The notes under the pieces are model-generated. The model searched no databases. It saw nothing but the letters and a program-made list of their open reading frames with translations, and was not told the DNA's origin. The position numbers were made by a program, and so were the translations under genes. This document shows positions 1 through 64,000 of a DNA stretch of 64,000 nt, piece by piece. Position 1 is the first letter of the stretch; every line of letters starts with the position of its first letter. Source of the stretch: Balneolaceae bacterium (GTDB taxonomy: Bacteria > Bacteroidota > Rhodothermia > Balneolales > Balneolaceae); contig SLKI01000020.1 in assembly GCA_007134695.1 (NCBI GenBank), positions 62,001 to 126,000 on the forward strand, read 5' to 3'.

Positions 1-87
1 ATAACCATCGAAACCGGATGCCGCCTTTCGGTTTACCGAAGCTTTGCTATCGAAAATTGAATGTTTTTATTATGTTTTTCAGCCATC

Positions 88-135
88 TTGCAACACGTTG
101 CAAATTTCCTGCGTAGAGTTGTTTGCTTAGCAAAC
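88..135. promoter_or_regulatory. Two small inverted repeats ahead of the amidohydrolase gene
   Basis: The leader holds TTGCAA-CACG-TTGCAA (88-103) and GTTTGC-TTA-GCAAAC (121-135). Both are symmetric and lie 37 to 85 bases before the start codon at 173. They could be a regulator site and a leader hairpin. Nothing else in the sequence supports either role, so this is a positional observation only. Confidence 0.25.
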
Positions 136-172
136 CGAAATTTCATCAACCGCCAATACAAATCACTCCGTT

Positions 173-3100
173 ATGACTTCATTGCTGCGACTGCTTTTCA
201 TCTCTTCTCTTTTAATATTCACCGGATTTACCCAGGATCCGCCCGATTCCGAAAATGATGAAAATGGAATTGAACTGAGCCACGAAAATCTGCCGATCGA
301 ACCGGACCGTACCGTCCATATCCAGACCAATGAGGGAACATGGATGTCGCTGGATATTCACCCGAGCGGAGAAAAGATCATATTTGAATATATGGGCGAC
401 CTATATGAATTGTCGATCGAGGGGGGCAGTGCAGAACGGCTGACCCGGGGGATGGCGTTCGACAGCCAGCCGCGATACAGTCCGGACGGAAACAAAGTGG
501 TGTTTGTATCGGATCGAAGCGGCGGAGACAATGTCTGGATTCTGGATCTTGAAGAGATGGAGTTTGAACAGCGGACGCGCGGTAACAATTTTCGAATGCA
601 ATCTCCGATCTGGACCCCGGACGGCGATTATATCATCGCAGCCCGGGCCGGTTTGAGGTCGGGTGTTCACAAACTCTATATGTATCATGTTGATGGAGGG
701 AGCGGAACCGAGTTGATGGATACACCAAGTGGGTTGAAGACGATCGAAGCGGCATTTGGCGGGGATGACCGTTATCTGTGGTTTTCACAGCGTGCAGGAG
801 ACTGGAGCTACAACGCGATCTTCCCGCAATATCAGATTTCAAAATTTGACCTCGATACCGGAGAGCGCCACTTACAGACCTCGCGACTCGGTTCTGCATT
901 CCGGCCGACACTCTCTCCCGACGGCCGCTGGCTGGTCTACGGAACGCGTCATGAAACCGAAACCGGGCTCCGTATTCGAGATCTGGAAAGCGGAGAGGAG
1001 CGTTGGCTTGCCTATCCAGTGCAGCGGGACGACAAAGAGTCCCGGGCCACCAGGGATGTTCTGCCGGGAATGGCATTTACACCGGACAGCGAGGCTGTGG
1101 TCACAACCTGGGGCGGACGATTATGGCATGTACCGATTGACGAGGGTGCCGAAGTTGAAGAGATCCCCTTTGAAATTGATGCGGAAATTGACCTGGGGCC
1201 CCGCCTCCAATTCAAGTACCCGATTGAAGACACCGAACAGTTTGTGGCCAGGCAGATTCGTGACGGGGTACCGTCTCCGGATGGCAGCCGTTATGCATTC
1301 ACCGTATTGAATGACCTTTATGTGATGGATCTTCCGGATGGAGAACCCCGGCGAGTTACCGATCTTGACCTGGTCGAAGCTTTCCCCACGTGGTCACCAG
1401 ATGGCGAGTGGATCGCATTCGCCACCTGGAACCCTGAAGAAGGCGGCCATATCTATCGTGCTCGAAGCGACGGAAGCCGGCAGACAGAGCGATTAACTGC
1501 AGACCCCGGACTCTACTCTCAGCCCGCCTGGTCGAAAACGCAAAACCGGATTGTTGCAATTCGGGGCGAGATGCGCTCCTACTATCAATCTCCCGGGCCG
1601 TTCGTCCCATTTGCAGCGGACGATCTGATCTGGATATCTGCAGATGGGGGAGAAGCTAATTTTATAGCGAGTACCGACGGCCGCAGTACACCACATTTTG
1701 TGAAAGGGGATGACCGCATCTATCTGCACCATTTTATGCGCGGACTTGTTTCGATCCGGTACGACGGAACCGATGAAAGAGAGCACGTTCGGGTCACCGG
1801 AGGGAGAGCACCCGGGGCTCAGCAGCCACAAAGGGCATCAGTCATTATGATGGCACCGGAAGGAGACCAGGCACTGGCCCAGGTTGGATCCGATATTTAT
1901 ACGGTGACGATTCCCAGAACCGGAGATACAGAAACGATCAGCGTAGCCAATCCCGACGCCGCTTCGTTTCCTGCTCGCAAATTGACAGAAATCGGCGGCC
2001 AGTTTCCGGCATGGGGCTGGGACGGACGTACAATTCACTGGTCGATCGGTAACGGCCACCTCGTCTACAACATCGATGACGCAATTGCCCGAGAAAGAGA
2101 GCAGGAGCAGTTTGACCGCGAACAGGCTGAACGGGAAGAGGAAGATGAGAACGGGGAGAACGGCAATGATGAAAATGGTAACGGAGATCATGCAAACGGT
2201 GAAGGAAACGGGTCTGATGAAGTCGATGGAAACGGTCTGGATCCCGAAGATGAGAGTGATGAAGAGAATGACCGGCCGGAAGACTATGAACCTGAAGAAT
2301 CACGGATCGAGATCTATGCCGATCGGGATCTGCCCGAAGGTGTACTTGTACTTCGCGGAGCACGTGTGATTACGATGAACGACTATGAGATTATCGAAAA
2401 TGCTGATCTGGTAATTCGAAATAACCGGATTGATGCGGTCGGTGCAGCCGGCCAGGTTGACCTCCCCGATGGTGCCGACGTCCGGGACGTGAGCGGTAAA
2501 ACAATCATTCCCGGTTTTGTTGATACCCATGCGCACGTCCGGCCCTTCCGGAATCTGCATCAGCCGCAAATCTGGTCTTTCATGGCCAATCTTGCGTATG
2601 GTGTAACGACTGTTCGTGATCCACAAACCGGTACGACCGATCTGCTGACTTACAGCGACATGGTCACCAGTGGTGCCCTACTCGGCCCGCGCATCTATCA
2701 AACGGGCCCGGGAGTCTTCTGGACAGAACAGATCAGTGACCTTGACGATGCCAGAAGGGTTTTGAAACGCTACAGCAAATATTTCGATACTAAAACCATC
2801 AAGATGTATGTTGCCGGCAACCGGGAACAGCGCCAGTGGATTCTGATGGCAGCCAAGGAGCAGGAGTTGATGCCGACAACCGAGGGATCGCTGAACATGA
2901 AGATGAATATGACTCAGTTGATCGACGGTTATCCGGGACAGGAGCACAACTATCCCATCTCTCCGATCTACTCCGACGTCGTTCAGACGACAGCCGAGTC
3001 AGGGATGGCTTATACTCCGACTCTGCTTGTCACCTATGGCGGGCCCTGGGCCGAAAACTATTTCTTTGCCAACGAGGATGCGGCCAACAATGAGAAGTTG

Positions 3101-3604
3101 CGCTACTTTACTCCCAGACAAGACCTTGATCGAAAGGCGCTTCGCCGGGGAGCCGGATGGTTCCATGAACAAGAGTATGTGATGGACCGTCACTCCCGAA
3201 TCGTTCAGGATATCTACGAGGCCGGCGGGATCAGCGGCGTAGGAAGCCACGGTCAGCTTCAGGGCCTCGGTTACCATTGGGAACTCTGGGCGATGGCCTG
3301 GGACGATATGGACCCGCACGCCGCATTGAGGGTTGCAACCATTCAGGGAGCCGATGCCCTTGGCCTTGACGGGGATATCGGTACGATCGAGGAGGGCAAG
3401 CTTGCCGATCTTCTGATTCTTGATGAAAATCCGCTGGAAAATATCCGGAATACCGATACCATACGGTATGTGATGAAAAACGGCCGGCTCTACAATGGAG
3501 ATAATCTCTATGAAGAGTGGCCGCAACAGCAAGGAACCGGGCCGCTCTGGTTCCATACCGAAGAACCGGAAGGACTTCCGGGCATCGAGTCGCTCAGGGA
3601 GTAA
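173..3604 (+). CDS. Secreted TolB-like beta-propeller amidohydrolase
   Basis: This 1143-residue protein joins two modules. After an N-terminal signal peptide (about 1-21) come repeated PD40/TolB-type blades with the recurring pattern SPDG plus W or R (about 60-620). From about 725 to the end is an amidohydrolase (imidazolonepropionase-like) domain with the metal-binding HxH at residues 786-788 (THAHV). The modules are separated by an extremely acidic Asp/Glu/Asn/Gly-rich linker (about 640-710). Family members are exported hydrolases of unknown substrate, often called peptidases or prolidase-like. No Shine-Dalgarno precedes the ATG, but the signal peptide fixes the start. The substrate cannot be read from the sequence. 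Confidence 0.9.
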   Translation: MTSLLRLLFISSLLIFTGFTQDPPDSENDENGIELSHENLPIEPDRTVHIQTNEGTWMSLDIHPSGEKIIFEYMGDLYELSIEGGSAERLTRGMAFDSQPRYSPDGNKVVFVSDRSGGDNVWILDLEEMEFEQRTRGNNFRMQSPIWTPDGDYIIAARAGLRSGVHKLYMYHVDGGSGTELMDTPSGLKTIEAAFGGDDRYLWFSQRAGDWSYNAIFPQYQISKFDLDTGERHLQTSRLGSAFRPTLSPDGRWLVYGTRHETETGLRIRDLESGEERWLAYPVQRDDKESRATRDVLPGMAFTPDSEAVVTTWGGRLWHVPIDEGAEVEEIPFEIDAEIDLGPRLQFKYPIEDTEQFVARQIRDGVPSPDGSRYAFTVLNDLYVMDLPDGEPRRVTDLDLVEAFPTWSPDGEWIAFATWNPEEGGHIYRARSDGSRQTERLTADPGLYSQPAWSKTQNRIVAIRGEMRSYYQSPGPFVPFAADDLIWISADGGEANFIASTDGRSTPHFVKGDDRIYLHHFMRGLVSIRYDGTDEREHVRVTGGRAPGAQQPQRASVIMMAPEGDQALAQVGSDIYTVTIPRTGDTETISVANPDAASFPARKLTEIGGQFPAWGWDGRTIHWSIGNGHLVYNIDDAIAREREQEQFDREQAEREEEDENGENGNDENGNGDHANGEGNGSDEVDGNGLDPEDESDEENDRPEDYEPEESRIEIYADRDLPEGVLVLRGARVITMNDYEIIENADLVIRNNRIDAVGAAGQVDLPDGADVRDVSGKTIIPGFVDTHAHVRPFRNLHQPQIWSFMANLAYGVTTVRDPQTGTTDLLTYSDMVTSGALLGPRIYQTGPGVFWTEQISDLDDARRVLKRYSKYFDTKTIKMYVAGNREQRQWILMAAKEQELMPTTEGSLNMKMNMTQLIDGYPGQEHNYPISPIYSDVVQTTAESGMAYTPTLLVTYGGPWAENYFFANEDAANNEKLRYFTPRQDLDRKALRRGAGWFHEQEYVMDRHSRIVQDIYEAGGISGVGSHGQLQGLGYHWELWAMAWDDMDPHAALRVATIQGADALGLDGDIGTIEEGKLADLLILDENPLENIRNTDTIRYVMKNGRLYNGDNLYEEWPQQQGTGPLWFHTEEPEGLPGIESLRE

Positions 3605-3624
3605 GTGCGAACGGGTAAAGTTGA

Positions 3625-4887
3625 ATGAACCTGCAGCAGTGGTACGTACGGTATACATTTATTCTTGCGGCAATCGTATTGACCGTATACGTCATGATTG
3701 TGGCCAAGCAGATTCTGGTACCGCTGCTCTTTGCTATCTTCCTGTCCGTTCTTCTCTCTCCGGTCTGTAACCGGCTGGAGAGGATCCGGGTTCCGCGATT
3801 TCTGGCTGCGCTGATTGCGATATTGGCAGCCGTCGGGATTCTGAGTGTTCTACTTTTCTTTCTTTACAATCAGTTGTCAGCATTCACGCAGGATATCGAT
3901 CTGATACAGCAGCGGATCGAAGAGCTGATCGAAGATATGGAGGGTTTTCTGGCCACCTGGTTCGCCATGGATCAGTTTATTGAGTTCGATACCATCGAAG
4001 ACGCCGTAGTTGATTTTATCCGGGAGAATACAGCGGCCCTGACCCGCGGACTGGCCGGTGCAGCGACACTTATCACCGGATTGTTCCTGGTGCCGATCTA
4101 TATGTTTCTTCTGCTTATCTTCCGGGATTTTCTCCAGGAATTTCTGCTTCAGGCATTCGGCGGAAAGAGCGATGAGCGGCTCCACAAGGTCAAAACGATA
4201 ATCGGACGGGTGAAAGGAGTGGTGCAGTACTACATCTCGGGCATCTTGATCGTCATTGCGATCCTTGCCGTGATCAATTCGACCATGCTCTGGATTGTTG
4301 GCGTCAATCATGCCATCTTTTTCGGAACGTTCGCAGCGATGCTGAATGTGATTCCGTTTCTGGGGCCGATCTTTGGCTCGATCCTTCCGGCCCTTTATGC
4401 GCTTTTAACAATGGATTCGCTGATCTATCCGGTCATTATCCTGGCTGCTTTCTATGTGATTCAGCTCTTCGAGAGCAACCTCTTTACACCGGTCATTGTG
4501 GGTGGCAAAGTGAGCCTGAATGCACTTGTATCTTTGCTGCTACTCTTTATCGGGGCACAGATCTGGGGGCTGGCCGGGATGATTCTTTTTATACCGCTTG
4601 GCGCAATGCTTAAAGTGGTTTTCGACGAGATCGAGTCCCTCAAACCCTACGGATTTCTGATGGGGCGTGTTCCGGCGGTCATGCAAAGCCGGAGAGGGCC
4701 GCTGGCCAAACGCATTCAGAAAATTTCGGAGAAGGCTCGTATTGAAGCGGAAAAAGAGATGGCCAGAAGAGATAGAAAGTTGATAGACAGGGAATTGAAA
4801 GAGATGGAATACAAGGAGGAAGAGCCGGATGAGGAAGATGAGTCAACATCCGACAAAAACTCCAGCCGGAATTCCGGCGGTTCATGA
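3625..4887 (+). CDS. AI-2E family transporter (permease)
   Basis: This 420-residue integral membrane protein of the AI-2E/PerM family (UPF0118) has about eight hydrophobic segments: two near 10-90, one near 146-172 and a cluster over 203-340. The family-typical motif region around NVIPFLGPIFG is present in the C-terminal half. A charged extracytoplasmic-type stretch lies at about 90-140. The last 50 residues are highly charged (Lys/Glu rich) and probably cytoplasmic. Members export autoinducer-2 or act as Na+/H+ antiporters, and the substrate here is unknown. It starts 21 bases after the preceding gene, so the two are probably co-transcribed. Confidence 0.9.
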   Translation: MNLQQWYVRYTFILAAIVLTVYVMIVAKQILVPLLFAIFLSVLLSPVCNRLERIRVPRFLAALIAILAAVGILSVLLFFLYNQLSAFTQDIDLIQQRIEELIEDMEGFLATWFAMDQFIEFDTIEDAVVDFIRENTAALTRGLAGAATLITGLFLVPIYMFLLLIFRDFLQEFLLQAFGGKSDERLHKVKTIIGRVKGVVQYYISGILIVIAILAVINSTMLWIVGVNHAIFFGTFAAMLNVIPFLGPIFGSILPALYALLTMDSLIYPVIILAAFYVIQLFESNLFTPVIVGGKVSLNALVSLLLLFIGAQIWGLAGMILFIPLGAMLKVVFDEIESLKPYGFLMGRVPAVMQSRRGPLAKRIQKISEKARIEAEKEMARRDRKLIDRELKEMEYKEEEPDEEDESTSDKNSSRNSGGS

Positions 4888-4894
4888 AAATTTG

Positions 4895-4982
4895 CGGAGG
4901 GGGAGGGATTCGAACCCCCGGACCAGGAAACCTGGTCAACGGTTTTCGAGACCGCCCCGTTCGACCGCTCCGGCACCCCTCC
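4895..4982 (-). tRNA. tRNA-Ser (anticodon CGA)
   Basis: The minus strand folds into a full class II tRNA. The acceptor stem GGAGGGG pairs with CCCCTCC with discriminator G. The anticodon loop CTCGAAA (CGA, reads UCG) is closed by GCGGT/ACCGT. A long variable arm carries ACCAGG/CCTGGT, and the T-loop is GGTTCGAATCC. The long variable arm is diagnostic of Ser. The 3' CCA is not encoded. The gene is 88 nt and lies in the gap between the permease gene and the DUF4236 gene, opposite to both. Confidence 0.97.
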
Positions 4983-5159
4983 TAAAGAGTTGATCACTAC
5001 AGTTTCAGATCTCAATTCAGCAGAGAGTGTTTTTATCAAAGACTAATCTTGGTTATAACACTCAAATTCAGTTACCGGATCTGAAACCGGTCATCAAATG
5101 GAAGCAATCTGAAAGTTAGGGTGTTTTACACTCGCTTTCCAGTATAAAGAGGATCGAAA

Positions 5160-6617
5160 ATGGGTTTTTATATTCGTAAAGCTTTCAAAACCGGCCCGGT
5201 AAGGCTCAATCTGTCGAAGGGAGGGCTGGGGCTTTCAGCGGGAGTCACCGGTGCCAGAGCCGGTATCAACTCCAGAGGCACCTATGTTCACGCCGGGCGT
5301 CACGGCCTTTATTATCGTAAATACTCCCGGAAGGGCGGGAAGCAGTCCCGAAAAAAGGCTGTGCGCCCCGGCCGAAAGGAAGTTATCGGCAGGGATAGAT
5401 CTGTAAATGATCGTGAGTCGGCTTTTCACGAAAGGGAATCTGGTACACAAAGATCAATGATGAGGCCCCAAAAGGGAGATACTGTCTACCTGTTTCGGGA
5501 TACTGGTGTCACGTTTGAGAGTAAATCGAACCGGTGGAAGAGTGAACCGGCCAGTGCACCGAGCCTTCCGTCGAATCGAGTGTTGACGGGGGCGGAAAAG
5601 GCGGTATTCTCAATTTCGGGATTTCTTCTGTTGGCCTGGATGTTTTTCCCGGCCGGTCATCTACTTATGCTGGTTCTGCTGGCTGCAGGTTTTGCCGGGT
5701 CGAGAGTTTTTGCCAGCATCCGCTGGAGAAGGAGAGTTCAGCAAAGGCTCGAAGAGATAGTGCGGGAAATTGAGAGTGAGAAGGTGTTTCGCGGAGACGG
5801 AGTTTGGAGAGGAATATCCGTGATAGATCATTCTGCTGGGAGGATTATAACAGATCATGATTGGGGCGGAGGAGCACTCGGGTGGCGATTGCCGTGGGCC
5901 GGGGTTCGAGATCGGTGGATCGAATGGTATGTGAGGCATCTGCACGCGGTGGTTGCCGAGATGGCGATGCGGCGTGAAGAGGTCGATACGCTGGAGACGC
6001 TTCGGCGGCTGGATGAGAATGTTCCTGCCGGCCGGGAGTGGGTGTGCGAGCTGAGGGCGTTGCTGCTGGGGCGGATTATAGAGGAGATGTTGGAGGATCA
6101 TCTTTTGAGCGAGGAGGAAGAGGGGGGGCTACGAAATTTGATAGAATCTCTTGATCTGCCGGAATCTTTCACTAACCGCGAACTTGAACGGCTGGAGTAC
6201 TTTAGCCTTGTCAGGCGCGAAATCGAACGTCCGCTTGAAGCTATAGAGCCGGACTTGCCGCTTCTTCGAGGGGAGCAGGCGTATGAAGAGTTTGAAACAG
6301 CCCGGCTTCTGAATGAACGTGTTCAAAGGCGTTTTCAGCGAAACCGTGTACAATATCGTGAGATTGGTTATGAAATTGATATGGAGGGAACGTTATTGCT
6401 GACCGACAGAAGATTGTTGATGGTCGGACGCGGCTCACGTGAATATCGTTTAAACAAAGTACTCGATGTGACGGTTGATCCGGACGCTGGTATTGTGGAA
6501 TTGACGCTTGCCGGGCGCGCTTCCCCGGTTATTATCACCGTGAAGAAGCCTCTGATCTTAGCAGCAAGGGTTGAGAAAGTGATCGAGAAGATCATCCGGG
6601 AGACAAAAGATCAATAA
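5160..6617 (+). CDS. DUF4236 protein with membrane hairpin and C-terminal PH-like domain
   Basis: This 485-residue protein opens with the Gly/Arg-rich DUF4236 module (about 1-58, beginning MGFYIRKAFKTGPVRLNLSKG). A basic linker leads to two closely spaced hydrophobic helices (about 140-185), then a long charged helical region (190-390). The C-terminal 80 residues contain the pattern TLLLTDRRLLMVGRG followed by alternating strands and a terminal helix. That resembles bacterial PH/GRAM-like (YokE or short C-terminal) domains. The function of DUF4236 is unknown. The start is supported by a purine-rich AGAGGA about eight bases upstream. The combination suggests a membrane-anchored scaffold. Confidence 0.75.
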   Translation: MGFYIRKAFKTGPVRLNLSKGGLGLSAGVTGARAGINSRGTYVHAGRHGLYYRKYSRKGGKQSRKKAVRPGRKEVIGRDRSVNDRESAFHERESGTQRSMMRPQKGDTVYLFRDTGVTFESKSNRWKSEPASAPSLPSNRVLTGAEKAVFSISGFLLLAWMFFPAGHLLMLVLLAAGFAGSRVFASIRWRRRVQQRLEEIVREIESEKVFRGDGVWRGISVIDHSAGRIITDHDWGGGALGWRLPWAGVRDRWIEWYVRHLHAVVAEMAMRREEVDTLETLRRLDENVPAGREWVCELRALLLGRIIEEMLEDHLLSEEEEGGLRNLIESLDLPESFTNRELERLEYFSLVRREIERPLEAIEPDLPLLRGEQAYEEFETARLLNERVQRRFQRNRVQYREIGYEIDMEGTLLLTDRRLLMVGRGSREYRLNKVLDVTVDPDAGIVELTLAGRASPVIITVKKPLILAARVEKVIEKIIRETKDQ

Positions 6618-6909
6618 ATATTGAGATATAACCCAAAAGTTACCGTTGCGGCCCGAAACGGAGATTGAATACTTGAGATACTGCTACAAAGGTTTTTGAT
6701 ACACCTTAATTTCCGGCTTTGTGGCTGGCATGTAGTAAACAGGTGACCGGAATTAAATTAATTTTAATTTTACAGGCAGGTAGTTGATATTGTCGAATTT
6801 AATTAATTTATGTACATTTATATCATAAATAAATACTTCAAATACTTTTAAATTGTTAATTAACTGTGTTAACGGGCATAAGGCTGAATAAAAATATCTT
6901 AGAGATAAA

Positions 6910-6938
6910 TTGTACTTTCAATTGAAATTATCTATACT
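6910..6938 (+). promoter_or_regulatory. Candidate promoter of the small RNA
   Basis: TTGTAC (6910-6915) and TATACT (6933-6938) are separated by exactly 17 bases, the optimal housekeeping spacing. The TATACTTG element also resembles the Bacteroidota -7 consensus TAnnTTTG with one mismatch. Either reading puts the start of transcription at about 6945, exactly where the paired stem of the downstream RNA begins. Confidence 0.5.
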
Positions 6939-6944
6939 TGTTAC

Positions 6945-7018
6945 AAGCCCCTGAGGGTTCTTCATCTATTATTCCCTGTAAATCCACACTCATGGATGAA
7001 CATCTCAGGGGCTTTTTT
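6945..7018 (+). ncRNA. Candidate ~75-nt small RNA closed by its own terminator stem
   Basis: The 5' arm AAGCCCCTGAG (6945-6955) is perfectly complementary to CTCAGGGGCTT (7004-7014), which runs into seven T residues. Predicted transcript ends therefore pair with each other, and the 3' arm doubles as a Rho-independent terminator. Inside lie a small hairpin AUCCA-CACUCA-UGGAU and an alternative GUUC..AUC/GAUGAAC pairing. A 17-bp-spaced promoter sits immediately upstream. It does not contain the SRP, 6S or RNase P signatures I know. A nine-codon ORF (6992-7021) overlaps the terminator and is probably chance. A simple terminator with a very large loop is the alternative reading. Confidence 0.45.
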
Positions 7019-7258
7019 TAATCCCCACCTTTCTATTCCGATCACTTTTTAATACTTCCCGGTTAATTTACTCACCTCTTCTTAAGATTCATCCAGCCTA
7101 TAAAGTAAGTTACACATCTTTTATACCCCACCTCTATTATCAGTCACGATTATAGATCCTCGCGTTAATATCCCCTCCGGATATAAAGCCATCCGCAACT
7201 CTTTGCATATAAAGTAATAGCAGGCTTACGATCTGTAAAATTCTGTCGATGAAACAAC

Positions 7259-7291
7259 TGTGTCATTATCAGTAACAATGTGTCAAAATCA
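7259..7291. promoter_or_regulatory. Direct repeat pair before the first PAS gene
   Basis: TGTGTCATTATCA (7259-7271) and TGTGTCAAAATCA (7279-7291) match at 11 of 13 positions and are offset by 20 bp, about two helical turns. They end 20 bases before the start codon. This geometry suits a dimeric or tandem-binding regulator. The regulator is unknown, and the second PAS gene has no copy. Confidence 0.35.
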
Positions 7292-7311
7292 ATAATTACC
7301 TGGAAAATGTT

Positions 7312-8922
7312 ATGAGCTTAAAAGCTGAAGTTTCAAATTTAAAACTGAAAGAAGGAGATACTGATCTCAAGGAAAGCTTGATATCCGTTCAGGTTCAAGA
7401 TGAAATTGAAGACTCTACTTCTGCTGCTTCAGCAGGGGGAGCTCTTCTTGAAACTTCGACTGACAGTGAACTGATTCCCGAATCGGTTCAAACTACTGAA
7501 TCGGAAAGTGAGGGCAAGTCAGAAAGTGAAGCCAGGCCAGCAAAAAAACTGAAAGAGGTCGAACGCCCCCGGCCAATCGACAAATCGAGGCCGTTCGAAT
7601 TTCATGAGCTGTTCTTTTCTGTGACCGATCCCAAATCGGCGATCACATTTTCAAATAACGTTTTTACCCGGCTTAGCGGTTATCCGGCCGAGGTTTTGAG
7701 CGGCCAGCTACACAAATTGATTCGACATCCGGATATGCCTCGTGCAGTATTCAAGGTGTTCTGGGATTTCCTGAAAGCCGGCAAACCGGTAGCCGCCTAT
7801 GTGAAGAATATGTCCGCAGATGGATCCTATTATTGGGTAATGGCACTGGCGATGCCTTGCAATGGGGGATATCTGTCCGTACGATTGAAACCGGGAAGTG
7901 AACTTTTTCAAAAAGTTCGCCGGCTCTATTCGAAAACTCTGGAATTGGAGAAGAAGGAGGAGAAATCGACCAATGCCCGAAAAGCGATGGAGAAGGCGGA
8001 GAACTTTCTATTTGATTCACTGAAAGAGGAAGGTTACGAATCTTATGAGAGTTTTATGTGGACGGCACTTCAGGAAGAGATGTATCATCGGGAAGAAAAG
8101 ATTACTTCTTCCGGGCACGTAGATCAAATTCATCAGTTGAATATCCCTGTCCGGCAAAAGAAACTGCAGATTCTTTTGGGTGAACTTTTCGAACAACTGG
8201 AGAAGCTGGAAAAATTGCATGACGTGCTGATGGATCAGGCCGAACATATGCTGGAGCTGGCGAGATCAATCCTGCTGCTCTCGCTGAATGCACAGATTAG
8301 CTCGGCTAAACTGGATCAAACAGACCAGTCCCTGAATGTAGCCGCAGAAAATATGGGCAGCCAGTCGATCGATGGAGAAAAGAAACTTATGGAAATTCAG
8401 CAGCTGGTAACCTACCTGAATCAGCTTCTCAGAAAACTCTCTTTCAATATCATCGCCTCCAAGCTACAGGTGGAGATGATCAATCTGTTTATGCACGACT
8501 CCAGTGAAACTTCCGAATCCGATGGTATAGAGCATCAGCGGAGCTCGCCGTTTCAACTCAAAGATGAGGAGGTTGTTGAGATGCTTCTGGATGCGGTCTC
8601 CCCACATCTCAATTTGGTTGCCGAAAGCCTGAGTGAATTGCCGGAAAACCTGAGAAAATTGAAAAATGGTGTCAATGGAATCGAAAATTTTCTCGACGTC
8701 TTGAGATTCATTCACATAATCGGAAAGGTGGAGATCGCTCGGATGAATGACCAGGAAAGCTCCTTTTCCAACACCTTTCAGGAACTGGTATTGGAAGTGA
8801 ATAATGCACAGGAGAAACTGGACGAATTAACAGAGTTTCTTTTGATGAATGAACAGATGAGCCAGCAACTGGCTGCTCACGATTATGAATTGCGGAGCAT
8901 CATACAGTGGATGGAACAGTAG
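7312..8922 (+). CDS. Soluble Aer-like PAS protein with MCP-like helical hairpin
   Basis: This 536-residue protein has a low-complexity acidic N-terminus, then a PAS domain (about 95-195) of the Aer type. The signature blocks are LIRHPDMPRAVF, LKAGKPVAAYVKN and DGSYYWV. Aer PAS domains bind FAD and sense redox state or oxygen. The rest is almost entirely helical. Around 318-365 the pattern LLSLNAQISSAK...AAENM...S resembles the signalling tip of methyl-accepting proteins, but the conserved Glu, Arg and GE positions are lost. No membrane segment or HAMP domain is present. It is the first of a tandem paralogous pair. A role in redox sensing is likely; coupling to CheA/CheW is doubtful. Confidence 0.7.
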   Translation: MSLKAEVSNLKLKEGDTDLKESLISVQVQDEIEDSTSAASAGGALLETSTDSELIPESVQTTESESEGKSESEARPAKKLKEVERPRPIDKSRPFEFHELFFSVTDPKSAITFSNNVFTRLSGYPAEVLSGQLHKLIRHPDMPRAVFKVFWDFLKAGKPVAAYVKNMSADGSYYWVMALAMPCNGGYLSVRLKPGSELFQKVRRLYSKTLELEKKEEKSTNARKAMEKAENFLFDSLKEEGYESYESFMWTALQEEMYHREEKITSSGHVDQIHQLNIPVRQKKLQILLGELFEQLEKLEKLHDVLMDQAEHMLELARSILLLSLNAQISSAKLDQTDQSLNVAAENMGSQSIDGEKKLMEIQQLVTYLNQLLRKLSFNIIASKLQVEMINLFMHDSSETSESDGIEHQRSSPFQLKDEEVVEMLLDAVSPHLNLVAESLSELPENLRKLKNGVNGIENFLDVLRFIHIIGKVEIARMNDQESSFSNTFQELVLEVNNAQEKLDELTEFLLMNEQMSQQLAAHDYELRSIIQWMEQ

Positions 8923-9117
8923 TTTAAAATCATATATTTCTACAGTCAGGTGTATTCGAAAATCAAGCGACTAGCCCCGCCAAGGTTTTTTTGTGTTAAG
9001 TTTTAAGACATCGGGGTCGATAAACTAAATATGTGTTGGGGATATTTCAGGGACGTCCTATGACGTCTTGCTCTCCGGATAAAGAGTAACGTTTACAAAA
9101 AAATTCGAGAATTCTAT

Positions 9118-10683
9118 ATGCTGGAATCAATAAATGGCGCCTCAAATGGTGCAGTAAAGAATGGTACGACAAAGAAAAAGAATGGTGCTGCAAAGAATAG
9201 TGAAGTGATAGAAGAAAATGAATCAATACAAGAAATAACCAAAAATGAGGCGACGGCTAGTGACTACGTAGTAAAGGAAAATAATACCAAGGGTAGAAAT
9301 ACCCGTAATAAGTTTAAAGATATAGATCGTCCAAGGCCGATAGACCGATCAAGGCCATTTGAATTTGATGAGCTTTTCTTTTCTGTAACCGATCACAAGT
9401 CGGTTATCACCTATTCAAACGATGTGTTTGTCCGTATTAGCGGCTACGAGGCTGAATTGCTTGATGGTCAGCTACATAAACTGATCCGACACCCGGATAT
9501 GCCACGTGCGGTATTCAAGGTGTTCTGGGATATCCTGAAAGCCGGCAAACCGGTTGCTGCTTATGTGAAGAATATGGCAGCTGATGGTGCTTACTATTGG
9601 GTAATGGCATTGGCTTTCCCGTGTAATAACGGTTACCTATCCATTCGGCTCAAGCCGGGAAGCCGGATCTTTTCTTCTGTCAAAAAGATCTATGCAGAGA
9701 CGTTAAAACTGGAAAAGGAAAAAGAGAGGGAGTTGGATGCGCGAAAAGCGATGGAACTGTCTGAAGAATTTTTGCTCTCTTCCCTTCGGTCGGAAGGGTT
9801 TGAATCGTATGAAAAGTTTATGTGGTCGGCGCTTAAAGAGGAGATGAGGAACCGGGAAAAGAAACTTGAGTTGTCGAGCAACCAAGAAAAGATAAAGCAG
9901 ATGGGTGTGCCCGCTGTTCAGTCACAACTTCAAGTCCTTTTAGGAGAGCTGTTTGAAAATCTGAAAAGCCTGGAAAATCTCAATCAGATGCATAGTATGT
10001 TGATGGATCAGGCCGGCCAGATGCTCAAACTCACTCAATCGATCCAGCTTTTCTCAATGAATACTCAAATTAGTACTTCCAAACTTGAAAACTCCGATAA
10101 GGCGCTGAGTATTGCTGCAGAAAATATGGGAAATGAATCGGTTAAGGGGGAAAAGAATCTGCTTGAACTGCAACAGCTTGTCAACAGGTTGAAGGAGCTT
10201 CTGGATACTCTCAATTTTAAAATTATTACGACTAAACTGAAGGTTGAGATGATCAATGATTTTATGGATAGCCGGAAGGATTCGAAGAGTCAACAGGGAA
10301 ATTCTCCATTTCTTTTGAGCGAAAATGAGGTGACCGACCTATTATTTGATACCATGCTTCCCGATTTGAAAATTGTTTCTGAGGGCCTTAAAGAGCTTCC
10401 TGTTAGTTTGAGAAAATTGAGGGGAGAAGTGAATGGTGTTGATCGTTTTCTCGACACCCTCAAGTTCAACCATATCATAGGAAAAGTTGAAATTGCAAGA
10501 TTGAACGAAGAGGCAGCATCCTATTCCAGTACATTCGAAACCCTTGCGAAGGATGTTCTGAGCGCCCAAGAAAAACTGGGAGAACTTGCACAATTTTTAT
10601 CTTCCAACGAAAAGATGACACAGTTGTTGACCAAGAATGAATATGAAATCAAAAATTTCTACTTAAAACTTCTTGAGTCATAA
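9118..10683 (+). CDS. Second Aer-like PAS protein, paralogue of the preceding gene
   Basis: This 521-residue protein matches its upstream neighbour over nearly the whole length, with near-identity in the PAS domain (about 79-180, including RHPDMPRAVFKVFWD and AGKPVAAYVKNM). Divergence is strongest in the N-terminal 65 residues, which here are rich in Asn, Lys and Gly. The helical C-terminal region keeps the degenerate chemoreceptor-tip pattern (SMNTQISTSK, about 307 onward). The pair evidently arose by tandem duplication. The 195-base spacer between them contains two GACGTC palindromes (9052-9067) and its own AT-rich leader, so independent expression is possible. It is probably cytoplasmic, with FAD or another flavin as the expected ligand. 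Confidence 0.7.
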   Translation: MLESINGASNGAVKNGTTKKKNGAAKNSEVIEENESIQEITKNEATASDYVVKENNTKGRNTRNKFKDIDRPRPIDRSRPFEFDELFFSVTDHKSVITYSNDVFVRISGYEAELLDGQLHKLIRHPDMPRAVFKVFWDILKAGKPVAAYVKNMAADGAYYWVMALAFPCNNGYLSIRLKPGSRIFSSVKKIYAETLKLEKEKERELDARKAMELSEEFLLSSLRSEGFESYEKFMWSALKEEMRNREKKLELSSNQEKIKQMGVPAVQSQLQVLLGELFENLKSLENLNQMHSMLMDQAGQMLKLTQSIQLFSMNTQISTSKLENSDKALSIAAENMGNESVKGEKNLLELQQLVNRLKELLDTLNFKIITTKLKVEMINDFMDSRKDSKSQQGNSPFLLSENEVTDLLFDTMLPDLKIVSEGLKELPVSLRKLRGEVNGVDRFLDTLKFNHIIGKVEIARLNEEAASYSSTFETLAKDVLSAQEKLGELAQFLSSNEKMTQLLTKNEYEIKNFYLKLLES

Positions 10684-11012
10684 CGGACTGCAACTGTTTA
10701 ACACTCCTCCTTAACAGGGTTTAACAAGGAGTATGTACTCAAAAAATTTGCAATTCTACTTGCAGGGAACTTAATTATGGGATAGAAAGTAAAATCTTGT
10801 TAAGCTTGAGACCTGTCAGCCGGCTAATACAAGAAGTCGTACACCCAGCCAAGGTGAAAAACTGAGCCGCCGGTTGGATCAAGGAGCCAGGAATTCGACC
10901 AAGGCAGGAAACCAAGCACCCGGATGATATAAGATGGGGATCTCAACCCGGAATAATTAATAAGAACTTCTCACCCGACAGGGGAGATCAAATAACAAAC
11001 AGGAGGACCATT
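10684..11012. other. Intergenic region before the TPR lipoprotein gene
   Basis: These 329 bases hold a short imperfect hairpin right after the PAS gene (about 10702-10731, ACTCCTCC...AAGGAGT, no T-run). A weakly repetitive stretch follows in which CAAGG recurs at 10850, 10880 and 10900. A strong Shine-Dalgarno AGGAGG (11001-11006) lies six bases before the next ATG. I see no gene. Confidence 0.5.
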
Positions 11013-12596
11013 ATGAAGTTGAATGAAGGAGATGATATCCCTCTTTTCCGAAGAATCATGACAGTTTTCACCCTTTCAATTGGAATTTTATGGTTGGGGG
11101 TCGGTTGTGACAGCACCGACCACCAGATGCAGGCTATCCATGATACAGGACACGGTATCGTGGAGATGGAAATTACCTGTAATGAAGATGCCCAGGAGGA
11201 ATTTTTCACAGGGTTGGCCCATCTTCATCATATGATGTATGAACAGGCCAGACCTCATTTCGAAGCTGCATATCAGGCGGATGCGGAATGTGCGATGGCT
11301 CACTGGGGAGTGGCGATGACAAGTTTTTATCCGCTTTGGCAACCATCCACCAGCGACATGATCGAGCGTGGGCAAAATGCCGTTGATACAGCTCGAGAAA
11401 TTGGAGCGAAGACAGAACGAGAGGCTGGTTTTATCGAAGCGGTTGCAGCTTATTTTGAAGATCCGGTTCCGGCACTGGGAAGTCCATCAGAAGATCATGC
11501 GGCCCGACTGGGTAACTGGCTCGATTTGCAGAGAGATCTTCATGAAAATTATCCGGAAGATGTGGAGGCAGCTGCTTTTTATGCGCTTGCCGAAATCAGT
11601 TATGCCACGGCTCACTTTTCACCGGGTGAAGAGCAGGACTATTCACGTGTTATCGGTGCCGGTGAACTTCTCGAACAATTTTTCACAGACTATCCGGAAC
11701 ACCCGGGGCTGTTTCATTACATCATACACGCTTATGACAGCCCGCAGCTTGCCGATCGTGCAGTAGAAGCTGCCCGTGGATATGATCAGGTTGCTCCAGA
11801 TACACCTCATGCCCTTCATATGCCGAGTCATATCTTTGTCCGGCTTGGAAGGTGGGAAGAAACAACCGAATGGAATGAGCGCTCTGCCGAAGCAGCTCTC
11901 CGACAGGCAGAATTCGATTCCCATGCCTATATGCATTATGTACATGCTTTAGATTACATGATGTACGGGTATCTGCAGATGGGTCAGCTTGACAAGGCAG
12001 CCGAAACTCTGGAACGAGTCCGAACAGTAGAACAGGTACCATCGAATCTGGCTTCCGGGTATGGGGTTGCAGCACCACAGGCGCGCTACTACCTGGAACA
12101 GGGACTGTGGGAGGAAGCTGCAGTACTTGAGCTCGGTTACCCTGATGTGATCGAATGGTCCGACTTTCCATCCTCTAAAGCACTCTTCGCTTATGCACGA
12201 GGGCTTGGTGCGGCACGCACCGGTGATCTGGAGCAGGCAGAGGCTGAGAGAGACCGGATCGAAGGGTATGTCCATCAGTTGCGCAATGCCGGGAATACCT
12301 ACTGGGCATATATGACTGAAGCCCTTGGGAAAGCGGTAGGTGCATGGATTCTCTATGAGCAAGGAGAGGTCGACAGTGCTCTCGAACTGATGAGCGAGGC
12401 AGCCGACCTGGAAGATTCGATGGATAAACATCCGATCTCTCCGGGAGAAGTGCTTCCGGTTCGCGAACTCTATGGTGAATTACTGATGCTGGAAGGGCGA
12501 ACAGACGAGGCGATTGAAGCATTTGAAGCATCTCTGGAGCGGACACCGAATCGGCAAAACGCTCTCAACTCACTCGATCAAATTGCCGGGCTGTGA
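11013..12596 (+). CDS. TPR-repeat lipoprotein
   Basis: This 527-residue protein has a lipoprotein signal: hydrophobic core at 16-30 and lipobox LGVGC with the acceptor Cys at 32. The remainder is helical tetratricopeptide-type sequence with family-typical blocks HHMMYEQARPHFEAA, HPGLFHYIIHAYDSP and HALHMPSHIFVRLGRW. These mark a widespread family of secreted TPR proteins of unknown function. The start at 11013 is supported by the best Shine-Dalgarno of the window; M16 is an alternative start giving a shorter signal peptide. The conserved His residues hint at metal or ligand binding, which is inference. It is probably periplasmic and outer- or inner-membrane anchored. Confidence 0.8.
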   Translation: MKLNEGDDIPLFRRIMTVFTLSIGILWLGVGCDSTDHQMQAIHDTGHGIVEMEITCNEDAQEEFFTGLAHLHHMMYEQARPHFEAAYQADAECAMAHWGVAMTSFYPLWQPSTSDMIERGQNAVDTAREIGAKTEREAGFIEAVAAYFEDPVPALGSPSEDHAARLGNWLDLQRDLHENYPEDVEAAAFYALAEISYATAHFSPGEEQDYSRVIGAGELLEQFFTDYPEHPGLFHYIIHAYDSPQLADRAVEAARGYDQVAPDTPHALHMPSHIFVRLGRWEETTEWNERSAEAALRQAEFDSHAYMHYVHALDYMMYGYLQMGQLDKAAETLERVRTVEQVPSNLASGYGVAAPQARYYLEQGLWEEAAVLELGYPDVIEWSDFPSSKALFAYARGLGAARTGDLEQAEAERDRIEGYVHQLRNAGNTYWAYMTEALGKAVGAWILYEQGEVDSALELMSEAADLEDSMDKHPISPGEVLPVRELYGELLMLEGRTDEAIEAFEASLERTPNRQNALNSLDQIAGL

Positions 12597-12666
12597 CCCT
12601 GTAATTCACCTTCTAGAGTAATCGTCTATTGTATCAAGTCTACAACATGGATAAACTCGCAGAGCT

Positions 12667-13194
12667 ATGGCTGATGATAAATCGTTGAAGGAGTCTTTTG
12701 AGCGCGTCAAAAAAATCCTGACACTCAAACCATCCACGGGTCAGTATACGACCAGTACGAGAGTTCGACTTCGAGATGGCACCACTTGTGAGGTTGAGCA
12801 CAAGGAGTGGAAGTTTGTCTGCGATATAGGTACCGAGGAGGGAGGCAACAACGCTGGTCCGGGGCCCAGCATCTATCAGCGAGGGGCCCTGGGTAGTTGT
12901 CTTGCGATAGGCTATTCCAAATGGGCGGCCTGGATGGAGGTTCCGATTGATCATATCGAAGTGGAAGTCGAGGCCGATGTAGACGCACGCGGTGCTTACG
13001 GTATTGATGAGGTGGCGCCGGGGTACAAGGGATTGCGTTACAATGTTATTATTGAAAGTTCTGCACCCGAAGAGGATATACGGGACGTTGTTGAAACAGC
13101 GGACCGGCACAGTCCGTTACTGGTTGATTTTCAAAAGCCGGTAGATCTGCAGCGGAAGATTCAGATCGTCAAACCTCACCCAGGGCCTGAATAG
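12667..13194 (+). CDS. OsmC family protein
   Basis: This 175-residue protein has the OsmC fold signature: a beta-rich N-terminal half, then GALGSCLAIGYSKWA with the conserved redox Cys on the central helix. The usual second Cys of peroxidase-active OsmC/Ohr proteins (in a CPV-type motif) is Ser here (ADRHSPLLVDF). An extra Cys lies in FVCDIG. Family members reduce organic hydroperoxides using a Cys pair. With one partner missing this copy may be a non-peroxidase OsmC-like protein or use a different resolving Cys. It precedes a methyltransferase gene by 28 bases. Confidence 0.8.
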   Translation: MADDKSLKESFERVKKILTLKPSTGQYTTSTRVRLRDGTTCEVEHKEWKFVCDIGTEEGGNNAGPGPSIYQRGALGSCLAIGYSKWAAWMEVPIDHIEVEVEADVDARGAYGIDEVAPGYKGLRYNVIIESSAPEEDIRDVVETADRHSPLLVDFQKPVDLQRKIQIVKPHPGPE

Positions 13195-13222
13195 ATTACA
13201 CCTTAAAAAAATAGCTATAATT

Positions 13223-14044
13223 ATGCATCCGGATTTACAAAGACGTGTTCAACGGTATGGATGGGACAAAGCGTCAGATTATTATGAAAACTCCTGGAAA
13301 GAACAGTTAAAGCCTGCTCAGGAGAAGCTGATAGAGTTTGCGGAACTGAAGCCGGGTGAAAAAATACTGGAGACCGCATGTGGAACGGGGCTGGTAACAC
13401 AGCGTATTGTCGAAGCCGTTCAGCCTAAGGGTGAAATTCTCGCCACGGATTTATCCGAAAACATGCTCAAACTTGCAGAAGAGAGAGTGAATGTGAACGG
13501 TGATGTGAGAATTCAATTTAAGTGGATGGATGCCGAAGACCTCGATCTTGACGATCAACTGTTTGATGTAACTTTAAGCGGCCTGGGCCTGATGTATGTC
13601 CCGGATCCGGTTCAATCACTCAAAGAAAAATATCGGGTTCTCAAACCGAAAGGCAGGGTAGCCCTAGCCATCTGGGGCGAACGAAAACAGTGTGGCTGGG
13701 CTGATATCTTCCCGATTGTCGACAAACGGGTAGAAACCGATGTTTGTCCGATGTTTTTTCAACAGGGCACGGGCGAAACACTGGCCTATTCACTGAAGAA
13801 CGCCGGATTCAGCGATATCGAAACCGAAAGATTCTCTACGGTACTCAACTATCCAACCGAGGAGATGGCAGTGATGGCTGCTTTTGCCGGAGGGCCGGTG
13901 GCTTTGGCCTATCGCAAGTTTGACGACGAGGTCAAAAAGCAGGCGCACAAGGAGTACCTCGATTCGATTGCCCCCTATCGCAAAGGAGAAGGGTTTGAAA
14001 TCCCGGGAGAGTTTCTCGTTGCCAGGGCAGTAAAATCAGAATAA
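13223..14044 (+). CDS. Class I SAM-dependent methyltransferase
   Basis: This 273-residue methyltransferase of the UbiE/COQ5-like group has the SAM-binding motif I ETACGTG (residues 50-56), the acidic ATDLSENML strand-loop, and the post-motif LKPKGRVALAIWG. The substrate is not evident from the sequence. The C-terminal third is specific to the subfamily and carries no recognisable motif. It may be co-transcribed with the OsmC gene upstream. It is convergent with the dehydrogenase gene, with only four bases between the stops. Confidence 0.8.
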   Translation: MHPDLQRRVQRYGWDKASDYYENSWKEQLKPAQEKLIEFAELKPGEKILETACGTGLVTQRIVEAVQPKGEILATDLSENMLKLAEERVNVNGDVRIQFKWMDAEDLDLDDQLFDVTLSGLGLMYVPDPVQSLKEKYRVLKPKGRVALAIWGERKQCGWADIFPIVDKRVETDVCPMFFQQGTGETLAYSLKNAGFSDIETERFSTVLNYPTEEMAVMAAFAGGPVALAYRKFDDEVKKQAHKEYLDSIAPYRKGEGFEIPGEFLVARAVKSE

Positions 14045-14048
14045 GAAC

Positions 14049-14933
14049 TCAATCTGCCAGGCCGTTCATCTGTTCGAAAACCTTGTAAAGTCCCTGTGTA
14101 CCGAGATTTTCATAACCCAGGGCCATGGCGCTTGTATAAAACTGTTCGGCAAGAGCAAGCCCGGGCAGAGATAAATTCATCCGGCGGGCTTCATCCAGGG
14201 CGATCCGCATATCTTTTACAAAGTGTTTGATAAAAAACCCCGGGTCATAATTCCCGTCTGCAATTCTGGTTCCCAAATTGTTGATCGACCATGAAGATGC
14301 TGCTCCCTTGCCGATGATCTCGATCACTTCACTCCGGTCCATCCCGGTTTTCCACGCGTAGAGGAGCGATTCGACGACGCCGATCATCGTACCGGCGATC
14401 AGGATTTGATTGCACATCTTCGTATGCTGGCCTTTCCCGGCTCCTCCCATATGTCGGATATTTTCTCCCAGGATGTCAAAAATCGGTTTGACGCGCTTAT
14501 AGGCTTTTTCATCCCCGCCTGCCATGATCGCCAACCGGCCGTTTCGGGCACCAACATCGCCGCCCGATACAGGTGCGTCAATACTGTCGATCTCTTTTTC
14601 ACGTGCCGACTGATAGATCTTTTCGGCCAATTCGGGAGTGGAAGTAGTCATATCGACGATGATTGAACCTTTTTCAGCTCCTTCGAGGACTCCTTGATTG
14701 CCCAAAATCACCTGTTCTACATCTTCCGGATAGCCGACGATTGTAAAAATCAGTTCACTATTCAGGGCTGCCTGCCGGGGTGTATCGCACCAGACGGCAC
14801 CGGACTTAACAAGAGAGTCGGCCTTTGAGTGAGTTCGGTTGTGTACCCTGATACTGTATCCGGCATTCAGCAAGTGCCTGCACATCGGGGCACCCATCAC
14901 TCCGGTTCCGATCCATCCGATGGTGGTATTCAT
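14049..14933 (-). CDS. Beta-hydroxyacid dehydrogenase (HIBADH/GarR family)
   Basis: This 294-residue NAD(P)-dependent dehydrogenase has the Rossmann motif GWIGTGVMGAPM (6-17), the substrate-binding DAPVSGGDVGA block (119-129) and the catalytic Lys 172 in GKGQHTKMCNQ. Length and motifs are typical of 3-hydroxyisobutyrate dehydrogenase, 2-hydroxy-3-oxopropionate reductase and glyoxylate or succinic semialdehyde reductases. The exact substrate cannot be assigned. It is a single gene on the minus strand, divergent from the CPBP protease gene with about 100 bases between. Confidence 0.85.
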   Translation of the reverse strand: MNTTIGWIGTGVMGAPMCRHLLNAGYSIRVHNRTHSKADSLVKSGAVWCDTPRQAALNSELIFTIVGYPEDVEQVILGNQGVLEGAEKGSIIVDMTTSTPELAEKIYQSAREKEIDSIDAPVSGGDVGARNGRLAIMAGGDEKAYKRVKPIFDILGENIRHMGGAGKGQHTKMCNQILIAGTMIGVVESLLYAWKTGMDRSEVIEIIGKGAASSWSINNLGTRIADGNYDPGFFIKHFVKDMRIALDEARRMNLSLPGLALAEQFYTSAMALGYENLGTQGLYKVFEQMNGLAD

Positions 14934-15034
14934 AACTGTTAAAGATCAATTCTGGATTTTCTGTTTGAGGGAATAACATAACAATTTGGTTCTATGCGGT
15001 AAAAACATCAGAACGATTTCTTATTTTCCTTTCC

Positions 15035-15679
15035 ATGAACAATGAGAGCCATTTCAATGAAATACAGGATTCATCACCTGGTCGGGAGAGTGATCGATCC
15101 GTATCGGACCCTGTTCTACCCGAACCGCCGGAGAGCAAAGGGTTATTTGGAATGTCGGTACTTTCATTTCTGGTCTATGGAAGCCTGGCCTGGGTCATTA
15201 TCTATTTCTATCACGATCGGGGTTTTGCCGGGCTTTTCGAATCTGATTATGGTTGGGGCATTCAGCTTGTATCGGGTACACTACTGGGACTGATTGCTGC
15301 CGGAATCATCATCTTTTTTGCAGCCCGCTCGCCGCTATCATCCATTCTGGACGACTTCTATATTGTACAGATCGTTCGTAAAATGAACCTTTCCCTTTTC
15401 GATCGAACCCAGGTTTCCCTTTTTGCCGGCGTGGGAGAGGAATTGCTGTTTCGCGGTGCAATTCAGCCGGTGATCGGTATCTGGATAACCTCAATTGGTT
15501 TTGTAGCGATACACGGCTACTTCAAGTTTACCTCATTTGCACACATTATCTTTGGCCTGACCATGTTTGCACTCAGCATGATGCTCGGCCTCATTTTTGA
15601 GATGGTGGGCCTGATTGCCGCAATGAGTGCTCATGCGGTTTACGATATTGTGATATTACGTTGGGCCGACTCGGATTGA
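15035..15679 (+). CDS. CPBP family intramembrane metalloprotease
   Basis: This 214-residue membrane protein carries the CPBP (Abi/CAAX protease-like) motifs: GEELLFRG with Glu 135, Glu 136 and Arg 140, a His in the AIHGYF segment (about 161), and a C-terminal HAVYD where Asp replaces the usual Asn. Four to six hydrophobic helices follow a 35-residue polar N-terminus. Family members are glutamate-type intramembrane proteases, some involved in bacteriocin immunity. No bacteriocin genes lie nearby. The substrate is unknown. Confidence 0.85.
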   Translation: MNNESHFNEIQDSSPGRESDRSVSDPVLPEPPESKGLFGMSVLSFLVYGSLAWVIIYFYHDRGFAGLFESDYGWGIQLVSGTLLGLIAAGIIIFFAARSPLSSILDDFYIVQIVRKMNLSLFDRTQVSLFAGVGEELLFRGAIQPVIGIWITSIGFVAIHGYFKFTSFAHIIFGLTMFALSMMLGLIFEMVGLIAAMSAHAVYDIVILRWADSD

Positions 15680-15749
15680 GTATCTTCGACAATCAAACCC
15701 TGAAATCTCACAGACACAAGAAAGCAATTCTTAGAATTGTTATAAAAGT

Positions 15750-16415
15750 ATGGATAACCCAACTACAGAGAGCAATAATCACAACAAGAATCGTCCGGGT
15801 AATGGAAGTAAAACCGGCATTTTCACAAAAGGCAGAAAAAAAAGTCTGATCCAGTGGACTGTTCTGATCGCCGGGGCTGCCATTCTCTATCTGACGGGCT
15901 TGCACACAGAAGTGATCGGTACGATGCAGCGGGGCTTACTTGCGACCGGAATTATTCAGCCCGATATCCCCGACCTCGAAGGAGATTTTCCGGAGGCCGG
16001 GCGCGATCTGTTCTTCATGGATGAAGAGGGGTCGGTACAGTCACTTCACGACTACGAAGGCGAAGTGATTTTTATCAATATCTGGGCTACCTGGTGCCCG
16101 CCCTGCATCGCTGAAATGCCGTCGATCCAGGGGCTGTACAACCGGTTTGATCAGGAGGATAACGTTGCATTTCTGCTGATTTCGGTGGATGAGAAGTTTG
16201 ATACAGCCAGAGAGTTTATGGAAAATCGCAATCTTGAGATGCCTGTATACCACTATCGCAACAGGGCTCCCGGGATCTTCGAGAGTACGGTGATTCCGAC
16301 CACCTATGTGGTTTCGCCGGACGGATTGCTTTTAATGGAGAAGCGCGGGTTTGCCAAATACGACACAGACGCATTTGAATCCTTTTTGAAAGAAGCGTCG
16401 ACCCGCTTTAACTAA
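15750..16415 (+). CDS. TlpA/ResA-like membrane-anchored thioredoxin
   Basis: This 221-residue protein has a polar Lys/Asn-rich N-terminus, one membrane anchor (about 33-52) and a periplasmic thioredoxin-fold domain. The active site is WATWCPPC (Cys 116 and Cys 119), and the cis-Pro loop sits at VIPTTYVV. Family members reduce periplasmic disulfides, often in cytochrome c maturation. No cytochrome genes are adjacent. It lies 70 bases after the CPBP gene and upstream of arsM, whose own operator-like palindrome suggests separate control. Confidence 0.85.
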   Translation: MDNPTTESNNHNKNRPGNGSKTGIFTKGRKKSLIQWTVLIAGAAILYLTGLHTEVIGTMQRGLLATGIIQPDIPDLEGDFPEAGRDLFFMDEEGSVQSLHDYEGEVIFINIWATWCPPCIAEMPSIQGLYNRFDQEDNVAFLLISVDEKFDTAREFMENRNLEMPVYHYRNRAPGIFESTVIPTTYVVSPDGLLLMEKRGFAKYDTDAFESFLKEASTRFN

Positions 16416-16462
16416 TTTACTAAAGATTTCAGTTGTCAGTTCGTTATCTGTCCGTTATATTC

Positions 16463-16478
16463 ATCGTAAATTTACGAT
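16463..16478. promoter_or_regulatory. Perfect 16-bp palindrome, operator-like, before arsM
   Basis: ATCGTAAATTTACGAT is a perfect palindrome ending 20 bases before the arsM start codon. Such AT-centred ATCG...CGAT palindromes are the usual shape of ArsR/SmtB-family operators. No arsR gene lies in this window, so the regulator would have to be encoded elsewhere. A GTTATATTC element just upstream may be the -10 region. Confidence 0.5.
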
Positions 16479-16498
16479 TAAAAATTATCGAGGCCTTA

Positions 16499-17332
16499 AT
16501 GACAGAATTGAACCGATCGAACGAAGCACTTAAACGCATCGTCAAGGAAAAATATGACCGCATCAGCCAAAGCTCCTCCGCAAAACCTGGCTGCGGGTGT
16601 TCAGAAGGACCGGGTTGCGGATCAGATAGAGGTGAAATCAGCTACAGTGTGATGGCAGAAGATTACTCCACACTGGAAGGTTATGCGCAGGAGGCTGATC
16701 TGGGACTGGGTTGCGGCCTGCCCACCGAGTATGCCGGACTTGAAGCGGGGCAGACGGTCGTCGATCTCGGATCCGGTGCCGGAAATGATTGTTTTGTAGC
16801 CAGACGGGAGGTTGGCAGTGAAGGACGTGTAATCGGGGTCGACTTTTCTGAATCGATGGTTGAAAAAGCGAAGGAGAATGCCGAAAAACTTCAATACGAC
16901 AATGTGGAGTTTTATGCGGGAGATATCGAAGAGATACCGTTGGATACCAATATCGCTGATGTTGTTGTGAGCAATTGTGTACTCAACCTGGTACCCGACA
17001 AGAAGAAGGCGTTTGAGGAGATACAAAGGATATTAAAACCGGGAGGCCATTTCAGTATTTCCGATATAGTTACGTCCGGGAAATTACCTGGTGAAGTGTC
17101 CCGGGCAGCCGAACTCTATGCCGGTTGTGTTACCGGAGCGATGGTTAAGGCTGCCTATCTCGACCTGATCAGGGGATCCGGATTTGAGAAGATCCTTGTT
17201 AGAAAGGAACGAAAAATCGAGATCCCGGATGAAGTTCTTGAACCATATCTCGGTAATGATGCGCTGAACCGGTTCAGGGATTCCTCCGTCGGACTCTACA
17301 GCATTACAGTCAATGGAGTGAAGCCGGCCTGA
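16499..17332 (+). CDS. arsM: Arsenite S-adenosylmethionine methyltransferase
   Basis: This 277-residue enzyme methylates As(III) to methylated arsenicals using SAM. The three As(III)-binding cysteines are at 72 (LGCGLP), 160 (VSNCVLNL) and 210 (YAGCVTGA). The 160-210 spacing of 50 matches characterised ArsM enzymes. SAM motif I is VVDLGSGAGNDCF (87-99). An additional Cys cluster (GCGCSEGPGCG, 31-41) near the N-terminus is also common in bacterial ArsM. An upstream TTG at 16433 is in frame, but it would place the palindrome at 16463 inside the gene; the ATG has GAGG five bases ahead. No other ars gene is adjacent. Confidence 0.93.
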   Translation: MTELNRSNEALKRIVKEKYDRISQSSSAKPGCGCSEGPGCGSDRGEISYSVMAEDYSTLEGYAQEADLGLGCGLPTEYAGLEAGQTVVDLGSGAGNDCFVARREVGSEGRVIGVDFSESMVEKAKENAEKLQYDNVEFYAGDIEEIPLDTNIADVVVSNCVLNLVPDKKKAFEEIQRILKPGGHFSISDIVTSGKLPGEVSRAAELYAGCVTGAMVKAAYLDLIRGSGFEKILVRKERKIEIPDEVLEPYLGNDALNRFRDSSVGLYSITVNGVKPA

Positions 17333-17363
17333 ATCGACACGGGCCAGTCGATCCGGCGGAAAG

Positions 17364-18401
17364 TCACGACCGAATCGGATTTTGAGGTACGGTACGAACG
17401 ACCCGGCGAAGCAGACGTCCAAGGATATCTGAGCCTGTGATAATCCTTTTGTGCGGTTTACTCCAGAGCACTATAAGGTCAACGTCGATCACATCATCTC
17501 CCGGTTTTTCCGGTTTCACTTTCAGCTCTTTTATGATTTTACCGAGTGGCAGGTCGGGATTACCGGTAATCAGAGGTTTCTTGCAGTGATCTGTGGGATC
17601 AAACTCACCTCTACCAAAAAGAGCGTCGCGCAGAAACAGATGGGAATTGATGGCGTGCCGGGGCCTTCCTTTACTGTCTGTGACTAGTATCCACTTCTTG
17701 CCGGATGAAGCCATTGCTTTGAGAAACGGGTCGTCTGCACGCTTATCAATTTCTGGAAACTGAGGCAGACCGTTTCGGTACGTTAGCTGAAGAATACTCT
17801 CCGGATCGATCGGTTCTCCTTTTTGACGGACAGGAAGATCGTCAAGCTTCAGGAAATTGATCGCTCCGATCGCTTCCACCTCCCCGACGTCAGAAGTCGA
17901 TTCCCGTGCATGATACCGGAGTACATCAGTCAGCTCCTCCTCCTTGAACCAGGGAATCCCTTCCGTGCCTATGAGCCGGTCGAGAATTTTCCCGGAAAGA
18001 CGTGCAACAGGCCAGAGCAGAATCTGGTAAAATTTCAGCAGCGGTGAAAGGATCGATACCACCTTGAGAGCATGTCGGGAGAAATAAGCCTGCGGGAAAA
18101 TCTCTGCAACTACAGTTATGACGACAGTCGAGAAAAGAAACGCCAGCACACCGGCCATCACCGATTCGGCCAGCAGCGTGAGAAGTACATTGAGTGCTAC
18201 GTTGGCCCATAGTATCGTTGAAAGGGTAAAGTTGGCATCCCGCCGTAGGTCCATCACTTTTCGGGCTGCCTTGTCACCCGCTTCGGCTGCTACTTCAAGT
18301 CGCAGCCGGCTCAGCTTGAAGACGGCGAGGTTCAGTCCCGACATCGACGAGGATTGAGTGATACAGATAAATATTCCGATCCAGATCAACAGTTCATTCA
18401 T
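17364..18401 (-). CDS. CNNM/DUF21 transmembrane protein with CBS domains
   Basis: This 345-residue protein has a DUF21 membrane domain (about 1-155, three to four helices, with [19 protein letters not shown] at its start). A cytoplasmic part (about 185-330) matches a CBS pair. The family (CorB/CorC, MpfA, CNNM) is linked to Mg2+ or Co2+ export and homeostasis. The C-terminal CorC/HlyC domain common in longer members is absent, so this is the short form. It is convergent with arsM and divergent from nfo. Confidence 0.85.
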
Positions 18402-18503
18402 AAAAGAAAAGTTAGCGTCTATTTTTTCAAGGCCAAAACGGGTTTGTCTTGCACCCGTCAGATGCTATCTTCCATGCCTCAATCAAACAAGTATAACGGA
18501 TTT

Positions 18504-19346
18504 ATGAAATATATTGGAGCTCATGTAAGTGCAGCCGGCGGGGTTCAAAATGCGCCCCTCAATGCCGACAAGATCGGGGCGACAGGGTTCGCTCTTTTCA
18601 CCAAGAATCAGAGGCGGTGGTCTGCGAAACCTCTTACCGAAGAGAATATTGAACAGTTCAAGAAGAACTGCCGCGAACTCGACTTCCCGATGGAGGCGGT
18701 TCTGCCGCACGACAGCTATCTGATTAATCTGGGGCATCCGGAGAAAGAGAAGCTGGAGAAATCCCGGAACGCCTTTTACGACGAAATGAACCGTTGTGAA
18801 CAGCTCGGTATCCGGATGCTCAACTTCCATCCCGGAAGCCACCTCAACAAGATTACTCCCGAGGAATGTATCGGCCGGATCGCAGAATCGGTCAACCTGG
18901 CACTGGAGAGGAGCAAAGGGGTGACCGCTGTGATTGAAAATACGGCAGGGCAGGGGACCAACCTCGGATACCGATTCGAACATCTGGCAGCGATTATCGA
19001 CCAGGTGGAAGAGAAAGAACGGGTAGGGGTCTGCATCGACACGGCTCACGCTTTTGCCGGGGGATACGATCTCTCAACAGACCAGGGTTTCGACCAGACG
19101 TTTGAGGAGTTTGAATCTGTAGTCGGGTTTGAATACCTGAGAGGGATGCATCTGAACGATTCCAAGAAAGAGCTGGCCAGCCGCGTTGATCGTCACGAAT
19201 GCCTGGGAGACGGCCTGATCGGCTGGAAGCCGTTCGAACGGATCATGAAAGATGATCGTTTTGACGGTATTCCCCTGGTTCTGGAGACTCCCGAGCCCGA
19301 CCGCTGGCCCGAAGAGATCGAAAAGCTGAACTCGATCGCCGAGTGA
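18504..19346 (+). CDS. nfo: Endonuclease IV (AP endonuclease)
   Basis: This 280-residue protein of the Nfo/EndoIV family cleaves 5' to abasic sites in base excision repair. Characteristic blocks are [49 protein letters not shown] and LHLNDSK-like MHLNDSKKE. They supply the His, Glu and Asp ligands of the trinuclear zinc site. The reading frame extends 50 codons upstream to 18354, but MKYIGAHVS is the canonical family N-terminus, so I place the start at 18504. It is a single gene, flanked by a divergent DUF21 gene. Confidence 0.95.
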
Positions 19347-19446
19347 CCGCCATACCATTTGATCGATTTCTTTATTATATAGTGGCCTCTTCTGTTATTC
19401 GGTTTAATTTCGGTAAATCGTTTCCAGGCCAACTAATTGCATCTGT

Positions 19447-20706
19447 ATGATGGAAGCTGAATTCAGTATCGTCGTAAAATTGCTTGCGGCACTTGGTGCC
19501 GGCTTGCTGATCGGTATCGAGCGCGGATGGAGTGGCCAGCAGAAAGAGGAGGAGCGGGTTGCCGGAATTCGCACCTTCAGCCTGATCGGCCTGTTGGGTG
19601 GTGTTTGGGCAATTCTCTCCACACATGTAGGTGACTGGATTGTAGCGCTTGCATTCTTCGCAATTGCAGCATTGGCGATCGCATCTTACATCGTCGATGC
19701 CCGATACAGTGAAGACCGTGGTACCACAACCGCCTACACCCAGATGATGACCTTTGCCCTGGGCGCCTGGGCGGCGTTCGGGTACTATATGTACGCACTT
19801 GGTGTCGCCGTTGTGGTGGTGGCCCTGCTGGGCATGAAGCCGGTTCTTCACAAATGGCTTCGCGGCCTGGAGACGCAGGAGATCTATGCCGGTATCAAGA
19901 TGCTGGTGATCAGCCTTATTCTTTTGCCGCTTCTGCCCAACCAGGGCTATGGGCCGTGGGAAGCGATCAATCCCCGATGGATCTGGTGGATGGTTGTGTT
20001 GATCAGCGGTATTTCATTCCTCGGTTATTTTGCCATAAAATACAGCGGAGACCGCGTCGGTACACTTCTTACCTCGATTACAGGCGGGCTTGCATCCTCC
20101 ACTGCCGTTACACTCAGCATGTCTAATTTTGCACGAAAACATGGAGTCCGGTCGGTCTTTATGGGGGGAGTGATGATCGCTTCTTCGATCATGTTCATTC
20201 GCATCATGATCGAAGTGGCTATTGTCAATCCGGTACTGCTCGACAGGCTTGTTTTGCCGATGGTGGTGATGTTCGGTGCGGTTTTGGCGGGGGGCTTTTG
20301 GCTCTGGAACCGGAAAGAGGACGATCAGGGCCCCACCAGTTTGAAGATCAACAACCCCTTCAATATCGGTACGGCTCTCAAATTCGGTCTCTTTCTCGGA
20401 CTGATCCTCTTTTTGAGTACTGCAATGCAGGAGTGGTTCGGCGACCGCGGTATCTATATACTTGCTATCGTTTCGGGCTTGATGGATGTCGATGCTATAA
20501 CCCTGTCACTTTCGAGACTCTCCAGGGATGAACTGAGTGAGGAAGTAGCGATATTTGGAATTATGCTGGGAGCTGTCACCAACACCCTGACCAAAGGATT
20601 CTTATTTGCTTTTTTTGCCGGTTTCAAAGACAGCCTGAGACTGATCGGCCTGATGCTGCTGGCAGTAGTCCTGGGGTTGTCCGTCGCAGCCTTGACACTC
20701 TTCTAA
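19447..20706 (+). CDS. MgtC/SapB and DUF4010 family membrane protein
   Basis: This 419-residue polytopic membrane protein has about twelve hydrophobic stretches. The N-terminal part has the MgtC/SapB signature (LGAGLLIGIERGW..., VAGIRTFSLIGLLGG) and the C-terminal part is DUF4010 (GGLASSTAVTLSMS, SGLMDVDAITLS). The function of this architecture is unknown; MgtC itself modulates F1Fo ATP synthase in pathogens. It ends 14 bases from the convergent valS stop. Confidence 0.85.
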   Translation: MMEAEFSIVVKLLAALGAGLLIGIERGWSGQQKEEERVAGIRTFSLIGLLGGVWAILSTHVGDWIVALAFFAIAALAIASYIVDARYSEDRGTTTAYTQMMTFALGAWAAFGYYMYALGVAVVVVALLGMKPVLHKWLRGLETQEIYAGIKMLVISLILLPLLPNQGYGPWEAINPRWIWWMVVLISGISFLGYFAIKYSGDRVGTLLTSITGGLASSTAVTLSMSNFARKHGVRSVFMGGVMIASSIMFIRIMIEVAIVNPVLLDRLVLPMVVMFGAVLAGGFWLWNRKEDDQGPTSLKINNPFNIGTALKFGLFLGLILFLSTAMQEWFGDRGIYILAIVSGLMDVDAITLSLSRLSRDELSEEVAIFGIMLGAVTNTLTKGFLFAFFAGFKDSLRLIGLMLLAVVLGLSVAALTLF

Positions 20707-20719
20707 ACCAGAAGCCCGT

Positions 20720-23422
20720 TCAACCGAGCTCTTCAAGCAACGCATTCAGCTTTTCAAGGCGTTCGCCGGCATCCTTTTTCTTGTTTCTCTCCCGCTCAAC
20801 AACCTCATCCGGGGCGTTCTCTACAAACTTTGCATTGGTCAGCTTTTTCTCCACTGACTTCAGGAAACCCTCTGCCTGACTGATCTCTTTCCGGATTCGG
20901 TCGCGCTCTTTCTCCAGGTCGATCAGCCCCTCGAGAGGTAGATAGATTTCCGTCTCTCCAACGACTGCAGAAGCGGATGCGGCCGGTTTTTTCATCCCGG
21001 TTTCCGCTTTAAACGTCTCGATCTTAAGAAATTTTCGGAAGATCCATTCCGACTCCTTCAATTGTTTCGTCCGGTCCGAATCATTTGTATTCAGGTAAAG
21101 GTTTATCGAGCTGCCGGTCGGAAGGTTCATATCGGCCTGGATATGACGGATCGATGAGATCATCTTCTGAACTTCGCCGAACCGGTCAACCGCATCCGGG
21201 TCAACCCTGGACTCATCCGATTCTGGCCAGGAAGAGATCAGAATCGCTTCTTCCGGTGAACGGTCCTGTATCCGCTGCCAGACCTCTTCAGTTATAAAGG
21301 GCATAAAAGGGTGGAGAAGTTTCAGGAGCTGTTCAAAAAAGCCCAGTGCCTGCTCGATACGATCCTTCGGAATAGGTTCACCTGGCTGATTGGATTTGAT
21401 TGCTTCGATATACCAGTCACAGTAGTCATCCCAGATCAGTTTATAAATTTTTTGGAGTGCTTCATTAACACGATAGCGTTCAAAATCGTTATCTGCACCC
21501 TGTATAGTCTGATGGAGCCTGGATTGCATCCATCGGTCCACCAGATTCTCCGGGTCGGTCTGCTGCATGGGGTGGTAGTCGGATCCCGGCTCCATGTTCA
21601 TCGAAAGAAACCGAAAAGCATTCCAGATTTTATTGGAAAAATTGCGTCCCTGCTCACAGAGGTTTTCATCAAAAAGCAGATCGTTGCCGGCCGGGGCAGA
21701 AAAGAGCATCCCGACGCGAGTTCCGTCGGCTCCATATTTGTCTATCAGGTCCAGCGGGTCGGGCGAATTACCCAGTGATTTGGACATTTTCCGCCTCTGA
21801 TTGTCCCTTACCATTCCTGTGAAAAAGACATGGTCGAACGGTTTCTCATCGGCAAATATATAACCTGCCATAATCATCCTGGCTACCCAGAAAAACATGA
21901 TGTCGAAACCGGTAACCAGGACCGATGTCGGGTAGTAGTAGTCCAGGTCCCGGTTCCGGGATCCGGACCGGATATACTCGGGGGCAAAGACTGAGATCGG
22001 CCAGAGCCAGGATGAAAACCAGGTGTCAAGGACATCCTCCTCCTGGCGCAGGTTATCGGCCTGCAGATCTTCATTCTCCGATTTTTCCCGAGCCTTGTTC
22101 AGTGCTTCCTCTTTTGATCGAGCAACCACATAGTCATCTTTTCCCTCCCCGTAATACCAGGCCGGTATGCGGTGTCCCCACCAGAGTTGCCGGGAGATAC
22201 ACCAGTCACGGATATTTTCCATCCAGTGCCTGTAGGAATTTTTGAATTTCGCCGGATGAAACTTAATGGAGTCGTTCAAGACATTCTCCAGTGCGGGGGC
22301 GGCCAGTTCCTCCATCTTGCAGAACCACTGAAGAGAGAGGCGCGGCTCAATCGGAACATCGGTACGCTCCGAGTAGCCGACTTTGTTGATTAACTCCTCG
22401 CTGCCGGCCAACTGCCCTTTCTCTTCCAATTTATTGAGTATAGACTTTCGGGCTTCAAACCGGTCCTGTCCGACAAAAAAGCTCGCCGCCTCGGAGAGAG
22501 TTCCATCGTCGTTAAACATATCAACCACTTCCAGTCCGTGACGCTGGCCGATCTCATAATCGTTGGGGTCGTGAGCCGGGGTGACCTTCAGGCATCCGGT
22601 TCCATATTCGGGGTCCACATAATCGTCTGCAATAATCGGAACCTCCCGCTTTACCAGCGGGATAACGGCGGTTTTGCCGATGAGGTGTCGGTATCGTTCA
22701 TCATTCGGGTTTACACAGACTGCCGTGTCGGCAAGAATGGTTTCGGGCCGGGTGGTGGCGATCGTTACGGTTTCATCACTCTCCATGATATCGTACCGGA
22801 CATGGTAGAGACGTGAAGTCTCTTCACGGTGAATCACTTCTTCGTCGGAGAGAGCGGTTTTGGCTTCCGGGTCCCAGTTGATCATCCGAAGGCCCCGGTA
22901 GATGTAGCCGCGATCATAAAGGTCGATAAATGCATCAATAACCGCTTCATACAGCTCCTCTTCCAGTGTGAAGCGGGTCCGTTCCCAGTCGCAGGAGGCA
23001 CCCAGTCTTTTGAGCTGGCTGAGGATGATGCCGCCATGCTCATCCGTCCATTCCCATGCGTATTTCAGAAACTCTTCGCGGGAGAGATCCGATTTTTTGA
23101 TCCCTTCCTTGCGCAGTTTTCGAACCACTTTCGCTTCGGTGGCAATGGAAGCATGATCGGTTCCGGGGACCCAGCAGGCGTTCTTGCCCTGCATCCGCGC
23201 CCGGCGGGTCAGTACGTCCTGGAGTGTGTTGTTAAGCATGTGTCCCATATGGAGCCGGCCGGTTACATTCGGAGGAGGGATAACGATGGTGAACGGTTCC
23301 CGTTCGTCCGGCTCTGAATGAAAATAGCCGTGCTGTTCCCAGTAATCATACCATTTCTGCTCGGCTTCTGTCGGGTTGTATGTCTTTGGTATTTCGGTCG
23401 TTACGTCCTTTCTGCTCATCAT
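20720..23422 (-). CDS. valS: Valyl-tRNA synthetase
   Basis: This 900-residue class I synthetase has the HIGH-type motif HMGH (58-61, PPPNVTGRLHMGHML), the large editing insertion with TTRPETILADTAV, and the KMSKS signature near residue 545 (RRKMSKSLGNSPDPLDL). A Val-specific C-terminal coiled coil spans about 835-895. The length is normal for bacteria. Two Met codons open the gene, and either could start. The 127-base spacer to rsmB, upstream on the same strand, allows co-transcription. Confidence 0.97.
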   Translation of the reverse strand: MMSRKDVTTEIPKTYNPTEAEQKWYDYWEQHGYFHSEPDEREPFTIVIPPPNVTGRLHMGHMLNNTLQDVLTRRARMQGKNACWVPGTDHASIATEAKVVRKLRKEGIKKSDLSREEFLKYAWEWTDEHGGIILSQLKRLGASCDWERTRFTLEEELYEAVIDAFIDLYDRGYIYRGLRMINWDPEAKTALSDEEVIHREETSRLYHVRYDIMESDETVTIATTRPETILADTAVCVNPNDERYRHLIGKTAVIPLVKREVPIIADDYVDPEYGTGCLKVTPAHDPNDYEIGQRHGLEVVDMFNDDGTLSEAASFFVGQDRFEARKSILNKLEEKGQLAGSEELINKVGYSERTDVPIEPRLSLQWFCKMEELAAPALENVLNDSIKFHPAKFKNSYRHWMENIRDWCISRQLWWGHRIPAWYYGEGKDDYVVARSKEEALNKAREKSENEDLQADNLRQEEDVLDTWFSSWLWPISVFAPEYIRSGSRNRDLDYYYPTSVLVTGFDIMFFWVARMIMAGYIFADEKPFDHVFFTGMVRDNQRRKMSKSLGNSPDPLDLIDKYGADGTRVGMLFSAPAGNDLLFDENLCEQGRNFSNKIWNAFRFLSMNMEPGSDYHPMQQTDPENLVDRWMQSRLHQTIQGADNDFERYRVNEALQKIYKLIWDDYCDWYIEAIKSNQPGEPIPKDRIEQALGFFEQLLKLLHPFMPFITEEVWQRIQDRSPEEAILISSWPESDESRVDPDAVDRFGEVQKMISSIRHIQADMNLPTGSSINLYLNTNDSDRTKQLKESEWIFRKFLKIETFKAETGMKKPAASASAVVGETEIYLPLEGLIDLEKERDRIRKEISQAEGFLKSVEKKLTNAKFVENAPDEVVERERNKKKDAGERLEKLNALLEELG

Positions 23423-23549
23423 TCATAGGTTATGACTGCCATATAGAGGCAGTTCAGGTTGAATCGTTGGGCGCCTGCATTAATACTGCCTGCCATTTGG
23501 CCCGATCCGGCCGGCTGTTTGGACTATCGATTCTTGCCGGCCGAACAGT

Positions 23550-24869
23550 TTATTTGACTCGAACCAGCCGCACACCGAAGTGGCCGTCGCAACCATGTTT
23601 GTGAGGAAGTGTTTGATAAGCTTTCCCCTCATCGGTAAGTACCTCTTCGGGCAGGTAGTCTTCCAGGTTCTCCGGTTCAAATCGGTCGTTCCGTTCCAGA
23701 AAAGCCTGAATCTGTTCGGAGTTTTCTTCCGGCTCAATCGAGCAGGTGCTGTACACCAGACGCCCGCCTTTTTTGACCATACCTGCCGCGTGGTCCAGAA
23801 GATCCTTTTGAAGTTCAATCAACTCTTCGAGGTCCTCCTCGGTTCTGTTCCATCTCAGGTCGGCTCGTTTGCTCAGAACACCTGTTCCGCTGCAGGGAGC
23901 GTCAAGCAGAACTCCATCCGCCTCAGGCAGTTCCACTTGGCGGGCATCTGACCGTAATATCTTGATGTTTTCTGCATTATAGCTGAGGGCACTCTCTGCC
24001 AGTCTTTCCAGTTTGCCCGGGTTGATGTCGACTGCAACAACAGAACCTTCGCTCTTCATCAGGTCGGAGATCATAATGGTTTTGGTTCCGGGAGCAGCGC
24101 ACAGATCGTAGATAGATTCTCCGGGCTGCGGGTCAAGGATGGTGGGTGCGAACCCGGCCGCGATATCCTGTATTTGACAAAATCCTTTTCTAAGCCACCC
24201 TTTCTGAATAAAAGGGGAGACACTTTCAACCCGGAAATAGCCAGGAAGCCAATCACTCTCTTCGTACTCGATATCGGACTTATCCATCCGGAGCTTGAAG
24301 TTTTCGGTGCGGGTCCTGAGGTTGTTCACCCGGATATACCAGACCGGGTTTTGATTATTGGCCTGCATCAGCTGGAATGCTTCCCGTTCACCTGCTCGCC
24401 GGGTCCATCTGTGAACCAGCCACTCGGGGTGAGAAAAGGTGGTGGCGACCAGTTTGACCCTGTCATCGAACGACGGTTTGGGCAGATTGTCCATGTCGCG
24501 CTGAATATTGCGCAGAATGGCGTTTACAAGATCCCCGGATTTGGAGCCGAGCGAGAGTTTTGCAATTTCCACTGCTTCGTTGATGGCGGCATAATCCGGT
24601 GAACTGTCCATAAAGAGCATGTCGTAGAGCCCGAGACGCAGTATGTTTTTAAGTTCCGGTTTCATCTCGTCTACGGCGATCGATGAGAATTCTCCGACCA
24701 GAAAGTCGATATAGCTTCGCTTGCGAAGCACGTTCTGTACATACTCACGGACTCGCCCGCGTTCTCTGGGCTCTAGTTCATCCGCAATTTGAAAGTCGAT
24801 TTTCCCTTCCTGATCAAAATGAACCAGAATCTCTACACTTGCCGATCTTGCTGTAAGCTCTGTTTCCAA
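23550..24869 (-). CDS. rsmB: 16S rRNA m5C967 methyltransferase RsmB
   Basis: This 439-residue protein has the NusB-like N-terminal RNA-binding domain (about 1-140). A Rossmann methyltransferase domain follows with the SAM loop DLCAAPGTKT and the two catalytic cysteines of m5C methyltransferases, in LDAPCSGTGVL (about 325) and YSTCSIEPEEN (about 376). It methylates C967 of 16S rRNA. It lies upstream of valS on the same strand. Confidence 0.95.
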   Translation of the reverse strand: METELTARSASVEILVHFDQEGKIDFQIADELEPRERGRVREYVQNVLRKRSYIDFLVGEFSSIAVDEMKPELKNILRLGLYDMLFMDSSPDYAAINEAVEIAKLSLGSKSGDLVNAILRNIQRDMDNLPKPSFDDRVKLVATTFSHPEWLVHRWTRRAGEREAFQLMQANNQNPVWYIRVNNLRTRTENFKLRMDKSDIEYEESDWLPGYFRVESVSPFIQKGWLRKGFCQIQDIAAGFAPTILDPQPGESIYDLCAAPGTKTIMISDLMKSEGSVVAVDINPGKLERLAESALSYNAENIKILRSDARQVELPEADGVLLDAPCSGTGVLSKRADLRWNRTEEDLEELIELQKDLLDHAAGMVKKGGRLVYSTCSIEPEENSEQIQAFLERNDRFEPENLEDYLPEEVLTDEGKAYQTLPHKHGCDGHFGVRLVRVK

Positions 24870-24975
24870 TCGAGTGACCTCTTAATGGGTTATCATTTCT
24901 GTCATCTATCAATGTTTGTGAACCGGAGAGCCGTTCAGGACTCCTCTCCGGAATCCATGGTTCTACGGTTGGCGG

Positions 24976-25091
24976 GTCGCATAACAACATGCTGAAGAGC
25001 CGTTATAACAATCTGTCGACCGGCCGTTATTACGACCTTCCGACGGATCATTTAACAACCGTTCACGTGTCGTTTTACGACCTGCTGATTC
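24976..25091. repeat. Five imperfect 23-bp tandem repeats
   Basis: Units begin at 24976, 24999, 25023, 25046 and 25069, with spacing 23, 24, 23 and 23. The shared pattern is roughly GTCGTTATAACAACCTG. The clearest pair is unit 3 and unit 5 (GCCGTTATTACGACC and GTCGTTTTACGACC). Copies are degenerate. There are no spacers, so it is not a CRISPR array. Confidence 0.6.
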
Positions 25092-25333
25092 CTCCGGCTG
25101 TCACCTTTTTTTGACCGCATCAATAAGCTTACAAGATAGGAGTTTCAACCACTTTTTGCTAATTGGGAGTCAGTCCTGCTGAACAGTTTTTACCGGATAC
25201 CGGCACTATCGTAGTCAGTGTGCCTAGATCACACTTCAGTCCTTTTTCAACAGGGATTTTGGAGGGATTTTCCGTTGCTATTGGAGAGTTTAATGGGTAA
25301 TTTTGTTTGCTTGAAAAGTTTGGAGAATCAGAT

Positions 25334-25347
25334 CGCTTCCGGAAGCG
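25334..25347. promoter_or_regulatory. 14-bp palindrome upstream of atpD
   Basis: CGCTTCCGGAAGCG is a perfect palindrome 32 bases before the atpD start. It is not followed by a T-run, so it is not a terminator. It could be an operator or a leader hairpin. Confidence 0.3.
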
Positions 25348-25361
25348 TGAATATGAAATAA

Positions 25362-26888
<1,527 letters not shown>

Positions 26889-26897
26889 GGAACGGAA

Positions 26898-27305
26898 ATG
26901 GAGAATACGTTTCATGCAGAAATTCTGACGCCGGATGGCAAAGTGTTCGAAGGAGAGGTGATCGGGGCACAGGTACCGGGAAGCGATGGAAGTTTCGAAA
27001 TGAAATTTAACCACGCCCCCATCACGTCGATGCTCGAGATCGGCCAGGTCCGGCTGCAAACATCCGATGGAACTCCTCTGTACTTTGCGGTCAGCGGCGG
27101 ATTTGTTGAGATGAGTGATAATCGGATGTCGGTGTTATCCGAGGCTTGTGAAAAAGCTGAGGAGATCGACGTCGAACGGGCGGAACGGGCCAAAGAACGG
27201 GCGGTCGAAGAGTTGATGAAGCGCAAGGAGAAGCCAAAAGAGTTACAACTTGCACTCAAACGAGCTGAAAACAGGCTTGAAGTTTACAAGAGAAACGGCG
27301 CCTGA
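26898..27305 (+). CDS. atpC: F1Fo ATP synthase epsilon subunit
   Basis: This 135-residue epsilon subunit has the N-terminal beta-sandwich (FHAEILTPDGKVFEGEV, GFVEMSDNRMSVLSE) and the C-terminal two-helix regulatory domain (about 90-135, Lys/Glu rich). It couples rotation of F1 to the c-ring and can inhibit ATP hydrolysis. It follows atpD by nine bases. Confidence 0.96.
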   Translation: MENTFHAEILTPDGKVFEGEVIGAQVPGSDGSFEMKFNHAPITSMLEIGQVRLQTSDGTPLYFAVSGGFVEMSDNRMSVLSEACEKAEEIDVERAERAKERAVEELMKRKEKPKELQLALKRAENRLEVYKRNGA

Positions 27306-27374
27306 AATCCGGTATCGTTGCAGGAAATGATAGCGGTTGAATAAAGCCGGTCGTTACTGCCATGCGCTGACATT

Positions 27375-27497
27375 CTAGCCAGTGGCCGACTTTTCAGCCA
27401 GAAGCCGGCCATCACAGCCAGAAGCCGGCCATCACAGCCGGCAGTGGTCGTTACAACCGGTAGCCGGCCACCACAACCAGAAGCCGGCCATCAAAAC
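27375..27497. repeat. About six imperfect 20-bp tandem repeats
   Basis: Consecutive units match AGCCAGAAGCCGGCCATCAC. Two adjacent copies are identical (27397-27416 and 27417-27436), and the others diverge to AGCCGGCAGTGGTCGTTACA or ACCGGTAGCCGGCCACCACA. The array fills the gap between the convergent atpC and acyltransferase genes. Its last units reach the acyltransferase stop codon. No spacers are present. Confidence 0.7.
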
Positions 27498-28186
27498 CAG
27501 CGGGTGAAGCGACAGTTATCCACACCTGACGAATCCGCCAAATCCTGAATCTGGGACTGTAAAGCCTGCTCAAGCCGCTGTTTGACTTCAGGTTCCGACT
27601 CTTCCTGATGAATCGGTTCTGCCGGACGGCCTACCTGAATGTGCAGTTCAGGCCGGGCATGCCTTCGCGTATGGATGTAGATGCCAACCGGTACTAAGTC
27701 CACATCCGGCAGCCGCCGGGCAAGCCAGGCAATACCACGCTGAAAAACAGGCTTTTCGGTAGAAAAAGGGACTATTTTACCTTCGGGATAGATATAGACC
27801 GCAGTACCCTCTTTCTGCAGGTGGCGTATCGTGAAGCGGACGGCAGAAAACCTTCCTTCCGGTGAAACATTGTCAACCGGAAAAGCACCCAGCCAGCGAA
27901 AGAATCGGTAACGTTTAAGCTGTTTAGATTCCATCATGGCCAGTCCTTGTTGCGGGAACAGATACCGGTTCATGAGTACCGGTATAATCCCGTCCCACCA
28001 GCTGGTGTGGTTAAGAAAATAGATCGTACGTGAAGTTGGTTCCGGTGTGTAACTGCAACACAACCAGACACGTTTGAAATAGAACCGGAACATCCACTTG
28101 ATCTGCCAGGCGAAAAGCGGCAGGAAGCCCGGAACGTTGACCGGTGGCTGGAAAGGACTCTCGGTTTTTAATGTCGTCCGGTTCAA
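27491..28186 (-). CDS. 1-acyl-glycerol-3-phosphate acyltransferase family protein
   Basis: This 231-residue PlsC-superfamily acyltransferase has the catalytic HxxxxD motif at His 60-Asp 65 (NHTSWWD) and the YIYPEGK block that corresponds to the EGTR substrate-binding motif. A Pro-containing VPVGIYI strand and an N-terminal hydrophobic segment complete the fold. Members acylate lysophospholipids or other lipid acceptors. The acceptor here is not determinable. Arg of the usual EGTR is replaced by Lys (EGK), so this is a divergent member. Confidence 0.8.
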   Translation of the reverse strand: MNRTTLKTESPFQPPVNVPGFLPLFAWQIKWMFRFYFKRVWLCCSYTPEPTSRTIYFLNHTSWWDGIIPVLMNRYLFPQQGLAMMESKQLKRYRFFRWLGAFPVDNVSPEGRFSAVRFTIRHLQKEGTAVYIYPEGKIVPFSTEKPVFQRGIAWLARRLPDVDLVPVGIYIHTRRHARPELHIQVGRPAEPIHQEESEPEVKQRLEQALQSQIQDLADSSGVDNCRFTRWF

Positions 28187-28327
28187 ATGATCTCCGAAAT
28201 GATTAAACGGGGCAGGTGTGTGTCGTTCTCAAAAGTAGCCACACCAATACCTGGACAGTAAAACAGGGCATCTCACCTGAATTTATCATCTTCTGCTGCA
28301 ATAGAAAACCGATTGCAGATGTGCAGC

Positions 28328-29485
28328 TTAACGGCTTCCCTTATAGAGCTCATATTCCAGCAGACGACATTCTATGGTTGAATTGTAGAGTGGAATACGC
28401 CGGTTGCTGCGAAGCCCGATTTTCTTGGCCAGCTTGAAGTTTCCCGTTAATACGTAACCGGTTTTACCGTTACATCGATTTTTGAGAAAATCACCAATTC
28501 CCCGATAGAGCCCGCCAAGGTCTCCCGCAATGTCGAGGCGCTCTCCATACGGAGGGTTGAAAATAACGATTCCGTCCCCCTCCGGCACCGAAGTCTTTTC
28601 GAATGGAGCGGTCTGAAATTGGATAAGGTGTTCAACCCCGGCAGTTCTGGCATTTTTTCTTGCCGTTTCTACAGCTCCAGGGTTGCGATCGGTTGCGATA
28701 ATTTTTCCCGCTGTTTGACGGCCGCTCTCTTTTTTTGCCGCTTCCCGGAGTGATTGATAGAACTCCGGCGAATACCCCTTCAGATGCATGAATCCGAACT
28801 GGTGCCGAAGTGAGGCCGGCGGACGGTTGAGTGCCATCAAGGCGGCTTCGATCGCAATGGTACCACTGCCGCACATCGGATTGATCAGGTGTTGATCCTG
28901 TTTCCACCGGGAGGCAAGTAACATCACAGCAGCCAGGCTCTCCTGCAGCGGAGCCTCGACACTGTCGGTCCGGTACCCTCTCCTCGAGAGCGATTCTCCT
29001 GAGGTATCCAGATAGATCCTGGCAATGTTGCGATCCCAATAGAGGAAGAGAACGGTTCGATTGAGCTCAGAGCCGCTGTCGGGTCGAGTCCCCGTCATCT
29101 GACGGATGCGGTCGACTACAGCATCTTTCACTTTAAGGTTGGCAAACTGGGTATTTTCGACGCTCGGGTGGCTGATGCGGGAGGTGACTGAGAGATATCC
29201 GTCATCTGGAATATACTCCTCCCACGGCAGTCCGCTGATCCATTCATAGAGGAGCTCGGGATTTCCTGCCGATTCGGTTTCGTCGATCAGAAAATGGACC
29301 CGATGAGCGGTTCGAAGCCAGAAATTGAGTCGGATGGCGTCGTTTAGCGATCCCTTCAGGTCCAGGCCGGTATCTCTGGTGTGGAGTGGGTTATAACCCA
29401 GCTGCACGACCTCTTCTTTCAGCCAGGGCAAAAACCCTTTTGGACAGCTGATCGATAGCGTACCGATTTTATGAAAATCCGCCAT
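28328..29485 (-). CDS. THUMP-domain RNA methyltransferase (RlmL N-terminal/TrmN-like)
   Basis: This 385-residue protein has an N-terminal ferredoxin-like and THUMP region (about 1-160) for RNA binding, then a Rossmann methyltransferase domain. Key blocks are INPMCGSGTIAIEAALMA and the catalytic IFNPPYGERL (NPPY near residue 313), which marks N2-guanine or N6-adenine methyltransferases. It matches the COG0116 group. The likely substrate is a G in 23S rRNA, as with the N-terminal half of RlmL, or in tRNA. A C-terminal RlmK module is absent. Confidence 0.87.
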   Translation of the reverse strand: MADFHKIGTLSISCPKGFLPWLKEEVVQLGYNPLHTRDTGLDLKGSLNDAIRLNFWLRTAHRVHFLIDETESAGNPELLYEWISGLPWEEYIPDDGYLSVTSRISHPSVENTQFANLKVKDAVVDRIRQMTGTRPDSGSELNRTVLFLYWDRNIARIYLDTSGESLSRRGYRTDSVEAPLQESLAAVMLLASRWKQDQHLINPMCGSGTIAIEAALMALNRPPASLRHQFGFMHLKGYSPEFYQSLREAAKKESGRQTAGKIIATDRNPGAVETARKNARTAGVEHLIQFQTAPFEKTSVPEGDGIVIFNPPYGERLDIAGDLGGLYRGIGDFLKNRCNGKTGYVLTGNFKLAKKIGLRSNRRIPLYNSTIECRLLEYELYKGSR

Positions 29486-29524
29486 GTTGAACTGTCGTCA
29501 ACTGTCCGGCAAATCGCCGTGAAG

Positions 29525-29956
29525 TCAGGCGCCGATCTCCACCAGCTCTATTTCGAAGGTAAGGTCTTCGCCGGCCAGCGGATGGTTCGCATCGAGTTTG
29601 ACCTGTTCGTCACCTACATTGGTGACTCGAACCGGAATCGGGTCGCCATCGGGCCGGTTTACTTGCAGCTGCATACCAATCTGTGGCTCAATGTCGTCGG
29701 GCAGATTATCTTTGGGAACGTCGAGAATTAAATCTTCCCGGGGCTCTCCATAGGCTTCTTTGGAAGGAATAGTAATCGTCGTGGACTCCCCCTGCTCCAT
29801 GCCGATAACAGCTTTCTCAAAACCCGGTATCAGTTGTCCTGACCCCAGCGTAAATTCGAGCGGCTCTCTGTCTTCGGATGAATCGAAGACCGAACCGTCT
29901 TCCAGTGATCCTTTGTAATGAACTTTTACGGTATCTCCGTCTTTAACTTTTGTCAA
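29525..29956 (-). CDS. FKBP-type peptidyl-prolyl isomerase, SlyD-like
   Basis: This 143-residue protein has the FKBP N-terminal strand KVHYKGSLEDGSVFDSS, the GQLIPGFEKAVIGMEQGE block and the inserted-in-flap chaperone domain of SlyD-type proteins (about 70-125). It ends with HPLAGEDLTFEIELVEI. It catalyses prolyl cis-trans isomerisation and acts as a chaperone. The His/Cys-rich metal-binding tail of E. coli SlyD is missing. It lies 40 bases upstream of the methyltransferase gene on the same strand. Confidence 0.92.
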   Translation of the reverse strand: MTKVKDGDTVKVHYKGSLEDGSVFDSSEDREPLEFTLGSGQLIPGFEKAVIGMEQGESTTITIPSKEAYGEPREDLILDVPKDNLPDDIEPQIGMQLQVNRPDGDPIPVRVTNVGDEQVKLDANHPLAGEDLTFEIELVEIGA

Positions 29957-30174
29957 AACTGATCCTTTTTCTGTTTCTTTATAGGGTTATTGCTTATTAC
30001 TGAAAAGCAGAAGCTCGGGTTTGCTGACAATATCGGGATTACTGACATCCGAGCAGGTTCTCCGAGGCAACCATTCAGATCAAAGCCTTCAACTTTCATG
30101 AAAGATAAGGGTTTATTGACAGAATGTTGAATGAAACCCCGAACTACCTGAAGTTGTGAAATCGAACTCTCAGA

Positions 30175-30606
30175 ATGATGCCAACCGACGATAAATCTTT
30201 GAACAACTGGTTAGAGAATTCCGGGACTATCGCCGTGATCGGGTGTTCCGACAAGAAATACAGAACCAGCAATCAGATCGCATCCTATTTAAAAAATGCC
30301 GGTTATCGTATCGTTCCGGTCAACCCCTACATCGTGGAAGCTCTGGGTGAGTCGGCCTGGCCCGACATGCAGTCCCTGCCCGACGACGTTGACGTAGATA
30401 TCATCGATATCTTTCGAAACAGACGATACACTGCCGAAATGGTTCAGCAGGTTGTAGAGTGGGCAGACAGCCGGAATAAAAAGCCATTAGTCTGGACTCA
30501 GCTTGATGTTTCTTCTCCGGAAGCCAAATCGATCGCCGAAGAAGCGGGGCTGCCTTATATCGAGAACCGGTGTCTGATGGTCGAACACAAGAGGTTGCTG
30601 GGCTAG
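30175..30606 (+). CDS. CoA-binding domain protein (YccU-like)
   Basis: This 143-residue protein is a single CoA-binding Rossmann domain (COG1832). It has IAVIGCSDKKYRTSNQIASYL at the N-terminus, YRIVPVNPYIVEALGE, and ENRCLMVEHKRL at the end. It binds CoA or nucleotides; the physiological role is unknown. Its TAG stop interlocks with the TAG of the convergent gene in a shared CTAG. Confidence 0.87.
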   Translation: MMPTDDKSLNNWLENSGTIAVIGCSDKKYRTSNQIASYLKNAGYRIVPVNPYIVEALGESAWPDMQSLPDDVDVDIIDIFRNRRYTAEMVQQVVEWADSRNKKPLVWTQLDVSSPEAKSIAEEAGLPYIENRCLMVEHKRLLG

Positions 30607-31331
30607 GGGAACTCCGCGTCCGGATTCGAAATCAATTTGTGCCGTTTTTCGGCATGACGCTCCATCATGGAAGAGAGGACCGATTCAAGTTGTTTTCTCT
30701 CGTCCAAAGGGATTCGCGTCTGAAATGAACGAATTTCTCTATCCGGGCTTTTCGGCTTGTAGAGATATTCCACACGCAGCACCTCCTCGGAATTCCACCT
30801 CCAGCTGATGACCCGAGGCCAATCGATCTGATGATCAAGCAAAAAGATGCCGCGATCTCTGAATTCCGGTACTATTTTCAAGGTCCAGCCCAGAAATCCG
30901 AACGCCATCAGCGAGAGGCCTGATGTGAGCCGAATAGCGGTAACAGGCTGTTCGAGAAGCAGAGAGGTACGGTAGAGGCCGAATAGAATAAGCAGGATTG
31001 CTGCAATTGCGGGCAGATAGTCGATAAGAAAGGAGCGGTGCACGTAAAGTACAGCTCCGGCACGGTCGCGGAGACGGATCATTCTCAGGGCATAGCCGGT
31101 AAAAAATCCTGCAAACAGGCTGTAGACAAAGGTCATCAGGGCAGCAGCAATCGCCTGGCTGAGGAGTCCCGACATATAGGAACCCATCAGAAGAGTAAAG
31201 AGGACCGCTCCGAAGAGCAACAGATTGAGGATTCTGGATCGGTTGAGTTTTTTGACCTGAAACCAAGACATATAACCGGAAATACCACCCAGAAGGGCAA
31301 AAAAGGCGGCAACAAGGTAGATCCAGATCAT
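30603..31331 (-). CDS. Hypothetical membrane protein
   Basis: This 242-residue protein has five or six hydrophobic segments within the first 170 residues, beginning MIWIYLVAAFFALLGGISGY. The soluble C-terminal tail (about 175-242) holds a strand-rich block with WPRVISWRW and RFQTRIPLDERKQLESVLSSMM-like sequence. I do not recognise the family. The tail pattern resembles DUF5673-like or PH-like regions of small membrane proteins. It converges on the CoA-binding gene with overlapping stops. Confidence 0.65.
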   Translation of the reverse strand: MIWIYLVAAFFALLGGISGYMSWFQVKKLNRSRILNLLLFGAVLFTLLMGSYMSGLLSQAIAAALMTFVYSLFAGFFTGYALRMIRLRDRAGAVLYVHRSFLIDYLPAIAAILLILFGLYRTSLLLEQPVTAIRLTSGLSLMAFGFLGWTLKIVPEFRDRGIFLLDHQIDWPRVISWRWNSEEVLRVEYLYKPKSPDREIRSFQTRIPLDERKQLESVLSSMMERHAEKRHKLISNPDAEFP

Positions 31332-31390
31332 ATTGATTTGTTATTTTCCGGATTCACGAAGTTCAGATTCACTTGTTATTGGAGGTTGTG

Positions 31391-31735
31391 ATGAATGATC
31401 CGTCAACCCGACCGGTGTCGGTTGAAATCGATAATAAAAATCAGCAGCTGGAGATCGAATGGGCTGACGGCCATCGATCGACATTTCCACTATTCGGGTT
31501 AAGAAAAAATTGCCCCTGTGTCAATTGCCGGGGAAGCCATTCAGAGATGGGAAAATATGAAATGCAGCTCTTTTTTGTCGATCCGCCGCAGCGATTTGAA
31601 ATCCTCAAGGCTGAGGCGGTCGGGAATCACGCACTGAAGATTCACTGGAGTGACGGCCACAACTCGGGAATGTATCGATGGGATCTGCTCCGTTCGATCT
31701 GTCCGCAAATTTATCAGATGAAAGAAGGGGAGTAG
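31391..31735 (+). CDS. DUF971 domain protein
   Basis: This 114-residue protein of the DUF971 (gamma-BBH N-terminal-like) family has the blocks LEIEWADGHRSTFPLFGLRKNCPCVNC and LKIHWSDGHNSGMYRWDLLRSICP. The cysteines in CPCVNC suggest metal or Fe-S association. An in-frame TTG lies at 31373, but GGAGG (31381-31385) sits five bases before the ATG at 31391, which decides the start. Some family members are linked to Fe-S cluster assembly (Mrp/ApbC neighbours); none is adjacent here. Confidence 0.9.
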   Translation: MNDPSTRPVSVEIDNKNQQLEIEWADGHRSTFPLFGLRKNCPCVNCRGSHSEMGKYEMQLFFVDPPQRFEILKAEAVGNHALKIHWSDGHNSGMYRWDLLRSICPQIYQMKEGE

Positions 31736-31860
31736 TGGTATTATTTAGATCCTGTCTAAACAGAAGGAAACTTCCTATATTCCAGGCTCTGGAGCAAGAA
31801 GGACAACCAAGGTGGGATGGACGACCCTCTATTCATTTAAAACCCTATTGATTCAAACTG

Positions 31861-32883
31861 ATGCGAAAACTACCGAACTGTTACTGGACCTTGTTGGTAT
31901 TTCTGGTTCTCATGGCCGGGTGTGATACCGGAGAACATCTTAACATCTATTCATCCAGGCATTACGATACCGATCTGGATCTTTTTGATAAATTCACCGA
32001 GGAGACAGGGATTCAAGTCAACCTGATCGAAGGCGGCAGTGATGAACTGATTGAGAGAATAAAAAATGAAGGTGTTAACAGTCCGGCCGATATCGTCATA
32101 ACGGTAGATGCGGGCAGATTGTGGCGCGCAAAAGAGGCGGGCATTCTCCAGGCATTGCACTCCCGGCGAATGGAGGAGAGGCTGCCCGAAGAACTGATCG
32201 ACCCGGAGCGGTACTGGTTCGGTTTATCCCAGAGGGTCCGGGGAGTGATTTACAACCGGGACAGGGTGGATCCGGACGAACTGGATGGGTACTGGGAGCT
32301 CGCCGATGAAAAGTGGAGCGGCAGAATTTGTGTCCGATCCTCCGGAAATATTTACAATCAGTCTCTGGTCGCTTCGCTGATAGAGACTCATGGAATTGAA
32401 GATACGGAAGAGTGGGCCAGGCGCCTGGTTGCCAACTTTGCCAGATCGCCACAAGGCGGTGATACCGATCAGATTCGGGCGGTTGCGGCCGGCCAATGTG
32501 ATATCGCTTTGGCAAACCATTACTATCTGGCCCGCCTGTACAATTCGGCCAGGAATGCCGACAGGGAAGTCGCAGAACAGGTTGGAATCTATTTTCCCGG
32601 CCAGCAGCATAGCGGGGCTCATGTCAATATCAGCGGGGCCGGATTGGCGGCTCATTCGCCGAATATTGAGAATGCAGTACTTTTTATGGAATATCTGACA
32701 ATGCCGGAATCTCAGCAGCTTTTTGCCGGGGCAAATTTTGAATACCCGGCCGTTGAAGATGTTTCACTGCCTGAAGAGCTGGTACAGTTCGGCCGGTTTG
32801 AGAGTGATGCGGTCAATGTATCGGCTTACGGGCGAAATAATCCGGATGCGATTCGGCTGATGGACCGGGCCGGCTGGAGGTGA
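31861..32883 (+). CDS. Ferric iron ABC transporter substrate-binding lipoprotein (FutA/FbpA-like)
   Basis: This 340-residue periplasmic binding protein has lipobox LMAGC with Cys 21. The N-terminal block LNIYSSRHYDTDLDLFDKF matches FutA/FbpA iron-binding proteins. ANHYYLARL supplies the Tyr pair that typically coordinates Fe3+. The ending RNNPDAIRLMDRAGWR is family-typical. It captures ferric iron for an inner-membrane ABC importer. The cognate permease is the convergent gene at 33166. No Fur-box-like site is clear in the 125-base upstream region. Confidence 0.92.
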   Translation: MRKLPNCYWTLLVFLVLMAGCDTGEHLNIYSSRHYDTDLDLFDKFTEETGIQVNLIEGGSDELIERIKNEGVNSPADIVITVDAGRLWRAKEAGILQALHSRRMEERLPEELIDPERYWFGLSQRVRGVIYNRDRVDPDELDGYWELADEKWSGRICVRSSGNIYNQSLVASLIETHGIEDTEEWARRLVANFARSPQGGDTDQIRAVAAGQCDIALANHYYLARLYNSARNADREVAEQVGIYFPGQQHSGAHVNISGAGLAAHSPNIENAVLFMEYLTMPESQQLFAGANFEYPAVEDVSLPEELVQFGRFESDAVNVSAYGRNNPDAIRLMDRAGWR

Positions 32884-32886
32884 TAG

Positions 32887-33162
32887 AAGCTCAAAGCTGA
32901 TAGCTGAAAGCTAAAAGGGGGGAGGAGCTTAAAGCTGATAGCTCAATGCTGAAAGTCTGTTGGTGCCTGTAATTATTGTTTCTTGCCTATTGGGATCTGG
33001 ATTGAGGGGCTGAACCGAACAATTCACCTACTCGCGCAGAACAAATGAATAGGGTAAGAATGGGAATCCTATTCTCAAGCGAGCCCTTTCAGCCTTCAGC
33101 TTTGAGCTTTGCACTACTCAGTCCTTTCAGCTTTCAGCTTTGAACTTTCAGCTTTCAGCTTA
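32887..33162. repeat. Inverted arrays of the heptamer AAAGCTG
   Basis: The left arm (about 32887-32956) carries repeated AGCTGAA/AGCTGAT heptamers. The right arm (about 33084-33162) carries the complementary TTTCAGC repeats. The arms are in inverse orientation around about 125 bases of unique sequence, so either strand could fold into a long imperfect stem. It sits between two convergent iron-transport genes and may act as a bidirectional terminator. Confidence 0.75.
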
Positions 33163-33165
33163 ACA

Positions 33166-34857
33166 TCACTCCTCTCTTGAGCGGCTCATCGCCCGGCTGA
33201 GAATAATAACCGGTATGATACCCACGAGTACGATCGCCAGTGCAGCACCCGATGATTCGGCAAGGCGCTCATCAGAAGCCAGCCTGTAGACCTGAACGGC
33301 CAGTGTATCGAAATTGAACGGGCGGACGATCAGGGTAGCCGGCAGCTCCTTGATTACATCCACAAATACCAGGAGTACGGCGGCGAACAGGCTGCTTCTC
33401 ATCATCGGGATATGCACCCGGGTCAGTATTTTTCCAAATCGATATCCCAGGCCTTCGGCTGCTTCATCCATATTTGGGGTGATTTTGGCAAGGCTCGCTT
33501 CTACAGTGGTGAAAGAGACGGCCAGAAATCGGACGATATAGGCGAAGATCAAGGCGATGATCGTACCACTGAGAATCAAACCGGTTGAAATGCCGAAAGT
33601 GGATCGCATCCAGCTGTCCAGGGTGTTGTCGAACCAGCCGAACGGGATCATCACTCCGACGGCGATCACCGAACCGGGGATGGCATATCCCATCGATCCG
33701 ATCCGGGTAGCTGCCCTTGTAACCAGGTTGGGGTTGAGCCGGACTCCGTATGCCATCACCAGCGCGATCAGCAGTGCCAATAGCCCTGCAATCGCTCCAA
33801 CCAGAAGGGTATTAAGCCCGTACTGAAGAAATCTGCGGTCGACCGCCGAATCGAAATGGGTGATCATCATCTCGATCAGAATACCGACTGGTATAAGAAA
33901 TCCGATTGTGAGCGGCAGCATGCAAGCGGCAAAAGATCCCCATTTTTTCCATCCGTTCAATTTCCAGGTAGAGATATACTTGAAGCGCGAAGTTCCGCTC
34001 TGACCAAAATTGATACGGCTTCGGGACCAACGTTCCATCAGGATCAGTATCAAAATAAAGAGCAGAAGAAATGCGGAAAGCTGGGCTGCGGCAACCGGTT
34101 CGCCGAGCCCAAACCAGGTGCGATAAATTCCGGTTGTAAACGTATGTACGCCAAAGTAGTCGACCGTTCCGAAATCGTTCAATGTCTCCATCAGTGCCAG
34201 AGCCATGCCGGCTGCAATCGAGGGACGGGCCAGCGGGAGTGCGATCTTGTAAAAACTTTCGAGTGGCGAAGCACCCAGGCTGCGGCTTGCTTCGAGCAGG
34301 GAAACCGACTGTTCAAGGAATGCACTGCGTGCGAGAAGGTAAACGTAAGGGTAAAAAACAAAGGACATAACAAAAATGGCCCCCTGTACCGACCGGATAT
34401 CGGGAAACCAGTAATCTCCGCCGCCCCAACCGGTCAGATCGCGGATCAGGTTCTGAACCGGGCCGGTGAAGGCGAGAAACTCGGTATAAGTGTAGGCCAT
34501 CAGGTAGGCGGGTACGGCCATAGGTAGTATAAGCGCCCAGTCGAACATCCGTCGCCCCGGAAATTCACACATGGTAACCAGCCATGCAGTTCCCACCCCG
34601 ATGAGAAAAACTCCGGTGCCGACTCCTATCATGAGCCAGATGGAATTTCTGACATAGTCGGGGAGGACGGTCGACGCGAGATGCGACCAAACCTCTCCGG
34701 CCGGCACAAATACATTGATCAGAATCGTGAGGACAGGAATAGATACCAGCAGTGCGACGAAGAGTGTCAGCAGATTCCAAACCCGGGAGCCGGAATCGGC
34801 CTGTTTTGCAGAGAACGGATTGACACCTCGTGTGAATTCAATCAGGTTGCGGAGCAT
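33166..34857 (-). CDS. Ferric iron ABC transporter permease (FbpB-like)
   Basis: This 563-residue permease consists of two tandem binding-protein-dependent transport domains, about twelve membrane helices. There are two EAA-type loops: EASRSLGASPLESFYKIALPLARPSI near the middle of the first half and EAAEGLGYRFGKILTRVHIPMMRSSL in the second. The architecture matches FbpB/AfuB/FutB iron importers. The binding protein is the convergent gene; an ATPase is not in the window. It is four bases from the next gene upstream on the same strand. Confidence 0.92.
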   Translation of the reverse strand: MLRNLIEFTRGVNPFSAKQADSGSRVWNLLTLFVALLVSIPVLTILINVFVPAGEVWSHLASTVLPDYVRNSIWLMIGVGTGVFLIGVGTAWLVTMCEFPGRRMFDWALILPMAVPAYLMAYTYTEFLAFTGPVQNLIRDLTGWGGGDYWFPDIRSVQGAIFVMSFVFYPYVYLLARSAFLEQSVSLLEASRSLGASPLESFYKIALPLARPSIAAGMALALMETLNDFGTVDYFGVHTFTTGIYRTWFGLGEPVAAAQLSAFLLLFILILILMERWSRSRINFGQSGTSRFKYISTWKLNGWKKWGSFAACMLPLTIGFLIPVGILIEMMITHFDSAVDRRFLQYGLNTLLVGAIAGLLALLIALVMAYGVRLNPNLVTRAATRIGSMGYAIPGSVIAVGVMIPFGWFDNTLDSWMRSTFGISTGLILSGTIIALIFAYIVRFLAVSFTTVEASLAKITPNMDEAAEGLGYRFGKILTRVHIPMMRSSLFAAVLLVFVDVIKELPATLIVRPFNFDTLAVQVYRLASDERLAESSGAALAIVLVGIIPVIILSRAMSRSREE

Positions 34858-34860
34858 GGA

Positions 34861-36330
34861 TCAGGGTGCCTCCCGGACCGAGGGAGTCCGGCTTGTTTTG
34901 ATTCCAAATTCACGTTTCAGTACCAGGCGTGCACAGTGGTATCCGCACATACCGTGAACACCTCCCCCGGGCGGAGTCGAGGAAGAACAGATATAGAGCC
35001 CTTTGGCCGGAATGGCGTAAGGATTGAATGGTGAGGCCGGGCGGGAGAAAAGCTGCCGCAGATCCTGAATTCCTCCGTTGATATCGCCGCCTGCATAGTT
35101 GGGATTATAGGATTCAAAATCGTCAGCTGTTCGAACAATCCGCTCTTCGACGACATCCCGGTAACCGGGTGCAAAACGTTCGATCTGATCTTCGATCTGC
35201 CGGGTCATATCCTTGCTCGATCCGGATGGAACATGGCAGTAAGCCCATAAAACATGTCGGCCGCCGGAGGTTCGAGCCGGATCAAAAAGACTCTGTTGTG
35301 CAACAAGCACATAGGGGTGATCGGAATGCCGGTTACGGCTCATCTGCCTCTCCGATTCGGCGATCTCTTCCAGAGTTCCTCCGAGATGAACGGTGCCGGC
35401 TTTCTTGCAACGCGGATCCTGCCAGGGAACAGGTTCGCTCAGGATCGCATCCACTTTAAATACACCCGGCCCGTAGCGATATTTCGACAGTCGTTTTTGG
35501 TAAGAGGGTGGAAGCCTCTCTCCTGCAATACTCAGAATCTGTTTGGGAGACAGGTTGAACAGGACCGTTCTGGAAGCGGGAAGGTTTTCCAGCGAGTTAA
35601 TTTTACAGGATGTTTCGATCTCTCCGCCGAGATCTGTCAGATAACCGGCCAGGGCATCTGCAATCGCCTGAGAACCGCCTTCCGGCATCGGCCAGCCCGC
35701 CTTGTGAGCGGCTGCTCCCAGAACGATCCCGACGGCAGCACTCACACGCTGCTCCAGCGGAAGCATACTATGGGCTGCCAGACCGGCAAATAGCGCTCTG
35801 GACCTCTCTTTTTCAAACAGTTTACGGCTCAGACGGCTGGCCGAGCGTAAAGCCCGGAGGCCAAAACGTGCCATACCGATCGGCCGGGAGGGGATACCAA
35901 GTGGAGAGAGCAGATCGACGACCAGATCCTCCCATTGGGCAGAAAGCGGGGTGAAAAGCCGATTCCACGCTTCAGAATCGGTTCCGAGCTCTTCGTTCAT
36001 CCGTTCGATCTCCCGGTGGAGAAGAACGGCAGGTTCATGATCGAGCGGATGGGCCAGCGGTGCCTCCGGATGGATCCATTTGAGCCCATACTGTTCAAGC
36101 GGCAGTGATCTGAAAAACGGGGAAGCGGCAGCCATCGGATGGATCGCCGAACATACATCGTACCGGATCCCGGAGCCGGGGAATGTGAGGGTGCGGGTAC
36201 CTCCGCCTATTGTCGCCTCGGCTTCAAACACTTTGACTTTCAGCCCTTCCATAGCCAACCTGACGGCGGCAGACAGGCCGTTAGGCCCGGACCCGACGAT
36301 CACCGCATCGTATGGTTGATTTGAACTCAT
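34861..36330 (-). CDS. FAD-dependent oxidoreductase, phytoene dehydrogenase-like (COG1233)
   Basis: This 489-residue flavoprotein has the dinucleotide-binding motif VIVGSGPNGLSAAVRLAMEG (10-29) and the FEAEATIGGGTRT block. The C-terminal FAD signature is GLYICSSSTPPGGGVHGMCGY. It belongs to the PYROXD2/CrtI superfamily, but its N-terminal and active-site blocks are closer to the non-carotenoid COG1233 branch. The substrate is unknown. It is nearly abutted to the iron permease gene (three bases between) and transcribed with it. Confidence 0.85.
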   Translation of the reverse strand: MSSNQPYDAVIVGSGPNGLSAAVRLAMEGLKVKVFEAEATIGGGTRTLTFPGSGIRYDVCSAIHPMAAASPFFRSLPLEQYGLKWIHPEAPLAHPLDHEPAVLLHREIERMNEELGTDSEAWNRLFTPLSAQWEDLVVDLLSPLGIPSRPIGMARFGLRALRSASRLSRKLFEKERSRALFAGLAAHSMLPLEQRVSAAVGIVLGAAAHKAGWPMPEGGSQAIADALAGYLTDLGGEIETSCKINSLENLPASRTVLFNLSPKQILSIAGERLPPSYQKRLSKYRYGPGVFKVDAILSEPVPWQDPRCKKAGTVHLGGTLEEIAESERQMSRNRHSDHPYVLVAQQSLFDPARTSGGRHVLWAYCHVPSGSSKDMTRQIEDQIERFAPGYRDVVEERIVRTADDFESYNPNYAGGDINGGIQDLRQLFSRPASPFNPYAIPAKGLYICSSSTPPGGGVHGMCGYHCARLVLKREFGIKTSRTPSVREAP

Positions 36331-36711
36331 TGTACGCCTGCTCTGCCGTTAGCCCGGTCCTGCCGGTTTTGTGTCTTGCAGATATGGATCCCCGTACGAT
36401 TCGACAGGGAGAGTGGCATAACAGCCATCGGCAGTGAACTTGTGAAGTTTTTCATGAAATTTGATCCACAAGGAAGATATCCTGAAAGGTACGGGAATTC
36501 CCGTTCTATATCAGGCGATTGTGACAGTTGATTCTTTCGGGGGATTGTATACGATAAAAAATGGAATTAACTCTACAAACGGAATGAACGCTGTACACTT
36601 CGTCGTCTGTTGGAAAAGAGAGCAGATTATCGACTCGGCAGTTTATCTCGTTGCTGAAAAATAGTTACCTTTGACTGGTAACGAATTCTGAACATAACAG
36701 AGGGCCTGACG
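36331..36711. other. Intergenic region between oxidoreductase and bifunctional nuclease genes
   Basis: These 381 bases between divergent genes contain a 35-bp interrupted palindrome (36481-36515) around the perfect ACGGGAATTCCCGT, and a leader hairpin GTTACC-TTTGACT-GGTAAC (36664-36682). A 67-codon reading frame (36461-36664) crosses both. It has no recognisable features and I do not call it a gene. Confidence 0.5.
36481..36515. promoter_or_regulatory. Interrupted palindrome
   Basis: A perfect 14-bp palindrome ACGGGAATTCCCGT (36491-36504) is flanked by a second symmetric pair, CCTGA (36481-36485) and TCAGG (36511-36515). This could be a regulator site for either divergent gene. There is no T-run. 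Confidence 0.3.
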
Positions 36712-37287
36712 TTGAGCAAGATTGAAATGGACATATTGGGGCTGTCGACAAGTCCAAGCAGCGGAGGTGCATATGCGCTGATTCTTTCCGAAGTAGATGG
36801 AAACCGCAGGCTTCCGATCATTATCGGCACGTTCGAGGCTCAGGCAATTGCCCTTGAACTTGAGAATATCAAGCCGCCGCGCCCAATGACTCACGACTTA
36901 CTCAAAAACCTGATTCTCAGTTATGAATCGACAGTAAGTGAGGTCTATATCAATGAGTTGAGCGAAGGAACTTTTTTCGCCCAGATTATTTATGAATTGA
37001 ACGGAAGTAATAAAAAACTGGATGCCCGGCCCAGCGATGCGATTGCACTGGCCATTCGTTTCGGAGCACCGATTCATGTAGACAGCAAAGTACTGGAAGA
37101 AGCGGGTATTGAGGCCGAAGAAGCAGAAGAGGAGATTGCCAAAAGCGAGAAAGGTGCGGCTGAGAAGCCTAAAAAGGAGATGTCTCAGCTCGAAAAACTT
37201 GAAGTGGAGTTGAAAACAGCGATTGAAACAGAAAATTACGAAAAAGCGGCCAAGATCCGCGATCAAATTCAAAAGCTGAAAGGGTGA
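36712..37287 (+). CDS. Bifunctional nuclease (DUF151) with C-terminal UVR motif
   Basis: This 191-residue protein has the BFN/DUF151 domain (about 1-130, LPIIIGTFEAQAIALELE, RPSDAIALAIRFGAPI). A Glu-rich linker leads to a UvrB/UvrC interaction motif (LEVELKTAIETENYEKAAKIR) at the end. Plant and bacterial members have DNase and RNase activity; the UVR motif suggests a link to protein partners, as in ClpC or UvrB. The start codon is TTG at 36712, with ATG at 36727 as the alternative. The stop of this gene and GTG of bshC are one base apart, so they are co-transcribed. Confidence 0.88.
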   Translation: MSKIEMDILGLSTSPSSGGAYALILSEVDGNRRLPIIIGTFEAQAIALELENIKPPRPMTHDLLKNLILSYESTVSEVYINELSEGTFFAQIIYELNGSNKKLDARPSDAIALAIRFGAPIHVDSKVLEEAGIEAEEAEEEIAKSEKGAAEKPKKEMSQLEKLEVELKTAIETENYEKAAKIRDQIQKLKG

Positions 37288-37288
37288 A

Positions 37289-38902
37289 GTGAAGTGTCGA
37301 TCTGTCCCTTATGAAAAGCTTCCCTATTCGAAATTATTGATCGATTACGTTCGTCAGGAGAAGAATCTCTCACCCTTTTATTCCGGGCATTCGTTCAGCG
37401 AAGATTCAGTCCGGCAGAAAGCAGCGGATTTTCGTTTTACGGGAGACCGAAACCGCAGTTACGAGGCGCTCGAACAGTTCAACATAAAGCTGGATGCACC
37501 GGCAGAGACGAGACGTCGGCTGAAACAACTGAAAGACCCGAACTCCCTGGCACTGGTGACCGGCCAGCAGGTGACACTCTACGGCGGTCCTCTCTACACG
37601 GTTTATAAAACAGTTACAACCCTGAACTACGCTTCCAGGTGGGAGAAACTGCTGGGCAGGCCGGTGATACCGGTTTTCTGGATGGCAGATGAAGATCATG
37701 ACCTGGAAGAGGTTTGTCAGGTTGGAATCTTTTCGGATGACAATTATCTAAAGCTAAGCTGCCAGGAACTGAAAGCCAACGGACCGACAGGCCGGGTTGT
37801 TCTGGCCGATCGATTCAAGAATTTTTCCGATCACTTGCTTTCTCAGCTGCCGGAATCAGATTTTACCTCCGAACTGAGGGAGCGTATTGATAAGCATTAT
37901 CGGGAGGGCCGAACCCTTCGGGAAGCATTCGGGCGCTGGATGCTGGATCTGTTCGGCAGCAGCGGACTCATCATGGCGGGAAGTGACGATCCGGCAATTA
38001 AACGGCTCTCCTCCGACCTGCTGGCACTTGCTGCAAACCGGTCCGACGAACTGCACAAGAGTCTTGAAGAACAGAGTTCACGGCTTGAAAAGTCGGGATT
38101 TACTCGTCAGGCGATGGTGCAGAGGTCCAATCTGTTCTATCTCGATAAAGAGGGTAAAAGAGTCAAGATCTCGATGGATGGAGATGCCTGGTCGGCAGGT
38201 AACGGCCAAAATTGGGATTGGAACGAACTCATCGACGAAATCAACAGTTATCCGGAGAGGTTTTCGCCCAATGTTTTTTTGCGGCCGATGCTCCAGGACC
38301 GTCTGCTTCCGACGATCGGATATGTCGCAGGGCCGGGCGAACTGGCTTACTACGGGCAGATGAGGTCCGCTTACAACGCGATGGCGATGGAGATGCCGCT
38401 TCTCCTTCCGCGTTTCAGCATAACCCTGATGGAGCCTGCTATTCAGCGAATCTCTGAAAAACTCCCCTTTAGATTCGAGGAATATGCCGGCAGAACTGAG
38501 GATCTGGAGTCGCAATTTGTTGACCGAAAGGAGGAAGAGGATATCGATGCTATTATTCAATCATGGAAAGAGCGGACAGAAAACCTGACCGATCAGTTCA
38601 GTCCACGTGTTGCCGAAATCGATCCCACTCTCCGGGCATCTGCCGACAAGATCAACGCCGTTGTTTCCGGAGAACTGGACAAGCTTCGCAGCAAGATCTA
38701 TCGCTCCATCAAGAAAAGGGAACAGATTCAGATCCGGCGAATTCACCGGGTCAAACGACATCTTTTCCCGGACAGCGGCCTGCAGGAGCGTCAGATCTCG
38801 ATGATCCACTATATGAACAAGTATGGACTCGATGTTTGGGACCGGCTTCAGGAGCTTCTTCAGGATCAACAGCCCGATGCTCACAAAGTGGTAGAACTCT
38901 GA
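37289..38902 (+). CDS. bshC: Bacillithiol biosynthesis cysteine-adding enzyme BshC
   Basis: This 537-residue protein matches BshC in length and in the blocks LVTGQQVTLYGGPLYTVYKTVTTLNYA-type nucleotide-binding region (TGQQ..GGPLYT), PVFWMADEDHDLEEV, GYVAGPGELAYYGQMR and the C-terminal coiled coil. It adds Cys to glucosaminyl malate, the last step to bacillithiol. BshA and BshB are not in the window. It starts with GTG. Presence of this gene supports Bacteroidota-type or related thiol metabolism. Confidence 0.93.
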   Translation: MKCRSVPYEKLPYSKLLIDYVRQEKNLSPFYSGHSFSEDSVRQKAADFRFTGDRNRSYEALEQFNIKLDAPAETRRRLKQLKDPNSLALVTGQQVTLYGGPLYTVYKTVTTLNYASRWEKLLGRPVIPVFWMADEDHDLEEVCQVGIFSDDNYLKLSCQELKANGPTGRVVLADRFKNFSDHLLSQLPESDFTSELRERIDKHYREGRTLREAFGRWMLDLFGSSGLIMAGSDDPAIKRLSSDLLALAANRSDELHKSLEEQSSRLEKSGFTRQAMVQRSNLFYLDKEGKRVKISMDGDAWSAGNGQNWDWNELIDEINSYPERFSPNVFLRPMLQDRLLPTIGYVAGPGELAYYGQMRSAYNAMAMEMPLLLPRFSITLMEPAIQRISEKLPFRFEEYAGRTEDLESQFVDRKEEEDIDAIIQSWKERTENLTDQFSPRVAEIDPTLRASADKINAVVSGELDKLRSKIYRSIKKREQIQIRRIHRVKRHLFPDSGLQERQISMIHYMNKYGLDVWDRLQELLQDQQPDAHKVVEL

Positions 38903-38941
38903 AAGCCAACCAAAACGGGTCTAAGTCAAATTAGCAGATTT

Positions 38942-39517
38942 ATGTCATCAACGATCGAACAGAAAAAGGACAAGTTGCGAAACAAATTTTTGATGCGCCG
39001 TAAGCAGGTTGGCAGCGACCGGCGGGAGGAGATGAGCCGACGTATAACCGCCCATATCGTCGATTGGGAGATCTATTTGCAGGCAAAAACCGTCCATTGT
39101 TTTATTTCGATCGACAAACAGATGGAGATAGATACCTGGCCGCTGATCCAGAAGATGGCCGAAGATAGGAAACGGATCGTCGTACCCAGAGCGATCGTGG
39201 ACGATACCCGGCTTGAGCATCTGCTTTTCAGGCCTGGGGATCCGCTTGAGGAGAACAAATGGGGCATCCCCGAGCCGGTTCAGCGTCGTCGGGTACCTGT
39301 CAGCGAACTCGATCTGATCTTTGTGCCGGCCGTCTCTATCGACCGAAAAAAGAACAGATTGGGATATGGAAAAGGTTTTTACGATCGTTTTTTAAGTGAA
39401 GCGTCTGCATGCAAGGCAGGATTGCTCTTTGAAGATTGCGTTTCAGAGTCGATCTTGCCGGTTGAAGAACACGATGAGCAACTGGATGCCGTCGTTACCG
39501 AGAAAAGTATTTTCTGA
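38942..39517 (+). CDS. 5-formyltetrahydrofolate cyclo-ligase
   Basis: This 191-residue enzyme converts 5-formyl-THF to 5,10-methenyl-THF using ATP. It carries the family signature RLGYGKGFYDRFL near the C-terminal third and the N-terminal block KDKLRNKFLMRR with the ATP/folate-binding Lys and Arg. PEP-type motif WGIPEP is present. A 6S RNA gene often precedes such a gene in proteobacteria, but the 39-base gap here has no room for one. Confidence 0.93.
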   Translation: MSSTIEQKKDKLRNKFLMRRKQVGSDRREEMSRRITAHIVDWEIYLQAKTVHCFISIDKQMEIDTWPLIQKMAEDRKRIVVPRAIVDDTRLEHLLFRPGDPLEENKWGIPEPVQRRRVPVSELDLIFVPAVSIDRKKNRLGYGKGFYDRFLSEASACKAGLLFEDCVSESILPVEEHDEQLDAVVTEKSIF

Positions 39518-39614
39518 TCCGTTCCGGCCCGAATTGAAACTGTTTTCCCGGAATTCCGTATTCGGTAATCAGGCAGGTAAGGTGGCCTTAAGAAGGTTTG
39601 GTAAGCCTCACACC

Positions 39615-39671
39615 TGCAAATTGACCGTACGCCGGCAATTTGGCTGTACACTGGCAAGTTGACCGCGTTTG
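39615..39671. repeat. Three 19-bp imperfect tandem repeats
   Basis: Units share GCAAnTTGnCnGTAC with the GCAA core at 39616, 39635 and 39654, a regular 19-bp period. The stretch 39565-39610 before it is weakly repetitive too. It lies between the cyclo-ligase and PspC genes and argues against the upstream TTG as PspC start. Confidence 0.5.
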
Positions 39672-39700
39672 TGGCCGAAACCCGAACCGAAATACAAACA

Positions 39701-40438
39701 ATGCAGGAAAAAACCAGACAACATTCAAGCGTTGGCCAGACATTCAATATTTCCGATACGGAACTCCGTACGACTCTCGAGGAGTATCTGAAGGAAGAAC
39801 AGAAAAACGGTGCCAACTTCTGGAATTTCTCGACGATTACAGGGCTCGCCATGGTGTTTATCGCTATGACGGCGGCCTCACAGTGGTTTCTGGAGTCGAC
39901 ATTCGGATTTTCGCCGGGTCTGGACCTTTCAGGTTTATTGAGTGTACTGCCTGTTATCGGCGGTGTTTTACTGGTTCTGGTGGGAATGGGGTATATCGCC
40001 AGTGAAAAGAAAGAAAAAAAGAAAAAGGTGGAAAAGATGACAAGCAGGCAGAGGACAGCAGATCATGATCCCCTTGACGACTTTCTCTATCCGCAGGGAG
40101 GGCAGAAGAGCCGGAAGAAGAGTAAAGAAAAAGCCGGCAGGAAGGCGGGGAGCCGACCTTCATCCGGGACCGCTTCACAAGGCGCATCTCAAGGCGTTGA
40201 CTCCTTTGCACTCAGCCAGAAAAAGAAGCTGTTCAAATCGCGTTCCGATAAGAACATTGCAGGTGTCTGCGGTGGATTGGCTCAATATTTCGGCATCAGT
40301 TCTACCACCGTCCGGCTGATCTTTGCGATCGGAACCGTTCTGGGATACGGCAGCTTTATTCTGATCTATATCGCTCTTGCCATCGCTCTGCCGAAAGAAC
40401 CTATCGATTTGATGCACGATTTTGAAATCAAATCGTGA
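39701..40438 (+). CDS. PspC domain membrane protein
   Basis: This 245-residue protein has two membrane helices (about 45-65 and 78-98) and a basic, Ser/Lys-rich linker. The C-terminal PspC domain reads KNIAGVCGGLAQYFGISSTTVRLIF, followed by a hydrophobic segment GYGSFILIYIALAIALP. PspC proteins sense envelope stress in the phage shock system or regulate membrane integrity; here it is detached from pspA/pspB. A TTG at 39659 is in frame but falls in a tandem repeat, so ATG 39701 is preferred. It is 36 bases from tmk. Confidence 0.8.
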   Translation: MQEKTRQHSSVGQTFNISDTELRTTLEEYLKEEQKNGANFWNFSTITGLAMVFIAMTAASQWFLESTFGFSPGLDLSGLLSVLPVIGGVLLVLVGMGYIASEKKEKKKKVEKMTSRQRTADHDPLDDFLYPQGGQKSRKKSKEKAGRKAGSRPSSGTASQGASQGVDSFALSQKKKLFKSRSDKNIAGVCGGLAQYFGISSTTVRLIFAIGTVLGYGSFILIYIALAIALPKEPIDLMHDFEIKS

Positions 40439-40474
40439 TATTTTATTGCGGCCTATGAACGCAAAAGGAATATC

Positions 40475-41080
40475 GTGCTGATTTCATTTGAAGGAATTGA
40501 CGGTTGTGGCAAGTCGACTCAGATATCCATGCTGGAGGAGTGGTGCGCCCGAAAAGAGATCCCGGCGGCGGTATTCCGGGAACCCGGGGGTACGGTGCTC
40601 TCCGAAAAGATACGGGATCTGTTGCTCGACGGACGCCGGGAGATGAATCCGGTGACGGAGCTTCTGCTCTTTTCGGCAGCAAGGTCTCAGCTGATTTCAG
40701 AACAGGTTAAACCGCTTCTTGATGCGGGAAGATGGGTGATTCTGGACCGATTCTACGATTCAACGACCGCCTATCAGGGATTTGGCCGCCGTTCGGCAGA
40801 TCTAAAGGAGATTGACGCTTTGAACCGCCTGGCGGCCCACAATCTGGAACCGGATTTCACATTTTATCTGAAGATCGGGGTGGAGGAGGCTTCAAAACGA
40901 ACCTCAGGCAGGGAAAAAGACCGGATGGAGAGTTCCGGTGAGGAGTTCTATCGTCGTGTCATCAGAGGATTCGATCAGTTGTCATCCCGTTTTCCAAGGT
41001 TTGTCACCCTTGATGCGACGCAGTCTCCCGAAGCTATCCATACACAAATCACTACCCTTCTGCAAGAGAAACCGGGTTGA
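40475..41080 (+). CDS. tmk: Thymidylate kinase
   Basis: This 201-residue dTMP kinase has the P-loop EGIDGCGKST (6-15), the DRFYDSTTAYQGFG block (substrate binding) and a REPGG motif (FREPGGT). It phosphorylates dTMP to dTDP. The LID segment is SGREKDRME, of the E. coli type with several basic residues. The start is GTG at 40475, and the translation MLISFEGIDG matches family N-termini. Confidence 0.96.
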   Translation: MLISFEGIDGCGKSTQISMLEEWCARKEIPAAVFREPGGTVLSEKIRDLLLDGRREMNPVTELLLFSAARSQLISEQVKPLLDAGRWVILDRFYDSTTAYQGFGRRSADLKEIDALNRLAAHNLEPDFTFYLKIGVEEASKRTSGREKDRMESSGEEFYRRVIRGFDQLSSRFPRFVTLDATQSPEAIHTQITTLLQEKPG

Positions 41081-41278
41081 TCATTAAGGATTCGCGGGAT
41101 TCCTGTGATGGTGAAAGGACTCTCAGAGTAAGTCTGATCGACATTTTGTGCTTATCTGCGTTGAAGCTTAACCAAAATATGCGTAAATTTGTTGCATTGT
41201 GGTTGAACCTTGTCACAGATTCAAATCGCGAAGACACTTCACTTGAAACTATCACTTTCGAAGTAGAATAAACTCACT

Positions 41279-41761
41279 ATGGCGCACGAAAGAATCGAAG
41301 TAGACTTGCCTTTAGCGAAAGTTTACGAACTGTTGAGTAATCCGGTCCACTATCCTAAATTTTTAAACCGGCTTGAGAATGTTGAGAAGATCAATTCCCA
41401 GACATTTGAATACTCAACGACAATCGGAGATGAAGAGTTCAAATGGACTACGAACCTGATCGACAATCTACGCAACACCCGTTTTGCCTGGATTACGATC
41501 AATGGGAATCTTAACCAGACCGGCACGATTCGCTTTACCCCACTTGACAGCGGGGAACGGACTCGGGTAGACTTTTCACTCGACTACAGAACATTTTATG
41601 GTGAGCCGGGCGAAGATCTGGCCAAGTTTATCGAAAAACTGCCCGAACAGTTGAAAAATGATCTGAAGACTTTCAAGGAGCTTGCTGAGAACGGCACATT
41701 CAAAGAAGCCGGAAGTGAAGATGAGGAAAAAGCTTCCGAAGAGAATGAAGTCACGGTCTGA
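41279..41761 (+). CDS. SRPBCC family protein
   Basis: This 160-residue protein is predicted to fold as a START/Bet v 1-like helix-grip domain. MAHERIEVDLPLAKVYELLSNPVHYPKF is the characteristic first strand and helix, and VDFSLDYRTFYG leads to the long final helix. Such proteins bind lipids or aromatic ligands; no ligand can be inferred. It ends with an acidic tail. A strong intrinsic terminator lies 27 bases after its stop codon. Confidence 0.8.
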   Translation: MAHERIEVDLPLAKVYELLSNPVHYPKFLNRLENVEKINSQTFEYSTTIGDEEFKWTTNLIDNLRNTRFAWITINGNLNQTGTIRFTPLDSGERTRVDFSLDYRTFYGEPGEDLAKFIEKLPEQLKNDLKTFKELAENGTFKEAGSEDEEKASEENEVTV

Positions 41762-41787
41762 CAACTTTTACGAAGATCAAATGACAG

Positions 41788-41818
41788 AATGCGCACCCCG
41801 TCGGTGCGCATTTTTTTT
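41788..41818 (+). terminator. Intrinsic terminator after the SRPBCC gene
   Basis: AATGCGCACC (41788-41797) pairs perfectly with GGTGCGCATT (41803-41812) around the loop CCGTC and runs into eight T residues. This is the cleanest terminator in the window. Its T-run ends four bases before the aroE start codon. Confidence 0.9.
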
Positions 41819-41821
41819 ATC

Positions 41822-42742
41822 ATGACATTCCAGGAATTTTCATCATCGGAGAAAGCCCGGAGGCCTCACTATCTGGTTTTGGGGCACCCGATCGACCACA
41901 GCCTCTCACCCCTGATGCATCAGACAGCACTTGATTATTATGGCCTTGATGCCTCATATCATGCTGTCGATCTGCAGCCCGGTGAGATGGAGCTGTTTTC
42001 CGACTGGCTGAATAACGAATTGTTCCTGGGTGCCAATGTCACCATTCCCTATAAGCAGCGGTTTTTGGATCTGGCTGACCGGCACGATTCGTCGGTCCGG
42101 GAGTCGGGATCCCTGAATACCCTGGTACGTGACCGGGAAGAGTGGGCAGGGTACAATACCGATATCGATGGGTTTCTTACACCACTGCTGTCGAAAGAAA
42201 ATGATTTGAGAGGAATGAGCGCCATTCTGTTCGGCTCGGGGGGAGCGAGCCGGGCGGTACAAGTTGGATTGCGCAGGCTGAAGATGGAGAAGATTTATAT
42301 TGTTTCGCGAACTCCTGCTTCGGCAGAAGAGGGAGAGCGGGCTGCCTCATCGGCAGAGGTCAATCCAGATGTCGGTGCTTCCGGACAGGTTTCATATACA
42401 GGTTATGAGGATTGGCCCCGGTACGCAGAAGAGGCGGCACTGGTCGTTAATGCTACACCACTTGGAATGCTTCCCGGGATCGAAAGTTCACCGGTCAAGA
42501 CGGGCCAGGAGCAACTTCTCAAGGGGAAAGTGTGTTATGATCTGGTCTATAATCCAATGCACACACGTTTTCTGCAGCAAGCCGAAGAGGCGGGAGCGGA
42601 AACAATCGGCGGAATCGACATGTTTATTGGCCAGGGTGCTCGTTCTTTCGAATACTGGACGGGGAGAAAGATGCCGGTGGAGAAGGTAAAAGCGTTGATT
42701 GTTGAAGAGCTCAGGATGTCGGAATCGGAAAGTGATCACTAA
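41822..42742 (+). CDS. aroE: Shikimate dehydrogenase
   Basis: This 306-residue enzyme reduces 3-dehydroshikimate to shikimate with NADPH. The catalytic pair is Lys 78 (NVTIPYK) and Asp 114 (YNTDIDG), shikimate binding involves SLSPLMH near 28-33, and the nucleotide loop is LFGSGGASRAV. An ATG at 41789 gives a longer frame but lies inside the terminator hairpin, so 41822 is preferred. There is no Shine-Dalgarno and little leader after the T-run, so expression may depend on read-through. It is 13 bases from the next gene. Confidence 0.93.
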   Translation: MTFQEFSSSEKARRPHYLVLGHPIDHSLSPLMHQTALDYYGLDASYHAVDLQPGEMELFSDWLNNELFLGANVTIPYKQRFLDLADRHDSSVRESGSLNTLVRDREEWAGYNTDIDGFLTPLLSKENDLRGMSAILFGSGGASRAVQVGLRRLKMEKIYIVSRTPASAEEGERAASSAEVNPDVGASGQVSYTGYEDWPRYAEEAALVVNATPLGMLPGIESSPVKTGQEQLLKGKVCYDLVYNPMHTRFLQQAEEAGAETIGGIDMFIGQGARSFEYWTGRKMPVEKVKALIVEELRMSESESDH

Positions 42743-42755
42743 ACCGAAATCAGTA

Positions 42756-43499
42756 ATGGATCTTCAGAAAATTGATATTTTTATTCCCTATTCGAATGTC
42801 GAGGGCTGGTTTTCACTCAGAAATGTCCCGAATGTGAATGCCGATGGCGGGATCCCGGGCCTGAACTGCGGTTTCAATACGGAGGCTCCGGATCGTGAAA
42901 CGGAATCGAACCGGGGGCAGCTGTTTAATGAGTTGGGCCTGGACGGGGAGCGGGTGGCTTTCGTGCGGCAGGTGCACGGGAGTACGGTGCTGGAGGTCTC
43001 CGGTGGGGGGAGGTTCGGGGAGGCGGATGCGATGGTGACGGAAACGATCGGCCTGACACTGGCAATACAGGTTGCCGATTGCGCCGCTGTCTTGCTGGCT
43101 GACCCCGAAAGTGATGTGATCGGGGCTGTTCATGCAGGATGGAGGGGGGCTCTCGACGGTGTATTGCCGAATACCGTACAAAAGATGATGCGGCTGGCAT
43201 CTGCCAGGCCGGACCGGATGATCGCCTACATCAGTCCTTCGATCTGCCAGAAGCATTTCGAGGTGGGAGAAGAGGTTGCTTCTCGTTTTCCGGAACCGTA
43301 CGTCGACCGTGAGCGGTTTAGCAAACCGCACGTCGATTTAAAAGGCTATCTGCACCGTCAGCTGATCAATGAAGGGATTCCCGAGAATCAAGTTGAGGTG
43401 GCACCTGATTGTACGATGGAGAACGAGGAGTTGTACTATTCATACCGAAGAGACGGAAAGAAAGCCGGTCGAATGCTCTCTCTGATCCGGCTCAATTGA
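42756..43499 (+). CDS. Laccase-domain protein (polyphenol oxidase/PgeF family)
   Basis: This 247-residue protein of the YfiH/LACC1 family has Zn/Cu-binding His and Cys in the blocks VRQVHGSTV, VADCAAVLLADP and AVHAGWRG, and near the C-terminus APDCTMENEELYYSYRRDG. Members act as peptidoglycan-editing factor (PgeF) or as purine nucleoside phosphorylase/adenosine deaminase. Upstream frame extends to 42699 within aroE; the second start (42756) is chosen because it gives a normal family length. It is probably co-transcribed with aroE. Confidence 0.88.
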   Translation: MDLQKIDIFIPYSNVEGWFSLRNVPNVNADGGIPGLNCGFNTEAPDRETESNRGQLFNELGLDGERVAFVRQVHGSTVLEVSGGGRFGEADAMVTETIGLTLAIQVADCAAVLLADPESDVIGAVHAGWRGALDGVLPNTVQKMMRLASARPDRMIAYISPSICQKHFEVGEEVASRFPEPYVDRERFSKPHVDLKGYLHRQLINEGIPENQVEVAPDCTMENEELYYSYRRDGKKAGRMLSLIRLN

Positions 43500-43623
43500 T
43501 CTTGTTAGTTTGACCATCAAAAGTTTTCTATTTTGAGAACTTATTTTGCCGGCGATGAGAGCGTGTAATCGCGTGCATACCGGTCCAATCGCAATTAGTT
43601 GAACGTTACCGCAGAAAAAAACT

Positions 43624-44772
43624 TTGAAGCCGCGAAACATCACCATACTCGGCTCGACCGGTTCCATCGGAACTCAGGCGCTCAAAATTATCGGCGGTTA
43701 TGCCGAACGATTTAAGGTAGTTGGCCTGTCAGCCCGGTCAAACTGGGAACTTCTGGCCCGGCAGGCCAATCATTTCCAGCCGGATTATCTGGTTCTATCG
43801 GGTCGCGAAGGCCGGAACGAGTTGATGAATATGCTCGATTACCGCCCGAAAGATGTATTTGACACTCCCGAAGATCTTGTGATGCTGGCCGAACTCGAAG
43901 AGAACGACATTGTCTTGAATAGTCTGGTCGGATTCTCCGGATTTAAACCGACTTATGCTGCACTGAAAGCAGGGAACCGTGTGGCTCTTGCCAACAAAGA
44001 ATCTCTGGTTGTCGGTGGTGAATTGATCTCACCATTTCTAAAACAGAATCCCGGGCAGCTTATTCCCGTCGATTCGGAACATTCTGCGATGTTGCAATGT
44101 ATGGTTGGGGAGCCTGCAGACTCGATCGAAAAAATTATTATCACTGCAAGCGGCGGGCCGTTCAGAACCTGGCCGGAGGAGAAGTTAGAGGCTGCTACGG
44201 TTGAGGACGCCCTCGATCATCCTAACTGGTCGATGGGTTCCAAAATTACCATCGATTCTGCCACGCTGATGAACAAGGGTCTGGAAATTATCGAAGCTCG
44301 CTGGCTATTCGACCTGCCGCTCGATAAGATCGAACCGGTGATCCACCCTCAAAGTGTCATTCATTCTGTGGTGGAGTTTGTTGACGGATCTTCAAAAGCG
44401 CAGCTTGGGCCGCCGGATATGAAAGTACCGATCCTTTATTCGTTGACCTATCCCGACCGCATTGCTTTTGATGCCCCGAGAGTCGACTGGGGTCGACAGC
44501 AGGAACTGACGTTTGAACCGGTCGATAAAAAGCGGTTTCCATGCATTCGACTGGCCCTGGAAGCGTCAGGCCGGGGAGGTTTTTCTCCGACGGTTATGAA
44601 TGCTGCAAATGAGGTTGCAGTCGAACGCTTTTTGAAAAGGGAAATTGGTTATATTGAGATCGCAAAAATTGTCGGGAACAGCCTGGAGCGCATCAACTGT
44701 GATACGGATCTGACTCCGAATACGTTAGAAGAGGTGGACCGGCAGACAAGAGACTTTGCCGAAAGCCTTTGA
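43624..44772 (+). CDS. dxr: 1-deoxy-D-xylulose-5-phosphate reductoisomerase
   Basis: This 382-residue enzyme of the MEP isoprenoid pathway converts DXP to MEP. The NADPH motif GSTGSIG (10-16), the metal-binding block LIPVDSEHSAMLQ, the SGGPFR loop and MNKGLEIIEARWLF are present. The start is TTG (translated MKPRNITILGSTGSIG, the family N-terminus). It is followed after 17 bases by rseP, a common pairing. Confidence 0.97.
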   Translation: MKPRNITILGSTGSIGTQALKIIGGYAERFKVVGLSARSNWELLARQANHFQPDYLVLSGREGRNELMNMLDYRPKDVFDTPEDLVMLAELEENDIVLNSLVGFSGFKPTYAALKAGNRVALANKESLVVGGELISPFLKQNPGQLIPVDSEHSAMLQCMVGEPADSIEKIIITASGGPFRTWPEEKLEAATVEDALDHPNWSMGSKITIDSATLMNKGLEIIEARWLFDLPLDKIEPVIHPQSVIHSVVEFVDGSSKAQLGPPDMKVPILYSLTYPDRIAFDAPRVDWGRQQELTFEPVDKKRFPCIRLALEASGRGGFSPTVMNAANEVAVERFLKREIGYIEIAKIVGNSLERINCDTDLTPNTLEEVDRQTRDFAESL

Positions 44773-44789
44773 TTTGATATTCATCTGAT

Positions 44790-46127
44790 ATGGAATTGTT
44801 GATTACGATTTTAAGTACACTAGGCATTTTTATTGCCGCCATCTTTATTTTGGTCTTTTTTCACGAGCTCGGCCACTTTTTAACGGCCAAGTGGTTCAAG
44901 ATGAGAGTCGACCAGTTTTCGATTGGATTTCCGCCCAAGATATTTGGTTATAAAAAGGGGGAGACTGAATATGTGATCGGTGCGACTCCGCTGGGAGGGT
45001 ATGTCAAGATCGCCGGGATGATAGATGAGAGCATGGATGACGAATATACCTCACAACCTCCTCAGGAAGACGAGTTTCGCTCCAAGCCGGTATGGCAGCG
45101 TATGGTTGTAATTCTTGCCGGAGTTATTTTCAATGTGATTCTTGCATTTTTTATCTATACGGGAATGGCATGGCATTACGGAGAAGAGGTTCTCCCGGTC
45201 GATGCGATCGAAGGGGTCTACATTCCGGAAAACACCCTTGCTTCGGAAATGGGCTTCCAGACCGGAGATCGTGTCATCGGTATTAACCGGAGGGAGGTCG
45301 ACTACTTTGAACAGCTGTTCAGGCCTGCAGCCATTACCGGCAGAGATGTCAGTTTTATGGTGGAGCGAAACAGCGATATCCATCACCTGTCGGCACCGTC
45401 GGACTTTCTGGACCGGCTCAACCGGGAGCAACTGATCGAACCCTCCTGGATACTGCCGAGCAAGATTGCCTCCGTGGTGGATGATTCTCCCGCATCTGCG
45501 GCCGGTTTACAGGCCGGGGATGAAATTGTCGCATTCGACGGCGAAGAAATTTCATACTGGATTCAGCTGACCGAGAAGATTCAACAGGCAGACGGCCAGG
45601 TTACCTTAACGGTATTACGGGATGGAGAACGGGTTGATCTGTCGATTATTCCGGATCAGGAGACCGGGACGATCGGGATTCATGCCTACAATTTTGCCGA
45701 CTCGATTGTGAATCTGGAACACTCTTTCATCTCTTCCTTTGCGGTGGGATACCATCAGACTGGAGGGACTTTTATCGGAATTGTTCAGGGGCTTCAACAA
45801 CTGCTGACGGGAACGATTTCGGTCAGAGAAAATCTTGGGGGGCCGGTAGCTATCGCCAGTGTGACCCGTGATGCTACGGTTCAGCGAGGCTGGGAAGGGT
45901 TCTGGCTGATTACCGCCTTTTTGAGTATCACACTCGCCATAATGAATATGCTGCCGATTCCAGCCCTGGACGGCGGCCACTTCCTCTTTCTGGTATATGA
46001 AGGAATTACCCGTAGAGAGCCTTCACCGAAGGTTCGGATGGCGTTGCAGCAGATTGGGTTAATCCTGTTGATCGGCATATTTATACTCGTGACTTTCAAT
46101 GATATTCTCAGGCAATTCGGAGGGTAA
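44790..46127 (+). CDS. rseP: Site-2 protease RseP family (M50)
   Basis: This 445-residue membrane zinc protease has HELGH (25-29) in the first helix, two PDZ domains in the middle, and a second zinc ligand motif LPIPALDGGHF near residue 395. It performs intramembrane cleavage in envelope stress or sigma-factor signalling. Length and topology match RseP. It sits between dxr and psd in an apparent operon. Confidence 0.95.
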   Translation: MELLITILSTLGIFIAAIFILVFFHELGHFLTAKWFKMRVDQFSIGFPPKIFGYKKGETEYVIGATPLGGYVKIAGMIDESMDDEYTSQPPQEDEFRSKPVWQRMVVILAGVIFNVILAFFIYTGMAWHYGEEVLPVDAIEGVYIPENTLASEMGFQTGDRVIGINRREVDYFEQLFRPAAITGRDVSFMVERNSDIHHLSAPSDFLDRLNREQLIEPSWILPSKIASVVDDSPASAAGLQAGDEIVAFDGEEISYWIQLTEKIQQADGQVTLTVLRDGERVDLSIIPDQETGTIGIHAYNFADSIVNLEHSFISSFAVGYHQTGGTFIGIVQGLQQLLTGTISVRENLGGPVAIASVTRDATVQRGWEGFWLITAFLSITLAIMNMLPIPALDGGHFLFLVYEGITRREPSPKVRMALQQIGLILLIGIFILVTFNDILRQFGG

Positions 46128-46130
46128 TGA

Positions 46131-46781
46131 ATGATTGCCCCGGAAGGCTACTCGACCCTTGCCACTGTTTTTATCGTATCGGCAGTGATTGCATGGGGAG
46201 GTTCCTATCTCGGATCTGCAGCATCCTGGGTGGTTTACGGACTGCTAATGTTAACTTTCCTGCTGTTTGTCTACTTTTTCAGAGACCCTGAACGTTCAAT
46301 TCCGGACAATCATGACCTGATCGTTGCACCGGCCGACGGAAAGGTGGTTCGAATTCAAAAGGTGCGCGATGAGAGGTACTTGCATGGGGAAGGGACACAG
46401 ATCAGTATCTTTCTTTCGCCCCTTGATGTTCACGTCAATAGAGTCCCGGTCTCGGGAAAACTGGAATATGTTGAGTATTTTCCGGGAAAATTTCTCATGG
46501 CATGGGAAGACCATGCCTCCGAACAGAATGAACGGGCTCATTTCGGAGTCAGACACCCCTCAGGGTATAAAATATTGTTCAAACAGATAACAGGCTTTAT
46601 GGCCAGAAGGATTGTTTATCATATCCGGGAAGGAGATGAGCTGAAAGCGGGACAACGGTTCGGTATTATGAAGTTCAGTTCCAGGATGGATCTGGTGCTC
46701 CCGCCGGATATCGAACTCCGGGTTCAGGAGGGAGATCGCACTGTTGCCGGTGAATCGATTATCGGGGAGATCGGGCCATGA
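46131..46781 (+). CDS. psd: Phosphatidylserine decarboxylase, short type
   Basis: This 216-residue protein of the short Psd-A type forms phosphatidylethanolamine by decarboxylating phosphatidylserine. Two N-terminal membrane helices lead to VAPADGKVVRIQKV, the substrate-binding FLSPLDVHVNRVP, and the autocleavage region. The usual cleavage pair Gly-Ser in FGSR is here Ser 183-Ser 184 (KFSSRMD), so the residue before the pyruvoyl-forming Ser is changed. It overlaps pssA by four bases, which supplies its substrate. Confidence 0.9.
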   Translation: MIAPEGYSTLATVFIVSAVIAWGGSYLGSAASWVVYGLLMLTFLLFVYFFRDPERSIPDNHDLIVAPADGKVVRIQKVRDERYLHGEGTQISIFLSPLDVHVNRVPVSGKLEYVEYFPGKFLMAWEDHASEQNERAHFGVRHPSGYKILFKQITGFMARRIVYHIREGDELKAGQRFGIMKFSSRMDLVLPPDIELRVQEGDRTVAGESIIGEIGP

Positions 46782-47623
46782 AATATCCTGTTCAAAAATG
46801 GAGGCAGATCAGACAGAGACGCCGGAGGAGGCCCGGAAAACGCAAGCCGATACCGCGGATCGTCGTTCCCAGCTTCTTTACATTGATGAACCTCTTCAGC
46901 GGATTTCTGTCGATCGTACTGGTTGCGGAAGGGAATTTTGTGCTCGGCGCCTGGTTTATCGCTCTGGCAGGCCTGTTCGATTCCCTGGATGGAGTGATGG
47001 CCCGGCTGGCCAATGCATCCAGCGAATTTGGAATTCAGCTCGATTCGATCAGTGACGTAGTTTCATTTGGTGCGGCACCGGGCTTCCTGATCTATTCATT
47101 CGGACTAAATGAACTGGGAATTCTCGGCATTATTATCAGTTCTCTCCCGCTTCTGTGCGGTTCGATCCGGCTTGCGAGATACAATGTGATGGCTAATCAC
47201 AAAAGTTTTGATGATTTTCGCGGCTTGCCGATTCCCGGCCAGGCGATCATGCTTGCCGCTTTTGTACTTACTTTTGTCAACCGTATGGAGCTTTTTGAAG
47301 GTCTCGAATATGGTGTGGCAGGCGTGCTCATCCCGATTGTTATTCTGATCTCCTTTCTGATGCTGAGTACAATTCCATTCGACAAGCTTCCGCGCTTCGA
47401 CCGGCAGTCGTTCAAAACCAAGAAAGCGAGGTTTACACTGTTTGCGGTTTATCTGCTCATCATCATCCTGTTTCAGGAGTATGGACTGATGTTTGTATTC
47501 AGCGTTTATATTCTCAAAGGTTTGCTGACAGGTACATGGCTCTTCTGGACAGACAGATTTGATGAAGAGCATCTGATCGGTCACGGGGGAGTGGATGACC
47601 CGGACAACCCTGGCGGCCACTGA
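46778..47623 (+). CDS. pssA: CDP-diacylglycerol-serine O-phosphatidyltransferase
   Basis: This 281-residue CDP-alcohol phosphatidyltransferase makes phosphatidylserine. The active-site motif is D-G-x2-A-R-x8-G-x3-D-x3-D in SLDGVMARLANASS...FGIQLDSISD (about 70-95). Seven or so hydrophobic helices follow. A long basic N-terminal stretch (RQRRRRRPGKRKP, about 8-24) precedes the first helix. It overlaps psd, the next enzyme in phospholipid synthesis, by four bases, so both are made from one message. Confidence 0.94.
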   Translation: MKYPVQKWRQIRQRRRRRPGKRKPIPRIVVPSFFTLMNLFSGFLSIVLVAEGNFVLGAWFIALAGLFDSLDGVMARLANASSEFGIQLDSISDVVSFGAAPGFLIYSFGLNELGILGIIISSLPLLCGSIRLARYNVMANHKSFDDFRGLPIPGQAIMLAAFVLTFVNRMELFEGLEYGVAGVLIPIVILISFLMLSTIPFDKLPRFDRQSFKTKKARFTLFAVYLLIIILFQEYGLMFVFSVYILKGLLTGTWLFWTDRFDEEHLIGHGGVDDPDNPGGH

Positions 47624-47703
47624 TCACAGCAGCTTCTTAATCCGCAGGCCGCGCGAACCAGAACTTCATTTTTTCGGGATAGCAGAGTTGTGGAAAAATC
47701 GGA

Positions 47704-47732
47704 TTGCATTTCAATCGATCTTGTTCTACTTT
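47704..47732 (+). promoter_or_regulatory. Possible trp promoter
   Basis: TTGCAT (47704-47709) is followed after 17 bases by TACTTT (47727-47732). Transcription would start at about 47739, leaving almost no leader before the trpL ATG at 47743. The match is modest, and a start further upstream is equally possible. Confidence 0.3.
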
Positions 47733-47742
47733 CTCATTTGCT

Positions 47743-47814
47743 ATGCGATACGAATCGACTCATAACAACTGGTGGTGGTGCGGACATTTCATTCCCGCAG
47801 CTGGTATGTTATGA
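47743..47814 (+). CDS. trpL: trp operon leader peptide
   Basis: A 23-codon ORF encodes MRYESTHNN, three consecutive Trp codons TGG (47770-47778), then CGHFIPAAGML and TGA. Its position 79 bases ahead of trpE, followed by mutually exclusive hairpins and an intrinsic terminator, is the layout of ribosome-mediated attenuation. Ribosomes short of Trp-tRNA would stall at the WWW run. No Shine-Dalgarno precedes the ATG. The peptide itself probably has no other role. Confidence 0.85.
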   Translation: MRYESTHNNWWWCGHFIPAAGML

Positions 47815-47855
47815 GATAATATAGACGAAGAGTTTTCCAAACAAACCCGCTGCAG
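47779..47855 (+). promoter_or_regulatory. trp attenuator: alternative leader hairpins
   Basis: TGCGG (47779-47783) pairs with CCGCA (47795-47799), the 1:2 type hairpin. The segment 47795-47805 can instead pair with 47845-47855: nine Watson-Crick pairs with two mismatches, core GCAGC/GCTGC. This antiterminator uses the 5' arm of the terminator (47843-47851). A ribosome stalled on the Trp codons (47770-47778) leaves 47795 onward free, favouring antitermination. One that reaches the stop (47812-47814) covers that segment and frees the terminator. Confidence 0.8.
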
Positions 47856-47875
47856 ATCCTGGAGCGGGTTTTTTT
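47843..47875 (+). terminator. trp leader terminator
   Basis: AAACCCGCT (47843-47851) pairs perfectly with AGCGGGTTT (47863-47871) around an 11-base loop, followed by a T-run to 47875. It lies 17 bases before the trpE ATG and is the switchable element of the attenuator. Confidence 0.9.
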
Positions 47876-47892
47876 ATGGACAAAGGTTTCGA

Positions 47893-49389
47893 ATGGAGTT
47901 TGAAGAGTTTAAAAAATGGGCTGGTCAATACAACGCTGTTCCGGTTAGCCGCAGGTTGCTGGCAGATGTGTGGACACCGGTCTCTGTTTTTCTTTCCATT
48001 CGCCGGGGTGCCAGCTATCCATTTCTGCTGGAGTCGGTAGAAGGGGGAGAACAGGTTGCACGCTATTCGTTTATCGGCAGAGACCCATATCAGGTACTGC
48101 TCTTTGACGGCAGAAAGGTTGTTCTGAGAACTAATGATAAGGAGAGGGAGCTTCAGAAGCCCTATTTTGAAGCGTTGGACGAATTGACAGAGCAGTACAG
48201 GCAACCAGAGCTGCTCGACCTGCCAAGACTGACAGGCGGGGCGGTCGGATATTCCTCTTATGACACCATCAGAGAGATCGAGCAGTTAACCGGCGGTCCG
48301 GAAAAGGATCTTGACACCCCGGAGGCGATCTGGGCTTTCTATGACGAGGTGATTGCATTTGACCACGTGAAACATCAGCTCGTTCTTATGAAGACGGTGT
48401 TTCCAGAGAACTACTCCAGTCCTGAAAAAGCATACAACGATGCGCAGCAGGCACTGGACCGGATGGAAACGACAGTTCGCAGTACACCTGAACCGGATCG
48501 CCCAATAGATCTCGACAAGGAGTTGCTCGGGAGCAACCAGTCGAGAAGCGAGTTTGTCAAGAATGTAGAGAAGGCAAAGTCGTATATTGTTGAGGGCGAG
48601 ATATTTCAGGTAGTTCTTTCACAAAGATTTAAAGTTCCTTTCAGGGGTGACCGATTTATGTTATACCGGGCGCTTCGAATGGTGAACCCCTCACCATATC
48701 TGTTCTATCTCGATTTTAAAGAATTCTCACTGATCGGATCTTCTCCTGAAGTACTGGTTCGGGTTACCGGCCGGGAAGCGCGGTTGCTACCGATAGCTGG
48801 CACCAGGCCTCGCGGCGTCGACAGGGATGAGGATCTGGTGCTGGAAAAAGAACTGCTGGCTGATCCAAAGGAGGTAGCCGAGCATATCATGCTGGTGGAT
48901 CTGGGCAGGAACGACCTTTCACGCGTATGTAATGCGGGCAGTGTGAAGCTGGAGCGTAACAGGGTCATAGAACGCTATTCCCATGTGATGCACATCGTTT
49001 CGGATGTCGTTGGCAAACTTCGGGATGGAGAAAATGCTGTGAGTGCGCTGAAAGCCTGTTTTCCGGCGGGCACGGTCAGTGGTGCTCCGAAGATCCGTGC
49101 GATGGAGATTATCGACCGGCTTGAACCGGTGAGGCGCGGGCCTTATGCAGGAGCTGTCGGTTATTTTGACTATTCCGGTAACATGGATACCTGCATTGCG
49201 ATCCGGACCATGGTTGCAACTTCGGAAAATGTATACATTCAGGCAGGTGCCGGGATTGTAGCAGACAGCCGGCCCGGGAATGAATTTGAAGAGACAAAAA
49301 ACAAGGCGAGAGCGTTGGTAGAAGCTCTGGATCTCGCCTTGACGATCACACAAAACGAAAAACACCCCAAGAAGCCTACAACAGAATAG
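47893..49389 (+). CDS. trpE: Anthranilate synthase component I
   Basis: This 498-residue enzyme converts chorismate to anthranilate with TrpG. The Trp feedback site LLES is conserved (YPFLLESVEGGE, near 42-53), and chorismate-binding blocks include PIAGTRPRG, HIMLVDLGRNDLSRV, FPAGTVSGAPKIRAMEIIDRLE and the C-terminal AGAGIVADSRPGNEFEET. AAAGG lies six bases before the ATG at 47893. Transcription should be set by the upstream attenuator. trpS follows after four bases. Confidence 0.97.
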   Translation: MEFEEFKKWAGQYNAVPVSRRLLADVWTPVSVFLSIRRGASYPFLLESVEGGEQVARYSFIGRDPYQVLLFDGRKVVLRTNDKERELQKPYFEALDELTEQYRQPELLDLPRLTGGAVGYSSYDTIREIEQLTGGPEKDLDTPEAIWAFYDEVIAFDHVKHQLVLMKTVFPENYSSPEKAYNDAQQALDRMETTVRSTPEPDRPIDLDKELLGSNQSRSEFVKNVEKAKSYIVEGEIFQVVLSQRFKVPFRGDRFMLYRALRMVNPSPYLFYLDFKEFSLIGSSPEVLVRVTGREARLLPIAGTRPRGVDRDEDLVLEKELLADPKEVAEHIMLVDLGRNDLSRVCNAGSVKLERNRVIERYSHVMHIVSDVVGKLRDGENAVSALKACFPAGTVSGAPKIRAMEIIDRLEPVRRGPYAGAVGYFDYSGNMDTCIAIRTMVATSENVYIQAGAGIVADSRPGNEFEETKNKARALVEALDLALTITQNEKHPKKPTTE

Positions 49390-49393
49390 TTCC

Positions 49394-50395
49394 ATGAATC
49401 TGACCGACAAGACCATACTTTCCGGTATTACCCCCTCCGGGCGACTGCACCTGGGCAATTATTTTGGCGCGATGCGGCAACATCTGCAGATGCACAAGGA
49501 GGGAGACGCATTCTATTTTATTGCAAACTACCACTCGCTAACGGCGCTAGCCGATGGAGAACAAGTACGCGAAAACTCCCTGCACATCGCACTGGATTAC
49601 CTGGCGCTCGGCCTGGACCCGGATCGATCTACATTTTTTCTCCAGTCGGATGTGCCCCAGGTAACAGAACTGGCATGGATTCTGGGAACTCAATGTCCGG
49701 TCAGCCTGATGGAGAAAGGTGTAGCGTATAAAGACAAGGTGGCGTCCGGCCTCTCCCCGAACATCGGGCTGTTTACCTATCCGATTCTACAGGCAGCCGA
49801 CATCCTGATTTACGACTCGGATCTGGTACCGGTGGGAGCCGACCAGAAACAGAACCTGGAGATCTGCCGGGATCTGGCGGGAAAATTAAATCGGGTCTAC
49901 GGCGATGAACTACTCAAACTTCCCGAACCCTGGATTGTCAAGGAGGTGGCTGTCGTTCCGGGTTTGGACGGACGGAAGATGAGCAAGTCGTACGATAACA
50001 CGATTGGGATCTTTGAAGAAGGAAAGGCCCTGAAGAAACGGGTAATGGCTATCGAGACCGATTCGACCCCGCTCGAAGAACCGAAAGATCCAGAAAGCTG
50101 CAATGTGTTTGCACTGATCCGTCTCTTTGCCGAAGAAGATGAGCTGAAGGAGATTGCCGATAACTATCGGAATGGAGGATATGGGTACGGAGATGCCAAA
50201 AAGGATCTTCTCGCTATGATTAACCGGACATTTGCCGAAGCCAGAGAACGGCGTAAAGAGTTGGCCAAACATCCGGACGATGTGATGGATATACTGCGTC
50301 AGGGCGGACGCAAGGCACGATTCCGGGCAGAAATGGTGATGGAGCGTGTTCGCTCTGCAACCGGCATCCTCTCTACGATGAAAAGAGATTCTTGA
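49394..50395 (+). CDS. trpS: Tryptophanyl-tRNA synthetase
   Basis: This 333-residue class I synthetase charges tRNA-Trp. The HIGH-type motif is PSGRLHLGNY (14-23), the KMSKS signature is at 195-199 (GRKMSKSYDN), and the Trp-binding region includes TYPILQAADILIYDSDLVPVGADQ. It sits inside the trp operon between trpE and trpG, four bases after trpE and overlapping trpG by four. Its expression should therefore follow Trp attenuation, linking biosynthesis to tRNA charging. This is not its usual location. Confidence 0.96.
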   Translation: MNLTDKTILSGITPSGRLHLGNYFGAMRQHLQMHKEGDAFYFIANYHSLTALADGEQVRENSLHIALDYLALGLDPDRSTFFLQSDVPQVTELAWILGTQCPVSLMEKGVAYKDKVASGLSPNIGLFTYPILQAADILIYDSDLVPVGADQKQNLEICRDLAGKLNRVYGDELLKLPEPWIVKEVAVVPGLDGRKMSKSYDNTIGIFEEGKALKKRVMAIETDSTPLEEPKDPESCNVFALIRLFAEEDELKEIADNYRNGGYGYGDAKKDLLAMINRTFAEARERRKELAKHPDDVMDILRQGGRKARFRAEMVMERVRSATGILSTMKRDS

Positions 50396-50982
50396 TGGTA
50401 TTGATCATCGACAACTACGATTCGTTTACCTGGAACCTGGTTCACCTGATCGCCCGAACACGCTCCGATTACAGGGTGATTCGCAACGACGATCTGACCG
50501 TGCAGGAGATCGAAAGCCTGCACCCGGAACGGATCCTCATCTCACCAGGCCCCGGCCGCCCGGAACATGCCGGTGTAACAGAGCAGGTGATACGTGTGAT
50601 GGGGGAGAAGACGCCGATACTGGGCGTATGTCTCGGACATCAGGCGATCGGCAGAGTCTTCGGGGCCAAAGTGGTACACGCTCCCCGGCTGATGCACGGG
50701 AAAACCTCAAAAGTTTCTCATGACGGAAAAAACCTGTTTAAAGATCTGGAAACTGATTTTACAGCTACTCGATATCATTCGCTTGTACTGGACCCTGACT
50801 CGATTCCTTCTGAGCTCGAAGTTACTGCCCGCAGTGATGATAATGTGGTGATGGGGGTTCGGCATCGAGTGTGGCCGGTAGAGGGGATACAGTTTCATCC
50901 AGAAAGTATTTTGACTCAAGCCGGGCCGGCAATGATTGAGAATTGGCTCAGAATGTATGTGAAGATTAAAAAAGAGAAATGA
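50392..50982 (+). CDS. trpG: Anthranilate synthase component II (glutamine amidotransferase)
   Basis: This 196-residue class I amidotransferase supplies ammonia to TrpE. The triad is Cys 80 (GVCLGHQAIG), His 169 and Glu 171 (IQFHPESIL). The N-terminal IIDNYDSFTWNL and SPGPGRP blocks are conserved. It overlaps trpS by four bases (ATGA). It could also serve PabB (folate synthesis), but its place in the operon favours trp. A 102-base gap separates it from trpD. Confidence 0.95.
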   Translation: MMVLIIDNYDSFTWNLVHLIARTRSDYRVIRNDDLTVQEIESLHPERILISPGPGRPEHAGVTEQVIRVMGEKTPILGVCLGHQAIGRVFGAKVVHAPRLMHGKTSKVSHDGKNLFKDLETDFTATRYHSLVLDPDSIPSELEVTARSDDNVVMGVRHRVWPVEGIQFHPESILTQAGPAMIENWLRMYVKIKKEK

Positions 50983-51084
50983 AAACAATGCAATTTTCAT
51001 AAGGCCTGCAAAAATAGCATTATAAATTGAAATACAAACCAGGCAGTAGACTTGAAAATTTATTGATAATCATTTTAATTCATT

Positions 51085-52122
51085 ATGCATAAAGAGTTTA
51101 GAGATTATTTAACTCGTTTGGCTGACCACAAAGACCTGGGAGCCAAACCGGCAGCTGACGCCCTTCAGCAAATTGTACGGGGAGAGGTGAGCAGTGAAGA
51201 GACGGCCGCATTCCTCTTCGGTATGAGGGCCAAGGGTGAAACCGTGGAGGAGCTGACTTCCTTTGTCCGGGTGATGCGGGCAGCCGCCGTCAAAGTCGAT
51301 GTGGATACCAAGGGTGCGGTTGATCTCTGTGGGACGGGCGGCGATCACTCGGGAACATTCAATATCTCAACTGCTGCAATGTTTGTAGTAGCCGGCGCCG
51401 GGATTCCGGTTTTGAAGCATGGTAACCGAAGTGTATCGAGTCGTTGCGGAAGTGCAGATGTCCTGGAAGAACTCGGGGTCGTCGTTGACCTTCGGAAAAA
51501 AGGTGTGGAAGAAGTATTTAAGGAAACCGGCCTGGCGTTCATGTATGCACCTAACTTTCATCCGGCCATGAAGCATGTGATGCCGGCCCGAAAGGCGCTT
51601 CGAATGCGCACCTTTTTCAATATTCTGGGGCCTTTATTAAATCCAGCTGCTGTACGGAGGCAGGTGGTCGGGGCTTTTAATCTGGATATAGCCCGTACTA
51701 TGATCCACATTCTGGCTCATCTTGATACAGAAAAAGCATATACGGTGAGTGCCCATGACGGGCTGGACGAAGTGAGCCTGACCAGCCGGACCGAGCTGTT
51801 TGAACTGCAATCAGCGATGGTTCGGGACCCTGTCAGTATCCGGCCGGAGGATTTGGGGTATGAACCTTCAAGACTGGATGATCTGAAAGGGGGGGATCGA
51901 GAAAAAAATGCTGAAATCATTCGAAACGTTTTACAGGGCAGTTCCGAAGTACCTCACCGGAATATAGTACTGCTCAACTCCATTTTTGGCATCCATGTCT
52001 CGGGTCGAACGTCATCTTTGGAGGAGGCTCGTCAGATGGCTGAGGATTCCATCGATAGCGGAAAGGCATACCGGAAACTGAACGAATTTGCCGAGGCAAC
52101 TCAAAGTGTACTAAAGGAATGA
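51085..52122 (+). CDS. trpD: Anthranilate phosphoribosyltransferase
   Basis: This 345-residue enzyme attaches phosphoribose to anthranilate. Motif GTGGDHSGTFNIST (83-96) binds PRPP, with KHGNRSVSSRCGSADVLEELG and HPAMKHVMPARKALRMRTFFNILGPLLNP downstream. The preceding 102-base spacer is AT-rich (TTGATAATCATTTTAATTC) and could hold an internal promoter. The stop codon overlaps the trpC start. Confidence 0.97.
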   Translation: MHKEFRDYLTRLADHKDLGAKPAADALQQIVRGEVSSEETAAFLFGMRAKGETVEELTSFVRVMRAAAVKVDVDTKGAVDLCGTGGDHSGTFNISTAAMFVVAGAGIPVLKHGNRSVSSRCGSADVLEELGVVVDLRKKGVEEVFKETGLAFMYAPNFHPAMKHVMPARKALRMRTFFNILGPLLNPAAVRRQVVGAFNLDIARTMIHILAHLDTEKAYTVSAHDGLDEVSLTSRTELFELQSAMVRDPVSIRPEDLGYEPSRLDDLKGGDREKNAEIIRNVLQGSSEVPHRNIVLLNSIFGIHVSGRTSSLEEARQMAEDSIDSGKAYRKLNEFAEATQSVLKE

Positions 52123-52931
52123 TGAGAGCGGGAGATAACATACTGGATGAGATCGTGAGCCGGGTTTCCAGTCAGCTCCAGAAAAAGAAAAGAGATCTGA
52201 GCTGGCGCGATCTGGAGTCATTATCCGGATTTGAATTGCCAGTCCGGCCATTTAGAAAATCTTTAATAAGCGATGAGCTTTCTGTGATTGCTGAACTGAA
52301 AAAAGCGTCCCCTGTCAAGGGTGTTATCAGGGAGAATTTTAATCCACTTGAACTCGCCCGGGCTTATGAAGAAGCAGGAGCATCTGCTCTGTCTGTACTG
52401 ACCGAGCCGGATTTTTTTCAAGGAGATCTCGAAAATCTTGAAAAATTATCAAGTAAAGTATCTATTCCATTGCTGCGCAAGGATTTTATAATTGATCCAT
52501 ATCAAGTTAAAGAAGCAAAAGCATATGGTGCAGATGCAGTATTGATTATTGTGACCATCACCTCCGGTTCTCAGCTCGAAGAACTGATTCACGCAGGCCG
52601 GGAGTTGGGAATCGATTTGCTGATCGAATGCTACTCACAGGATGATCTGGAAAGGCTGGATTGGAAACAGGTAGAGATTCTCGGCGTCAATAACCGGAAT
52701 CTAAAAAGTTTTAAAGTTGAATTGCATCGTGGGATTGATCTGTTGAATCAGGCTCCTGATCATCTTGTCAAAGTCTCGGAAAGCGGTTTATCGACACCGG
52801 ACGACTTGCAATTGCTGAGTAAAGAGGGTATTGATGCGGCTTTGATCGGAGAATTTCTGATGCAACAGAACAACCCGGGGTATGCACTGCAAACGTTATT
52901 GAACAAAGCGAGGCAAAATGAATCGGAATAG
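52119..52931 (+). CDS. trpC: Indole-3-glycerol-phosphate synthase
   Basis: This 270-residue TIM-barrel enzyme closes the indole ring. Conserved blocks are VIAELKKASPVKGVI (catalytic Lys of the first strand), LSVLTEPDFFQGDLENL, PLLRKDFIIDPYQVKEAKAYGADAVLII, GVNNRNLKSF and KVSESGLSTPDDL. It starts with ATGATG overlapping the trpD stop. It is a separate protein, not fused to trpF. Confidence 0.96.
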   Translation: MMRAGDNILDEIVSRVSSQLQKKKRDLSWRDLESLSGFELPVRPFRKSLISDELSVIAELKKASPVKGVIRENFNPLELARAYEEAGASALSVLTEPDFFQGDLENLEKLSSKVSIPLLRKDFIIDPYQVKEAKAYGADAVLIIVTITSGSQLEELIHAGRELGIDLLIECYSQDDLERLDWKQVEILGVNNRNLKSFKVELHRGIDLLNQAPDHLVKVSESGLSTPDDLQLLSKEGIDAALIGEFLMQQNNPGYALQTLLNKARQNESE

Positions 52932-53038
52932 GAATAAGCATTCCCGTGAATAATTTCGGCAAAATCAGTATACAGAAGTTACAGAAGGCCTGAAACAGCC
53001 ATGGAAATTGATCAATCAGTCATAAATCGGAGTAAGAG

Positions 53039-53710
53039 ATGGGAAGTGACGAAGAAGGTAGAACGAAGGTAAAAATATGCGGTCTGGCCAATCTGGAGGA
53101 TGCCCGGTTTGCGGCTGGAGCGCTTGCCGACTATTTGGGTTTCATCTTCTATCGCGAAAGCCCTCGATTTATAGATCCAGCCAGGGCGGGCGCGATCATT
53201 CAATGGATCGAGGGTCCGAAAACGGTCGGTGTATTTGTCAATGCACCTCTTGACGAGGTCAATCGGATTGCCGCACAGACTGGAATTGACCTTATACAAT
53301 TGCACGGCAATGAATCACCTGAGTATTGCAGTTTGATCGATAAACCGGTGATCAAAGCGCTTCGTGCAGAGCCTGGCAATGGATTGGATCTTACTCGTCA
53401 GATTCAACCTTATCGGGATGTGGTCGACTATCTGCTGTTCGATAGTTCCGATGGGAGAAATTGGGGAGGAACCGGCAAAACGTTCGACTGGTCGTTGTTG
53501 AACGATCTGCAGTTGACGACTCCCTGGTTTCTCTCCGGGGGGTTGAACAGCGATAACATCGTCGATGCTTGCAACCGGCACAAACCTTATGCGGTAGACC
53601 TCTCAAGCGGACTTGAGCAAGCCCCGGGAATCAAGGATTATGAAAAGATTGAGCTCTTTTTTGAAAAGATGAGAACAATTTGGAACAAACAGAATGACGA
53701 AAGACAGTAG
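53039..53710 (+). CDS. trpF: Phosphoribosylanthranilate isomerase
   Basis: This 223-residue TIM-barrel isomerase acts between TrpD and TrpC. Blocks [14 protein letters not shown] (general-base Cys), [22 protein letters not shown] and [14 protein letters not shown], and [19 protein letters not shown] near the end are conserved. It is separated from trpC by 107 bases and overlaps the first possible trpB start by 17 bases. Confidence 0.95.
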
Positions 53711-54935
53711 AAGAGAATATCAAAAATATAATATGCCGGACGAAAAGGGATATTTTGGCACGTATGGTGGTAAATTTGTCCCCGAACTTCTCATGCCGGC
53801 TTTATCTGAACTGGAATCGGCTTATCGAGTTGCAAATAGAGATCCCCGGTTTACCAGTGAGTTCAACTATTATCTAAATGAGTTTGTAGGACGTCCTACC
53901 CGGCTAACATTTGCCGAACGGTTGACCAATCATTACAGGCGTGCACAAATATGGTTGAAGCGGGAAGATCTCTGTCACACCGGAGCTCATAAGATCAATA
54001 ATGCGGTTGGACAGGTTCTGCTAGCTCAACGGATGAACAAGAAGCGGATTATCGCCGAAACCGGGGCCGGGCAGCATGGTGTGGCAGTTGCGACCGCTTG
54101 CGCCCGTTTTGGGCTGGAATGTATCGTTTATATGGGTAGTGAAGATATGGAGAGGCAGAAGCTGAATGTTGAGCGAATGAAACTCCTGGGTGCAAAAGTC
54201 CGACCGGTAGAGAGCGGTTCCAGAACATTGAAAGATGCAACCAACGAAGCGATTCGGGACTGGGTTACACATGTGGAGAGTACTTTCTATGTTATCGGTT
54301 CGGTAGTCGGCCCCCATCCATACCCGATGATGGTTCGGAATTTTCAAACAGTGATCGGTCAGGAGACCAAAAGGCAGCTTGAAGAGAAGAATTTGGGAAC
54401 CCCCGATATCCTTGTAGCCAGTGTCGGAGGCGGATCGAATGCGATCGGATTTTTCTACCCGTTTATCGAAGAACGTCAGGTGAGAATGATTGGTGTGGAG
54501 GCCTCAGGTCTTGGTTTACAATCGGGAAAGACCGCTGCTACGCTTACTCTTGGCAGGCCGGGGGTATTACATGGAACCCGAAGCTATCTCCTTCAGGATG
54601 GTGAAGGGCAGGTAAAGTTGGCACATTCGGTCAGTGCAGGCCTGGACTATCCCGGAGTCGGCCCCGAGCACGCATGGCTTTATGATCAAAAACGAGCCGA
54701 ATACGTATCGGTAACCGATGAGGAGGCTTTAAAAGCGGTTGAATTGTTATCCCGGAAAGAGGGAATCATTCCAGCACTGGAGTCTGCGCATGCACTGGCC
54801 TGGCTGGAGACGCTGATGCCGCAGACAGTGGAGAATCAGATTGTTGTGCTCAATCTTTCAGGGCGCGGCGACAAGGATATGAGAACCATAGCAGAACACC
54901 TGGACCGGGAATCCAGAGGTGCGGACAGGATTTGA
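53694..54935 (+). CDS. trpB: Tryptophan synthase beta subunit
   Basis: This up-to-413-residue PLP enzyme joins indole and serine. The PLP Lys is 100 in HTGAHKINN, with [23 protein letters not shown] and [17 protein letters not shown] further on. A second ATG at 53733 ([15 protein letters not shown]) gives the canonical length and would avoid the 17-base overlap with trpF; either is possible. It overlaps the possible TTG start of trpA. Confidence 0.97.
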
Positions 54936-54961
54936 AAAACCATCTCGAAAGAGTAATTACG

Positions 54962-55810
54962 ATGAGTAGTCAGAACCAAAATAAGCGAGATCATACAATG
55001 AAGGGGAACAGAAGGCTGAAAATGCTCTTTGAGAGGAAAAAAGAGAATGAGAGGATCCTTTCACTGTTTCTGACAGCCGGGTATCCCGATCCGGGATGGT
55101 CAGCGGAATTAATTGTCGGGTTAGCCGAACATGGTGCGGATCTGATCGAGATCGGCATGCCGTTCAGTGATCCCCTGGCAGACGGGCCTACCATTCAATA
55201 TTCCAGTCAGGTTGCACTTGAACAAGGGATTACGATGGAGAAGACACTGCAAATCGTTCAGGATGTTAGAGCACAAACCGACATTCCATTGATTTTAATG
55301 GGATATACCAATCCATTGATTTCATATGGAGTCGAGAGATTTTGCGAGGACGCTGTAAAAGCCGGTGCAGATGGATTGATCATTTCGGACCTTCCGCCGG
55401 AAGAGTCTGGATTACTCCGCAGTAGTACCCGCATGGCAGGTTTGTCGATGATTTTTTTAGTAGCGCCCAACACGCCGGATGAAAGAATGAGGAGAATCGA
55501 CGAGATTTCTGACGGTTTTATTTACTGCGTATCAGTTACAGGGGTCACCGGTGCTCGCGACGGAGATGAAATAGCCGATTCAGTTGACCGTTTTATAGAG
55601 CGAGTCAACCGGAATATTACCCGGAATCCGACTCTGATCGGGTTTGGAATTCGCTCCAGGGATGATGCGATCCGGATTTCTAAAAATGTTGACGGATTTA
55701 TCGTAGGAAGCTCACTGATTGATCTGATTCGAGAATCATACCCGAACAGTGGATGGGACAAGAAGGTATATTCATTTGTTAAACAACTTAAAATTGGAAA
55801 TATTAAGTGA
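54962..55810 (+). CDS. trpA: Tryptophan synthase alpha subunit
   Basis: This subunit releases indole from indole-3-glycerol phosphate. The catalytic Glu is in DLIEIGMPFSDPLADGPTIQ and the Asp in LIFLV-adjacent DLPPEE. The family pattern LSLFLTAGYPDP opens the barrel. Starts at 54932 (TTG), 54962 (ATG) and 54998 (ATG) are in frame; the last would give a 270-residue protein with the usual short N-terminus. No clear Shine-Dalgarno decides. It ends the operon. Confidence 0.95.
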   Translation: MSSQNQNKRDHTMKGNRRLKMLFERKKENERILSLFLTAGYPDPGWSAELIVGLAEHGADLIEIGMPFSDPLADGPTIQYSSQVALEQGITMEKTLQIVQDVRAQTDIPLILMGYTNPLISYGVERFCEDAVKAGADGLIISDLPPEESGLLRSSTRMAGLSMIFLVAPNTPDERMRRIDEISDGFIYCVSVTGVTGARDGDEIADSVDRFIERVNRNITRNPTLIGFGIRSRDDAIRISKNVDGFIVGSSLIDLIRESYPNSGWDKKVYSFVKQLKIGNIK

Positions 55811-55832
55811 AACTTAACCAGACTATAATCAC

Positions 55833-56978
55833 ATGAGACGTATCACTTTATTGTTGCTCACGACGGTTTTTTTTCTTCCGCTGCTGGCATGTGAAGGTGA
55901 TTTTCGACAGCGCGCCATCGGCGAAAATCATGAAATCATCGTGGTCATGGATGAATCGCTTCACGAAGGTGCAACTGCCGAAGCATTGAATGAGACATTC
56001 GGACGTGTTATCGAAACACTTCCCGGTCAGGCTGAAATGAAGTATACACTGAGATTTCAGGATTTTCAGACCAATGAAGAACTGGAAAATATCCGGAAGC
56101 GCAAGAATATAATCTTTGCCGGCCCCATCGATGATGAAACCAATGTTTCCAGTTTTATTAGAGCTCTGCTGACTTCTGACGTGGAGGAGAGAGTTCGTGC
56201 AGAAGAGAGTTTTGCATTTCCGCTAAAAGATCATTGGTACCGCGATCAATGGGCCCTGGTTCTGACATCGACCGGTGATCTGGAGCTGGCCGATAAAATT
56301 TATGAAAATGAAACCCAGCTTGTCGACAGTGCCCTTGAAGTTGAACTGGCTCGATGGGAGCAGGATATTTTTCGCCGTGCAGAACAGGTAGAGCTGTCGG
56401 ACTCTCTCTGGGAGCGATTCGGCTGGAAAGTTCGAATTCAACACGATTACATACCAACCGTTGATACGTTAAATGTGGTCTCGTTTCGACGCAGTTATCA
56501 GGACAATGACCGATGGATGTGGGGCTGGTGGGAAGATGACTTTGATACTCCGGAAGTTATCGACCAGCATTGGATCAATACCAAAAGGGATTCACTGATG
56601 GAACGTTACGTCCAGGGGACCCGTGAAGGATCTTATGTAACTACGGAGTACAGGCGGGCGATCGAGACCAGAGAAGTTGAGCGGGAAGACCGGTTGATCG
56701 GCTGGGAAACCCTCGGTACCTGGCGAATGACGAACGATTTCATGGGCGGACCGTTCGTCAATTTCACCTATTACGATCCGGAAACCGAGCGGGTTTTTAT
56801 GATCGAATATGGGCAATTCGCTCCCAGGTACGCCAAGAGGCGTTTTGTACAGCAGTTCAGAGCTATGGGCCGCACCTTTCAGGCTGATTCAACTTTTTCT
56901 GCCGAGGATTACCCGGAGGAGTATTTAACAGCAGCAGAAGCGCTGAATGAAGCAGAAACGATGGATATGGATGATTAA
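55833..56978 (+). CDS. DUF4837 family lipoprotein
   Basis: This 381-residue lipoprotein has lipobox LLAC with Cys 20 after a hydrophobic signal. It carries the DUF4837 region with FAGPIDDETNVSSFIRALL, the tryptophan-rich WMWGWWEDDF and the late block GPFVNFTYYDPETERVF. The family is restricted to Bacteroidota and relatives and has no known function. It follows trpA by 22 bases but is unrelated to Trp synthesis by sequence. Its TAA stop interlocks with that of the convergent gene in a shared TTAA. Confidence 0.85.
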   Translation: MRRITLLLLTTVFFLPLLACEGDFRQRAIGENHEIIVVMDESLHEGATAEALNETFGRVIETLPGQAEMKYTLRFQDFQTNEELENIRKRKNIIFAGPIDDETNVSSFIRALLTSDVEERVRAEESFAFPLKDHWYRDQWALVLTSTGDLELADKIYENETQLVDSALEVELARWEQDIFRRAEQVELSDSLWERFGWKVRIQHDYIPTVDTLNVVSFRRSYQDNDRWMWGWWEDDFDTPEVIDQHWINTKRDSLMERYVQGTREGSYVTTEYRRAIETREVEREDRLIGWETLGTWRMTNDFMGGPFVNFTYYDPETERVFMIEYGQFAPRYAKRRFVQQFRAMGRTFQADSTFSAEDYPEEYLTAAEALNEAETMDMDD

Positions 56979-57391
56979 TCCAGAAGCCTGAATTTACCGA
57001 TGACCGGAAGGGGTTTCATTCGATTGTTCACGACATTCATCACACCCAAAATCAGAAAGATGAATCCGGCGATGGTAACCAGCGGTATCAGCAGGAGCCC
57101 GATCAGTATGACGGTAAGAAATGAAGCTGCAGCCTGTCCGATTACCCAAAAAAGAAGCAGATTTAATTGTTGATTGGCATGAAATCTGGCGAATTCATTC
57201 TCTTTGGCATCTGTGATCAAGGGGAGAAAGAAGAGTATGGGAAAAATGTAACCCACGATTGCCAGTGCTTTATGCTGACTCACATCTGCAACCTGAACTG
57301 ATGGGTTTTCAGTGCTGCTTTCACCTGGGCCACCCGGGTTTTCCGAAAAATCAGATTCTGTAGGATTATTTTTGTCTTGTTCCATGGTCAT
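56975..57391 (-). CDS. DUF4870 family membrane protein
   Basis: This 138-residue protein has a polar Pro/Glu/Asn-rich N-terminus (about 1-35) and three hydrophobic segments. The DUF4870 block reads FARFHANQQLNLLLFWVI. The family is small, widespread and uncharacterised; related proteins have been annotated as import-component proteins. M3 is an alternative start. It converges on DUF4837 with interlocking stops. Confidence 0.8.
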   Translation of the reverse strand: MTMEQDKNNPTESDFSENPGGPGESSTENPSVQVADVSQHKALAIVGYIFPILFFLPLITDAKENEFARFHANQQLNLLLFWVIGQAAASFLTVILIGLLLIPLVTIAGFIFLILGVMNVVNNRMKPLPVIGKFRLLD

Positions 57392-57561
57392 CTTGGGTTG
57401 GTCTCTGGTTAGGGTATTTCAATACATTATTTACTATTGTAAGAAATTAAATAGTGATATCGAACCAAAAATTTTAAACGGCCCAAGTTGGAATTGCATA
57501 ATCTGGGCGATTCGGCTACATTTGCAATGGTTGCATAAAATAACAGGTTTCTACAGAGTGT

Positions 57562-58269
57562 ATGGCTGCAAGTACCAATCAAAATGAAAAAATGGATATT
57601 CTGTTGGTTGAGGATGATCCGACAGTGCGAACTCTCGTCAAAGCGGTTCTCGAAAATGAGGGACATCTTGTTCAGATTGCCGAGACAGCGTCTGCAGGAG
57701 AGAATTTGGCGATTTCCGATTCGTTTGACATGATTATCCTTGATTTAAGGCTGCCGGACGGGAACGGTTACGATATCTGTATCAACATTCGGGAAAATGA
57801 GATAACTACCCCTGTTCTGTTTCTATCGGCCGAACATGAGACCGACGTCAAAATAAAATGTCTGAAAGTCGGTGCAGACGACTACATTACCAAACCGTTC
57901 AACAGCGAAGAACTTATGGCCCGGATCGAAGCGATTGCTCGCCGCAGTAATTCGCAGGGTATCGAAGAGGTGTTGAACTGCAAAGAATTACGTGTGGACC
58001 TGATCGGTCGAAAGCTTCAAGTAGCCGAAAAGGATGTGGCGTTGACCAATAATGAATTTAATCTGCTGGTCTACCTGATGAAAAATCAGAATCGAGTGAT
58101 TTCACAGGATGAGCTGGCGAAGAAGGTATGGGGTATTGATTTCGACACCCAGACCAACTATATCAATGTCTACATAAGCTATTTGAGGAAAAAAATTCGG
58201 CAGCATGCTGAACATGAGTATATCGAAACAGTGCGAAAGAGGGGTTTCGTACTTCGCTGTTCAAATTAG
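57562..58269 (+). CDS. OmpR/PhoB-type response regulator
   Basis: This 235-residue regulator has a receiver domain with phosphoacceptor Asp 61 (LDLRLPDGNGYDI), acidic pair Asp 18-Asp 19 (VEDD) and Lys 111 (YITKPF). A winged-helix trans-activation domain follows (about 135-235, TNNEFNLLVYLMKN, VWG, TNYINVYISYLRKKI). It is a DNA-binding transcription factor. No histidine kinase lies adjacent, so its sensor is elsewhere. It is followed by about 95 bases and convergent with the M23 gene. Confidence 0.93.
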   Translation: MAASTNQNEKMDILLVEDDPTVRTLVKAVLENEGHLVQIAETASAGENLAISDSFDMIILDLRLPDGNGYDICINIRENEITTPVLFLSAEHETDVKIKCLKVGADDYITKPFNSEELMARIEAIARRSNSQGIEEVLNCKELRVDLIGRKLQVAEKDVALTNNEFNLLVYLMKNQNRVISQDELAKKVWGIDFDTQTNYINVYISYLRKKIRQHAEHEYIETVRKRGFVLRCSN

Positions 58270-58364
58270 CCCCTCTGGAATAGCCCATTGAATCAGACCT
58301 GTCTACGACGGCGATTTCGATTTTTTCGACTTCGATGAATCCGGCCTGTCAAAAATAAGCGAAG

Positions 58365-59339
58365 CTAATCCATCGACATCGGATTGTTATCGGAGATCTG
58401 CTGGAACATTTGATACTCTTCGGGTGAGGTGTCTGCTATCAGATAGTTGAGCGGATCGACCGATTGCCCATCGATTCTCACTTCATAGTGGAGATGTGGG
58501 CCCTGTGTCATGCCTGTATTACCGGTATACCCGATCAGGTCTCCCCGCCGAACTTCTGTTCCTGCACGGATTCCCTCTGCAAATCCGGACAGGTGGGCAT
58601 AACGGGTTTCATATCCATGATCATGGTCGAGTACTATCATCAGGCCGTAGGACCCTTCTCTTCGTGCGCTTCGAACGGTCGCATCACCTGTTGCATAGAT
58701 CGGTGTACCGATTTCGGCCCGGAAATCAACACCTTCGTGCATTCGCCTGTAGTTCAGTACAGGGTGAATTCTCATCCCGTAACCACTTAAAATTATGTTA
58801 TTGACAGGTTTAATAGCCGGAAGATGACGAAGTAAGTTACGGTTTCGGTTATAATAGGCCTGAATTTCATCAAAGGAGGCTCTTTGAACTACAATTCGCC
58901 GCTGCAGTGAATTGATCTTGCTGGAAGTCCATCTTAACAGTTCACGGGTATCCTCACTGTAGATATCAAAATCTGAGTATGGGTCGGATCCGCCGATTCC
59001 CGACAACCTATTGTCGGGTTCGACCGGGTCCAGTCCGAGCAGAGAACGATAAAGCTCATTGTCCAGCTCTGAGATCGTTTCCAGCTGAGATTCGATCGAC
59101 GTGATCGATTCACGGGCACTCTCCATCTGTTCGAGAAGAGTTTCGTTTTCTGCCTTCAGTGCCAATTCGGCCGGAGTTCCAACCGTGGAGGAGAGTGCAG
59201 CCAGTCCGATTGCACCGAGAACCAGTCCGTTCAAAATCCAGAGGCAGGTTGTGTAGATGATCAGTTCAAACTTGTTCTGCTCAACCCGGATAAACTCACA
59301 TTTTTCCTCGTCGTAGTAATAGTGATTGGAAAGAGCCAT
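58365..59339 (-). CDS. M23 family peptidase (LysM-free, membrane-anchored)
   Basis: This 324-residue protein has one membrane anchor (about 28-52), a coiled coil (about 60-170), and a C-terminal M23/LytM domain. The zinc ligands come from HEGVDFRAEIGTPIYA (H, D), and GPHLHYEVRIDG. The fold resembles the EnvC/NlpD group, acting on peptidoglycan or activating amidases during division. It is the last of a run of minus-strand genes. Confidence 0.9.
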   Translation of the reverse strand: MALSNHYYYDEEKCEFIRVEQNKFELIIYTTCLWILNGLVLGAIGLAALSSTVGTPAELALKAENETLLEQMESARESITSIESQLETISELDNELYRSLLGLDPVEPDNRLSGIGGSDPYSDFDIYSEDTRELLRWTSSKINSLQRRIVVQRASFDEIQAYYNRNRNLLRHLPAIKPVNNIILSGYGMRIHPVLNYRRMHEGVDFRAEIGTPIYATGDATVRSARREGSYGLMIVLDHDHGYETRYAHLSGFAEGIRAGTEVRRGDLIGYTGNTGMTQGPHLHYEVRIDGQSVDPLNYLIADTSPEEYQMFQQISDNNPMSMD

Positions 59340-59543
59340 GGCCAGTTTTATTGTTCGTCCAACTAACTGACAAAGCTAAAAAACATTTTTTAATAATAAA
59401 AAGTGTATTAAATCAGGATATGAGGCTAATATCCAATGCTGGAAAAGACATTTAGGCGTATCACAGCCGTAATAAAGAGCCGTCCCATTTCCTGATATGG
59501 GTGATAACGTCAAAAACAAGCCGGTTAAAGCGCGGAATAGCCG

Positions 59544-60572
59544 TTACTCAACATCACCTTCGAAATATTCGATAGCGCGTCGGGGCATCTCGCCACCGCG
59601 GCTTTTCTCTTCGATATGCTTTTTAACCTTATTCTGGAACGCTTTGGCTGCATCATAACCATAATGTTCCAGCAGATAATTCATCGCAATCACTTCGGCG
59701 ATAACAGTGATATTCTTGCCCGGAGTGATGGGAAGGTGAATAAGGGGGATGTCGATTCCCAGGATTCGTACCGAATCGTGATCCAGTCCGGTTCTTTCTA
59801 TGGTTTTGCTCTCTTCCCACAATTTGAGGTTCAGGACAACTTCCAGGCGCTTTTGGTATCGGATCGATCGGATACCGAACATCGACATGATATCGATGAT
59901 GCCAAGTCCGCGTATTTCCATGAAGTGCTTGTTCATCTCGGTCGCCGACGACATCAGCACATTGCTTTTTTTCGAAAGCATGACCACATCATCTGCAATC
60001 AACCGGTGGCCTCGCTTGAGCAGGTCGAGAGCCACTTCGCTTTTGCCGATACCCGATTTGCCGGCGATCAGGATTCCGATTCCGTAGACATCGACCATCG
60101 CCCCGTGAACCATAGTCTGGAGGGCGAACTGGTCTTCCAGATAGTCCCGTAAATGAAACATAAAGCTGGTAGTCGGGAGATCGGTCGAGCATACCGGCAC
60201 ATTCGACTTCTCTGCAATTTTAAGCAGGGGACCGGGGAGCGAATTATTATCTGTTAGAATAATGACAGGGACATCAAACTCAACAATATTTTGAAAAGCT
60301 TTCTGTTGCTGCTCCTCATTCAGCTGTTTTAAATAGGAACATTCGGTATTTCCGATAATCTGAATTCGCTGCCATGTAAACAGGTCGATATAACCGGCCA
60401 GGGCAAGTCCCGGCCGGTGCAGATCGGTTTCTATGATATAGTTGTCTTGGCACTGTTTTTCGGCTGTCAAAGGCCGGATATCGATTTTGACCTGATCCCG
60501 CATCTGATCGATCATCGTTTGTACGGTGATCTTCTCTTTTCGAGGGATCGGCTTGTGATCTTGGAACGGCAT
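59544..60572 (-). CDS. hprK: HPr kinase/phosphorylase
   Basis: This 342-residue enzyme has the Walker A GKSGIGKSE (about 169-177), the DDVV catalytic block (HRLIADDVVMLSK) and MEIRGLGIIDIMSMFG, the family signature. It phosphorylates a Ser of HPr in Gram-positives; in Bacteroidota relatives without a complete PTS its target is unclear. No ptsH is in the window. Start may be 20 codons later (MIDQMRDQ). It overlaps nothing but lies 17 bases after hpf. Confidence 0.92.
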   Translation of the reverse strand: MPFQDHKPIPRKEKITVQTMIDQMRDQVKIDIRPLTAEKQCQDNYIIETDLHRPGLALAGYIDLFTWQRIQIIGNTECSYLKQLNEEQQQKAFQNIVEFDVPVIILTDNNSLPGPLLKIAEKSNVPVCSTDLPTTSFMFHLRDYLEDQFALQTMVHGAMVDVYGIGILIAGKSGIGKSEVALDLLKRGHRLIADDVVMLSKKSNVLMSSATEMNKHFMEIRGLGIIDIMSMFGIRSIRYQKRLEVVLNLKLWEESKTIERTGLDHDSVRILGIDIPLIHLPITPGKNITVIAEVIAMNYLLEHYGYDAAKAFQNKVKKHIEEKSRGGEMPRRAIEYFEGDVE

Positions 60573-60589
60573 AGGTCTACCGGATAAGG

Positions 60590-60889
60590 TTATATATGCT
60601 CAAATCGTTTGGTCTTATATTTGCGAATTTGCCGAATGATGGTATCCACGACGTTATTGATTGCTTGCTCCCAGGTTTGGCCTGTTTCAGTTGCATTTAA
60701 AAGTTTCTGTGGAACTTTTACTCTCAATTCGGCCTTGCAAGGATTATCGTGGCTGTCGCTTGGCTCTAATACGATATCACAGGCAATGATTTTATCGTAA
60801 AACTGTTCCAGCTTTTCAATTTCATCCATGCTGTACTGTTTCAGGTCTCTTGTTGGTTCGAAATGGCGTACGGCAAATGTAGTTTTCAT
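60590..60889 (-). CDS. hpf: Ribosome hibernation promoting factor (HPF/RaiA)
   Basis: This 99-residue protein of the RaiA/HPF fold has FAVRHFEPTRDLKQYSMDEIEKLEQFYDKI and AELRVKVPQKLLNATETGQTW. It binds between ribosomal subunits in stationary phase. It is the short form without a C-terminal dimerisation domain. It overlaps the xer recombinase by four bases and precedes hprK. Confidence 0.92.
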   Translation of the reverse strand: MKTTFAVRHFEPTRDLKQYSMDEIEKLEQFYDKIIACDIVLEPSDSHDNPCKAELRVKVPQKLLNATETGQTWEQAINNVVDTIIRQIRKYKTKRFEHI

Positions 60890-61854
60890 TTCTCTTCTCC
60901 TTTGACGGGTTCGTTGTTAGTTGATTCTTTGTGATGGGTCTGTTCAGATCTCGGATGAGCCTGATCATAAACTTTTTTTAATCGCTCTACACTGGTATGT
61001 GTATATACTTGAGTCGCAGACAGGTTGGTATGACCGAGAAACTCTTTGATAATTCGGATGTCTGCACCTGCGTCGAGCATGTGAGTCGCAAAACTGTGAC
61101 GAAGAACGTGAGGGCTTTTTTGTGTGATTTCACTGGTTTTTTCCAGATATCGCCTGACCAGCTTCTGCACAGCTCTTGGGTAGATGCGATGGCCGCTTGC
61201 GGCCAGAAACAGGGCTTTATGGGCATCCGAATCGCTTCGTTTACCGAAGAGTTCTCCGCGATGTTTCAGGTGGTGTTGCAGCGCCTCTGCAGCCCGGCTG
61301 CCCAGCGGAACAATCCTTTGCCTGGATCCTTTGCCGAGGATTCTGACCTGGCCGGCCTTCAGGTCCAGATCGTCAACATTGAGTCCGGTTAACTCCCGCA
61401 GACGGATCCCCGATCCATATAAAAGCTCCAGAATCGCACGATCCTGTAGTTCCCTGGGTGTAGTGCCGTCGGCAAGCTCCATCATCCTTCTAATCTCTTC
61501 CGGATGTACGGTTGTGGGTAATCGCTTCTCTTTTTTAGGTACGATGAGCAAATGAGCCGGGTTTTTATTGATATGACCTCTTCGGTAAAGGTATTTGAAA
61601 AAGGAACGGATGCTGGCTGTTTTTCTTGCCATAGAACTTTTTGCTGCGTCGTTTTCTGCAAGACGGCCGAGCCAAAGCCGGATTACCAACCTGTCGATCT
61701 GTTCGATCTGAATCTCTTCCTCACTACAGTCTGCATATTCGGCGACAAACTCCAGAAGCTGATGCAAATCGCGGCGATAAGAATCGATCGTATGTGTTGA
61801 GTACCTTTTCTCAACTTCCAGATATCGCAGATATTTGGCGATCAGCTCCTTCAT
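60886..61854 (-). CDS. Tyrosine recombinase XerC/XerD family
   Basis: This 322-residue site-specific recombinase has all six catalytic residues of the tyrosine recombinases: Arg 151 (SGIRLREL), Lys 175 (LGKGSRQR), His 249 and Arg 252 (HVLRHSFATHM), His 275 (LGHTNLS) and Tyr 284 (QVYTHTS). The N-terminal SAM-like domain spans 1-100. Length and housekeeping context suggest chromosome dimer resolution rather than a mobile element. XerC versus XerD cannot be told here, and a dif site is not visible. Confidence 0.92.
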   Translation of the reverse strand: MKELIAKYLRYLEVEKRYSTHTIDSYRRDLHQLLEFVAEYADCSEEEIQIEQIDRLVIRLWLGRLAENDAAKSSMARKTASIRSFFKYLYRRGHINKNPAHLLIVPKKEKRLPTTVHPEEIRRMMELADGTTPRELQDRAILELLYGSGIRLRELTGLNVDDLDLKAGQVRILGKGSRQRIVPLGSRAAEALQHHLKHRGELFGKRSDSDAHKALFLAASGHRIYPRAVQKLVRRYLEKTSEITQKSPHVLRHSFATHMLDAGADIRIIKEFLGHTNLSATQVYTHTSVERLKKVYDQAHPRSEQTHHKESTNNEPVKGEEK

Positions 61855-61984
61855 CTATTCATAATATCTCGACTCGGCAACTAAAAACAAAGTGATCCAC
61901 GGCAGGCAGGATTCTGTTGTATTTACCATAAGATTCCATTTGTCCCTATCGACAGTTGCCTTACAGAGATACGTGAATTCCAAT

Positions 61985-63175
61985 TTACGGACTCCTTCTT
62001 GTAATCGCTCTATCTTTCCAATAGACGGGTCGATTTTTAATACGGTCGATCACGGCCGTCACACCGAGCTGGAGAAACCAGAGTGTGGCAAAAGGGTGGG
62101 TTAATCCCCATATCGGGTTCCAGTCAAACCACCGGGCGATCACAAGGCGTTGTGCAAGAACTATCGTGATTGCACTGGCAGAAAGAAAAATCAATTCGAA
62201 CCGATAGCCGATTAGCGATACCGGCAGCACCACAAAGGGGAGAACCGTGGAGATAAAATGAATCAACCCGGTCATCATCGAAAGAGCAATGGATTCATTG
62301 AATCCCGATAGAATATTTCTGCGGAATCCCTGATGGATCTCGTTCCGGCTCCGATACATCCTGCAGCTGACAGTTCCGCTTCCCTCGAACATCAGCAATT
62401 TTCTGTTGTCGGCAAGAAGTCTCCTCCCCAGTGCGATATCTTCAGCAACTTCTCGCCGCACCTGCCGATGCCCTCCAATCGATTTATAGATCTTTTTTCT
62501 AAAAGCGATAAACTGTCCACACGCAACTCCGAACCGATTTCGAATCGTGCGATTGAGTGGAGCAGGGAGCCAGCGGGGGGAGCGGTGAACATAGGCGACG
62601 GGGAGTTGAACGAGCAGTGCATAGTAGACGATCGGCAGCAACATTTTTTCCCAGGCACTTTTCAAGACCTGCCGTGGCCAAATAGTCAGCGCATCGATAG
62701 AGGAATCACCGAATACCGTCGATACACGAGATAGAACATTTCTATTCAGAGTAACGTCCGCATCAATAAAAAGTAAAATATCACCGGAAGCTTTTCGGGC
62801 AAGTTGGTCGCAAGCCCATGGTTTGCCCAGCCAGCCCGACGGTTTCTCCTGGCCTTCGAACACTCGAAGATGCTCACTATATCGATGTTCGAGCCGGTTG
62901 AGAATGGTTCCCGTCTTATCCGTTGAGCGGTCATTGAGAACCAGTACCTCAAAATTCGAATACTCCTGATTACAGGCACTCATGACGGACGATTCAATAT
63001 TTTTTTCTTCATTTCTGGCGGGGATCATCAAGCTGATTTTTAAAGGCTTGACCGATTTATCACAAGGCGGAAGAGGGGAGAGGTCAAATCGGTTGCGAAT
63101 CAAAATGATCGAAGTCAGTACCAGAAACAGACATGAGATTGTAAGGAGCCCTGTGAGCCACATAGGTGTTATCAT
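61985..63175 (-). CDS. Family 2 glycosyltransferase, CrtQ/HpnB-like
   Basis: This 396-residue GT-A glycosyltransferase has the N-terminal membrane helix, SLMIPARNEEKNIE, VLNDRSTDKTG (metal-binding D), LLFIDADVTL (DxD-like) and several C-terminal membrane helices. It belongs to the group including carotenoid glycosyltransferases (CrtQ/CruC) and hopanoid-associated HpnB. Divergent to it is a CrtC-like gene, so carotenoid glycosylation is plausible. Acceptor and donor are unproven. Confidence 0.85.
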   Translation of the reverse strand: MITPMWLTGLLTISCLFLVLTSIILIRNRFDLSPLPPCDKSVKPLKISLMIPARNEEKNIESSVMSACNQEYSNFEVLVLNDRSTDKTGTILNRLEHRYSEHLRVFEGQEKPSGWLGKPWACDQLARKASGDILLFIDADVTLNRNVLSRVSTVFGDSSIDALTIWPRQVLKSAWEKMLLPIVYYALLVQLPVAYVHRSPRWLPAPLNRTIRNRFGVACGQFIAFRKKIYKSIGGHRQVRREVAEDIALGRRLLADNRKLLMFEGSGTVSCRMYRSRNEIHQGFRRNILSGFNESIALSMMTGLIHFISTVLPFVVLPVSLIGYRFELIFLSASAITIVLAQRLVIARWFDWNPIWGLTHPFATLWFLQLGVTAVIDRIKNRPVYWKDRAITRRSP

Positions 63176-63326
63176 TTGTAGAGTTTAACGGACTTGCTGT
63201 AGTTAATTACCCGCCGTTATGAAAAAACTTAATCTACTGTCTGGATGAAAAGGTTTATCTTATGTTGTCATTCCGGCCGGTGTATTATGTTTAGCCTATG
63301 AAAAACCTTTTGATTGTCCAAGCTTG

Positions 63327-64000
63327 ATGAGGATTGAATCCGATTTATCACTGGAAAAGTACCGGGATACCAGGAAACCGGGCTCCTATCAGTGGTGGTA
63401 TTTTGACGGCATCTCCGACGACGGTCTGTATGCATTCACAATTATTTTCTATCTGGGGAATCCTTTTTCACAAAGATATATCAGGGCTCTTGAACGTTTA
63501 CACTCCGGCAAGATGAGCAGGGCGGGTCATCCGGGGATTGCCGACGATAAATTAGGAGATGCAGGAAATGATGAGACTGTCGCGAAAGCCTATCCGGCGA
63601 TCTCCATATCAGTTTACAAGAGTGGGAAACCGGTCTATTACGGATTTCGTGAACATCAGCACGATGATGCCGGGTTTGGTTCCGACAGGTTAACGATCAG
63701 GATCGGGCAAAATCGGATCGAACGGGAATGTGAAGAGGACCGGTTGATCTACCGGCTATCTCTGAATCAGAAACTGCCGTCCGGAGATCGAATTTCGGGC
63801 ACCTTGGCGCTGGAATCAATAAACTTTACTCTAACTGAAGCAGAATACGATGCTGAAACAAATGCCCAGGCTGACTCTAAAGTCAGATCCGAAACGGTAG
63901 TTGGGGAAAAAGAGGTGGAAACAGAGAGTCTGCACCTTTGGAATCTGTTGCAACCTGTCTCTCGAGTTGATGGCGAACTGAATATAGATGGATACCAAGA
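63327..64000 (+). CDS. Carotenoid 1,2-hydratase (CrtC)-like, truncated by window end
   Basis: The reading frame starts at 63327 (ATG, or TTG three bases earlier) and is open to the window edge, 224 codons in view. YQWWYFDGISDDGLYAFTII followed by FYLGNPFSQRY closely resembles the N-terminus of CrtC-type carotenoid hydratases, which are lipocalin-like. Hydration of a C1,2 double bond of acyclic carotenoids would be the reaction. The C-terminal half is missing, so assignment relies on this block and on the divergent glycosyltransferase next door. Confidence 0.72.
   Translation, partial: MRIESDLSLEKYRDTRKPGSYQWWYFDGISDDGLYAFTIIFYLGNPFSQRYIRALERLHSGKMSRAGHPGIADDKLGDAGNDETVAKAYPAISISVYKSGKPVYYGFREHQHDDAGFGSDRLTIRIGQNRIERECEEDRLIYRLSLNQKLPSGDRISGTLALESINFTLTEAEYDAETNAQADSKVRSETVVGEKEVETESLHLWNLLQPVSRVDGELNIDGYQ

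Follow-up and report, generated by a model that had tools for sequence, protein, structure and literature searches.

A probable trpL-type transcription attenuator with a predicted near-leaderless leader peptide upstream of trpE in the Balneolales

The region upstream of trpE in a Balneolaceae genome raises the question of whether a complete ribosome-mediated transcription attenuator of the Escherichia coli trpL kind operates in this lineage, as a preliminary description of the locus had proposed for a member of the Balneolota/Rhodothermota neighborhood. The window analyzed here is a 64,000 nt stretch of one contig of this genome (2.7 Mb, 129 contigs), and the parts of the trp locus discussed below lie on its forward strand. 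The nearest match of the window TrpE protein belongs to the Balneolaceae, with Rhodohalobacter halophilus, placed by NCBI in the phylum Balneolota, as the best named organism (67% identity). In GTDB the Balneolota are a lineage inside the Bacteroidota.

The trp operon and its leader region

The locus opens with trpE (47893-49389), encoding anthranilate synthase component I (TIGR00564, 548.8 bits, above cut-off), followed by trpS (49394-50395), encoding tryptophanyl-tRNA synthetase (TIGR00233, above cut-off), and by the remaining operon genes (50392-55810), in the order trpE-trpS-trpG-trpD-trpC-trpF-trpB-trpA. When the genome was searched for further trpS genes, the one in second place in the operon proved to be the sole full-length copy. 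All Balneolales loci long enough to show it have the order trpE-trpS-trpG, as do two Rhodothermales loci; among loci of other phyla, trpS was found within the trp cluster in two only, both with a distant trpS.

A leader ORF of 23 codons plus stop, MRYESTHNNWWWCGHFIPAAGML, lies at 47743-47814, downstream of a CDP-alcohol phosphatidyltransferase gene (46778-47623) and ahead of trpE. It contains three tandem Trp codons (TGGTGGTGG, 47770-47778), presumed to be regulatory, and ends with a stop codon (47812-47814) located beyond segment 2 of the RNA structures described below, in agreement with the preliminary description on the length of the ORF, its three TGG codons and the position of its stop. 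The ORF and its Trp codons are conserved in frame among relatives, and its translation is predicted. Counting TGGTGGTGG genome-wide was uninformative, with 30 matches versus 27 for the reversed control.

A predicted promoter lies immediately upstream of this ORF. It comprises a -33 element, TTG (47704-47706), whose position is conserved in relatives, and, after a 20-nt spacer, a -7 element, TACTTTCT (47727-47734), which matches TAnnTTTG imperfectly; the predicted transcription start falls at 47739 or 47740, leaving a predicted 5' UTR of 3-4 nt. This Bacteroidota-type promoter is conserved among relatives, its spacer being exactly 20 nt long in 93 of 106 cases and the T of the -7 element lying 11-17 nt, mostly 12-16, ahead of the ATG. 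In Flavobacterium the -7 box spans -12 to -5 and transcription starts 12 nt past its T (PMC9723704, PMC6847099), and by this spacing nearly all relatives would have a 5' UTR of 0-4 nt. Of 241 other genes in the relatives' flanks that have free space upstream, just 4 carry a like promoter at the same distance. Very short 5' UTRs are infrequent in the wider group: 3.7% of 5' UTRs are shorter than 10 nt in Bacteroides thetaiotaomicron (PMC7366714) and 5.5% are leaderless in Flavobacterium psychrophilum (PMC9723704). None of the 111 leaders analyzed carries a Shine-Dalgarno-like sequence, which bears out the absence noted in the preliminary description, and the predicted promoter supports its suggestion that the leader is almost leaderless.

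Folding of the leader RNA without a ribosome yields a 1:2 hairpin (47759-47815; segment 1 at ~47759-47773), acting as the putative anti-antiterminator, and an intrinsic terminator (47843-47875) made up of a hairpin at 47843-47871 and a T tract at 47869-47875. Segment 2 (47797-47805) forms the 5' strand of a predicted antiterminator, and segment 3 (47845-47853) provides both its 3' strand and the 5' arm of the terminator, an assignment drawn for both segments from folding, shuffle comparison and covariation. The antiterminator core pairs 47797-47801 with 47849-47853 and 47803-47805 with 47845-47847, giving 8 bp with one mismatch, and it is slightly weaker than that of most relatives. The hairpin and terminator proposed earlier were thus recovered, the latter with its shared 5' arm, and the core falls inside the limits proposed for the antiterminator (47795-47805 with 47845-47855).

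The 171-nt region is more stably folded than every one of 200 dinucleotide shuffles (z -3.4), and none of 300 shuffles produced a terminator as good as that of the window. The antiterminator is the best fold (-17.2 kcal/mol) if the RNA stops short of segment 4 and its 5' part is masked as by a ribosome whose A site holds Trp codon 10 or 12. Including segment 4 makes the terminator more stable than the antiterminator, so the decision must fall during transcription, as it does in E. coli. A ribosome placed at the stop codon leaves the terminator as the only structure.

Conservation of leader and terminator

The comparative analysis covered trpE upstream regions from 130 genomes, including that of the window, the relatives being non-independent samples. 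Within the Balneolales, similar Trp-codon leaders are present in 97 of 108 regions, 95 of them with WW and mostly WWW. In the family of the window, leaders with tandem or near-tandem Trp codons precede trpE in 68 of 78 regions, and the ten exceptions consist of nine from a single genus (g4) and one broken or partial match. Trp leaders were also found in 29 of 30 regions from other families of the order, and in 14 of 22 regions (10 of 16 in a second draw) from other Rhodothermia. All 111 leaders of the class are followed by a terminator of -10 kcal/mol or lower with a T tract (median -18.3), an energy that 6% of shuffled regions attain.

The same leaders emerge when Trp codons are ignored. Short ORFs chosen solely by their promoter (TTG, 16-22 nt, TAnnTT, and an ATG within 11-18 nt) encode WW in 113 of 123 cases before trpE and W-x-W in 4 more, compared with WW in 0 of 8 on the opposite strand and 1 of 225 in shuffles. 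Among 38 near trpE homologs of other phyla used as outgroup, none was preceded by a leader with three Trp codons; five raw WW matches there (VAQAERQFAWWTG and similar) apparently represent the end of an upstream protein. The organism itself belongs to the Balneolaceae, and nearly all Balneolales and many other Rhodothermia have the attenuator, a wider spread than the use by one member suggested at the outset.

Several variants were observed around this pattern. In genus g4, whose members are Balneolaceae with small genomes, the WWW leader before trpE has been lost and promoter and terminator have been retained (L084, L081, L089, L091, L096, L123, L124, L077, L080). The leader there is a structured RNA of ~80 nt that contains the blocks CUCYAAAG and CUAGYGUUYACCC and an outer stem that apparently co-varies; in its exact form this motif occurs solely before trpE of this genus, the leader has no Rfam match, and it may be an unknown sensor replacing the leader peptide. 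In family f8 (L112, L114, L115), trpE is preceded by a terminator and by short ORFs next to the promoter that have one Trp codon each (e.g., MVKHYISPVVNWQRLPTT) and are perhaps degenerate leaders. Several families from other Bacteroidota classes (L180-L202) have WWW, WWWW or WAWFWF leaders and terminators before trpE; we do not claim these as attenuators because the antiterminator signal is weak there. Leaders of this design are also found at the histidine locus. In the genome of the window, hisG is preceded by a leader, MMIQKFIHTHLIHHHGYHHSHCGHRA, directly behind a TATATTTG element (L295 1124-1204), and near-leaderless His-rich leaders at the same promoter distance occur before hisG in many relatives (L296-L325).

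Covariation and ribosome geometry

In 86% of genomes, the stretch following the Trp codons pairs better with the 5' arm of the terminator than shuffled sequences do (p ≤ 0.05). Between clades, segment 2 and this arm change together (GCAGTGGG/CCCACTGC, ACAGCGGG/CCCGCTGT, CGGCAGTGG/CCCGCTGCCG, TGAAAGCGG/CCGCTTTCA, CCGGTGGG/CCCACCGG). Among 51 distinct pairs, standard pairs make up 80.2%, compared with 70.1% in shuffled and 31-63% in slid alignments, there are 70 two-sided changes versus 30.5 in shuffles, and the covariation score is 0.344 (reached in 0 of 500 shuffles) versus 0.160 in shuffles and 0.141 or less when slid. The register was picked for best pairing and a few very poorly pairing rows were omitted, a bias in favor of the structure that the slide and cross-genome controls limit. 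The 1:2 hairpin is strong in the window (z -2.8) and less conserved in relatives, reaching p ≤ 0.05 in just 44-79% of them depending on the group. The comparison with relatives suggested in the preliminary description hence found tandem Trp codons, terminator and mutually exclusive pairing to be conserved, with compensatory changes.

The spacing of these elements is consistent with control by a translating ribosome. If a ribosome is assumed to cover ~15 nt on each side of the P codon, placing the first Trp codon in the A site leaves segment 2 accessible in 107 of 111 genomes, and placing the third there does so in 71 of 111; when the ribosome stands at the stop codon, at least 5 nt of segment 2 are covered in 100 of 111. 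Two layouts can be distinguished. In the family of the window the ORF extends across segment 2, and peptide endings such as AVG, AVE and SSG are accordingly the translation of an RNA element. In sister families the stop codon lies about three codons past WWW, as in E. coli, and falls inside segment 2.

Proposed mechanism, alternatives and known systems

With anatomy, conservation, covariation and geometry in place, we conclude that this region is very probably a ribosome-mediated transcription attenuator controlling trpE-trpS-trpGDCFBA by sensing charged tRNA-Trp; start, stalling, read-through and Trp response are inferred from these features. Transcription would begin ~3-4 nt 5' of the leader ATG, and a ribosome would load on this near-leaderless 5' end without a Shine-Dalgarno sequence. 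When charged tRNA-Trp is scarce, the ribosome would stall at 47770-47778 and mask segment 1; segment 2 would then be available for pairing with segment 3, which would keep the terminator from forming and let the operon be transcribed. When it is ample, the ribosome would reach the stop codon and mask segment 2, allowing the terminator to form; should the ribosome be released instead, segment 2 would be locked in the 1:2 hairpin, with the same result. Since the attenuator would read Trp-tRNA charging and trpS lies in the operon, the charging enzyme would be driven by the attenuator as well, and with this being the only TrpRS gene, low charging would increase Trp synthesis as well as TrpRS itself.

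The location of the terminator between two same-strand genes would also fit a simpler explanation, in which the hairpin merely terminates the upstream CDP-alcohol phosphatidyltransferase gene and the Trp-rich ORF is due to chance. The terminator, however, is separated from that gene by ~220 nt, with a promoter in between, and from trpE by 18 nt, and the conservation of leader, spacing and pairing in relatives speaks against this explanation, which conservation, the promoter-first test and shuffles together rule out and to which we attach practically no probability. A T-box riboswitch was likewise dismissed, as no covariance model matched: at gathering score, Rfam searches returned only tRNA in the window and no match in a local search. 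The Rfam family of the E. coli trpL attenuator, Trp_leader (RF00513), was hit at the correct place and strand with 22.9 bits (E 0.018), below its gathering cut-off of 41 bits.

Other alternatives retain the same parts and assign them a different role. Leader peptides are capable of peptide-specific or translational action, and a near-leaderless start is atypical, so that the peptide could conceivably arrest the ribosome in a sequence-specific manner while sensing free Trp, as TnaC does, or the output could be translational. In TnaC, excess Trp induces a catabolic operon, a logic opposite to that of the attenuator proposed here. Beyond its Trp codons, moreover, the peptide is unconserved between clades except for the endings encoded by segment 2, and a strong terminator is always present, making both variants very unlikely. 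Somewhat less improbable, though still unlikely, is that the terminated leader RNA or the peptide acts in trans in addition to its action in cis, like rnTrpL/peTrpL of Sinorhizobium meliloti, which shares the near-leaderless start (PMC7298713); the poor conservation of the peptide sequence between clades again weighs against it.

As an attenuator of the trpL kind, the Balneolales system shares with its E. coli counterpart the tandem Trp codons, the 2:3 and 3:4 structures and the site before trpE, and in the window also a predicted 1:2 structure. It differs in the lack of a Shine-Dalgarno sequence, the predicted 5' UTR of 3-4 nt, the presence of trpS in the operon and, in the window, a stop codon past segment 2, so that the ORF encodes this segment. 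A leaderless Trp attenuator is known from S. meliloti trpL-trpE(G), where the RNA begins at the leader ATG (PMC7298713), a start comparable to the one predicted in the present case; that system belongs to an Alphaproteobacterium, with a 14-aa leader and another operon (PMC7298713). The leader peptide of the Corynebacterium glutamicum ilvBNC attenuator, which responds to branched-chain amino acids in Actinobacteria, is likewise made without a ribosome binding site, according to a passage of PMC11857589 citing Morbach 2000. With these two precedents, a leaderless start is not new in kind. Closer to the Balneolales, "strong clues" that leader peptides attenuate amino-acid operons have been described in F. 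psychrophilum (PMC9723704), which falls in the same wider group but in the Flavobacteriaceae, and the main text of that work details no Trp leader. Leader-peptide systems were stated in 2010 to be unknown beyond Proteobacteria and Actinobacteria (PMC2965389). No report of a trp attenuator in the Balneolota/Rhodothermota was found in the literature searched, mostly papers available without subscription. A wide attenuator survey (Lopatovskaya 2010) may include Bacteroidota cases.

The Balneolales attenuator thus represents the trpL kind in a new lineage, in which the predicted order-wide near-leaderless design and the location of the sole trpS in the operon stand out. Whether this extends to a general principle is a proposal on which we are evenly balanced: in a lineage without Shine-Dalgarno sequences, near-leaderless leaders would be general for amino-acid attenuators (Trp, His), selection on the promoter-ATG distance would let a ribosome load as soon as the 5' end emerges, and driving the only TrpRS would make the Trp circuit self-closing. 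A complete trpL-type attenuator across a whole order of Bacteroidota/Balneolota, in a group without Shine-Dalgarno sequences and in which very short 5' UTRs are rare, makes it possible to test how ribosomes may load fast enough for attenuation with neither a Shine-Dalgarno sequence nor a long 5' UTR, and whether closed feedback results when a sensor of tRNA-Trp charging controls the only tryptophanyl-tRNA synthetase.
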